Below are positions 1 through 36,266 of a DNA stretch of 36,266 nucleotides, one piece after another. A model generated the notes under the pieces. It did no database searches. It was not told the DNA's origin and saw only the letters and a program-made list of their open reading frames with translations. Source of the DNA: an uncultured Acidobacteriota bacterium. GTDB taxonomy: Bacteria > Acidobacteriota > Blastocatellia > Pyrinomonadales > Pyrinomonadaceae. The stretch lies in NCBI GenBank assembly GCA_937863115.1, contig CALMEH010000201.1:1-36266 (forward strand), written 5' to 3'. Both the position numbers and the translations under genes were made by a program. Every line of letters starts with the position of its first letter. Position 1 is the stretch's first letter.

Positions 1-776
1 TTCGCGCTGTTTCGTTCGCCGGCGGAATTGCGGGCGGGCGCGCAATTGCCCGCGAATGCGCGATGGAAATGAAGCCCGCGCAACTCGAACTCGGCGGAAA
101 TAATAATGTAATTGTTCTCGAAGACGCAGATTTGGACAAATCCGCTGACGGTATTATCAACTTGATGACTTTGCTCAACGGGCAATGGTGTCGTGCTTTG
201 GGCAGATTATTAGTTCACGAATCAATCGCCGAAAAACTATTGGAAACGACGCTCGAAAAGATGAAAGACATTAAAATCGGCGATTCATTGTCGTTTGAAA
301 CGCAAATGGGACCGATGGTTCATTCGCTTCATCTCGAAAAAATCAAAGGGCAATTAGATGAATTAATTTCAAAAGGCGGAACGGCACACACTTCTGCGAA
401 TCTGCCGGATTTAGAAGGGAATTTTATTGCGCCGACGCTCGTTACAGGCGTAAAAAACAAAGACGCGCAACACGAAATTTTCGGTCCAATCGGCACGGTT
501 CACACTTTTAAATCAGATGATGAAGCAGTTAAATTAGCAAATTCAACGCCTTACGGCTTAGAAGGTTATGTTTTCTGCACGGACGAAGAACGCGGATTAA
601 ATCTCGCCCGAAAAATTCGCGCCGGCGGCATAAAAGTCAACGGCTCAACGGTTTTGAGTTTGAGTTTAATGGCTCCGCGCGGCGCGTGGGGACTTTCCGG
701 CTTGCACGACGAAGGGACAATCGAAACTTTTCAATTTTTCTGCGGCACACAAGTCGTCGGTGTGGAAGGGAATTAG
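1..776 (+). CDS. Aldehyde dehydrogenase, C-terminal part (5' end outside window)
   Basis: The frame is already open at base 3, before the first ATG at 63, and the upstream residues (SFAGGIAGGRAIA) match the ALDH cofactor-domain stretch, so the gene starts outside the window. The general-base motif is present (LELGG, with catalytic Glu), followed by ALDH-type VIVLEDADLD. The nucleophile motif reads NGQWCRA; the Cys is kept, but Arg directly after it is not usual in the consensus. The C-terminal half has the expected EIFGPIGTVHTF and STPYGLEGYVF blocks. The family oxidises aldehydes to acids with NAD(P)+ in the cytoplasm; the substrate cannot be told. Translation ends at TAG 774-776, directly before a heptad repeat. 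Family is certain, subfamily unknown. Confidence 0.93.
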   Translation, partial: RAVSFAGGIAGGRAIARECAMEMKPAQLELGGNNNVIVLEDADLDKSADGIINLMTLLNGQWCRALGRLLVHESIAEKLLETTLEKMKDIKIGDSLSFETQMGPMVHSLHLEKIKGQLDELISKGGTAHTSANLPDLEGNFIAPTLVTGVKNKDAQHEIFGPIGTVHTFKSDDEAVKLANSTPYGLEGYVFCTDEERGLNLARKIRAGGIKVNGSTVLSLSLMAPRGAWGLSGLHDEGTIETFQFFCGTQVVGVEGN

Positions 777-846
777 TTCAAAGTTCAAAGTTCAAAGTTC
801 AAAGTTGGATTAGATTTGAACTTTGAACCTTAAACTTTGAACTCTA
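777..846. repeat. Heptad tandem repeat with inverted arm
   Basis: Four exact TTCAAAG units (777-804) begin at the base after the ALDH stop codon. The 7-bp period continues through a short spacer into inverted units (AACTTTG, AACCTTA, AACTTTG, AACTCTA). The arms are complementary and should fold into a hairpin. The element ends just before the ATG at 852. It may act as a terminator or processing site; that is inference. Confidence 0.85.
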
Positions 847-851
847 AAAAT

Positions 852-1508
852 ATGAAAGACGAAATAAATTTACCGCTTGCTTTGCAAGATTTAATGCCGG
901 TTACGCTGTTTGCGATTGGGTTATTTTTTGTAGCGCGGATGATTTCCCGCAAGCATAAATCGGCAGGAAATTTGGCTTATTTCGGCGGCGTTTTGGTAAC
1001 GCTTGGTGGCGTTTTCAAAGCGTCTTGGAAATTGATTCAAGCACTTGGCGGCGCAGATATTCCGTTTTTGAATAACAGTCTTTTTACGCTGATGTCGGCA
1101 GGTTTTATTTGCTTGGCGTGGGCTTTGTGGAAAAGCCGCGAAGATGAAACCGATGCGGTAAAACTTTGGTCTGTGCCATTGATTTTGATTTCGATGGTTT
1201 GGCTGATTGCCGCGTATTTCGGATTTTTTACCGAAAGCCGTGCGTGGTTTTTTATACTTCTCGGCGCAACGACTTTGGCAAATTTCGCTTTGCTTTTTCA
1301 GCTTATTTCACTCACTTACAAAAATAAATTATGGCTTGCTTTGGTGTTGTTTTTGGTAAATCTCACAGTAATTTTTATTTTAGCGCGAGGATCTGACCAA
1401 ACCGTTACTTTTCAATGGATTAAACAACTTATAAACACCGTTTCACAAGCCTCTTTTGCGATTGCTTCGTATATTTTATTGTCAAAATCCTTGAATAGAT
1501 TTTCTTAA
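852..1508 (+). CDS. Conserved membrane protein of unknown function, about 7 TM helices
   Basis: I do not recognise the family. The 218-residue protein is mostly hydrophobic, with about seven membrane segments (for example LMPVTLFAIGLFFVARM near the N-terminus and FAIASYILL at the C-terminus) separated by short charged loops such as KSREDETDAVK. I chose ATG 852; a TTG at 837 in the same frame lies inside the heptad repeat and is less likely. No Shine-Dalgarno site is evident. The stop codon overlaps the convergent DUF58 gene by four bases. It could be a permease-like or sensor protein, but nothing visible supports a function. Confidence 0.75.
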   Translation: MKDEINLPLALQDLMPVTLFAIGLFFVARMISRKHKSAGNLAYFGGVLVTLGGVFKASWKLIQALGGADIPFLNNSLFTLMSAGFICLAWALWKSREDETDAVKLWSVPLILISMVWLIAAYFGFFTESRAWFFILLGATTLANFALLFQLISLTYKNKLWLALVLFLVNLTVIFILARGSDQTVTFQWIKQLINTVSQASFAIASYILLSKSLNRFS

Positions 1509-2827
1509 AGCAAACCTCTTTCTTTGACGCGTAGATAAGTTTCTAAAAGTTTTGGTGCGAGCGAATTTGTCGTAACATCTAACGCCAAACCGCCGAGAGT
1601 TTCGACTGATTTCAGTGCGGATTCGCGTTGGTGAATGATTTCTTCGGCGGCGGATTGGGTGAAAACTTCTTTGATTTCCTTCGGAATCTCGCTGACTGTC
1701 GCGTTTAAATCGCGGTCGCCGATTGTAACAACTAAAGGCAGATGGCGCGGACGCAAAAGTTTGAGCGATGCAATTAATTCTTTCGACGATTCTTTGTCAA
1801 CCAAGTCTGTAAGAATCACAATAAACGAACGCTTTTTTGAATTTGAAGCGACAAATTGAAAAGCTCGCGCATAACTCGGTTCAATCAATTCCGGCTCTAA
1901 ATCGTGAAGCGTTTCGAGAACTGCGTCAATTTGTCCGATGCCTTTTTGCGGTGGCAGATATTTGCGAACTTTGCGCCCGAAAACGACTAAACCGCAATTA
2001 TCTCCGGCACGCGCCGCCGCACTCATTAAAGCCAAACTCGCGTGAATTGCCGTGTCGAATTTCGTTTCGTCTTTGATTCTGCCGGTCATCAAACGTCCGG
2101 CATCCAAAGCAATTATAATGTTTTGGTCGCGTTCGATTTGATATTGGCGTGTTGTAAGTTTATTCCTCCGCGCCGTTGCCGTCCACGAAATATGGCGAAG
2201 TTCGTCGCCGCGGACGTAATCGCGCATTGATTCAAATTCGCGTCCTTCGCCGCGCCGGACGGATTTGCGCTGAATTGCTAAAAACGATTGTGCGCCGAGT
2301 GCTTTGAGTTCCATTTCGCGGGCGCGGCGCATATTCGGATAAACTTTCGCGTTCTGCGCTTCACCCAAATCCGTCTGACACCAAACCAATCCAAAACGGG
2401 ACAAAAATCTGACAGCGGTTTTTCCGAATCCATAATTTCCGCGTTTCGGCGGCGTTAAAAAGTAGAAAAATTCGGCGGCAGTTTGCGCTTTGACATTAAA
2501 TTCGGCTTCGCGGCTTTCGTTTAAAATCATTTCGGGCGGATATTCGTCTTTGACCTTTAAATGAAATGAACGCGAAGTCAGGTTTTCAATTTTCAGGGAA
2601 ATTTTCGCGGCATCGCCAATCGCAAAACGCTTTTCAAATTCGCGGCGGACGGTTAATTCTTCCGGCAATTTGCGGCTGATGAAATAATCTACAATCGCCA
2701 ACAAAATTAACAAAATATCGTAAGCCAAAACCGCCGGACGCAGTGCGGGAAAAGTCCACGAAAGCGACAGCGGCACGAGTCCGAGCGCAAACAAAACATA
2801 AAATCTCCGTGAGAAAACAAAGCGCAT
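1505..2827 (-). CDS. DUF58 domain protein
   Basis: The N-terminus has two close hydrophobic segments (FYVLFALGLVPLSLSW and VLAYDILLILLAIVDYF), then a beta-rich region, then the DUF58 signature: RRGEGREFESMRDYVRGDELRHISW followed in order by TARRNKLTTRQY. A C-terminal von Willebrand-A-like stretch has IIIALDAGRLM and FIVILTDLVDKES. DUF58 proteins are membrane proteins often encoded beside MoxR ATPases; no MoxR gene is visible here. ATG 2827 (440 residues) is preferred over TTG 2848, because a TATAAT box (2840-2845) would otherwise lie inside the coding region. It overlaps the convergent membrane-protein gene by four bases. The family call is firm; the role, possibly in envelope or stress physiology, is inferred. 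Confidence 0.9.
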   Translation of the reverse strand: MRFVFSRRFYVLFALGLVPLSLSWTFPALRPAVLAYDILLILLAIVDYFISRKLPEELTVRREFEKRFAIGDAAKISLKIENLTSRSFHLKVKDEYPPEMILNESREAEFNVKAQTAAEFFYFLTPPKRGNYGFGKTAVRFLSRFGLVWCQTDLGEAQNAKVYPNMRRAREMELKALGAQSFLAIQRKSVRRGEGREFESMRDYVRGDELRHISWTATARRNKLTTRQYQIERDQNIIIALDAGRLMTGRIKDETKFDTAIHASLALMSAAARAGDNCGLVVFGRKVRKYLPPQKGIGQIDAVLETLHDLEPELIEPSYARAFQFVASNSKKRSFIVILTDLVDKESSKELIASLKLLRPRHLPLVVTIGDRDLNATVSEIPKEIKEVFTQSAAEEIIHQRESALKSVETLGGLALDVTTNSLAPKLLETYLRVKERGLL

Positions 2828-2839
2828 AATTCGCGTCTG

Positions 2840-2863
2840 ATTATACAAGATAAATCGTCAGTG
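2840..2863 (-). promoter_or_regulatory. Candidate promoter of the DUF58 gene
   Basis: On the minus strand a perfect TATAAT lies 12 bases upstream of ATG 2827, which predicts a leader of only about five bases. No good TTGACA is found at 17 bp. A 14-mer, CACTGACGATTTAT, ends four bases upstream of TATAAT and recurs exactly upstream of the ECF sigma gene (6270-6283). Confidence 0.5.
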
Positions 2864-2880
2864 CAGAAATAGAAAAAAGA

Positions 2881-2962
2881 AATTTTGCCTGCGAAACATA
2901 CGAAAGAAACGAAAAATTAAATAATAAATTTCGTTCTTTTCGTATGTTTCGCAGGCAAAATT
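2881..2962. terminator. Long hairpin (34-bp arms) after the DUF4097 gene
   Basis: Arms 2881-2914 and 2929-2962 pair at 32 of 34 positions, the outer 25 bp perfectly, around a 14-base AT-rich loop. The right arm includes the first two bases of the stop codon of the minus-strand gene ending at 2961. The arms are built from degenerate 9-bp units (TTTCGTTCT, TTTCGTATG, TTTCGCAGG). It probably ends transcription of the DUF4097 gene and insulates the DUF58 gene. Confidence 0.75.
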
Positions 2963-3806
2963 ATTTACCGCTTGAAAGAATTTTCATTAAACCGTCACCG
3001 AGTGTGAAATTGAATTTTACGCCGCCGTTACCGCTTTTGGCATTTATTAATTTGTCGGAAAATTTCGTGCGTTCGCGTGGTTTTAGTGTCGTTAAAGCAT
3101 TTTCGATTTTGCCTGTCCGCAGAACATTTGCGTCAATATCGGCGTTGAAATTGAGCGGCAAAATTAAATTTAAATTTCCGGCGGCAAGTTGGATGTCTGC
3201 GCCTTGTCCGCGCCAGCTTCGCGTGAGCATTTCAACGGTTACGTCGCCTTTGCCGAAGGTTGCCATCACCATTCCGCCCGATAATTTCAAGTTGGCATTT
3301 GTTTCCGCAAAACTAATTTTCATCGCGCCTTCAATGTTAGATAGATTTAAATCGCCTCGGTTTCCCGTGATTTCAAGGTCTGAGAAAATCGGCACTTTTA
3401 TTTTGTAATCAATGCGAAACGGCATCGAGAGAAGTCTTTTTGGGAACTTCTTGGCGTTGCGTTTCATAAATTCCTTGTCGTGTGTCCCGACGGAAATAAC
3501 GCTGACTCGTCCCATTGTCGCTTCGCTGACAACGAATGTAATAATGGCGGCAAGCTGTGATAAATCGGCTTCGGTTTCACCCTGAACCTCGATTTCCGCC
3601 GTAATTTCGACTTCGTTTTTTTTCCAACCTTCGACCGAAATTGAGCCAACCGGCGCACCGACAATCGAAATTGTGCCGCCTTGCCCGAATTCGACGGTTT
3701 CGGTTTTATAAGTTGTGCGTTTAACGAGCGTCTTCGTTTGTGCGAATACGGAAGCGGAAAGAAACAGGACGGAAAATATTGACAGGAAAAGTTGGAATTT
3801 TTTCAT
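2961..3806 (-). CDS. Secreted DUF4097-like beta-repeat protein
   Basis: The 281-residue protein begins with a clear signal peptide (MKKFQLFLSIFSVLFLSASVFAQ, cleavage likely after AQ). The rest is beta-rich: GGTISIVGAPVGSISVEGW, then repeats such as LEITGNRGDLNLSNIEG and AETNANLKLSGGMVMATFGKGDVTVE. This resembles DUF4097/adhesin-like beta-solenoid proteins, which are exported and have no defined enzymatic role. A second DUF4097-like gene and the anti-sigma gene lie upstream on the same strand, suggesting an envelope target or output of that sigma factor. A dispersed repeat lies between it and the next gene, so it may be transcribed separately. Confidence 0.75.
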   Translation of the reverse strand: MKKFQLFLSIFSVLFLSASVFAQTKTLVKRTTYKTETVEFGQGGTISIVGAPVGSISVEGWKKNEVEITAEIEVQGETEADLSQLAAIITFVVSEATMGRVSVISVGTHDKEFMKRNAKKFPKRLLSMPFRIDYKIKVPIFSDLEITGNRGDLNLSNIEGAMKISFAETNANLKLSGGMVMATFGKGDVTVEMLTRSWRGQGADIQLAAGNLNLILPLNFNADIDANVLRTGKIENALTTLKPRERTKFSDKLINAKSGNGGVKFNFTLGDGLMKILSSGK

Positions 3807-3820
3807 TTTTATTGATTGGA

Positions 3821-3900
3821 AAGCGTTTAGAGTTCAAACTTTAGTTTGCCCAAACCGCCGCGTTTCGCTGGCAGTTTCACGCTAAAGCGTGGACTCTGAA
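3821..3900. repeat. Dispersed palindromic repeat, copy 1
   Basis: It begins AAGCGTTTAGAGTTCAAACT, a 28-base block (3821-3848) shared with copy 2 (20104-20131) with one mismatch. The block contains the small palindrome CAAACTTTAGTTTG. It also holds CACGCTAAAGCGTG at 3878-3891, whose exact reverse complement occurs in copy 3 (31957-31970), and ends GGACTCTGAAC. The ends AGAGTTCA and TGGACTCT are near-perfect inverted repeats. Confidence 0.85.
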
Positions 3901-3903
3901 CAT

Positions 3904-4701
3904 TTATCTGCCGAAAAGCGAAATACTGCCGCGTTGGTTGGTAATTGTTATGCTCGCGCTGCCGTCGCCGACTTTGCCATAAACACGGCGTAAGTCCGAA
4001 AAATTTAAGTTCATATTCGGAAATTTGCCGACGGAAATGTTGCGTGACGAAGGTGCGGTTGCAACGAGATTGAAAGATGCGTCGGTCGGAATTCTGACGT
4101 TGATATTGCCGCGTGTCGATGAAAAACGATAGATTCCGTTTGCCGCAATTTCGCCGTCGAAGAAAATATCGCCGATAACATTTTCCGCCGAAACATTTGC
4201 CGCGCCGATGTTGGTTAGGGTAATCTCGCCTTCGCTCGAAATATGTGCGCGGACGAGAACGCCGCCGACGTTGCTGACGGTCAAATTTCCAATCATCGTT
4301 TCGATATTGATTGACGATGAATAGGGAACTTTGATGAGAAAATTGACATAACCGACATCGTTTCTGCCTTGATTATCTTTGACGACATTGATAATAATCG
4401 TGCCGCTTTGGTTTTGCGGCTGAATATTCGTTGAAGGCGTTTCCATATCCGCCAAGATTTTAACTTCTTCTTTATTCCAACCTTCGATAGTGATTGATCC
4501 GGTGCGATTGATGAGTTTTACATTGACGTTTTTGCTCGCCGGATAGCTTTTTGAATATCTTTTTTGTGCGGTAATTTCAGACGCAAAGAAAAAAACTACG
4601 CCCAAAAGGAGAAAATTGCAGAAGCACGCACGAAGTAAGTGCGCTATGATTTCACCCTTACTATGTGCGGGTTTCTGCAGATGAAAATTAATTGCAAACA
4701 T
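3904..4701 (-). CDS. Secreted DUF4097-like protein, translationally coupled to the anti-sigma factor
   Basis: The 265-residue protein has a hydrophobic export segment (FCNFLLLGVVFFFASEITAQ) after an unusually long N-terminal stretch of about 27 residues. The mature part opens with KNVNVKLINRTGSITIEGW, close to the GGTISIVG...GSISVEGW segment of the neighbouring 2961-3806 product. It continues with short beta repeats (NIETMIGNLTVSNVGG, AENVIGDIFFDGE, STRGNINVRIP). Its ATG overlaps the TAA of the anti-sigma gene in TAATG, so the two are almost certainly cotranscribed and coupled. It may be a periplasmic or surface effector or ligand of the sigma system; this is inferred. Confidence 0.78.
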   Translation of the reverse strand: MFAINFHLQKPAHSKGEIIAHLLRACFCNFLLLGVVFFFASEITAQKRYSKSYPASKNVNVKLINRTGSITIEGWNKEEVKILADMETPSTNIQPQNQSGTIIINVVKDNQGRNDVGYVNFLIKVPYSSSINIETMIGNLTVSNVGGVLVRAHISSEGEITLTNIGAANVSAENVIGDIFFDGEIAANGIYRFSSTRGNINVRIPTDASFNLVATAPSSRNISVGKFPNMNLNFSDLRRVYGKVGDGSASITITNQRGSISLFGR

Positions 4702-5459
4702 TATAATTCAGAGAATTCGCGCAACAGATCAACTTGTTCGATCAAAGCCGAATCGAGCATTTCGCTGGAAATATCGTCTTGCGGATTTTCCTGTAAGATT
4801 TGGTCATATTCGGCGATGACTTGGTTGATTTCGTTATAATTGCGGTCAAACGTATCGCGCACCTGCGGATTCCAGCTTGCGCGGCGAACTTCGACTCTTT
4901 GCCGCCAATAATCAATCGTTTGTTGTTGCTGGCGAATTCGACGTTCACGGATTTGCTGCGGCGTTTCAATCAATCCTAATTTGCCGAGTGCGCGGTCAAA
5001 AATGCTTGGCTGAGTCGAAATTTTCGCGGTTTCCGAATAATTTTTAATTCCGACAACCGTCAGCAAAGAACTGACCAGCGCAATTCCAAAAAGAGCCGCC
5101 GCAACTTGCGAAAAAGAAAATTCCCAAACTCTTGAAAACCAACTTTTCGGCGTTTCTTGCGGTTTGTTTTCTTTGGCGATTTCCGCCGGAATTTCGGTTT
5201 CGATTAAATTATTGATTCTGCACCACAGAGCTTTTGAATTCGGCGGCGTGATTTCAGCGGTTTCTTCAAGTTGGCAAAAATCCAAAATCATTGCAAAATC
5301 TTCGCAAATCTTTGCACACGGGGCGCAAACGGCGAGATGTGTTCGGACATTTGCCGCGTTGGTTTCTTCCAACTCGTTATCCAAAAACGCACTAATCAAT
5401 TCTTGACAATGTTCGCAGTTCATCAGATTTTTCTTTAATTTAGAATTTTCTTCCGCCAT
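4701..5459 (-). CDS. Membrane anti-sigma factor with zinc-finger (ZAS-like) domain
   Basis: The N-terminus has CEHC at 15-18 and H41-x3-C45-x2-C48 (HLAVCAPC), the zinc-binding anti-sigma arrangement that sequesters ECF sigma factors. One membrane helix follows at about 117-138 (VAAALFGIALVSSLLTVVGI). The extracytoplasmic C-terminal half is charged and probably helical (RERRIRQQQQTIDYWRQR). The sigma gene lies 115 bases upstream on the same strand but is separated by a hairpin, so readthrough or a separate promoter is needed. ATG 5459 is taken; Met13 is an alternative start. The function is inferred from domain order and context. Confidence 0.88.
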   Translation of the reverse strand: MAEENSKLKKNLMNCEHCQELISAFLDNELEETNAANVRTHLAVCAPCAKICEDFAMILDFCQLEETAEITPPNSKALWCRINNLIETEIPAEIAKENKPQETPKSWFSRVWEFSFSQVAAALFGIALVSSLLTVVGIKNYSETAKISTQPSIFDRALGKLGLIETPQQIRERRIRQQQQTIDYWRQRVEVRRASWNPQVRDTFDRNYNEINQVIAEYDQILQENPQDDISSEMLDSALIEQVDLLREFSEL

Positions 5460-5475
5460 TTTCCGAGATTCAAAC

Positions 5476-5502
5476 CTTATAGATTGTTTGAAAATCGTTC
5501 AG
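5476..5502 (-). promoter_or_regulatory. Possible promoter of the anti-sigma operon
   Basis: On the minus strand CTGAAC (5502-5497) is followed after 15 bases by TATAAG (5481-5476), 16 bases before ATG 5459. The spacer is short for a housekeeping promoter. TGAAC also resembles the -35 core of many ECF promoters, and the flanking CTGAACGATTT resembles the shared site at 2850 and 6270. Confidence 0.3.
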
Positions 5503-5515
5503 GTTGCCTTAAGTA

Positions 5516-5572
5516 ATTTTAGATTTTAGATTTTGGATTTCGGATTGGTGCTTTCAACAATCCGAAATCCAA
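5516..5572. terminator. Hairpin with heptad units after the ECF sigma gene
   Basis: Five 7-bp units start at 5516: ATTTTAG, ATTTTAG, ATTTTGG, ATTTCGG, ATTGGTG. A perfect 15-bp stem pairs 5533-5547 with 5558-5572 around a 10-base loop. It ends two bases from the sigma-gene stop codon on the minus strand, and the minus-strand transcript then enters a U-rich/A-rich stretch. A terminator or attenuator between sigma and anti-sigma genes is likely. Confidence 0.7.
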
Positions 5573-5574
5573 CA

Positions 5575-6237
5575 TTAAACATCATTTTCCTTTATCAATA
5601 ATCCGCGCAATTTGAGCCGCGCTTTATGGAGTTGCGATTTTGATGTGCCGACCGAAATGCCCATCAAACGCGCTACTTCTTCGTGTTCGTAGCCTTGAAC
5701 GTCGTGCAAAATAAAGACGTTTTTATAACCGTTCGGAAGTTGTGCAACGGCATTTTTCAAAGCGATTTTATCAACCACGGGCATTTTGCGCGGATTTTCC
5801 GTTCCCGAAACGGTTTGTTCCGGCATATCGCCAGTTTCCGAAGTTTTTTCGCTTTTCACGCTTCGCCGCCGAAAGTGCATCAAAACCTGATTAACGGTCA
5901 TCCGATGCAACCACGTCGAAAAAGCCGAATCGCCGCGAAAACTGCCGACTTTTTTAAAAAGCTGGATAAAAACTTCCTGCGTCAAATCTTCGGCTTCCGT
6001 CTGCGAATTCGTCATCCGCAAACAAAGCGAATAAACGCGCCGATGATGGCGTTCGTAAATCATTTCAAACGCGGAAATATTACCTTTTGCCGCCTTTTGC
6101 GTCAAATCGAAATCGGACGCGTTCGTCTCGATAATTTCATTTTCGACTGCGACAGGAGTTGGAAAAAAAGACGCGGGCGCACTTTCCTCGTAAGAAACGG
6201 GAAGCGCGTCTTGCTCAAGCACCGAGGCTAAGTCCAT
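5575..6237 (-). CDS. ECF-family RNA polymerase sigma factor
   Basis: The 220-residue protein has a roughly 45-residue N-terminal extension, then sigma region 2 ([57 protein letters not shown]). A short linker leads to region 4 ([48 protein letters not shown]). Region 3 is absent, as usual for ECF factors. ATG 6237 is preceded by AGGAG five bases upstream, one of the few clear Shine-Dalgarno sites here. The zinc-finger anti-sigma gene next door is its likely partner. It would redirect RNA polymerase to envelope genes, perhaps including the two DUF4097 genes. Confidence 0.95.
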
Positions 6238-6650
6238 AGTTGCTCCTAAAAAATTGCTTTCGGAATTTAATAAATCGTCAGTGTTTATGATGAGCCACCT
6301 CCCAAAATTAGTTGCTTTGGCTAGATGATTTTATGACAACTTTTAAAAAAGGTAAATACAAATTCGTCATATTCGACAATTTTCTCGAAAAATCGTCTGA
6401 CTTTTTTGAAAATTTCTGTTATAAATTTGAATATCCCCGTAGAAAATTACTTTAAAACTCCGTTTGAAAACTTAAAAATACAGCCGGACAGAAGCGAAAT
6501 TTTACATTTTACATTCTTCATTTTAAATTACATTTCAGGAAAACAATTGTTTATTTCTGAGAATCAATGAATAAGGCAAGACGTAAGATTTATAATTATT
6601 CTGCTCTTTCCGGCTGTCTAAAGAGTTTTTATACAATTCATTACAGAATT
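6238..6650. other. 413-base intergenic region between divergent sigma and yifB genes
   Basis: No convincing gene is seen. The 14-mer ATAAATCGTCAGTG lies at 6270-6283 (plus strand), upstream of the sigma gene. A related ATCGTCTGAC lies near 6400. Heptad units ATTTTAC, ATTTTAC, ATTCTTC, ATTTTAA, ATTACAT run from 6499 to 6533, here without an obvious inverted arm. TACAAT at 6632-6637 is a possible -10 box for yifB, 13 bases before ATG 6651. An in-frame ATG at 6567 would add 28 residues to YifB but does not match the family. Confidence 0.5.
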
Positions 6651-8216
6651 ATGCTTTTCCTTACTCGATCTGCCGCCGTTTATGGCATTGATGCGTTGAT
6701 TGTTGACATCGAAGTCAATCTGCAACCGGCGAAGGGCGAAACCGAAACCACGCCGATGGTATTGATTGTCGGTTTGCCGGACACGGCGATTCGTGAATCG
6801 CGTGAGCGAATTCGCGCCGCGATTATCAACAGATCGTTCTTTTTTCCGTTTCATAAAACGACGATAAATCTTGCGCCCGCCGCTGTCCGCAAAGAAGGCG
6901 CGAGCTTTGATTTGCCAATTGCACTCGGCATTTTAGGCGCAAACGGCGACATCGGCAACGAAGATAATTTAAACGATATTTTAAGCGTCGGCGAACTTTC
7001 GCTCGATGGCAGAATTCGTCCCGTGCGCGGTGCGCTTTCGATTGCGCTGCGATGTCGTGAAAATTCAATTTCAAATTTGATTTTGCCGGAAGAAAATGCA
7101 CAAGAAGCCGCAGTCGTTTCCGGCGTAAATGTCTTTCCCGTCAGAGATTTACGCGAAGCTGTCGAAGTTGCGCGTGATTTGCAATCGGGACGAAATTCGT
7201 ATCAGCCTTTGAAGTTGGACATCAGCGAAATTCAGGTGGACAAATCAAAATACCGCACGGATTTTGCGGAAGTTCGTGGTCAAAATAATGCCAAACGTGC
7301 GCTCGAAATTGCCAGCGCGGGCGGACATAATATTTTGATGATTGGTTCGCCGGGGTCAGGAAAAACGATGTTGGCAAAGCGTCTGCCGACAATTTTGCCG
7401 CCGCTCGAATTTGAAGAAGCTCTGGAAATTACGAAAATTCATTCGGTTGCGGGGTTGACGGGAAAATCAGGTTTGATTAACGAAAGACCTTTCAAAAATC
7501 CGCATCATACGACATCACAGGCAGGTTTAATCGGCGGCGGTTCGATTCCGAAACCGGGCGAAGTTTCGTTGGCGCATCTCGGCGTTTTATTTCTTGATGA
7601 ATTGCCGGAATTTGACCGCGCCGTTCTCGAAGTTTTGCGCCAACCGATAGAAGATAAACAAGTTACGATTTCACGTGCCGCAACGAGTTTGACGTTTCCG
7701 TCAAATTTTATGCTCGTTGCTTCGATGAATCCGTGTCCGTGCGGATATTTCGGAAGCGCGAGAGAATGCAAATGTTCGCCGATTCAAATTCAGCGTTACG
7801 TCGGCAAAATTTCGGGTCCGTTGATGGACAGAATTGACATTCACATAGACGTTCCGGCGGTAAAATTCAAAGAACTTCGCGGCAAAGATTCGCCGACGGG
7901 CGAAACTTCCGAAACGATTCGCGCCCGCGTCATAAAGGCGCGTGAAATCCAACTCGAAAGACTCTCAAACGAAGGCATTTTTTCAAATTCGGCGATGAGT
8001 TCATCGCAAATCCGCAAATTTTGCGTGTTGGACGCAGACAGCGAAAATTTACTGGAAAAAGCAATGCTCAAACAAGGTCTTTCCGCCCGCGCCCACGATA
8101 GAATTTTGAAAGTTTCGCGCACGATTGCCGATTTGGAAGGAAGCGAAAATATTCAGCCGCAACACATTTCCGAAGCCATAAATTATCGTTCATTGGATAG
8201 AAATTATTGGACGTAA
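6651..8216 (+). CDS. YifB/ComM-family Mg-chelatase-like AAA+ ATPase
   Basis: The start at ATG 6651 gives [22 protein letters not shown], which fits the family N-terminus; this yields 521 residues, a normal length. In order: N-terminal ChlI-like domain ([19 protein letters not shown]), Walker A GSPGSGKT at about 232-239, an H-rich segment ([17 protein letters not shown]), Walker [10 protein letters not shown], the Cys-rich loop [10 protein letters not shown]...ECKC, and the C-terminal Mg-chelatase domain ([20 protein letters not shown]). ComM in competent bacteria is a helicase promoting branch migration during natural transformation; whether this one does so is not shown. It stands alone between the sigma module and the polysaccharide operon. 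Confidence 0.95.
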
Positions 8217-8249
8217 ATTGAATCAATTACAAGCACTCGTTTCGTTCGT

Positions 8250-8310
8250 GATTACAGATTACAGATTACAAATTAAAAATCTAAAATCGGTAATTTGTAA
8301 TTTGTAATTT
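8250..8310. repeat. Heptad repeat pair (GATTACA / GTAATTT)
   Basis: Three exact GATTACA units (8250-8270) are followed after 19 bases by three exact GTAATTT units (8290-8310). The two sets are near reverse complements, so a hairpin is expected downstream of yifB. It may end yifB transcription before the polysaccharide operon. Confidence 0.85.
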
Positions 8311-8397
8311 AAACCAATCCTCCTTAACGAACATTTCCTAACTTTCCTTATTACCTGCCCGAAATTAACATCTGGAAAACTTCAAGCATTCGTTCTG

Positions 8398-8403
8398 TAT
8401 AAA
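8398..8403 (+). promoter_or_regulatory. Possible -10 box for the exopolysaccharide operon
   Basis: TATAAA, preceded directly by TG, lies 16 bases upstream of ATG 8420. No good -35 hexamer is present at 16-18 bp spacing, so the call is weak. No terminator is evident between here and 20133, so this could drive a long transcript. Confidence 0.3.
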
Positions 8404-8419
8404 CCACAACTTGTGATTT

Positions 8420-9064
8420 ATGCGTTTAATTTTGCTGACATTATCGTTTTGTTTCATCTTTTTTTCGTTTGAGGTTTTCGCGCAAGAAAAGGATAAATCT
8501 TTGCCCGACGGAAGTTATCGCATTCAAAAAGGCGATAAGCTGAGCGTTAAATTTTTTTCGCATCCCGAATTAAATGAACCTTCTGTCATAGTTCGTCCCG
8601 ACGGTTTTATCAGCTTACAAATAATTGACGATATTCGCGCCGAAGGTCGGACAGCTTTGGAATTAAAAGCGGATTTGGAGAAAGCCTATAACGAAACGCT
8701 TCTGAATCCGATAATTTCCGTCGCGGTTATCGAATTTGTCGCGCCGCGAGTTTTTATCGGCGGACAGATTAAAAATGCCGGACGTTATGATTTGCGCGAT
8801 GCAAAAACAATCGTGCAAGTTGTGTTTTTAGCAGGCGGTTTTACGGAAGATGCAAACCGAAAAATGGTGATTTTAGCGCGTCCCGACGGCAAAGGCGATT
8901 GGCAAACGCAAGCCGTTAATGTGATGAAAATTCTTGACAAGAAAAGCCCTGAAAAAGACGTTGAACTGCGCGATGGCGATTATATTTTTATCCCCGATTC
9001 AAAAATTTCGCAGTTCAACAAAGCAGTAGAAACTTTTCGCGGACTTTTGCCGCGTTTCTTTTAA
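8420..9064 (+). CDS. Polysaccharide export protein (Wza-like, Poly_export and SLBB domains)
   Basis: The 214-residue protein has a signal peptide (ILLTLSFCFIFFSFEVFAQ) without a lipobox Cys. The polysaccharide export domain follows (YRIQKGDKLSVKFFSHPELN, VRPDGFISLQIIDDIRAEG, LNPIISVAVIEFVAPRVFI), then one SLBB domain (GGQIKNAGRYDLRDAKTIVQVVFLAGGFTED, DGDYIFIP). It ends with an amphipathic FNKAVETFRGLLPRFF that could touch the outer membrane. It is shorter than E. coli Wza, which is a larger lipoprotein. It is the first gene of the operon, six bases before the Wzz-like gene, and probably forms the outer-membrane exit pore. Confidence 0.93.
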   Translation: MRLILLTLSFCFIFFSFEVFAQEKDKSLPDGSYRIQKGDKLSVKFFSHPELNEPSVIVRPDGFISLQIIDDIRAEGRTALELKADLEKAYNETLLNPIISVAVIEFVAPRVFIGGQIKNAGRYDLRDAKTIVQVVFLAGGFTEDANRKMVILARPDGKGDWQTQAVNVMKILDKKSPEKDVELRDGDYIFIPDSKISQFNKAVETFRGLLPRFF

Positions 9065-9070
9065 TTTAAA

Positions 9071-10687
9071 ATGAAACTCTCAAGTGATAAAAACTTAGTC
9101 AGACAGATTATTCAGACAATCTGGAAGCGTAAATTTCTGATTGCGGCGGTCATTTTGCTGGTTGTCGTTTCTGGAATGTTTGCGACGATTATGATTACGC
9201 CGAAATTTGAAGCGACGATGAGCATTCTTGTTTCGCGCGACCGCATTGACCCGCAGATAAATCCTTCGGACAAAAACTCCGAAATTACGCAAACTTCGAT
9301 CAGCGACGAAGAATTTAACTCGGAATTAGAACTCATCAAAAGCGGCGAAGTCGTTGCCGGTGTGGTCAAAGATTTAGACCTTCTCAACAATCAAAAACCG
9401 AAACCCGACACACGGTTTGCCGCTTTGAGGGTGAAAGTCAAGACAGCGATTTACAAATTTATCGGGCGTGAACAAGACGGCGCGAATGAAGAAACGGACG
9501 TTTTTACAGTTGAAAAAATGGTCAATCGCGTTTCCGGCAATTTGGATGTCGTTTCAAATAAAAAATCGCGTGTCATAAAAATTACATACACCGACACCGA
9601 TCCGCTTCGTGCAAAAAAAGTTCTCGAAAAATTGTATGAAAAGTTTGTTGCTTTGCACGTTTCGATGAATGACAAACCGCAAGCCGGAGAAGTTTTTAGC
9701 GAACAAACCGACAAATATAATCAAAAATTAAGTCAATCAACCAACGCGCTCAAAAATTTCGACGAGAAAAACGGCGTAACCGGCGCGGAAGCAAGCGTCC
9801 AGCGCGAACTGCTTCTAAAACAACTTTACGACGCGCAAGCAGGAGCAAATGCGGCACGGACGGAAATCGGCGAAAACGAGAAAAAGATTGTCGATTTGAA
9901 GGAAAAAATCGAAGCGCAACCGGTTCAAATCCAAACCGGCTCGGTTCAAAAATACGTTGCCGCAGTTGACCAGATGAAATCCGAATTGGTCAAACTCGAA
10001 CAAGAACGCACGCAACTTTTGCAAAAATATCAGGCAAACAGCCGCTTTGTGCGCGACAATCAGGAAAAAATTAACCAATTACGCAAGGCAATAAAAGAAG
10101 AAACCGACAATCCGCCGCAAGAGCGTTCGTTTGCTTTGAACGATTTGCGCCGACGGCTCGAAAGCGACCTTTACAACGCGCAAACTTCGCTTGCCACACT
10201 TCGACAGCGCGAAACGGAAATGCGAAATCAAGCCGAAAAACTCCGCGTTCAAGTCGAATTTCTAAACTCGAAAAGCATCGAACGGACAAATCTCGAACGC
10301 AGTCGTAACATCAACGAGGAAGCCTATTTGCTGTATCAAAAAAAGACGCGCGAAAACGAAATTACGCAGGTTTTAAATAAAGAACAAGTCGTAAATTTCG
10401 GCATCGTTGACCAACCGCGCACCGACGGCGAACAGAAAAACCCGAAGTTGTTTTTAAATTTATTGGTTTTATTGAGCATCGGCGCAACCGCCGGATTTGC
10501 CGGAGCGATTATTTTGGAAAAATTTGCCGAAGTGCCAGCCGATGATTTGATTTTTTCCGCACGCGACCTAGAAAACCGCTACAATCTGCCGCTTCTCGCA
10601 GCGATTCCGGTGATTGAATTGCCCGAAAAAATCAAAGTAATTTCAAAACCGAAGCGTTTGGCGTTACCACCGCATTTGAAGGATTAA
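9071..10687 (+). CDS. Wzz/GumC-like polysaccharide co-polymerase without kinase domain
   Basis: The 538-residue protein has an N-terminal membrane helix (KFLIAAVILLVVVSGMFATIMI) and a Wzz domain (YTDTDPLRAKKVLEKLYEKF). Long charged coiled-coil segments follow (KIVDLKEKIEAQP, DQMKSELVKLEQERTQLLQKY, DLRRRLESDLYNAQTSLATL). A second helix near the C-terminus is LFLNLLVLLSIGATAGFAGAIIL. A tail of about 50 residues ends the protein with no Walker motifs or Tyr cluster, so the BY-kinase domain found fused in many homologues is missing; no separate BY-kinase gene is in the window. It would sit in the inner membrane, set chain length and link polymerase to the export pore. Confidence 0.92.
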   Translation: MKLSSDKNLVRQIIQTIWKRKFLIAAVILLVVVSGMFATIMITPKFEATMSILVSRDRIDPQINPSDKNSEITQTSISDEEFNSELELIKSGEVVAGVVKDLDLLNNQKPKPDTRFAALRVKVKTAIYKFIGREQDGANEETDVFTVEKMVNRVSGNLDVVSNKKSRVIKITYTDTDPLRAKKVLEKLYEKFVALHVSMNDKPQAGEVFSEQTDKYNQKLSQSTNALKNFDEKNGVTGAEASVQRELLLKQLYDAQAGANAARTEIGENEKKIVDLKEKIEAQPVQIQTGSVQKYVAAVDQMKSELVKLEQERTQLLQKYQANSRFVRDNQEKINQLRKAIKEETDNPPQERSFALNDLRRRLESDLYNAQTSLATLRQRETEMRNQAEKLRVQVEFLNSKSIERTNLERSRNINEEAYLLYQKKTRENEITQVLNKEQVVNFGIVDQPRTDGEQKNPKLFLNLLVLLSIGATAGFAGAIILEKFAEVPADDLIFSARDLENRYNLPLLAAIPVIELPEKIKVISKPKRLALPPHLKD

Positions 10688-10744
10688 GAATAAAAAATAA
10701 GCGATGGATTTAGGTAATTTATCTTTTATCCGTCCATTTACGAT

Positions 10745-12151
10745 ATGAAAGAAAGAATCAGAGCAGGATTGATTTTTGGCTACAAAATTCTTGATTTAGC
10801 CGCGTTAAGTTTTGCGCTTTGGCTGGCGTTTTTTTACGGCGGACCGGAAGGCGTTGGTTATTTAGTCAAAGCGATTTTTGAGCCGACCTTTGACAGTTCG
10901 CTGTTTTTGCTCGGTGTTTTGGGCAGTTGGGCGTTTGTTCTGTCGTCGTTTTGGCTTTACCGCTCAAAGCGTTTGGCGAGTTGGAAAGACGAATTAACCG
11001 ACGTTTTACGGGCGGTTTTGTTCTGCGGGTTGATTTTGGCAACGATGATTTTGTTTGCCGAATGGCAGATTTTCCCGAAAAGATTTTTATTGATTTTCGC
11101 GGTTTCGGCGGCGGTTTTGCTTTCTGCGTTGCGTCTTTTCAAGCGAAAATTATTAAAAGAATTTCGACTTCACGGGCGAAATCTGCGCTCGGTCGTCATC
11201 ATCGGCGCAGGCAGACGCGGACAAGAACTTTTTGCGCTAATCAAAAAAACTCCCGAAATCGGCTACAAATTTGCAGGTTTTGTTGACGATTTGGAAACGC
11301 CGCAAAACATCGGCAAACTTTCGGAAATCTCGAAAGTTTTAGCCGAAAACGTGATTGATGAAGTGATTATTTGTCTGCCCGTAAAAAGTTTTTACGACCA
11401 AATGGAATCAATTGCACGGGCGGCAGAAGAGCAGGGAATTATCGTGCGGATTTATTCGGATTTGTTCAATCTGAAACTTGCCCGCGCCGTTGCCGGAGAA
11501 ATCGGTGATGCGCCTATTCTTTCGCTTTATACAACATCTTTTTCAAATTGGCAGATATTTTTAAAGAATGCGTTTGATTTTGTCGGTGGCTTAATTCTGC
11601 TGATTTTAGTCGCGCCGACGATGCTTCTTATCGCTTTGCTTATCAAGCTAACTTCGCCGGGACCGATATTTTTTATTCAAGAGCGTGTCGGCTACAACAA
11701 ACGGCTTTTCCGAATGTTCAAATTCCGCACGATGGTTGTTGATGCGGTCGAACAGCAGAAAAAACTCGAATCTCTGAACGAAGCCGACGGACCTGTTTTC
11801 AAAATTAAAAATGATCCGCGCATTACGCCAATCGGAAAATTTCTTCGCAAAACGAGTCTTGACGAATTGCCGCAACTTATCAATGTTTTGCTTGGCGATT
11901 TATCGCTCGTCGGACCGCGCCCTTTGCCCGAACGCGATTTTCAAAAATTTAATCAGATGTGGTTTAACCGTCGTTTCAGCGTCAAACCCGGAATCACTTG
12001 CATCTGGCAAATTTCCGGCAGAAGCGAAACCAGCTTTGATAAATGGATTATGCAAGACCTCGAATATATTGATAAATGGTCGGTTTTATTGGACTTAAAG
12101 ATATTGCTCAAGACAATTCCAACAGTTTTGCGCGGAACGGGAGCGATGTAA
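10745..12151 (+). CDS. Polyprenyl-phosphate sugar-1-phosphate transferase (priming enzyme)
   Basis: The 468-residue protein has four N-terminal membrane helices, a nucleotide-binding-like CoA_binding_3 domain (VVIIGAGRRGQELFALI), a further membrane segment (FDFVGGLILLILVAPTMLLI), and the bacterial sugar transferase domain. The last carries FIQERVGYNKRLFRMFKFRTM, then LDELPQLINVLLGDLSLVGPRP and WQISGRSETSFDKW. This is the WbaP/WcaJ layout. It moves sugar-1-phosphate from a nucleotide sugar to undecaprenyl phosphate on the inner face of the membrane, the first step of repeat-unit synthesis. The sugar (glucose or galactose type) cannot be read from the sequence. Confidence 0.95.
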   Translation: MKERIRAGLIFGYKILDLAALSFALWLAFFYGGPEGVGYLVKAIFEPTFDSSLFLLGVLGSWAFVLSSFWLYRSKRLASWKDELTDVLRAVLFCGLILATMILFAEWQIFPKRFLLIFAVSAAVLLSALRLFKRKLLKEFRLHGRNLRSVVIIGAGRRGQELFALIKKTPEIGYKFAGFVDDLETPQNIGKLSEISKVLAENVIDEVIICLPVKSFYDQMESIARAAEEQGIIVRIYSDLFNLKLARAVAGEIGDAPILSLYTTSFSNWQIFLKNAFDFVGGLILLILVAPTMLLIALLIKLTSPGPIFFIQERVGYNKRLFRMFKFRTMVVDAVEQQKKLESLNEADGPVFKIKNDPRITPIGKFLRKTSLDELPQLINVLLGDLSLVGPRPLPERDFQKFNQMWFNRRFSVKPGITCIWQISGRSETSFDKWIMQDLEYIDKWSVLLDLKILLKTIPTVLRGTGAM

Positions 12152-12178
12152 TTTAATTTCAAACTGAAACTTTTCGAG

Positions 12179-13654
12179 ATGGAAAAAAACTCCGATTTTA
12201 CCGAAAATATTAAACAATCCGCGCTTGTCGTGGGTTTGTGTGTCGGTGCTTTTTTGCTTGGTGCAGTGGTCATCGGCGCAGGTTCACAGACTTTGATTTT
12301 CGGAGTTTTAATGATTTTTGTTATTGGCACGGCGGTTTGTTTTGCGTTGGATTTCCCCGTAATTACAGCGGTTCGTTTTGCTTTTATCGCTTCGTTTTTT
12401 TTCAAAGCCGATGTCAATTTAATGAAAATTGACGAAATCGAAGATCCGTCCGGTTTTAATCTTTCGCTGACTGTGCTGACGGCTTTGATTTTGTTGGTTT
12501 CTGACCAATTTACCGATGAATCGAGAGAGAAAGTTTTTCCGACTTCGTTTTCCGTTATTTTAGGTTCGCTATTTGTTTGCGCTGTCGTTTCAGTAATTTA
12601 CGGCAGCTCGAATTTGCTCGGATGGTTTTCTGTCTGGTCGTTTTTGACTTCGATTTTGATTGCTTTCGTCATCGCTTCGCATTTCAGCCGCCGTGAAAGA
12701 TTGATTCAATTAGTTTCAGGCGTGGCGGGTGGACTCGTTTTCACCGGATTTATTTCCGCAACGCAATATTTTCTTGATTTTCCGACAAATTTGGCGGCAT
12801 TCGGCACAGGCACGGAAGAAGAACTGCTCGGCACACAAAGTCAACTTTTATCTCGTGTTCCGGCGTTTTTGCGAACTCCGACGGAAATGGCTTGGATTAT
12901 TTCTGCGTTGATTCCGCTCGTGCTTGCACCAATTATTTGCCGCGTTAAAAATTTTCATTCATTTCAAAAAATTCTCTTTTGGAGCGCAGTTATGGCGGGC
13001 ATTGTTGCCGTCATTTTGTCTTTGGCGCGAGGCAGTTGGATTTCGCTTCTCGTGGCGGCGGCGATTCTGATTTTGTTTGGCTGGATGCGCCTTTCCAAAA
13101 GCGAGAAAAGAAATTATTTCTTCTCAATCACTGGCGCGGGTATTTTGGTTTGCGTGCTTTTGGCTCCGTTTTCGGCGCGTATTTACGAGCGTCTGACGGC
13201 GGACGATGAAGGTTCGGCGTTGATTCGTGTGCCATTGATGGAAACTGCTGTGCGGATGATTGAAGACAACGCACTGGTTGGTGTCGGGTTAAACGGGTAT
13301 CGTGCCAATATGGACAGATACGATGAAACCGAAATTTTTGTAACCAAGGTTTTCCCAAATCCCGTCCATAATGTTTTCGCGCACATTACCGCAGAAATCG
13401 GCATTCCGGGCGGAATAATTTTTTGTCTTTTGATTTGCGCCGCGTTGTTTGAATGTTTCAAAGCGATGCAATCCAAAGACCGTCTGCTTTTTGCGATTGC
13501 GCTTGGCGTGTTTGCCGGACTTGTGGCGTTTGTTATTTCCGCGATGAAAGAACCGGGTTCGCTCGGTTCGGTGCGTCCGCCGATGCGGACATTGTTTTTT
13601 CTGTTCGGCACAATTTTGGCAGTTAGCCGAATCCGCCGACAACTGTTTTTATAA
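12179..13654 (+). CDS. O-antigen ligase/polymerase family membrane protein (Wzy-like), first of two
   Basis: The 491-residue protein has about 11-12 membrane helices and the Wzy_C pattern: VILSLARGSWISLLVAAAILILFGW followed by a large loop with a GVGLNGYR motif and PNPVHNVFAHITAEIGIPGGII. Polymerases and ligases of this family join repeat units or attach glycan chains at the periplasmic face; the two roles cannot be told apart by sequence. Its TAA overlaps the flippase ATG (TAATG at 13652-13656), so polymerase and flippase are coupled. A second, less similar family member lies at 30356. Confidence 0.88.
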   Translation: MEKNSDFTENIKQSALVVGLCVGAFLLGAVVIGAGSQTLIFGVLMIFVIGTAVCFALDFPVITAVRFAFIASFFFKADVNLMKIDEIEDPSGFNLSLTVLTALILLVSDQFTDESREKVFPTSFSVILGSLFVCAVVSVIYGSSNLLGWFSVWSFLTSILIAFVIASHFSRRERLIQLVSGVAGGLVFTGFISATQYFLDFPTNLAAFGTGTEEELLGTQSQLLSRVPAFLRTPTEMAWIISALIPLVLAPIICRVKNFHSFQKILFWSAVMAGIVAVILSLARGSWISLLVAAAILILFGWMRLSKSEKRNYFFSITGAGILVCVLLAPFSARIYERLTADDEGSALIRVPLMETAVRMIEDNALVGVGLNGYRANMDRYDETEIFVTKVFPNPVHNVFAHITAEIGIPGGIIFCLLICAALFECFKAMQSKDRLLFAIALGVFAGLVAFVISAMKEPGSLGSVRPPMRTLFFLFGTILAVSRIRRQLFL

Positions 13655-14958
13655 TGAATTTATCCGCATCAAAAATTGAAAATGCCTCCAATCTTGCGCG
13701 AAATATGGCGTGGATGGTTTGGTCGGGCGTGGTCAGCATTGCCAACAGCATTTTGCTGTGGATTTTCATTGCACGTCTGCGCGATGTCGAAGAACTCGGC
13801 AGATTTACGATTGTGATGGGGCTTTACGCGCTGTTTTTTACGGTTTGTTCACTTGGTTTGATGCCGTATATGACGAGCGAAATCAGTCGCCGAAGCGATT
13901 CTGAAAAGTTTGTCGGCAGTGCTTCCATTTTTCTGACAATTTCGGGTTTTGTCTGTGCAATTTTGATGACCGCAGTCGGTTTTTTCGTCAGCGAATCTGA
14001 TTCCGTCCGAATTTCAACAGCAATTTTGAGTCTCGCAATGCTTCCGACAGGTTTGATTTCCGTTGCCGAAGCTGCCGCGATTGCTCACGGGCGAACTCGT
14101 CTGATTGCTTTTGTTACGACGGTTGAAAACCTTCTGCGAACAATAATTCCGCTCGGATTGCTTTACGCCGGATTTGATATTTCAATAATTAGCGCGTCGT
14201 TTGTTGCGGTCAGATTTGCGGCTTTGGCAATTTATTTTGTTGCGGCGAGTGAGTTTTTCGCAAAATTTTCTTTCGACAAATTCGAGTTCGGCAAAATCTT
14301 AAAAGTAACGCCGACATTTGCCGGAACGATAATTTTTGCGGCGATAAATTGGCAAGCCGCCGTGATACTTTTGGGACGCATTTCAACTGAAACCGAAGCG
14401 GCAAAATTCGGCGCGGCTTCGCGGTTTTTGATTCCGGTTACGATTTTGATGGCGAGTTACGCGAGTGTGATTCAGCCGGCTCTGGCGCGATTTACAAAAG
14501 AAGATTCGGGTGCGTATCTCGCAAAAATGGCGCGTTATCCGCTTGTGTTGGCAACTTTCGCGGCATTGCTTTCTCCGTTTTTGTCGCGCTTTGTTTTGAC
14601 TTTTCTGTTTGGCGAAAAATACGCGGACGTTGCGCCCGTTTTGGACATTTTAGCCGTCAGCGTTGTGCCGTTTTGCGTTGTGATGATTGCGGCTCGCGGT
14701 TTGGTTGCGGCAAATGCGCCGCACATAGATCTGCTGGCAAACGCGCTTGGCGTTTTGGTAACTTTTGCCGTCGGTTTTTGGTTGATTCCGGCTTACGGCG
14801 CAAAAGGCGCGGCTCTCGCGCAACTTGTTTCGTTTTTGCTGATGGCATTGGTCGAGGTCGTTTATCTCTCGAAAAAAACAAACAGTTTCAAAATCTGGCG
14901 CACCGCTTCGATTTCTTCGATTTTTTTGTTTGCAACTTACATAATTATCTGGAATTAG
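13654..14958 (+). CDS. Wzx-like polysaccharide flippase
   Basis: The 434-residue protein has about 12 membrane helices and the MOP-superfamily pattern: WSGVVSIANSILLWIFIARL near the N-terminus, FTIVMGLYALFFTVCSLGL, and a C-terminal half with TPTFAGTIIFAAINWQAAVILLG and FGEKYADVAPVLDILAV. It would move undecaprenyl-linked repeat units across the inner membrane. The one-base overlap with the polymerase gene supports a shared pathway. The subfamily, and therefore the glycan, cannot be read. Confidence 0.9.
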   Translation: MNLSASKIENASNLARNMAWMVWSGVVSIANSILLWIFIARLRDVEELGRFTIVMGLYALFFTVCSLGLMPYMTSEISRRSDSEKFVGSASIFLTISGFVCAILMTAVGFFVSESDSVRISTAILSLAMLPTGLISVAEAAAIAHGRTRLIAFVTTVENLLRTIIPLGLLYAGFDISIISASFVAVRFAALAIYFVAASEFFAKFSFDKFEFGKILKVTPTFAGTIIFAAINWQAAVILLGRISTETEAAKFGAASRFLIPVTILMASYASVIQPALARFTKEDSGAYLAKMARYPLVLATFAALLSPFLSRFVLTFLFGEKYADVAPVLDILAVSVVPFCVVMIAARGLVAANAPHIDLLANALGVLVTFAVGFWLIPAYGAKGAALAQLVSFLLMALVEVVYLSKKTNSFKIWRTASISSIFLFATYIIIWN

Positions 14959-14992
14959 CTCACTTTTACGGCTTTCTAACAAAAACAATCAA

Positions 14993-16144
14993 ATGAGCAA
15001 AAGTCATTTTCAATCAAATTCCGTCGAATTAAAAATTCCGGCGATTTTGCCCGAAACCACGCAAAATGCCGCGGCGGCAAAACCGCGAATTTTGATGGTT
15101 GGAATGCACTTGACGAAAACACGCGGCGGAATTACGACTTTGATTTCGGAAATTCTCAAATTGCCTTTGAAAAACCATTTCGAGTTTATTTATGTCGAAT
15201 CGCAAGCCGAAGATTTCGGCAGATTTCGCAAGGCGTTTTTGGCTTTGACGGCAATTTTTAGTTTTTTGTGGAAATGTCTTTTTGCGCGTCCGAAACTTGT
15301 TTATGTGCATCTCGGAAGCAATGCGAGCTTGTATCGTGAAGCGGTTTTTATTTTTCTCGCAAAACTTCTGAGGAAAAGAGTTATCGGACATTTTCACGCG
15401 GGCGATGTTGAAAACTATTATCCGTTTCAGAGCAAAATCGGGCAAAAACTTATTCGTTCGGGGTTGAATTTATGTGATGGTTTGATTGCCGTTTCAAACG
15501 AATCGGCGCGACAGCTTCGAGAAATAACGCCAAACGCCAAAATTTCGATAATTCCGAACGCGATTGACGTTACTGATTTCGATTTCAAAACTGAAAAAAA
15601 ATCTGAAAATTTTGTCAGATTATTGTTTGTCGGCGCAATCGGAAAATTAAAGGGCGAACGCGATTTAATCAAGGCTTTGACGATTTTGCGTGATAAAAAT
15701 TTGAATTTGAAAGTTTCGTTTCTCGGTTACGGCGCGGAAAGTTTGAAAAGCTATTGCGACGAATTAAAAATTACAGATTTCATTGAATTTCTGGGCGCGG
15801 TTTCGCTTAAAGAAAGGCTTGGATTTTTTGAAAAAGCCGATATTTTCGTGCTTCCGACTTACGCCGAAGCGATGCCGATGTCGGTTATCGAAGCGATGGC
15901 GGCGGGTTTGCCGGTGATTTCAACAAATGTTGGCGGAATTCCCGAACTTGTCGAGGACGGAGAAAACGGATTTTTGTTTGAATGCGGTGATGTTTCAGTT
16001 TTGGCAGAAAAGATATTATTGCTTGCCGAAGATAAAAACTTGCGACAAAAATTCGGCAAAAAAGCGCGTGAAAAAGCGCGGAAAGAATTTGATTTTAATC
16101 AATATACGGAGAAACTTCGGGATTTTTTATCTGAAAAAATATGA
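14993..16144 (+). CDS. Glycosyltransferase family 4
   Basis: The 383-residue protein has a GT-B fold. The N-terminal domain begins RILMVGMHLTKTRGGITTLI, with the typical GG loop. The C-terminal domain carries LLFVGAIGKLKGERDLIKAL and the E-x7-E motif in PTYAEAMPMSVIEAMAAGLPVI, then STNVGGIPELVEDGENGFLF. This is a retaining GT4 enzyme that adds a sugar from a nucleotide donor to the growing lipid-linked oligosaccharide in the cytoplasm. Its stop codon overlaps the next ATG by four bases (ATGA). Donor and acceptor are unknown. Confidence 0.93.
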   Translation: MSKSHFQSNSVELKIPAILPETTQNAAAAKPRILMVGMHLTKTRGGITTLISEILKLPLKNHFEFIYVESQAEDFGRFRKAFLALTAIFSFLWKCLFARPKLVYVHLGSNASLYREAVFIFLAKLLRKRVIGHFHAGDVENYYPFQSKIGQKLIRSGLNLCDGLIAVSNESARQLREITPNAKISIIPNAIDVTDFDFKTEKKSENFVRLLFVGAIGKLKGERDLIKALTILRDKNLNLKVSFLGYGAESLKSYCDELKITDFIEFLGAVSLKERLGFFEKADIFVLPTYAEAMPMSVIEAMAAGLPVISTNVGGIPELVEDGENGFLFECGDVSVLAEKILLLAEDKNLRQKFGKKAREKARKEFDFNQYTEKLRDFLSEKI

Positions 16145-17145
16145 ATACGCCAAATTTACTAATAAAGCGTTCAATCAAATCAATCGCCTCGATTGCCAAA
16201 GCGCGAGTCGGTTTTCCGTCTCTTGATTCGGGTTCGGTCAATGTTTTGGCGTATCACCGAGTTGTCGCGGACATTGCGAAGGCTGAAACGGAAGCGTTTT
16301 ACGGTTTGAGCGTTTCAAGCGAAACTTTTCGGCGGCATTGCGCGATGTTGAAAAAGGCTTACGATGTTGTTTCGCTCGAAACGGCGATGTATTTTTTGAG
16401 CGGCGAACGCCGTGTCAAACGTCCGCTTGCGGTAATTACTTTCGATGACGGTTATCTTGATTTTTATGAAGAAGCATTTCCGATTCTCAATGAATTCGGG
16501 CTTCCCGCGACAAATTTTTTGCCGACCGATTGCATCGGGCAAGATAAACCTTTGGCGCACGACCGCATTTATTGGCTTTTGAAACAAGCGTTTGAAAGAA
16601 AAATTTCAATTGAAAATGTGCTGAAAAAAGCAGGAATTGCGCCGACCAAAAATCGACTGAAATTGACCGAAGCCTTTGTTTATTTGCAACACGATTTGCG
16701 CGAAAAAGTTATCGCGGAACTTGAAAGTGAACTCGGCGAATTTGCTGAATACCCGCGTGAATATCAACTTTTAAATTGGGAACAAGTGCGCGAAATGTCG
16801 CGCAAAGGCATCAATTTCGGCGGTCATACGGCAAATCACGTTGTTTTGACTTTGGAAAACGAAACAGAGATGGAAGCGGAAATTTTCGCCAGCAAAAAAG
16901 AATTGGAAAAACAATTAAACGGCGAAATAACAACATTTGCTTATCCAAATGGCGAATACAATGCGAAAATCCGACAGATTATCGCCAATGCCGGATATAA
17001 AGTTGCCGTTACGACGGAAAAAAGAATCAATCGGCAAGGTGCGGATTTGCTTTCTTTGGGAAGAATCAGCCTTTGCGAAGAATCAACACGCGGAATTGGC
17101 GGCGTTTATTCGCCGAAAGTTGCCGCACTTCGGCTCAGTATCTAA
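16141..17145 (+). CDS. Polysaccharide deacetylase (NodB-like)
   Basis: The 334-residue protein carries the NodB motifs: VITFDDGYLDFYEEAFPIL (metal-binding Asp and catalytic Asp), GLPATNFLPTDCIG, and GGHTANHVVLT with an H-x4-H-like pair, followed by ITTFAYPNGEYN. There is no signal peptide (NTPNLLIKRSIKSIASIAK), so it may act in the cytoplasm on precursors or be exported in another way. The family removes N- or O-acetyl groups from polymers. ATGA overlap with the GT4 gene ties it to the operon and points to tailoring of the repeat unit. Confidence 0.9.
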   Translation: MNTPNLLIKRSIKSIASIAKARVGFPSLDSGSVNVLAYHRVVADIAKAETEAFYGLSVSSETFRRHCAMLKKAYDVVSLETAMYFLSGERRVKRPLAVITFDDGYLDFYEEAFPILNEFGLPATNFLPTDCIGQDKPLAHDRIYWLLKQAFERKISIENVLKKAGIAPTKNRLKLTEAFVYLQHDLREKVIAELESELGEFAEYPREYQLLNWEQVREMSRKGINFGGHTANHVVLTLENETEMEAEIFASKKELEKQLNGEITTFAYPNGEYNAKIRQIIANAGYKVAVTTEKRINRQGADLLSLGRISLCEESTRGIGGVYSPKVAALRLSI

Positions 17146-17150
17146 TAATT

Positions 17151-17927
17151 ATGCAAAATCAACTTTCAACAAATTTCATCAATCAAGCAACTTACGCAAG
17201 AGAAGATGTGTTGACGTATTATCAAAATCTTGAAACGCTTTTTGAGACCGAAAAGGTTCTGTTTGAGAAACTATTTCCAACGATTAAAGATTCAAAAATT
17301 CTCGACATCGGGGTCGGCGGTGGCAGAACGACCAAATATCTTTTGCAAATCAGCAATGATTACACAGGCGTTGATTATGTCGCGCAATTTGCCGCCGAAA
17401 CGGGCAAAAAATATCCAAATACCAACATTCTGTGGGGCGATGCTCGGAGTTTGAAAGATTTTGAGGACCAAACTTTTGACTTTGTGCTTTTTTCTTATAA
17501 CGGAATTGACTACGTTTCAAACGAAGATCGGCTCAAAGCCTTAAAAGAGATTTTTCGTGTTTTGAAACCGGACGGGATTTTTATGTTTTCGTCGCACAAT
17601 CGGGATTATCAATATTTCAAGAAATTACCGTGGCATCAGCAGATTAGATTTGATGTCAAATATTTTATCTTTGTTCTGCATTGCGTCTATCATTTGCCGA
17701 AGCATTTCAAGATGAAAAAGCACGAAATTCAGACGGACGATTACGCCATCATCAACGACGGCGACCACCGATTTTCTCTGCTTCATTATTATATCAATAT
17801 TGAAAAGCAGATAAAACAGTTGACAGACATGGGATTTTCCAACATTGAGGCTTACGACATCGAAGGGAAATTAGTCGAAAGCGACAGCGCATCGCATTGG
17901 ATTTATTATTTAGCAAAAAAAAGGTGA
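17151..17927 (+). CDS. SAM-dependent methyltransferase, tandem paralogue 1
   Basis: The 258-residue class I methyltransferase has motif I ILDIGVGGGRTTKYLL, motif II-like DYTGVDYV, and motif VLFSYNGIDYV. Its second half has a distinctive HNRDYQYFKKLPW and AIINDGDHRFSLLHYYI. ATG 17151 is chosen because it aligns exactly with the paralogue start; an upstream in-frame ATG would lie inside the deacetylase gene. It follows the deacetylase stop by five bases. It may O-methylate a sugar of the polymer; the substrate is inferred from context only. Confidence 0.88.
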   Translation: MQNQLSTNFINQATYAREDVLTYYQNLETLFETEKVLFEKLFPTIKDSKILDIGVGGGRTTKYLLQISNDYTGVDYVAQFAAETGKKYPNTNILWGDARSLKDFEDQTFDFVLFSYNGIDYVSNEDRLKALKEIFRVLKPDGIFMFSSHNRDYQYFKKLPWHQQIRFDVKYFIFVLHCVYHLPKHFKMKKHEIQTDDYAIINDGDHRFSLLHYYINIEKQIKQLTDMGFSNIEAYDIEGKLVESDSASHWIYYLAKKR

Positions 17928-18029
17928 AAACTTTTGCTACCGGAAGCGGTTTAATTCGAGTTATTTGGAAGAAATATCGAAATTTTGAAGCATTTTGACT
18001 CAATAAAAATAGGCATGGAGCAAAAAAAT

Positions 18030-18926
18030 ATGGAAAATATTGCGACGTTAAATTTTATAAATAAGCAAACATATTCGCGGGAAGATGTGCTGAAATTTTA
18101 TGAGGGCGCAAACAATCTTCTTCGCACGGAGCAAGTTCTTTTTGAAAAATTGCTTCCGGCAATTAAGGACAAAAAAATTCTCGACATCGGAATCGGCGGC
18201 GGCAGAACGACAGCGCATCTTTTGGAAATCAGCAACGATTATACGGGCGTTGATTATGTTACGGAATTTGTTGACAAAACTGCCGAAAAATACCCGAACG
18301 CCAGAGTTTTATGGGCGGACGCGACAAATCTGGAGCAGTTTGCGGACGAAACTTTCGATTTTATTCTCTTTTCCTACAATGGTTTAGACAGCATTTCAAA
18401 CGATGCGCGGCTGAAACTGATGCGCGAAGCAAATCGTGTTTTGAAGGCAGACGGCGTGTTTATGTTCTCGTCGCATAACCGCGATTATCGGTATTTCAAC
18501 AAATTGCCTTGGCAACAGAAATTTCAGTTCAATAAAGGCTTTCTGATATTTTTTCTGCACTGTCTTTATCATTTGCCGAAGCATTTCAAGATGAAAAAAC
18601 ACGAAATTTATACCGACGAATACGCCATCATCAACGACGGCGACCATCGTTTTTCACTGCTTCTTTATTACATCAGCATCAGAAATCAGAAAAAACAGCT
18701 TGCCGAAATCGGCTTTGAAAATGTCGAGGCTTACGATATGGACGGCGAATTGGTTGAAAGTGATGCTGAATCGCATTGGATTCATTATTTGGCGAGAAAA
18801 AATGGAGAACAGACTCAATTATGCGAACAGTCTTCGGTCAATGTCAGAAGTAAAAAGTTTTTTTCAGCAACTTTACTACCGGCTTTTACCACTTTTTGCG
18901 AATTGCTTTCTTATCATCCCGTTTAG
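18030..18926 (+). CDS. SAM-dependent methyltransferase, tandem paralogue 2 with C-terminal extension
   Basis: It aligns without gaps to the upstream methyltransferase over 258 residues (for example ILDIGIGGGRTTAHLL, SHNRDYRYFNKLPW, AIINDGDHRFSLLLYYI), so the pair arose by tandem duplication. ATG 18030 fits that alignment and has GGAG nine bases upstream; ATG 18015 is an alternative. Where paralogue 1 stops, this protein continues for about 40 residues with no resemblance to it (GEQTQLCEQSS...). This looks like loss of the ancestral stop codon. The two copies differ in the acceptor half and may methylate different positions. Confidence 0.86.
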   Translation: MENIATLNFINKQTYSREDVLKFYEGANNLLRTEQVLFEKLLPAIKDKKILDIGIGGGRTTAHLLEISNDYTGVDYVTEFVDKTAEKYPNARVLWADATNLEQFADETFDFILFSYNGLDSISNDARLKLMREANRVLKADGVFMFSSHNRDYRYFNKLPWQQKFQFNKGFLIFFLHCLYHLPKHFKMKKHEIYTDEYAIINDGDHRFSLLLYYISIRNQKKQLAEIGFENVEAYDMDGELVESDAESHWIHYLARKNGEQTQLCEQSSVNVRSKKFFSATLLPAFTTFCELLSYHPV

Positions 18927-19010
18927 TTGAAATTATTGTAGCAAAAAAATGGAAAATACTTTTCTTTAAGACTCTACTAAACGCAAGTAAATAAATAACT
19001 AAAAAGAATT

Positions 19011-20105
19011 ATGAGTGTAGCAATTATAACAGGCAGTTCCGGTTTAATCGGAAGCGAAGCGGCAAAATTTTTTCACGAATTAGGTTTTAAGGTTGTCGGC
19101 ATTGACAACAATATGCGCGAATATTTTTTCGGCAAAGACGGTTCAGTTGATTGGAACACGGAAAATCTGAAGCGAAATTTGCGAAATTTTATGCACTATT
19201 CATCTGACATTCGCCACGAAGGAGCGATTAAGGAAATTTTCAGCAAATACGGGAAAGATATTTCGGTCGTTATTCACACAGCGGCGCAACCTTCGCACGA
19301 TTGGGCGGCGAAAGAACCGCTTACGGATTTTTCGGTTAATGCAACGGGAACGCTTGTTTTGCTCGATGCGACGCGCAAATTTTGCCCCGACGCGCCGTTT
19401 ATTTTTACTTCGACAAATAAAGTTTATGGCGACACGCCGAATTTTTTGCCGCTGACGGAAAAAGCGACGCGCTGGGAATTAGACGAATATCACCCGTATT
19501 TCGAGCGCGGAATTGACGAAACGATGAGCGTTGACAGTTCAAAACACAGCGTTTTCGGTGCATCGAAAGTTGCGGCGGACGTAATGGCGCAGGAATACGG
19601 ACGTTATTTCGGATTAAAAACCGGAATTTTTCGCGGCGGATGTTTGACCGGACCGGCGCATTCGGGCGCGATGTTGCACGGATTTTTGGCGTATTTAATC
19701 AAATGCTTGATTTACGAAAAGCACTACACAATTTTCGGATACAAAGGCAAACAAGTCCGCGACAATATTCATTCAAACGATTTAGTCCGCGCCTTTTGGC
19801 AGTTTGTTCAAAACCCGAAAGCCGGCGCAGTTTATAACATCGGCGGAAGTCGGCACAGTAATTGTTCGGTTCTCGAAGCCATCGAAATCGCGCAGGAAAA
19901 AGCCGGAAAGCGTTTGTTTTACAACATTTCCGATGAAGCCCGCGAAGGCGATCATATTTGGTGGGTGAGCGATGTCAGCCGTTTTCAAAACGATTATCCC
20001 GAATGGAAATTTGAATACGATTTGGACACAATTATCGAAGAAATTGTCGAAGCCACAGAAGAAAAATTCCGCAGAGAATTACGTTACGATTTGGTTGCGG
20101 CGTAA
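19011..20105 (+). CDS. NAD-dependent epimerase/dehydratase, CDP-paratose 2-epimerase-like
   Basis: The 364-residue extended SDR has the Rossmann motif TGSSGLIG (G8, G11, G14) and [10 protein letters not shown] (132-141), the version of the Ser/Thr catalytic motif seen in CDP-paratose 2-epimerases. The Tyr-x3-Lys motif reads VFGASK (F182, K186), with Phe in place of the catalytic Tyr. [23 protein letters not shown] follows, then a C-terminal substrate domain ([17 protein letters not shown]). It probably makes or interconverts an NDP-sugar for the polymer. Reaction and substrate are uncertain, because the Phe may change the chemistry or mark a distinct subfamily. Confidence 0.85.
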
Positions 20106-20250
20106 GCGTTTAGAGTTCAAACTTCAGTTTGTAAAAACCGCGAGCGAAGCAATGCGGTTTTTTACTCTGATTAACTTTAAAGTTTGCCAACGTCTAGCAA
20201 CCGCTTCGCTTCGCTGGCAGTTGCGGCAAACTGAAGTTTGAACTCTGAAC
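20104..20250. repeat. Dispersed palindromic repeat, copy 2, with perfect 20-bp terminal inverted repeats
   Basis: AGAGTTCAAACTTCAGTTTG at 20112-20131 is the exact reverse complement of 20227-20246. Each end also contains its own small palindrome. Inside lie a terminator hairpin (20133-20163), an ACTCT at 20164-20168 that looks like an internal end, and TTCGCTGGCAGTT shared with copy 1. It could be two nested units. The element fills almost the whole gap between the epimerase and WecG-like genes, starting just inside the last codons. Confidence 0.88.
20133..20163 (+). terminator. Rho-independent terminator after the epimerase gene
   Basis: AAAAACCGC (20133-20141) pairs with GCGGTTTTT (20154-20162) around a 12-base loop, giving a stem with a trailing T run. 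It lies within the dispersed repeat and could split the operon between the epimerase and WecG-like genes. Confidence 0.65.
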
Positions 20251-20260
20251 AAATAAAAAG

Positions 20261-21067
20261 ATGCTTGATTTCGGAAAACATAACATTTTAGGCGTTGGAA
20301 TAAGCGCGGTTGATTATGAATCGGCGGTCGAAAAAATTATTTCGGCGGCGTGTGAAAAGCGTCCGTTTGCCGTTAGTGCTTTAGCAGTCCACGGCGTAAT
20401 GACAGGCGCGTTGGACGCAATTCATCGTTTTCGTTTGAACAAATTGGATTTGGTTGTGCCTGATGGTCAGCCGGTTCGTTGGGCTTTGAATTGGCTTTAT
20501 AAAATCAAACTTCCAGACCGCGTTTATGGTCCGAACTTAACCTTAAAAGTTTGCGAAAAAGCGGCGGAAAAAGGTTTGAATATTTATCTTTACGGAAGCC
20601 AGACGGAAGTTTTAGATAAATTTGAAGCGAATCTGAAAGAAAAATTTCCGCGCCTTGAAATTGCCGGAAAACAACCTTCGCGTTTTCGGCAAGTTACGGC
20701 GGAAGAACAATTTGAAATTGCTGAAACTATCAAAAAAAGCGGCGCGTCTATCGTTTTGGTCGGTTTGGGCTGTCCGCGTCAGGAAACTTGGGCTTTTGAA
20801 AATCGTGAACTTATCGGACTTCCGATGATGGCGGTTGGTGCGGCGTTTGATTTTCACGCGGGAACGGTTTCGCAAGCTCCCGAATGGGCGCAAAAACGCG
20901 GGCTTGAATGGTTTTATAGATTAGTTCAAGAACCGAAACGTCTTTGGAAACGCTATGTTTATCTGAATCCGCTTTATCTGCTGATGGTTGCGCTTCAGTT
21001 TTCAAAATTGAAGAAATTAGAAATCGAAGAAACCGTTGCGCCGATAAATCAAATGCGTTTCGGGTGA
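20261..21067 (+). CDS. WecG/TagA/CpsF-family glycosyltransferase (GT26)
   Basis: The 268-residue protein shows the family blocks VVPDGQPVRWALNWLYKIKL, DRVYGPNLTLKVCEKA, GLNIYLYGSQ, VLVGLGCPRQETWAFENR, VGAAFDFHAGTVSQAPEWAQKRGLEWFYRL and EPKRLWKRY. GT26 enzymes such as WecG and TagA transfer ManNAc(A)-type residues onto lipid-linked acceptors at the inner face of the membrane; the donor here is not known. It follows the repeat and is six bases from the GH10 gene. Confidence 0.93.
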   Translation: MLDFGKHNILGVGISAVDYESAVEKIISAACEKRPFAVSALAVHGVMTGALDAIHRFRLNKLDLVVPDGQPVRWALNWLYKIKLPDRVYGPNLTLKVCEKAAEKGLNIYLYGSQTEVLDKFEANLKEKFPRLEIAGKQPSRFRQVTAEEQFEIAETIKKSGASIVLVGLGCPRQETWAFENRELIGLPMMAVGAAFDFHAGTVSQAPEWAQKRGLEWFYRLVQEPKRLWKRYVYLNPLYLLMVALQFSKLKKLEIEETVAPINQMRFG

Positions 21068-21073
21068 ATTAAA

Positions 21074-22441
21074 ATGAGAAGCATTGTTCCAAAAAACAGC
21101 TATCAGCCAACAGCTATTAGCTATCAGCTATTCCGAAGCTGTTTTTTGTTTGCTTTGCTAATTTTTTCATTTGCCTGTAATTCAACTACCGCTAAAATCA
21201 ATCAAGACAAAAATAAAGCCGCGCTTTTGCAAGCCAATCAGAACATCGAAAAGTTTCGCAAAGGCAATGTGAACATCAAAATTGTCGGCGCAAATGGCAA
21301 AACGACAAAGCTCAACATCAAACAAGTTTCGCACTCGTTTAAGTTTGGCTGTTATTTGAAAATTGACGACCTCGCGCCCGAAAAATTGGCGGATTACGAG
21401 CGGGATTTCGGGAAACTTTTCAATTTTGCGGTTGTCGGAACTTATTGGGATTTTATCGAAAATAAACGCGGCGTGGAAAATTGGAATTGGTTTGAGCGCG
21501 AAATCGCTTTGGCGCAAAAAATGAATTTGAAAATCGAAGCCGCGCCGGTGCTTTGGGGAACAAATGAAGCCGGAACTCCGAAATGGCTTCCCACGGAAAA
21601 AGACAAACTTTCAAAGATTTTGGAAAAGCACATCGAAACGATTTTGGCGAAATCCGCAAACGTCGAAGATTTGGAAATCATCAACGAACCGCTTGCGCCG
21701 AAAAGTGATTTTTTTGCCCGAAATGCCGGCGGCGATTACATCGAAAAAGCCTTTTGGAAGGCGCGTCAAATTGCGCCGTCAAAACGTTTGATGCTCAATG
21801 AATACGGGGTTTTCGGCGCAGTCGAAAAGCATAATTACAACCGCGAAAAATATTTTGATCTGCTCAGGGATTTATTGAAAAAAAATGTTCCGATTGATGT
21901 TGTCGGAATTCAGGCACACGCGAACGGCGAATGGTTTGAGCCATCGAATATCGCCGAAGAATTGGAGCGTTACGCTGAACTTGGCAAACCGCTTCAAATT
22001 ACCGAATTTAGCGTGCAGACTTTGAATTACGATGATCGCAAAACGCCGATTAATATTTTAGGGAATTATCAATCGGGCGTATGGAACGCGGAAAAACAAT
22101 CGGAATTTTATCGTGAGTTTTATACGATTGCGTTCGGCAATCCAAAGGTTGAAGCGATTGTAACTTGGGGGCTTGATGACAAAAGAGCGTGGCTTCCCGG
22201 CATTGGTTTGATTGATGAAAATTTTCAACCGAAACCGAATTATGAAATGCTCAATCAGTTGATAAATAAAGATTGGCGCACCGATTTGCAAATTGATTTA
22301 GCGGCAAAAGATTCAACCGAATTTCGCGGTTTTTATGGCAATTATGAAGTTGAAATTTTGGTCAACGGCAAGCGAACGAAAAAGATTTTTGAGCTAAAAA
22401 AAGACAGCAAAAACGATTGGATAATTGACGTTGGAAATTGA
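21074..22441 (+). CDS. GH10-like glycoside hydrolase (xylanase family), putative lipoprotein
   Basis: The 455-residue protein opens with an N-terminal segment encoded by a heptad repeat (NSYQPTAISYQ), then a hydrophobic export segment ending in Cys35 (LIFSFAC), compatible with a lipoprotein. The catalytic domain has FKFGCYL, WDFIENKRGVENW, the acid/base Glu205 in EIINEP, LNEYGVFG, VGIQAHANGEW, the nucleophile Glu311 in QITEF, and TWGLDDKRAW. These are GH10 landmarks. GH10 enzymes usually cut beta-1,4-xylan; in a polysaccharide synthesis operon it may trim or release the polymer in the periplasm. Start at ATG 21074 is the only in-frame ATG near the export segment. Confidence 0.9.
   Translation: MRSIVPKNSYQPTAISYQLFRSCFLFALLIFSFACNSTTAKINQDKNKAALLQANQNIEKFRKGNVNIKIVGANGKTTKLNIKQVSHSFKFGCYLKIDDLAPEKLADYERDFGKLFNFAVVGTYWDFIENKRGVENWNWFEREIALAQKMNLKIEAAPVLWGTNEAGTPKWLPTEKDKLSKILEKHIETILAKSANVEDLEIINEPLAPKSDFFARNAGGDYIEKAFWKARQIAPSKRLMLNEYGVFGAVEKHNYNREKYFDLLRDLLKKNVPIDVVGIQAHANGEWFEPSNIAEELERYAELGKPLQITEFSVQTLNYDDRKTPINILGNYQSGVWNAEKQSEFYREFYTIAFGNPKVEAIVTWGLDDKRAWLPGIGLIDENFQPKPNYEMLNQLINKDWRTDLQIDLAAKDSTEFRGFYGNYEVEILVNGKRTKKIFELKKDSKNDWIIDVGN
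21091..21147 (+). terminator. Heptad-type hairpin inside the first codons of the GH10 gene
   Basis: AAAAAACAGCT (21091-21101) and AGCTGTTTTTT (21137-21147) form a perfect 11-bp stem ending in a T run, like an intrinsic terminator. The loop holds AGCTATC-type 7-bp units. It lies downstream of ATG 21074, within codons 6-25. It may attenuate transcription of the GH10 and later genes. Confidence 0.55.
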
Positions 22442-22446
22442 AAAAT

Positions 22447-23637
22447 ATGTCTTCTATTACTACTTTTCTGAAAAATAACGAGCAAGATTTTTTGTTTGAA
22501 AAAGCAACTGCCGAAACGCGCTCAAATTCGGTTTTTCAGACGGAAATTTTAGTCGGCGGCGTTGAAATAATCGAAAATTTTTCCGGCGAATGGACAAGTT
22601 TGTGCGAAGAAGGTGCAAGCAATGAACCTTTTTTGCGCCCCGAATGGTTTTCGGCATTTGTCAAAAACTTTGAATCGGAAATTTTGCTTTTGACCGTCAG
22701 ATTCGGCGGAAAATTACGCGCTGTTTTGCCGCTTGTGCATAAAAAAGAAATGCTTCACGGCGTTCCCGTGCGAAAATTGCAAGCCGTTTTTAATCTTCAA
22801 ACACAACGCTTTGATTTAATCCACGGCGCAGACGAATCGGAGCGAAGAGAAATTATTCAAGCTATTTGGAAAGAAATAAAAAAGCAAAAAGATTGGCAAG
22901 TTCTGGAATTTCGTCTGGTTAAAAAAGACAGTTGGTTTAACGATTTGCTTGAGCTTGCCAAAAGCGAAAATTATAAAACAGGCGTTTGGGAGATGGATTC
23001 TGCGCCGTTCATCGCTTTGCCGCAAGGTGATGACAAGGAAAAATTAACGGAAGAATTTTCCAAAGGTTTGAAACGTCATTTTCGCCAAGAACTAAGACGC
23101 AGATTAAAGCGTTTGAAAGAAATCGGCAAGGTTGAATTTGTTACAACGCGAGAATATTTGCCCGAATTGATGCAAAAATATTTCGATTTGGAAGCGCGAA
23201 GCTGGAAAGGTCGCGGCGGAACTGCCGCAAGTTGCGACAAACGCGCCGAAAAACTGCACGAAGATTTTGCCCGCGCCGTTGCTGATAAAAACGCGCTTTC
23301 GATTTATGAATTAAAACTTGACGGCGAAACGATTGCGATGAGCATCAACATCAAATACGCGGAAAAAACCGTCTTTTGGAAAACGTCTTTTGATGAAAAC
23401 TATTCGCGCTATTCGCCCGGAAATTTGCTGATTCAGCACTTTTTGAACGATTGTATCCGAAACGGCTCAACCGAACTCGATATGCTTTCTCCCGCAACCG
23501 ATTACAAAAAAGTTTGGGCGACGGGCGAGCGCGAACACGCCGCTTTTTATGTTTTTCAGCGCGGATTTATCGGCATAATGCTTTGGCATTGGAAGTTTAA
23601 TGTGATTAGTTATTTAAGAAAATTTAAGAAAAGCTAA
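22447..23637 (+). CDS. BioF2/CelD-like (FemAB-fold) acyltransferase 1
   Basis: The 396-residue protein resembles the Acetyltransf_6/BioF2-like GNAT family found in exopolysaccharide loci: FSGEWTSLCEEGASNEPFLRPEWFSAF near the N-terminus, a basic segment (GLKRHFRQELRRRLKRLKEIG) and a C-terminal half with YELKLDGETIAMSINIKY, SRYSPGNLLIQHFLNDCI and DMLSPATDYKKVWA. The family moves acyl or aminoacyl groups; in such operons it probably acylates the sugar repeat. ATG 22447 is preferred to TTG 22438, which overlaps the GH10 stop. Its TAA overlaps the next ATG by one base (TAATG). Confidence 0.85.
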   Translation: MSSITTFLKNNEQDFLFEKATAETRSNSVFQTEILVGGVEIIENFSGEWTSLCEEGASNEPFLRPEWFSAFVKNFESEILLLTVRFGGKLRAVLPLVHKKEMLHGVPVRKLQAVFNLQTQRFDLIHGADESERREIIQAIWKEIKKQKDWQVLEFRLVKKDSWFNDLLELAKSENYKTGVWEMDSAPFIALPQGDDKEKLTEEFSKGLKRHFRQELRRRLKRLKEIGKVEFVTTREYLPELMQKYFDLEARSWKGRGGTAASCDKRAEKLHEDFARAVADKNALSIYELKLDGETIAMSINIKYAEKTVFWKTSFDENYSRYSPGNLLIQHFLNDCIRNGSTELDMLSPATDYKKVWATGEREHAAFYVFQRGFIGIMLWHWKFNVISYLRKFKKS

Positions 23638-24791
23638 TGAGCCGAATCAGAGTCGAAAAAGCCGAAGAAACAGACGTTTTCGCCGCATTGCGCGAAGATT
23701 GGTCGCGTCTTTTTGCCGGGAGCGATTGCTCTCCGTTTTTGGCGTGGGAATGGCTTTCCGTTTGGTTTAAATGTTTCGGCGCAGACAGAAGTCCTTTTAT
23801 TCTTAAAGTTACAAGAGAAAATGAATTGATTGGAATTTTACCGCTTTGTTTGCAAAAGAAAAAAGTTTTGGGAATGAATCTCCGAAAGCTCGGTTTTATC
23901 GGTGAAGCGCAAGGCGGCGCGGATTATTTGGATTTGATTGCACGGCGTGAAGACAAAGCCGAAATTTTAACGGCGATTTTTGAATTTTTGACAGCGGAAA
24001 AAAGTTTTGATGTGATTTCGCTTGAAAATCTGGCAAACGATTCGGAAACAGTCGGATTTTTTGCAAATACGAGTTCTGTTTTGCAAACTTCCGTCTGTCC
24101 GCAGATAGATTTATCAAGCGGTTGGGACGCAGTTTTGAAGCAAAGCAAACGCGCCGATAATTTCAAACGGCGTTTGAAAAAACTCGAAAAATTGGAAGGT
24201 TTCGAGTTTCGTTCAATAACTTCGCCCGATGAAATTTCCGAAGCCTTTGAAAGATTTTACTATTTGCACGAAAAGCGTTGGGCAAAAGACGGCGGTTCGG
24301 AACTCAGCGGACATCCGCGATTGCTGGCGTTTCAGCACGAAGTCGTTAAAAACTCAAAATTTATCCGATTTGACGAACTTTGGGCGGAAGGCGAGTGTCG
24401 CGCTTCCGTGTATGGTTTGGACGACGGAAAAACTTTTTATTATTACAATTCGGGCTACGATTTGGATTGGGCAAACCGCAGTGTCGGGCTGGTTTTAATC
24501 GGTCTTTCGGTCAAAAATGCGATTGAGCGCGACAATTCGCTTTACGATTTTTTGCGCGGCGATGAAACCTACAAATTCGATTGGGCGAATCGTCAAAACA
24601 AGTTAGTAACGGTAAATTTCAGCCGAAGAAATCTTCCGGCAATGGTTTACAACGCGCTGAATCAAACATCTTTGCAACTTCGCAGTTTTTCAAAATCAAT
24701 TTTGCCGTCAAATCTTGCCGAAAACCTAAAAACTTGGAAACGTAATTGGCAAAGAAATCGGCAATTAAAACCGAAGGCAGAAACTTTATGA
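23637..24791 (+). CDS. BioF2/CelD-like (FemAB-fold) acyltransferase 2
   Basis: The 384-residue protein is a second member of the same family: WSRLFAGSDCSPFLAWEWLSVWFKCF, LIGILPLCLQKKK, a central basic region (SKRADNFKRRLKKLEKLEG), and C-terminal YYNSGYDLDWANRSVGLVLIGLSVKNAI with FLRGDETYKFDWA. It is clearly related to the gene before it but diverged, an older duplication. The one-base overlap upstream and four-base overlap (ATGA) with the following GT2 gene place it firmly in the operon. The substrate is unknown. Confidence 0.85.
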   Translation: MSRIRVEKAEETDVFAALREDWSRLFAGSDCSPFLAWEWLSVWFKCFGADRSPFILKVTRENELIGILPLCLQKKKVLGMNLRKLGFIGEAQGGADYLDLIARREDKAEILTAIFEFLTAEKSFDVISLENLANDSETVGFFANTSSVLQTSVCPQIDLSSGWDAVLKQSKRADNFKRRLKKLEKLEGFEFRSITSPDEISEAFERFYYLHEKRWAKDGGSELSGHPRLLAFQHEVVKNSKFIRFDELWAEGECRASVYGLDDGKTFYYYNSGYDLDWANRSVGLVLIGLSVKNAIERDNSLYDFLRGDETYKFDWANRQNKLVTVNFSRRNLPAMVYNALNQTSLQLRSFSKSILPSNLAENLKTWKRNWQRNRQLKPKAETL

Positions 24792-25810
24792 ACAAACGAG
24801 TTTCCATCGTCATCATCGGGCGCAACGAAGAAAGCGGCATCGGCAAATGTGTCGGCGCGGCTTTGGTTGCGGCTGAACAAATCGGCGGCGCGGAGATTAT
24901 TTTTGTTGATTCGGCTTCGACTGATAAAACGGTTGAAGTTGTCAAATCGCTCGGCGTGCGCGTTATTTCGATGAAACCGACGATGAAACTTTCGCCTTCT
25001 GCCGGACGTTTTGTCGGCTCAAACTACGCAAACAGCGAATTTATTTTGTTTCTCGATGCCGACACTTTAGTTTATAAAGATTTTTTGCCCGCCGCGATTG
25101 AACATTTTGAAAAAAATCCGAATCTCGGCGGAATCAACGGTTTTTTGGACGATTTGAACGAAAACGGCGAACTTTTAACCGATGTCGAAGAACGCTTTGA
25201 AACGGTTGCCGATGTCAGATGGCTTCGCGGACCGTGTTGTTTTTATCGGCGCGAAGCACTCGAAAAAGCCGGTTCTTTTAATCCGCATTTAGCGGTTGAG
25301 GAAGAAGCCGAATTAGGTTTGCGGCTCATCAAAAACGGCTGGAAACTTAATATAATTCCGATTGCGATGGCGTGTCATACGCGCTGTTTTCATCAACAAA
25401 CTATCCAAAGCATAATCTCGATTTTTCGACGCGATATTGTCGTCGGACGCTTGGGCGAAATGACGCGAACGGCGGCTTACGCTTTTCATGAAGGTAACGG
25501 TTTGATATTTTGTTGGCTGCGTTTGAAAACCACGATTCTTTTTATTTTGTGGCTTTTGCTTTCGATAATTTGTCTTTTTCTGCCGCCTTCCGTTCATCCG
25601 CATCTGATATTTTCTGCGATAACGATTTTAGGTTTGGCGGCGATTTTCCTGAAAAAACGCAATTTGCGTCAAACTCTTGTTTTCATTCCTTCAAAATTTC
25701 TGTGTTTTGTGGATATTCTCGCCGGTTTGCATAAGATTCATCTCGAAAATCCTCGAAATTATTTCTTGGACGTTGAGGAAAATGGAAAGTCAAAACCCGC
25801 CCTATTCTGA
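24788..25810 (+). CDS. Membrane-associated glycosyltransferase family 2
   Basis: The 340-residue protein starts at ATG 24788 (an upstream in-frame ATG lies inside the previous gene). The GT-A domain has VSIVIIGRNEESGIGKCV, IIFVDSASTDKTVEV, FLFLDADTLVY-type FILFLDADTLVY with the D-x-D metal site, and WLRGPCCFYRREALEKAGSF. The C-terminus has membrane helices (TILFILWLLLSIICLFLPP and IFSAITILGLAAIFL). It would transfer a sugar to a lipid-linked or exported acceptor at the inner membrane. It is the last gene of the tightly overlapping set that begins at 22447. Confidence 0.9.
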   Translation: MNKRVSIVIIGRNEESGIGKCVGAALVAAEQIGGAEIIFVDSASTDKTVEVVKSLGVRVISMKPTMKLSPSAGRFVGSNYANSEFILFLDADTLVYKDFLPAAIEHFEKNPNLGGINGFLDDLNENGELLTDVEERFETVADVRWLRGPCCFYRREALEKAGSFNPHLAVEEEAELGLRLIKNGWKLNIIPIAMACHTRCFHQQTIQSIISIFRRDIVVGRLGEMTRTAAYAFHEGNGLIFCWLRLKTTILFILWLLLSIICLFLPPSVHPHLIFSAITILGLAAIFLKKRNLRQTLVFIPSKFLCFVDILAGLHKIHLENPRNYFLDVEENGKSKPALF

Positions 25811-25847
25811 GTTTCGGAAAATAAATGCTATCATCAAACCTTTGCGT

Positions 25848-25876
25848 AATTTACTGACAATTTACTAAAATTTACT
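25848..25876 (+). promoter_or_regulatory. Three direct repeats AATTTACT spaced by one helical turn
   Basis: AATTTACT occurs at 25848, 25859 and 25869, spaced 11 and 10 bp, ending five bases before the ATG of the acyl-CoA synthetase gene. Spacing by one DNA turn puts all copies on the same face of the helix, as for an operator. No factor is known. Confidence 0.4.
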
Positions 25877-25881
25877 GCATA

Positions 25882-27711
25882 ATGATTAACGCTAATTTAA
25901 TTGGTTTTGAGGATATTCCGCAGACGATTCCGCATTTTTGCCTCGAATCGTTTCGCTTAAACAATAAGCCGGACGCGCTCTCGTATAAAATCGAAGACGT
26001 TTGGAAGCATCTTTCGGGCGCAGAAGTTATTGAGAAAATTAAAAACATCGCGCTTGGTCTGGCTGATTTGGGCGTAAAAGCGGGCGATAAAATTGCAATT
26101 ATTTCCGAAAATCGTCCTGAATGGTCGTTGACGGATTTGGCGATTCTTTCGCTTCGCGCCGTGAATGTGCCGATTTATACGACGCAAGCCGTCGAGCAAA
26201 TCCGATATATTTTGGAAGATTCAGGCGCAAAAATGCTTTTTATTTCGGGCAAAAAACTTTGGAAACACGCCGAGCAAGCCATCCAAAGCGTTGAGCGTCT
26301 GGAAAAATTGGTTTTCTTTGATACGGACGCAAAACCTGCCGATGACAATCGCGCAATGTTGCTTTCCGATATTGAAAAGCGTGGCATTGAAGCCGATAAA
26401 ATTGATTCAAACTCTTTTGAAAATTATCTCAAACAAATCGAAGAAACCGATTTAGCGACAATTATTTACACTTCCGGCACGACCGGCGAACCGAAAGGCG
26501 TGATGCTGACGCACGACAATTTCGTTTCAAACGTAACGGCGATTTCAAAAGGTTTGCCGATTCTTAATACCGACCGTTCGCTGGCGGTTTTGCCGCTTTC
26601 ACATATTTTTGAGCGCACAGTTTTCTACGTTCTTTGCGCGAACGGCGTGGCGATTCATTATTGCGCCGCGTTCGATCAAATTGCCTCGCATCTGCAAGAA
26701 GTAAAACCGACGATTATGACCGCGGTGCCGCGTTTGTTCGAGCAGGTTTATCATAAAATTGTCAAAAAAGGAAAAGCCGCCGGCGGTTGGAAAACTTCGC
26801 TTTTTGATTGGGCATTGGAAGTCGGGCAGGAATATTGGGAAGCGAAAGACACACACAAAAGCGTTTCGCCGATTTTGGCTGGGAAACACGCGGTTGCCAG
26901 CCGTCTTGTTTTTTCAAAATGGCGCGAAGGTGTTGGCGGAAGTTTGCGGTTTTTTGTTTCGGGCGGCGCACCGCTTTCAAAAAAATTGTCTTATGCCTTT
27001 TGGGCGGCTGGAATTCCGATTTTGCAAGGTTACGGAATGACCGAAGCGTGCGTAACTTGCGCGAATCGTGCCGATGATAACAAAGTCGGTTCTATTGGAA
27101 CGCCGTTTGAAGGAATCGAAATGAAAATCGCCGAAAAGGACAGCGAAGTCTTGGTTCGTGGGCGAAACGTAATGCAAGGTTATTACAACAAACCCGAAGA
27201 AACCGCGAAAGTCATTGACGAAGAAGGCTGGTATCACACGGGCGATGTCGGTTACGAAGACGAAGACGGACATTTTTTCATCACCGACCGCATTAAAGAT
27301 TTATTCAAACTCTCGAACGGCAAATATGTCGCACCGCTTCAAGTTGAAAGTTTGCTGAAACAATCTTCTTTGATTGCTCAAGCAGTCGTTGTCGGTTCGG
27401 GCAGAAAACAAGTCGGCGCACTCATCGTGCCGGATTGGGATTCTTTGAAACAAACGCTCGAAGAAGAAGGGATCACCACGAAAGGCACACGCGAAGAACT
27501 TTGCGAAAATCCGTTTGTTATTAAACGAGTCCAAAAAGATGCCGTTGATTTAACCCGCGAAATGAACGATTACGAACGAGTCAAAAGAGTTTATTTATTG
27601 CCCAGAGAATTTTCGATTGACAAAGGCGAAATGACTCCAACGCTCAAAATCAAACGCGGCGTGATTGACGAAAAATACGAAGAAGCGATTGACGAAATTT
27701 GCGGAAGCTAG
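25882..27711 (+). CDS. Long-chain fatty-acid CoA ligase (AMP-forming)
   Basis: The 609-residue ANL-superfamily enzyme has the P-loop TIIYTSGTTGEPKGV (about 193-207), SHIFERTVFYVLCANGV, GGAPLSKKLSYAFWAAGIPILQGYGMTEA, the YHTGDVGYEDEDGHFFITDR motif, and the hinge KDLFKLSNGKYVAPLQVE, with terminal TLKIKR bearing the catalytic Lys. This matches the FAA1-type long-chain group. It makes acyl-CoA from fatty acid, ATP and CoA in the cytoplasm. It has its own 71-base upstream gap with phased repeats, so it may not belong to the polysaccharide operon; a link through acylation is possible but unproved. Confidence 0.95.
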   Translation: MINANLIGFEDIPQTIPHFCLESFRLNNKPDALSYKIEDVWKHLSGAEVIEKIKNIALGLADLGVKAGDKIAIISENRPEWSLTDLAILSLRAVNVPIYTTQAVEQIRYILEDSGAKMLFISGKKLWKHAEQAIQSVERLEKLVFFDTDAKPADDNRAMLLSDIEKRGIEADKIDSNSFENYLKQIEETDLATIIYTSGTTGEPKGVMLTHDNFVSNVTAISKGLPILNTDRSLAVLPLSHIFERTVFYVLCANGVAIHYCAAFDQIASHLQEVKPTIMTAVPRLFEQVYHKIVKKGKAAGGWKTSLFDWALEVGQEYWEAKDTHKSVSPILAGKHAVASRLVFSKWREGVGGSLRFFVSGGAPLSKKLSYAFWAAGIPILQGYGMTEACVTCANRADDNKVGSIGTPFEGIEMKIAEKDSEVLVRGRNVMQGYYNKPEETAKVIDEEGWYHTGDVGYEDEDGHFFITDRIKDLFKLSNGKYVAPLQVESLLKQSSLIAQAVVVGSGRKQVGALIVPDWDSLKQTLEEEGITTKGTREELCENPFVIKRVQKDAVDLTREMNDYERVKRVYLLPREFSIDKGEMTPTLKIKRGVIDEKYEEAIDEICGS

Positions 27712-27772
27712 ATTTTTAAGGCAAAAACGATAAAATTTTGCGTCTTTATATTGTAAAAAATATACCTGAATT

Positions 27773-27778
27773 AAGGAG
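27773..27778 (+). promoter_or_regulatory. Strong ribosome binding site of the endolysin-like gene
   Basis: AAGGAG lies nine bases upstream of ATG 27788. Clear Shine-Dalgarno sites are rare in this window, so this one stands out and may reflect a foreign origin of the gene. Confidence 0.7.
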
Positions 27779-27787
27779 ACGAATTTT

Positions 27788-28222
27788 ATGGCGATAGATA
27801 ATCAAACAGCGTTCTTAAAACTTCTTCGTTGGTGTGAACATTATCCGCACGAACCGAGCGAGGCAAATTATAAAACAATGTATGGCGGCGGAACTTTTGA
27901 AAGTTTTGACGATCATCCGAGAAAATACGTTACAAAATGGGGAAAAACTTCTTCTTCTTCGGGAGCATATCAAATCAACATTAAAACTTACGATGATTTT
28001 AAGGAAAGGCTCGGATTAAAAGATTTTACGCCCGAATCGCAAGATAAAATTGCGCTGGCAATCATCAAACAAGCCGGAGCCGTTTCGTTAATTGATGAAG
28101 GAAAAATCGAAGATGCGATAAAAAAATTAACAGGTCGTTGGAGTTCGCTGCCCGGCGGAATTCATTCGAGAATTCAAATGAACGCGGCGTTGGCTAAGTT
28201 TACAGAATATCAGAAAGGTTAA
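27788..28222 (+). CDS. Lambda R-like endolysin (GH104 lytic transglycosylase family), isolated
   Basis: The 144-residue protein aligns along its length with bacteriophage lambda endolysin R: AFLKLLRWCEHYP (Glu17 at the position of the catalytic Glu of lambda R), GGGTFESFDDHPRKYVT, SSSSGAYQINIKTYDDF, ERLGLKDFTPESQDKIALAII, and WSSLPGGIHSRIQ. The family cleaves the MurNAc-GlcNAc bond of peptidoglycan. There is no signal peptide, and no holin, spanin or other phage gene nearby. It has a strong Shine-Dalgarno site and ends in its own terminator, so it is a single-gene unit. It may be a domesticated phage gene; how it reaches the wall is unknown. Confidence 0.9.
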   Translation: MAIDNQTAFLKLLRWCEHYPHEPSEANYKTMYGGGTFESFDDHPRKYVTKWGKTSSSSGAYQINIKTYDDFKERLGLKDFTPESQDKIALAIIKQAGAVSLIDEGKIEDAIKKLTGRWSSLPGGIHSRIQMNAALAKFTEYQKG

Positions 28223-28250
28223 ACCACAATTACAAATATTGCGGTTTTTT
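28222..28250. terminator. Terminator between convergent endolysin and zinc-finger genes
   Basis: AACCACAAT (28222-28230) pairs with ATTGCGGTT (28238-28246) with one mismatch around a seven-base loop, followed by a T run to 28250. It serves the plus-strand endolysin gene. Confidence 0.65.
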
Positions 28251-28254
28251 GCGT

Positions 28255-28554
28255 TTAAACCTTGTCGCTTAGAAGTTGGTTGAGCAGAAAAAAATCTTTG
28301 TGTTGATTGCTCAGGAGCGCGTGGGCGAGTTCGTAGAGCGGCATCGGGATTTCCGTGCGTTCGATTTTTTCTTCCGATTGCGGATAATGCGCGTAGAATT
28401 CGATTTCCGACGCACAAAACTCGCAGGTTTCCAGATGGCGACGAATTGGTTGCGCGTCTTTTTCCGCAACTTCGCCGTTTTGAAACGTCAGAAGTCTTTG
28501 CGATGAAGGGCAAATTGCGTTTTTACGAAAAGTAATCATTTTTATCGAAAACAT
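28255..28554 (-). CDS. Small cytoplasmic zinc-finger (ZAS-like) protein
   Basis: The 99-residue protein has Cys15 and H40-x3-C44-x2-C47 (HLETCEFC), the zinc arrangement of anti-sigma ZAS domains, but no membrane helix or extracytoplasmic part. The C-terminal half has PMPLYELAHALLSNQHKDFFLLNQLL, which looks helical and is unfamiliar to me. It is divergent from the sigma-like gene at 29066 across a 511-base region, so it may regulate that protein. ATG 28554 is used; ATG 28539 (94 residues) is an alternative. Function by motif and position only. Confidence 0.72.
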   Translation of the reverse strand: MFSIKMITFRKNAICPSSQRLLTFQNGEVAEKDAQPIRRHLETCEFCASEIEFYAHYPQSEEKIERTEIPMPLYELAHALLSNQHKDFFLLNQLLSDKV

Positions 28555-29065
28555 AGCTTTAGGCTTTTTTTAGCGCATTTTCGCAAGGTTCGCCTTTTGA
28601 AACCGGCGAATTGTCGTTTTTGCGTTACAACAAAAATAAATCCGTAATGCCCCAAACCTTCCAAAACTTATCCGATAATTTTCAAAAAAAGTTTTTGACG
28701 AAATTCGTCAATTTTGTCTAATTTATTGTAAATGTTGAGTTTAGCTTATAAATTAAACATTGTTTATGAAAGTAAAAAATAGTTGCCCAAATCTGAAATA
28801 ACTGTTAATATCTTAATTGTGGGTTGGTAAGACGTAAAAATCCTGCTGATCTCTCGCCAAATTAACTGCTCTGCTCGGCGGTTAATTTACAGAATTTTTT
28901 CTATACAATCTCTAAAAAGCGGAAGATTCGTTGGGAAATAAAAGCCGGATTCGTGAGGAAATTTCAATCGGGAGGAAATTTTTTCGCAAAAAGCGGAGCG
29001 GTTTTCGTGTTCCCAAAACACAGAAGCAAATAAATCACAAACAAAAAAGTCGGATAGGTCAATTT
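28555..29065. other. 511-base intergenic region with palindrome and hairpin
   Basis: No convincing gene is seen. A palindrome TTGACGAA-A-TTCGTCAA lies at 28695-28711. A hairpin (AAATTAACTGC 28859-28869 with GCGGTTAATTT 28878-28888) is followed by a T run near 28900, so it could be a leader attenuator. TATACAAT at 28902-28909 is a possible -10 box. A TTG-started extension (28931) of the sigma-like protein would add 45 basic residues unlike the rest, so this stretch is treated as leader. Confidence 0.5.
28695..28711. promoter_or_regulatory. 17-bp palindrome, possible operator
   Basis: TTGACGAA and TTCGTCAA flank a single central A in the gap between the divergent zinc-finger and sigma-like genes. 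A perfect 8-bp half-site pair is typical of a dimeric repressor site, and its left half resembles a -35 hexamer. No regulator is assigned. Confidence 0.4.
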
Positions 29066-30205
29066 ATGAGCGAAAATAAACAGCAGGGACGTTTGCCGAA
29101 AAGCATCCAAAATCGCCAGATAAAGGTTGGAAAATGGACGGCAAGCCTCAAGGTTTCGGATGTTAATCAAATTTGGACGGAACTTCATCGCATAGTTTCG
29201 TCGCATCCGTTAGTCCGCGCTTCAAAACGCGCCGGATTTCTGGTCGAAGAAGGTAAGTCTAATGCTTACACGGATATGACGCAAGAACTTTTCGTAGCTT
29301 TGCTTAGCAAAGAACGCTTTCAGCATTATCTGGACACGGAAATGACGGACGCGGAAATCGAAGCGGAAATCTCGCAAATCGAACTCACTAATTTACTCAC
29401 CGCCGAACCTCGCAAACGCTATCCCGAATCCAATCGTTTGGCGCGAAGAATTTCTACTTTAATTCAAACAAGTAAAACATTTAAGCGATTCGACAATATC
29501 GGAATCGAAGTTCATCGCCGTCTGGCTGACCGACAATACGGTTTGGCGGAATGGAAAAACGACAAAACGCGCCGCAATGTGCAAGAAATGGACGAGCGTG
29601 TGAAAGTTGTTTCGTTTCACAGCCGCGATACGCGAATGGTCGGTTGCACGGGCGACGCGCAAATCGTTATCAGCAATGTTGACCTCGAAAAATTAATTAT
29701 CAAAGTTTTCAAAGCAGTTGATTCGCCCGTAGATGTGCGTTCATTGCGTTCGTTTGTGATGTCGCGTCTGCCGGTGATGGATATTTATCTCGTGCCGATT
29801 GGCTCAGGTTCGGACGACGATGAAAATAATAAATACGAATACGATCCGGCGGATACGCGCGAAACGCCCGAAGCCAATGTTTTGCGCCGCGAGGCGGAAG
29901 TTACGGCAGTCGGGTTTGTTGATGATTTTCTGACGAATTTAAATAAATCGGTGCGCGGCAAAGAAAAGCAATACAATCGGATGATAAATGTTTTGTGGTA
30001 TTGTTATTTGATTTCCGACAGCGGAACGCAGCTCGAAGTTGCCGAAATGCTTGGGGTTTCGGATTCGCTCGTGTCGGATTACCGCAAACGCATCGAATCG
30101 AATTTGCAATCGCTTTCGTTTAACGGTGTCAATGAAGCGCGTCAATTTGAAAAAGCCTTGCGTCTCAAAGTGCGTGATTTGATTGCGGTCGAAGTTGCCG
30201 CCTAG
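29066..30205 (+). CDS. Diverged sigma-70-like / HTH DNA-binding protein
   Basis: From ATG 29066 the protein has 379 residues. Residues 34-90 resemble sigma region 2 (WTELHRIVSSHPLVRASKRAGF, YTDMTQELFVALL, compare DLTQEVF in the ECF factor at 5575). Residues about 320-350 form a region-4-like helix-turn-helix (TQLEVAEMLGVSDSLVSDYRKRI). Between them are some 230 residues including an acidic linker (GSGSDDDENNKYEYD) that no standard sigma factor has. It precedes the second polymerase gene, so it may control the second polysaccharide set; the small zinc-finger protein opposite could be its partner. A plain transcription factor is the alternative. Confidence 0.6.
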   Translation: MSENKQQGRLPKSIQNRQIKVGKWTASLKVSDVNQIWTELHRIVSSHPLVRASKRAGFLVEEGKSNAYTDMTQELFVALLSKERFQHYLDTEMTDAEIEAEISQIELTNLLTAEPRKRYPESNRLARRISTLIQTSKTFKRFDNIGIEVHRRLADRQYGLAEWKNDKTRRNVQEMDERVKVVSFHSRDTRMVGCTGDAQIVISNVDLEKLIIKVFKAVDSPVDVRSLRSFVMSRLPVMDIYLVPIGSGSDDDENNKYEYDPADTRETPEANVLRREAEVTAVGFVDDFLTNLNKSVRGKEKQYNRMINVLWYCYLISDSGTQLEVAEMLGVSDSLVSDYRKRIESNLQSLSFNGVNEARQFEKALRLKVRDLIAVEVAA

Positions 30206-30210
30206 CGGAA

Positions 30211-30355
30211 GTAAAAAGTGAAAAGTAAAAAGTAAAAAATTTAATTGCATCTCACGATTGCAAATTTACAATACTGTCGCTTTAGCCTTACAATAAATTC
30301 ATTCCCCAACATTTCTTAACTTTTTACTTTTTACTTTTTACTTTTTACTTTTCCA
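30211..30355. repeat. Heptad repeat pair (GTAAAAA / TTTTTAC)
   Basis: Units GTAAAAA, GTGAAAA, GTAAAAA, GTAAAAA (30211-30238) lie five bases after the stop of the sigma-like gene. Four exact TTTTTAC units (30321-30348) and TTTTCCA run to the base before ATG 30356. The sets are reverse complements around an 82-base spacer, and the second set fills the place of the ribosome binding site. Confidence 0.88.
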
Positions 30356-31966
30356 ATGTCTGCCAACAGCAACACAAGTTCCGATTATCAAACGCTTCGC
30401 AAACAAACGAATGGCGCGAACGGCTGTGGGCAGGAAACATTAAAACCGTTAAAGCCGATAGAAGAAATTTTAGTTCCCGAAAGTTTAATCAATCCATATA
30501 AACTTCCGTCCGAAGTTGTTGCGGTGCAAACCGAAACGGCAGCGACGGATTTTTTTACGCCTCGAATTCAGACGGAAACACCTGAAATCAAAGCGGAAAT
30601 TCCTGAAAAAGAAGAACTCACATTTGCCGAAGAATCGAAACGAAAAAAAGAAGAAAAAGCTGACGACCGCGACCGCGAGCTTTTGAGCGGCGAGCGTTGG
30701 CTCAAGCGAAACGGACATACTTTGACATATTTCGGGCTTTATCTTTTTTCGATTTTGGTGCTTTTTCGCCCTTACGAATTGATTCCAGGACTCGGATTTC
30801 TCTCGACATCGGCATTTATCGTGGCGATGGCGACGTTGGTAATTTATATTCCGACGCAGTTCACGACCGAAGGAAATATTTCTGTTTTCCCGACAGAAGT
30901 AAAATGTATTTTCGCAATGACTCTGATTGCTTTAATCACGATGCCGATTGCGAAAAGTCCGCCGACGGCTTGGGAAACTTTTAACGATACGTTCGTCAAA
31001 GCCGTTTTGATGTTTGTCGTAATGGTCAATGTTTTGCGAACCCGAAAGCGTTTGATGGGGTTGATTTGGCTTTCGCTGGCAGTGGCGTTTTATTTGAGTT
31101 ATGTTGCACTCGGAATGTTTATGCGTGGCGAACTCAACGCCGAAGGTTATCGCGTAGATGTTGGCGTAAAAGGGCTTTTCGGCAATCCGAACGATTTGGC
31201 GTTGCATCTCGTTACGATGATTCCGCTTGCCGTTTGTTTAGGAATTGCCACGAAAAGCCGCGTAATGCGTTTTGTTTATTTTGCGGCAGCAATTCTTTTT
31301 GTTTCGGCAAATACGGTAACATATTCACGCGGCGGTTTTTTGGGTTTGGTTGCCGCATCTGCCGTGATGGTTTGGAAACTCGGTCGCCGTCAGCGTTTAG
31401 GTGTGAGCATTGTTTCAATCGTTGTCGGCACTGTGTTTGTCTTGCTTGCGCCGGGAAATTACGGCGTAAGAATTCTTTCGATTTTCGGGCTTGCGGCTGA
31501 TCCGGTCGGTTCATCAGACCAACGCAAAGAATTGCTCGAACGCTCGATAATCGTGTCTTTGAGAAACCCTTGGGGCATCGGCATCGGAAATTTTCCGATT
31601 GTCGGCGTTCGCAATCTGGTAACGCATAATTCATTTACGCAAGTTTCTTCGGAACTCGGAATTTTAGGTTTGTTGGCGTATTTGATATTTATGATTAGTC
31701 CGTTTCGCAAACTCGGCGCAATCGAACGGACGCTTTTTAAGAAAGATGAGACCGATTGGTTCTATTATCTTTCTATCGGCTTGCAAGCGAGTCTGGTCGG
31801 TTATATGGTTTCGAGCTTTTTCGTGTCGGTGGCATATAATTGGTTTATCTATTATCTGGTTGCTTACGCGGTTGCCTTAAGAAGAATTTACCAAATCGAA
31901 AAAGGTTTAGGCGAAGGCGTTAAACCCGAACCGCTTTGGAAAAAAAATTTTGAGTCCACGCTTTAG
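30356..31966 (+). CDS. O-antigen ligase/polymerase family protein, second copy, with long N-terminal cytoplasmic region
   Basis: The 536-residue protein has an N-terminal region of about 120 residues, charged and of low complexity (EEELTF-like Glu/Lys stretches, EESKRKKEEKADDRDRELL), before its first membrane helix (FGLYLFSILVLFRPYEL). The rest has about 10-12 helices and the family features GNPNDLALHLVTMIPLAVCLG, TYSRGGFLGLVAASAVM and GIGNFPIVGVRNLVTHNSFTQVSSELGILG. It may polymerise a second glycan or ligate chains. The last codons and the stop TAG (31964-31966) are made by a dispersed repeat, so the natural C-terminus may have been altered. Confidence 0.88.
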   Translation: MSANSNTSSDYQTLRKQTNGANGCGQETLKPLKPIEEILVPESLINPYKLPSEVVAVQTETAATDFFTPRIQTETPEIKAEIPEKEELTFAEESKRKKEEKADDRDRELLSGERWLKRNGHTLTYFGLYLFSILVLFRPYELIPGLGFLSTSAFIVAMATLVIYIPTQFTTEGNISVFPTEVKCIFAMTLIALITMPIAKSPPTAWETFNDTFVKAVLMFVVMVNVLRTRKRLMGLIWLSLAVAFYLSYVALGMFMRGELNAEGYRVDVGVKGLFGNPNDLALHLVTMIPLAVCLGIATKSRVMRFVYFAAAILFVSANTVTYSRGGFLGLVAASAVMVWKLGRRQRLGVSIVSIVVGTVFVLLAPGNYGVRILSIFGLAADPVGSSDQRKELLERSIIVSLRNPWGIGIGNFPIVGVRNLVTHNSFTQVSSELGILGLLAYLIFMISPFRKLGAIERTLFKKDETDWFYYLSIGLQASLVGYMVSSFFVSVAYNWFIYYLVAYAVALRRIYQIEKGLGEGVKPEPLWKKNFESTL

Positions 31967-32080
31967 CGTGCGCAAACGCGAGTGAAACGAGGCGTTTGCT
32001 TTTCGCTGATGAATTCGAATGTTAATAAACGCGGAAACCGCGATGCTTCGCACTCGGTTTGCCAACTGAAGTTGGGACTC
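31952..32080. repeat. Dispersed palindromic repeat, copy 3
   Basis: It starts GAGTCCACGCTTTAGCGTG and ends TTGGGACTC, with inverted ends. CACGCTTTAGCGTG (31957-31970) is the reverse complement of a block in copy 1. Its CTTTAG supplies the stop codon of the polymerase gene. CCAACTGAAGTTGG near the right end parallels CAAACTGAAGTTTG in copy 2. Confidence 0.8.
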
Positions 32081-32098
32081 ATAACAAAGTAAAAAGAA

Positions 32099-33262
32099 TT
32101 GATTCCTTTTATTGCACAAATTATTTTTTGGACGAGCGTTGCCACGCTTTTCTATGTTTATGTCGGTTATCCGCTTTTGGTTTGGCTGGTCGGCGTTTTG
32201 CGTCCGCTTGCCGTTAAAAAATCGGAGTTTGCGCCGACTGTTACGATTTTGATTACGGCTTACAACGAAGAAAAAGCGATTCGCGCAAAAATCGAAAACA
32301 CTCTAAAACTTGATTATCCGAAAGAAAAATTAGAAATTCTTGTCGCGTCTGACGGTTCGACCGATAAGACCGACGAAATCGTCAAAGAATTTGCTGCACA
32401 AGGCGTAAAACTTTTTAGGCAAGAAGGCAGAATGGGCAAAACATTTACCCAAAACAAAGCCGTTGAACAATCGAACGGCGAGATAATTTTGTTTTCCGAT
32501 GCCACGACAAATTATCAAACCGATGTTTTAATAACGATTTTGCCGAATTTTGCCGATGAAACAATCGGATGCGTTGCCGGAAAATTGATTTACGTTGACG
32601 AAACCGATTCGGGCGTTGGGAAAGGCGCGAAAAGCTATTGGAATTACGAAACTTTTATTAAAGAATCGGAAAGTCGCGCGTGTTCGTTAATCGGTGCATC
32701 AGGCTGTTTATATGCCGTTCGCAAATCGGCGTATCAACCGATGTATCCCGAAGCGTGTTCTGATTTTTTGATTTGCACGGTTATTTATCGGCAAGGTTTG
32801 CGCTCGATTTATGAACCGAACGCCATCTGCACGGAAGAAACAAATCGTCAAACGCAAAAAGAATTTCAGATGCGTGTGCGCGTCATCGGGCAGACATTTA
32901 CAGACCTTTGGCGCAACCGCGAAATGATGAACCCGTTTCGCCACGGTTTTTATGCCGTCGAATTAATTTCGCACAAAGTTTTGCGCTATGCCGTGCCGCT
33001 TTTCTTAGCTTTAATTTTTATTTCGTCGGCGATTTTGGATTTTTATTCAAATCTTTTTGTCGGATTTTTCGTTGTCCAAATTTTATTTTATCTGGCGGCA
33101 TTTGCGGCTTGGCTTTTTGAGCGAAAAGGCAAAAAGTTGGGAATATTGGCGATGCCGCTTTATTTCGTATTGGCAAATCTTGCGTCGCTCATAGGTTTTT
33201 ACAAATTTTTAAGCGGCGAACGCTATGCCAAATGGGAACCGATTAGAGAAACCGGTTTCTAG
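32099..33262 (+). CDS. Membrane glycosyltransferase family 2, TTG start
   Basis: The 387-residue protein starts with a membrane helix (IIFWTSVATLFYVYVGYPLLVWLVG), then a GT-A domain: VTILITAYNEEKAIRAKI, ILVASDGSTDKTDEIV, IILFSDATTNYQ, GASGCLYAVRKSAY. Two C-terminal helices follow (VPLFLALIFISSAILDFY and FFVVQILFYLAAFAAWLF). An in-frame TAA at 32090-32092 leaves TTG 32099 as the only usual start codon, since the next Met is about 115 residues in. It is of the processive-type GT2 layout; the product is unknown. The stop overlaps a heptad repeat. Confidence 0.88.
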   Translation: MIPFIAQIIFWTSVATLFYVYVGYPLLVWLVGVLRPLAVKKSEFAPTVTILITAYNEEKAIRAKIENTLKLDYPKEKLEILVASDGSTDKTDEIVKEFAAQGVKLFRQEGRMGKTFTQNKAVEQSNGEIILFSDATTNYQTDVLITILPNFADETIGCVAGKLIYVDETDSGVGKGAKSYWNYETFIKESESRACSLIGASGCLYAVRKSAYQPMYPEACSDFLICTVIYRQGLRSIYEPNAICTEETNRQTQKEFQMRVRVIGQTFTDLWRNREMMNPFRHGFYAVELISHKVLRYAVPLFLALIFISSAILDFYSNLFVGFFVVQILFYLAAFAAWLFERKGKKLGILAMPLYFVLANLASLIGFYKFLSGERYAKWEPIRETGF

Positions 33263-33322
33263 TTTCTGGTTTCTGGTTTCTGGTTGAAATAGAAAATTAA
33301 CCTGAAACCTGAAGCTAGAAAC
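33255..33322. repeat. Heptad repeat pair (GTTTCTG / CCTGAAA)
   Basis: Four GTTTCTN units (33255-33281) begin inside the last codons of the GT2 gene and contain its TAG stop. Inverted units CCTGAAA, CCTGAAG, CTAGAAA follow at 33301-33321. The arms pair at about 22 of 26 positions around a short spacer. Confidence 0.85.
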
Positions 33323-33333
33323 TAAAGAAGAAA

Positions 33334-34173
33334 ATGAAATCAACTCCAAAACACAAAAATTTGATTTACGATGTCGGCTTGCATCACGGGCAGGACACGG
33401 ATTTTTATCTCAAAAAAGGTTTCAACGTCGTGGCTTTTGAGGCAAATCCGGCGAATGTTGATTTCTGCAAAAAACGCTTTGCCGAAGCCATTGCCGACGG
33501 CAGATTAAACATCGTCGAAGGCGGAATTGTCGAACTCGAAAATTGGAACGGCAAACCGCAAACGATTGATTTTTATCGCAATCAACAAACTTCTTTTTGG
33601 GGAACGACCGACAAAGAATTTGCTTTTCGCAACGAAGTGATGGGAACTTCAAACGAAAAAATTCAAATTCCGGCAGTAAATTTCGCTCACGCACTCGAAA
33701 AATACGGCATTCCGCATTATTTGAAAGCGGATATTGTCGGTTCGGAAAAAATTTGTCTGCGGGCGTTGCTCCAATTTGAAAACAAACCGGATTATATTTC
33801 GATACGTTCGGAAAAAGTTATCTGGAGCAATTTGCTTGAAGAGTTCGATTTGTTCGAGCGTTTGGGCTACGACAAATTTAAAGCCGTTCAGCAAGATGTA
33901 ACCGATTTTACGATTGATTTGAACGGCGAAAAATACGTTTTTGACGAAGGCGCAAGCGGAGTTTTCGGCGAAGAAACAAGCGGAAATTGGCGCAACAAAG
34001 AACAAATTTTGAAGGATTATCACCGCATTTTCACACTTTATTGGTTGTTCGGTGATTATTCTTATTTACTGCAAAAAGAAGGCGGCAAAAAATTTATCGC
34101 GCAACTCGAACGCATCGCTCGCCGCTCGCTTCCGGGTTGGTATGACACACACGCGAAGCACTCGACAGTTTGA
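33334..34173 (+). CDS. FkbM-family methyltransferase
   Basis: The 279-residue protein has the FkbM motif I IYDVGLHHGQDTDFYLKKGFNVVAFEANP, followed by VEGGIVE, YGIPHYLKADIVGSEKICL (acidic loop of motif) and ISIRSEKV. FkbM-type enzymes O-methylate sugars or polyketides with S-adenosylmethionine. Here it lies between two GT2 genes, so a glycan sugar is the likely substrate. A heptad hairpin lies on each side, so its transcript may be processed separately. Confidence 0.88.
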   Translation: MKSTPKHKNLIYDVGLHHGQDTDFYLKKGFNVVAFEANPANVDFCKKRFAEAIADGRLNIVEGGIVELENWNGKPQTIDFYRNQQTSFWGTTDKEFAFRNEVMGTSNEKIQIPAVNFAHALEKYGIPHYLKADIVGSEKICLRALLQFENKPDYISIRSEKVIWSNLLEEFDLFERLGYDKFKAVQQDVTDFTIDLNGEKYVFDEGASGVFGEETSGNWRNKEQILKDYHRIFTLYWLFGDYSYLLQKEGGKKFIAQLERIARRSLPGWYDTHAKHSTV

Positions 34174-34252
34174 TTTTTGATCTTAGACATTTGACCTTTG
34201 ATTTTAATTCAAAGATCAAAGATCAAAAATCAAGAATCAAGAATCAAAAATG
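34174..34252. repeat. Heptad repeat whose last unit contains a start codon
   Basis: The right arm is six in-phase heptads from 34211: AAAGATC, AAAGATC, AAAAATC, AAGAATC, AAGAATC, AAAAATG. The last three bases are the ATG of the next gene (34250). The left arm (about 34174-34205) carries TTTGATT/TTTGACC-like inverted units directly after the FkbM stop codon. Confidence 0.9.
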
Positions 34253-35248
34253 AATCTTGCGATCAAAAAAGGAAAAAATATTGCAAACAATGCGCCGAAA
34301 GTTAGCGTGATTATTCCGGCTTATAATATTGCGCCTTATATTATCGAAACTCTAAATTCTGTTTTTGCACAAACTTACAAAGATTATGAAATTGTCGTTG
34401 TCAATGACGGCTCGAAAGATACGAAAGATTTAGAAATCGCTTTAGAACCGTTTTTCGACAAAATAATTTACGCCGAACAAATGAACGCGGGCGCGTCCGT
34501 GGCGCGAAATTCGGCAATTTCGTTGGCTCGTGGCGAACTTCTCGCGTTTTTGGACGGCGATGATATTTGGCTACCGCGTTTTCTAGAATCTCAGGTAAAT
34601 TTTCTTGAAAAACAAAATCTCGAAATGGTTTATTGCGATGCGGAAATCTTCGGCGACGCGCTTTTTGAAGGCAGAAGTTTTATGAGCGATTCGCCTTCAA
34701 GCGGTGCGGTTACAACGATTAGCTTAATTACGGGCGAATGCAACGTGATAACTTCCGGCACGATTTTGAAGAAAAATTTAATCGAAAAATTCGGCAATTT
34801 CGATGTCAATATTCCGCGTTCGCAAGACTTTGATTTATGGTTTCGACTTGCAAAATCAGGCGCACGAATCGGTTATCTGCGCGAAATCTTGCTGAAATAT
34901 CGCGTTCGCCCCGACAATCTTTCCGGCGGCAATGTTAAACGCTCCGAACGCAACATCATCGCGCTTGAAATGATAAAAAAGAAATACAATTTCACCGCGC
35001 ACGAAACCGAAATCTGGCAAAAACAAATGGCGCAATGCGAAGCCGAACTCGAACTCGAAAAAGGCAAATTCTGTTTAGCTAACGGCGAATTTTCCGAAGC
35101 GCAAAAACACATCGCCGAAGCCAACAAATATTTTCGCAAACCGAAATTATCGTTGATAAATTGGCTTGTCAAATTTTCGCCTGAACTTGCGTTGAAATTA
35201 TTCAAAAAATCGCGCCCCGCAGAATTTTCGTTTATTTTGCAAAAATAG
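34250..35248 (+). CDS. Glycosyltransferase family 2 (soluble)
   Basis: The 332-residue protein has a GT-A domain: VSVIIPAYNIAPYIIETLNSVFAQTYKDYEIVVVNDGS, NAGASVARNSAISLARGELLAFLDGDDIW (D-x-D), GTILKKNLIEKFGNFD, SQDFDLWFRLAKSGARIGYL. The C-terminal third is helical and charged (ETEIWQKQMAQCEAELELEKG), like tetratricopeptide-type tails. No membrane helix is seen. It adds a sugar to a cytoplasmic acceptor. Its start codon is the end of a heptad repeat, and no Shine-Dalgarno site is present. Confidence 0.92.
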   Translation: MNLAIKKGKNIANNAPKVSVIIPAYNIAPYIIETLNSVFAQTYKDYEIVVVNDGSKDTKDLEIALEPFFDKIIYAEQMNAGASVARNSAISLARGELLAFLDGDDIWLPRFLESQVNFLEKQNLEMVYCDAEIFGDALFEGRSFMSDSPSSGAVTTISLITGECNVITSGTILKKNLIEKFGNFDVNIPRSQDFDLWFRLAKSGARIGYLREILLKYRVRPDNLSGGNVKRSERNIIALEMIKKKYNFTAHETEIWQKQMAQCEAELELEKGKFCLANGEFSEAQKHIAEANKYFRKPKLSLINWLVKFSPELALKLFKKSRPAEFSFILQK

Positions 35249-35281
35249 AAAATTTTTTAGCGTAAAATTAAAACTGCTTAA

Positions 35282-35347
35282 ATAATTGATAATTGATAAG
35301 AGGCAAATTCTTCCGTATGAATCGGAGATTTATCAATTATCAATTAT
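35282..35347. terminator. Heptad-type hairpin, perfect 18-bp stem
   Basis: 35282-35299 (units TAATTGA) is the exact reverse complement of 35330-35347 (units TATCAAT), around a 30-base loop. It follows the GT2 stop by 33 bases and precedes the promoter of the beta-helix gene. AT-rich and lacking a clean T run, so termination is likely but not certain. Confidence 0.7.
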
Positions 35348-35411
35348 CTCAGCGGTTTTTGCTTACCTTCCGAATCAAGTCAAATTTGGAGGATTTGCTC
35401 TTTTATAACTT

Positions 35412-35440
35412 TTCTCATAACGAAAGATTTTAAGTATAAT
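35412..35440 (+). promoter_or_regulatory. Candidate promoter giving a nearly leaderless transcript
   Basis: TTCTCA (35412-35417, four of six matches to TTGACA) is followed after 17 bases by a perfect TATAAT (35435-35440). ATG 35449 lies only eight bases downstream, so the predicted transcript would start at or next to the start codon. Confidence 0.6.
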
Positions 35441-35448
35441 TCAAAAGT

Positions 35449-36266
35449 ATGAGCAATAATCAGGTTCGTCGAAAAGAAGTCAAAAAAACGAATTGGAACA
35501 AGCGTCTGATTTTTTCGGTGTCAGCGATTTTGATTGTTTTGAGCGCGATTGCCGTTTTTACGTTTGTAAATTTCAGTGATAAATTTAATCTTTTTGCCGC
35601 GCCGCTCGAAATTGTTTCGGTAAATAATCAAAAAATTATCCGCGTTCCGAAAGGCGGCGATTTGCAAGCCGCAATTAACAAAGCTGAGGGCGGCGACATC
35701 ATCGAACTCCAAGCCGGCGCGACTTATTACGAAGCGAAATTGCCCAATAAAAACATCAAAGATTTTATTACGATTCAATCTTCCGCCGTCTCTCAACTTC
35801 CTGTTGATAAACGGGTTAATCCTGCAAACGCCAATTTAATGGCGAAAATCGTAACACGCGGAAAGGGAAATGCAGCAGTTTCAACTGAAAACGGCGCACA
35901 TCATTTTCGCTTTATCGGCATCGAATTTGCGCCCGAAAACGCCGATTACATTTACAATCTGATTTATCTGAACACCGACAGCCCAAAGGTGGCGGACGTG
36001 CCGCGATTTTTCGAGTTTGACCGATGCTATTTTCATCCGCATAAAACCGGCATCACAAGGCGCGGAATTGCCACAAATTCAGGCGACACGACCATTAAAA
36101 ACAGTTATCTCGCCGGATTTGCCGGAAATCAGGAAGAAACACAAGCGATTGCTGGTTGGTCAGGCACGAAAAACTTAAAAATCATCAACAATTATCTCGA
36201 AGCGGGCGCGGAAACGGTTCTGCTCGGCGGTGCAGATCCGGCTTCGGCGGAATTGATTCCGTCGGA
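35449..36266 (+). CDS. Membrane-anchored right-handed beta-helix protein (3' end outside window)
   Basis: The frame from ATG 35449 stays open to the window end (272 codons, no stop). It starts with a basic tail (MSNNQVRRKEVKKTNWNKR) and one membrane helix (LIFSVSAILIVLSAIAVFTFV), so the rest lies outside the inner membrane. RVPKGGDLQAAINKAEGGDIIELQAGATYYEAKL is the usual opening of pectin-lyase-like beta-helix proteins. Repeating strands follow (FRFIGIEFAPEN, FEFDRCYFHPHKTG, TTIKNSYLAGFAGN, LKIINNYLEAG). Such proteins often bind or cleave polysaccharides (lyase or epimerase), which fits the locus. The catalytic residues would be further along. Confidence 0.85.
   Translation, partial: MSNNQVRRKEVKKTNWNKRLIFSVSAILIVLSAIAVFTFVNFSDKFNLFAAPLEIVSVNNQKIIRVPKGGDLQAAINKAEGGDIIELQAGATYYEAKLPNKNIKDFITIQSSAVSQLPVDKRVNPANANLMAKIVTRGKGNAAVSTENGAHHFRFIGIEFAPENADYIYNLIYLNTDSPKVADVPRFFEFDRCYFHPHKTGITRRGIATNSGDTTIKNSYLAGFAGNQEETQAIAGWSGTKNLKIINNYLEAGAETVLLGGADPASAELIPS

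Follow-up and report, generated by a model that had tools for sequence, protein, structure and literature searches.

ECF (Group IV) sigma factors have roughly 200 residues, and their genes are usually co-transcribed with those of their anti-sigma factors. Between regions 2 and 4 of these proteins lies a linker that has fewer than 50 residues and is not conserved (PMC8103513). Some of them, including ECF41, ECF42, ECF56 and CorE/ECF238, carry an extra conserved domain beside the sigma core, and the extra domains of known ECF factors are attached at the N- or C-terminus (reviewed in PMC8999054). In Group III factors (sigma 2-3-4), regions 2 and 4 are separated by a segment of folded length, and region 4 is preceded by an acidic stretch. 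On the side of the inhibitors, the ZAS or class I proteins (the N-domain of ChrR, RsrA, RslA, RsiW) share CHCC zinc ligands, a three-helix bundle and a separate fourth helix. Class I anti-sigma domains bind region 4 through the bundle and region 2 through the fourth helix (PMC7406223).

Two divergent genes of an uncultured member of the Pyrinomonadaceae (Acidobacteriota) recall such a sigma/anti-sigma pair, with differences in both the architecture of the larger protein and the arrangement of the genes. With a probability of about 0.7, they encode a sigma factor of unusual build and its soluble zinc-binding anti-sigma factor. A first-pass annotation of the window (the whole stretch of DNA analysed, 36,266 nucleotides) had proposed open reading frames for a 99-residue and a 379-residue protein, and both were found as it gave them:

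28255..28554, minus strand: zinc-protein gene, 99 aa, soluble ZAS (class I) anti-sigma factor
29066..30205, plus strand: sigma-like gene, 379 aa, sigma-70-family-like with a large insert
29135..29422, plus strand: sigma region 2-like part, residues 24-119, placed by hhalign and, in relatives, by TIGR02937
29270-29311, plus strand: region 2.2 motif TDMTQELFVALLSK, residues 69-82
29423..29863, plus strand: insert, residues 120-266, about 147 residues, with no detected relative
29801-29863, plus strand: acidic stretch of the insert, residues 246-266
29864..30121, plus strand: sigma region 4-like part, residues 267-352, placed by hhalign and TIGR02937
30017-30115, plus strand: HTH of the region 4-like part, residues ~318-350

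The N-terminus of the relatives matches the ATG at 29066 of the sigma-like gene; an alternative TTG start at 28931 is possible. The gene is present in one copy in its own genome. A standard ECF sigma factor gene (Sigma70_r2, r4_2) is found in the same window, at 5575-6237 on the minus strand.

The sigma-like protein was compared by hhalign with a reference profile of 29 ECF factors from the same genome. Its N-terminal part scored 30.9, where 100 column shuffles reached at most 24.1, and its C-terminal part 36.2, where they reached at most 19.9; the middle part was at chance in the same comparison. In the best two alignments, ECF region 4 is matched by residues 318-350 and region 2.2 by residues 69-82, the region 2 assignment being a short alignment of 14 columns in which the ECF counterpart of TDMTQELFVALLSK is DLTQ[DE]VF, and regions 2.2 and 4 follow each other in the right order. 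Since both ECF alignments exceed their shuffled controls, the region-2-like DMTQELFVALL (residues 70-80) and the region-4-like HTH picked out in the first-pass annotation can be taken as real, as can the wide separation that it described: about 236 residues lie between the two, the acidic stretch included. The PE..L..E lead-in before region 4 also aligns with that of one ECF factor encoded in the same genome. TIGR02937 matches region 4 in 47 of 50 members of the sigma-like family and, in the more distant relatives L085, L090 and L095, covers both regions while skipping the insert (residues 46-338 in L085, E=1.2e-6). Against curated family libraries the 379-residue protein itself gave region-4 or HTH-type matches only, all under the cut-offs, and no curated sigma cut-off was reached by it or by the matches of its relatives.

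The AF2 model of this protein has an overall pLDDT of 60 and is confident at residues 24-112 and 268-376. Its best-ranked structural matches are sigma factors, so that the unrelated fold which would have spoken against the first-pass proposal was not found, but the scores are individually weak: the top Foldseek rows are sigma subunits, each with E of about 0.1, and the VIA-align Z of 6 to 7.6 falls in a range that chance arrangements can reach. The sigma assignment therefore rests on the sequence profiles, by which both regions were placed, with structure as weak support. Neither the protein nor its profile nor the insert gave a useful match in searches of solved structures. Homology thus supports the 379-residue protein as a putative divergent factor of the sigma-70 family.

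What sets this protein apart is the insert, which, the acidic stretch excepted, is about as conserved as the sigma regions: in the same broad alignment, conservation is 0.58-0.66 over the insert, 0.35 in the acidic stretch, and 0.64 and 0.61 in the two sigma parts. The insert has zero matches in Pfam, NCBIfam, PHROGs and the PDB sequences, and AF2 gave no resolved structure for it. About 147 conserved residues thus stand between regions 2 and 4, as against fewer than 50 non-conserved ones in ECF factors; the spacing is off the ECF standard, as first claimed, and the sigma-like protein is therefore not filed as an ECF factor as defined. It differs from these factors also in its length of 379 residues and in the orientation of its gene, which is divergent from the anti-sigma gene. 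It resembles them in the region 2.2 motif and the region 4 HTH, present in order, and in being paired with a ZAS anti-sigma gene, and although outside the ECF definition it may work like an ECF factor. It shares an extra conserved domain with ECF41, ECF42, ECF56 and CorE/ECF238, but here the domain lies between regions 2 and 4 and is accompanied by an anti-sigma gene. A literature search, chiefly of open-access papers, turned up no description of an extra domain at this position, between sigma regions 2 and 4.

The 99-residue partner belongs to the soluble anti-sigma factors of the ZAS kind (class I). It is read in this way because of its invariant ligands, its four-helix layout, its structural matches to anti-sigma proteins and the paralogs that stand beside ECF genes. 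The features concerned are:

28510-28512, minus strand: zinc ligand C15, invariant
28435-28437, minus strand: zinc ligand H40, invariant
28423-28425, minus strand: zinc ligand C44, invariant
28414-28416, minus strand: zinc ligand C47, invariant
28309..28344, minus strand: fourth helix, residues 71-82, with conserved PxPLxxLAxxLL

The ZAS motif attributed to this protein at the outset is complete, with the CHCC tetrad (C, then H-x3-C-x2-C) invariant in 53 relatives. AF2 (pLDDT 77) predicts helices at residues 18-25, 31-43 and 45-56, then a flexible stretch and a helix at residues 71-82, that is, a three-helix bundle with a separate fourth helix. By analogy with the class I domains, this fourth helix is expected to contact sigma region 2. 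The structural matches listed are all anti-sigma proteins (ChrR, RslA, RsiW, RskA, DdvA), with Z of 3 to 7, and the family libraries gave zf-HC2 (E=0.007) and RsrA (E=2e-4). Weaker matches of the zinc-protein profile in the same genome directly adjoin ECF genes in five cases out of six. The protein is soluble like RsrA and ChrR and, unlike ChrR, has no extra sensor domain. It is further distinguished from the described ZAS proteins by its partner, a long-spacer sigma protein, and by forming a separate conserved family, which has an invariant FxKxxxCP start.

A tblastn-type search over 145 related genomes, 89 of them Pyrinomonadaceae, found the sigma-like protein in 80 of the 89 and, at 33-47% identity, in two other families of the Blastocatellia. 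A profile search of 297 Acidobacteriota genomes found no member of the sigma-like family outside the Blastocatellia, and a GTDB-wide scan with short peptides, which detects close relatives only, gave 54 loci, all in Acidobacteriota and many labelled Pyrinomonadaceae. Both genes are present in 78 of the 89 Pyrinomonadaceae genomes and neither in 9, with the sigma-like gene alone in 2 and the zinc protein alone in none, so that 87 have both or neither. The genomes with neither gene are 71-90% complete; as these assemblies are incomplete and the genes are neighbours, the joint absence in the 9 genomes may partly be assembly loss. Besides the window, 59 loci were fetched (some of them sharing a genome), and in all 59 the sigma-like gene has the zinc gene beside it in divergent orientation; the pair is kept where fadD is missing and where a convergent Ser/Thr kinase gene or other genes take the place of the polysaccharide set. 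Together with the co-occurrence across genomes, this bears out the pairing suggested by the first-pass annotation. In a locus from another family (L085) the pair is kept with the genes 80 bp apart, and in most relatives outside the Pyrinomonadaceae no zinc gene lies next to the sigma-like gene. At L144 (positions 122-1647, contig C4 of genome G000) there is a further sigma-like gene (276 aa) with a long segment between its ends, followed by a zinc anti-sigma-like gene.

The DNA between the two genes contains the following features:

28637..28666, minus strand: motif upstream of the zinc gene, TTTTGGAA-N10-ATTAnnGATTTA, conserved, candidate promoter
28695..28711, no strand assigned: 17-bp palindrome, exact here, lineage-specific
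28783..28812, plus strand: promoter-like site of the sigma-like gene, TTGCCC-N17-TAATAT, with TG before the -10
28859..28888, plus strand: leader hairpin AAATTAAC ... GTTAATTT, covarying, with a T run at 28892-28901

The promoter-like site of the sigma-like gene recurs, as the pattern TTGCYC-N17-TAnYAT with TG before its second half, in 50 of 60 intergenic regions. Among 60 genomes, 22 of the 25 exact matches to this pattern fall at the sigma-like locus (G004 being counted by its zinc gene); being nearly confined to the locus, the pattern is peculiar to it rather than the mark of a regulon. The TTTTGGAA-N10-ATTAnnGATTTA motif occurs in the 60 genomes at this locus only, and it could be the target of the sigma-like protein itself. 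Upstream of the downstream Wzy gene, both sites are absent save for one weak match. With the two motifs practically confined to the sigma/zinc locus, the idea of a regulon motif was dropped and no regulon is proposed.

The palindrome is present exactly as first described; 13 out of 300 shuffled sequences also produced a palindrome with 8-bp arms. Its closest counterparts in 59 relatives differ at 5 or more positions, which rules out a conserved operator and makes the palindrome a poor operator candidate. Hairpins with T runs, of which the first-pass annotation named one, also exist: the palindrome read on the minus strand forms one, and a better supported one lies at 28859-28888, in the leader of the sigma-like gene. 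This leader (28812-28905, plus strand) has two hairpins at its start, the second of them covarying and with the T run. In a covariation test made on the leader hairpin as named beforehand, 22 cells had both sides changed, compared with 10.5 in shuffles, and over their first 90 nt the leaders fold more favourably than shuffled sequences, with a mean z of -1.63. RNAalifold found no structure in a sequence-based alignment of the leaders, and the leader has no match in Rfam. It looks like an attenuator or the end of a small transcript.

Beyond the sigma-like gene begins a polysaccharide set:

30356..31966, plus strand: Wzy_C/O-antigen ligase-type gene (Pfam PF04932, E=2e-10), first of the polysaccharide set

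The link to this set was part of the original proposal and holds within the window, where the sigma-like gene is directly upstream of the Wzy_C/O-antigen-ligase gene and of glycosyltransferases; it extends to only about two thirds of the relatives, a Wzy-type gene being downstream in about 35 of the 54 loci with enough sequence. Copies in other families are near glycosyltransferases, XrtA-type polysaccharide deacetylase or FemAB-like genes (translations read by eye). The pair and the polysaccharide genes have no promoter motif in common. Control of polysaccharide by the sigma-like protein is likely but unproven. Loci in which the polysaccharide set is absent often have a convergent Ser/Thr protein kinase-like gene, of about 810 aa, downstream of the sigma-like gene (L047, L051, L052, L054, L064, L067, L070, L072, L081 and L084). 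In L089 and L090, from another family, ExeA-like ATPase and possible kinase genes are upstream of the sigma-like gene, with glycosyltransferase genes nearby. In the window, the gap between the sigma-like and Wzy genes (30206-30355) holds an imperfect inverted repeat of GTAAAAA / TTTTTAC units, which is not found in the relatives printed, and a 144-aa lysozyme-like ORF (by eye; no Pfam match) occupies 27788-28222 on the plus strand, between fadD and the zinc gene.

The same data could be read in other ways. The large protein might descend from a sigma factor without working as one any longer. It would then regulate by binding DNA with its HTH, the insert would act as the sensor, and DNA binding would be under the control of the zinc protein. 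Such a reading would accommodate a region 4-like HTH that is far better supported than region 2, weak matches of generic HTH families, and a sigma-2-like part that has extra residues and is without the usual ECF 2.3/2.4 tryptophan. Region 2.2, however, is among the most conserved parts of the protein, with D70, Q73 and L75 fully or almost fully conserved in alignment A3. This motif contacts core polymerase in known sigma factors, and its conservation is hard to reconcile with a loss of polymerase binding; a regulator of this kind is thus considered unlikely. Another account retains the sigma function and sees in the protein an ordinary Group III-type factor, whose insert would be a diverged sigma-3 domain plus finger. 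A segment of folded length separating regions 2 and 4 is a Group III trait, as is the acidic stretch ahead of region 4, and by eye the order of residues 185-265 (an HTH-like segment, then the acidic stretch) resembles sigma 3 followed by the sigma finger. Against this, sigma 3 is about half as long as the insert, the resemblance of region 4 and of its lead-in is to ECF factors, and no sigma-3 similarity was detected in the insert, which compared at chance level with a profile of 22 Blastocatellia RpoD-type sequences that is itself narrow (Neff 2.7). An identification of the insert with sigma 3 is unsupported by that comparison, and the Group III-type account seems rather improbable.

It could also be supposed that the two genes are neighbours and not partners, the zinc protein serving another ECF factor and the gene order persisting fortuitously or because the two share promoter DNA. 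More than 40 ECF factors are encoded in the genome, and the zinc gene is not adjacent in most relatives outside the Pyrinomonadaceae. That supposition is nevertheless very improbable: the adjacency survives the loss of other neighbours, the genes are together or both absent in all but two of the 89 Pyrinomonadaceae genomes, and the pair recurs in another family at the different spacing seen in L085.

If the pair is a sigma factor with its anti-sigma factor, the large protein probably attaches to core RNA polymerase by its region 2 and probably recognises promoters with regions 2 and 4. The zinc protein probably keeps it inactive, with the three-helix bundle on region 4 and the C-terminal helix on region 2, until a cytoplasmic signal (redox, metal or ligand) would bring about release. 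The usual sigma/anti-sigma pairs are co-transcribed, whereas the genes here are divergent and each has its own conserved promoter-like site, so that the ratio of inhibitor to sigma factor could be set separately. The insert would either stand in for the sigma-3/linker elements within the polymerase cleft or be a sensor domain, and the targets probably include surface polysaccharide genes. The sequences establish the homologies, the insert, the pairing and the conserved DNA sites, whereas binding to polymerase, inhibition, signal and targets are inferred. It is suggested tentatively, at somewhat short of even odds, that the insert represents a novel domain, so far met in the Blastocatellia only, and that it sets this protein apart as a separate class of the sigma-70 family. 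In such a factor two ends of ECF type would flank a conserved domain that responds to a signal or extends into the cleft of the polymerase, and a zinc anti-sigma factor with a transcript of its own would hold it in check.

The locus represents a real variant of the sigma/anti-sigma theme, and apparently an undescribed one. As a short, unconserved linker is part of the definition of ECF factors, classification pipelines built on this rule would omit the sigma-like family. A conserved domain at the very place where the linker enters the polymerase active site and RNA exit channel would let one ask how far a sigma factor can change there and yet still work. For the Pyrinomonadaceae, a family of common, hard-to-grow soil bacteria, the pair is a candidate dedicated regulator.
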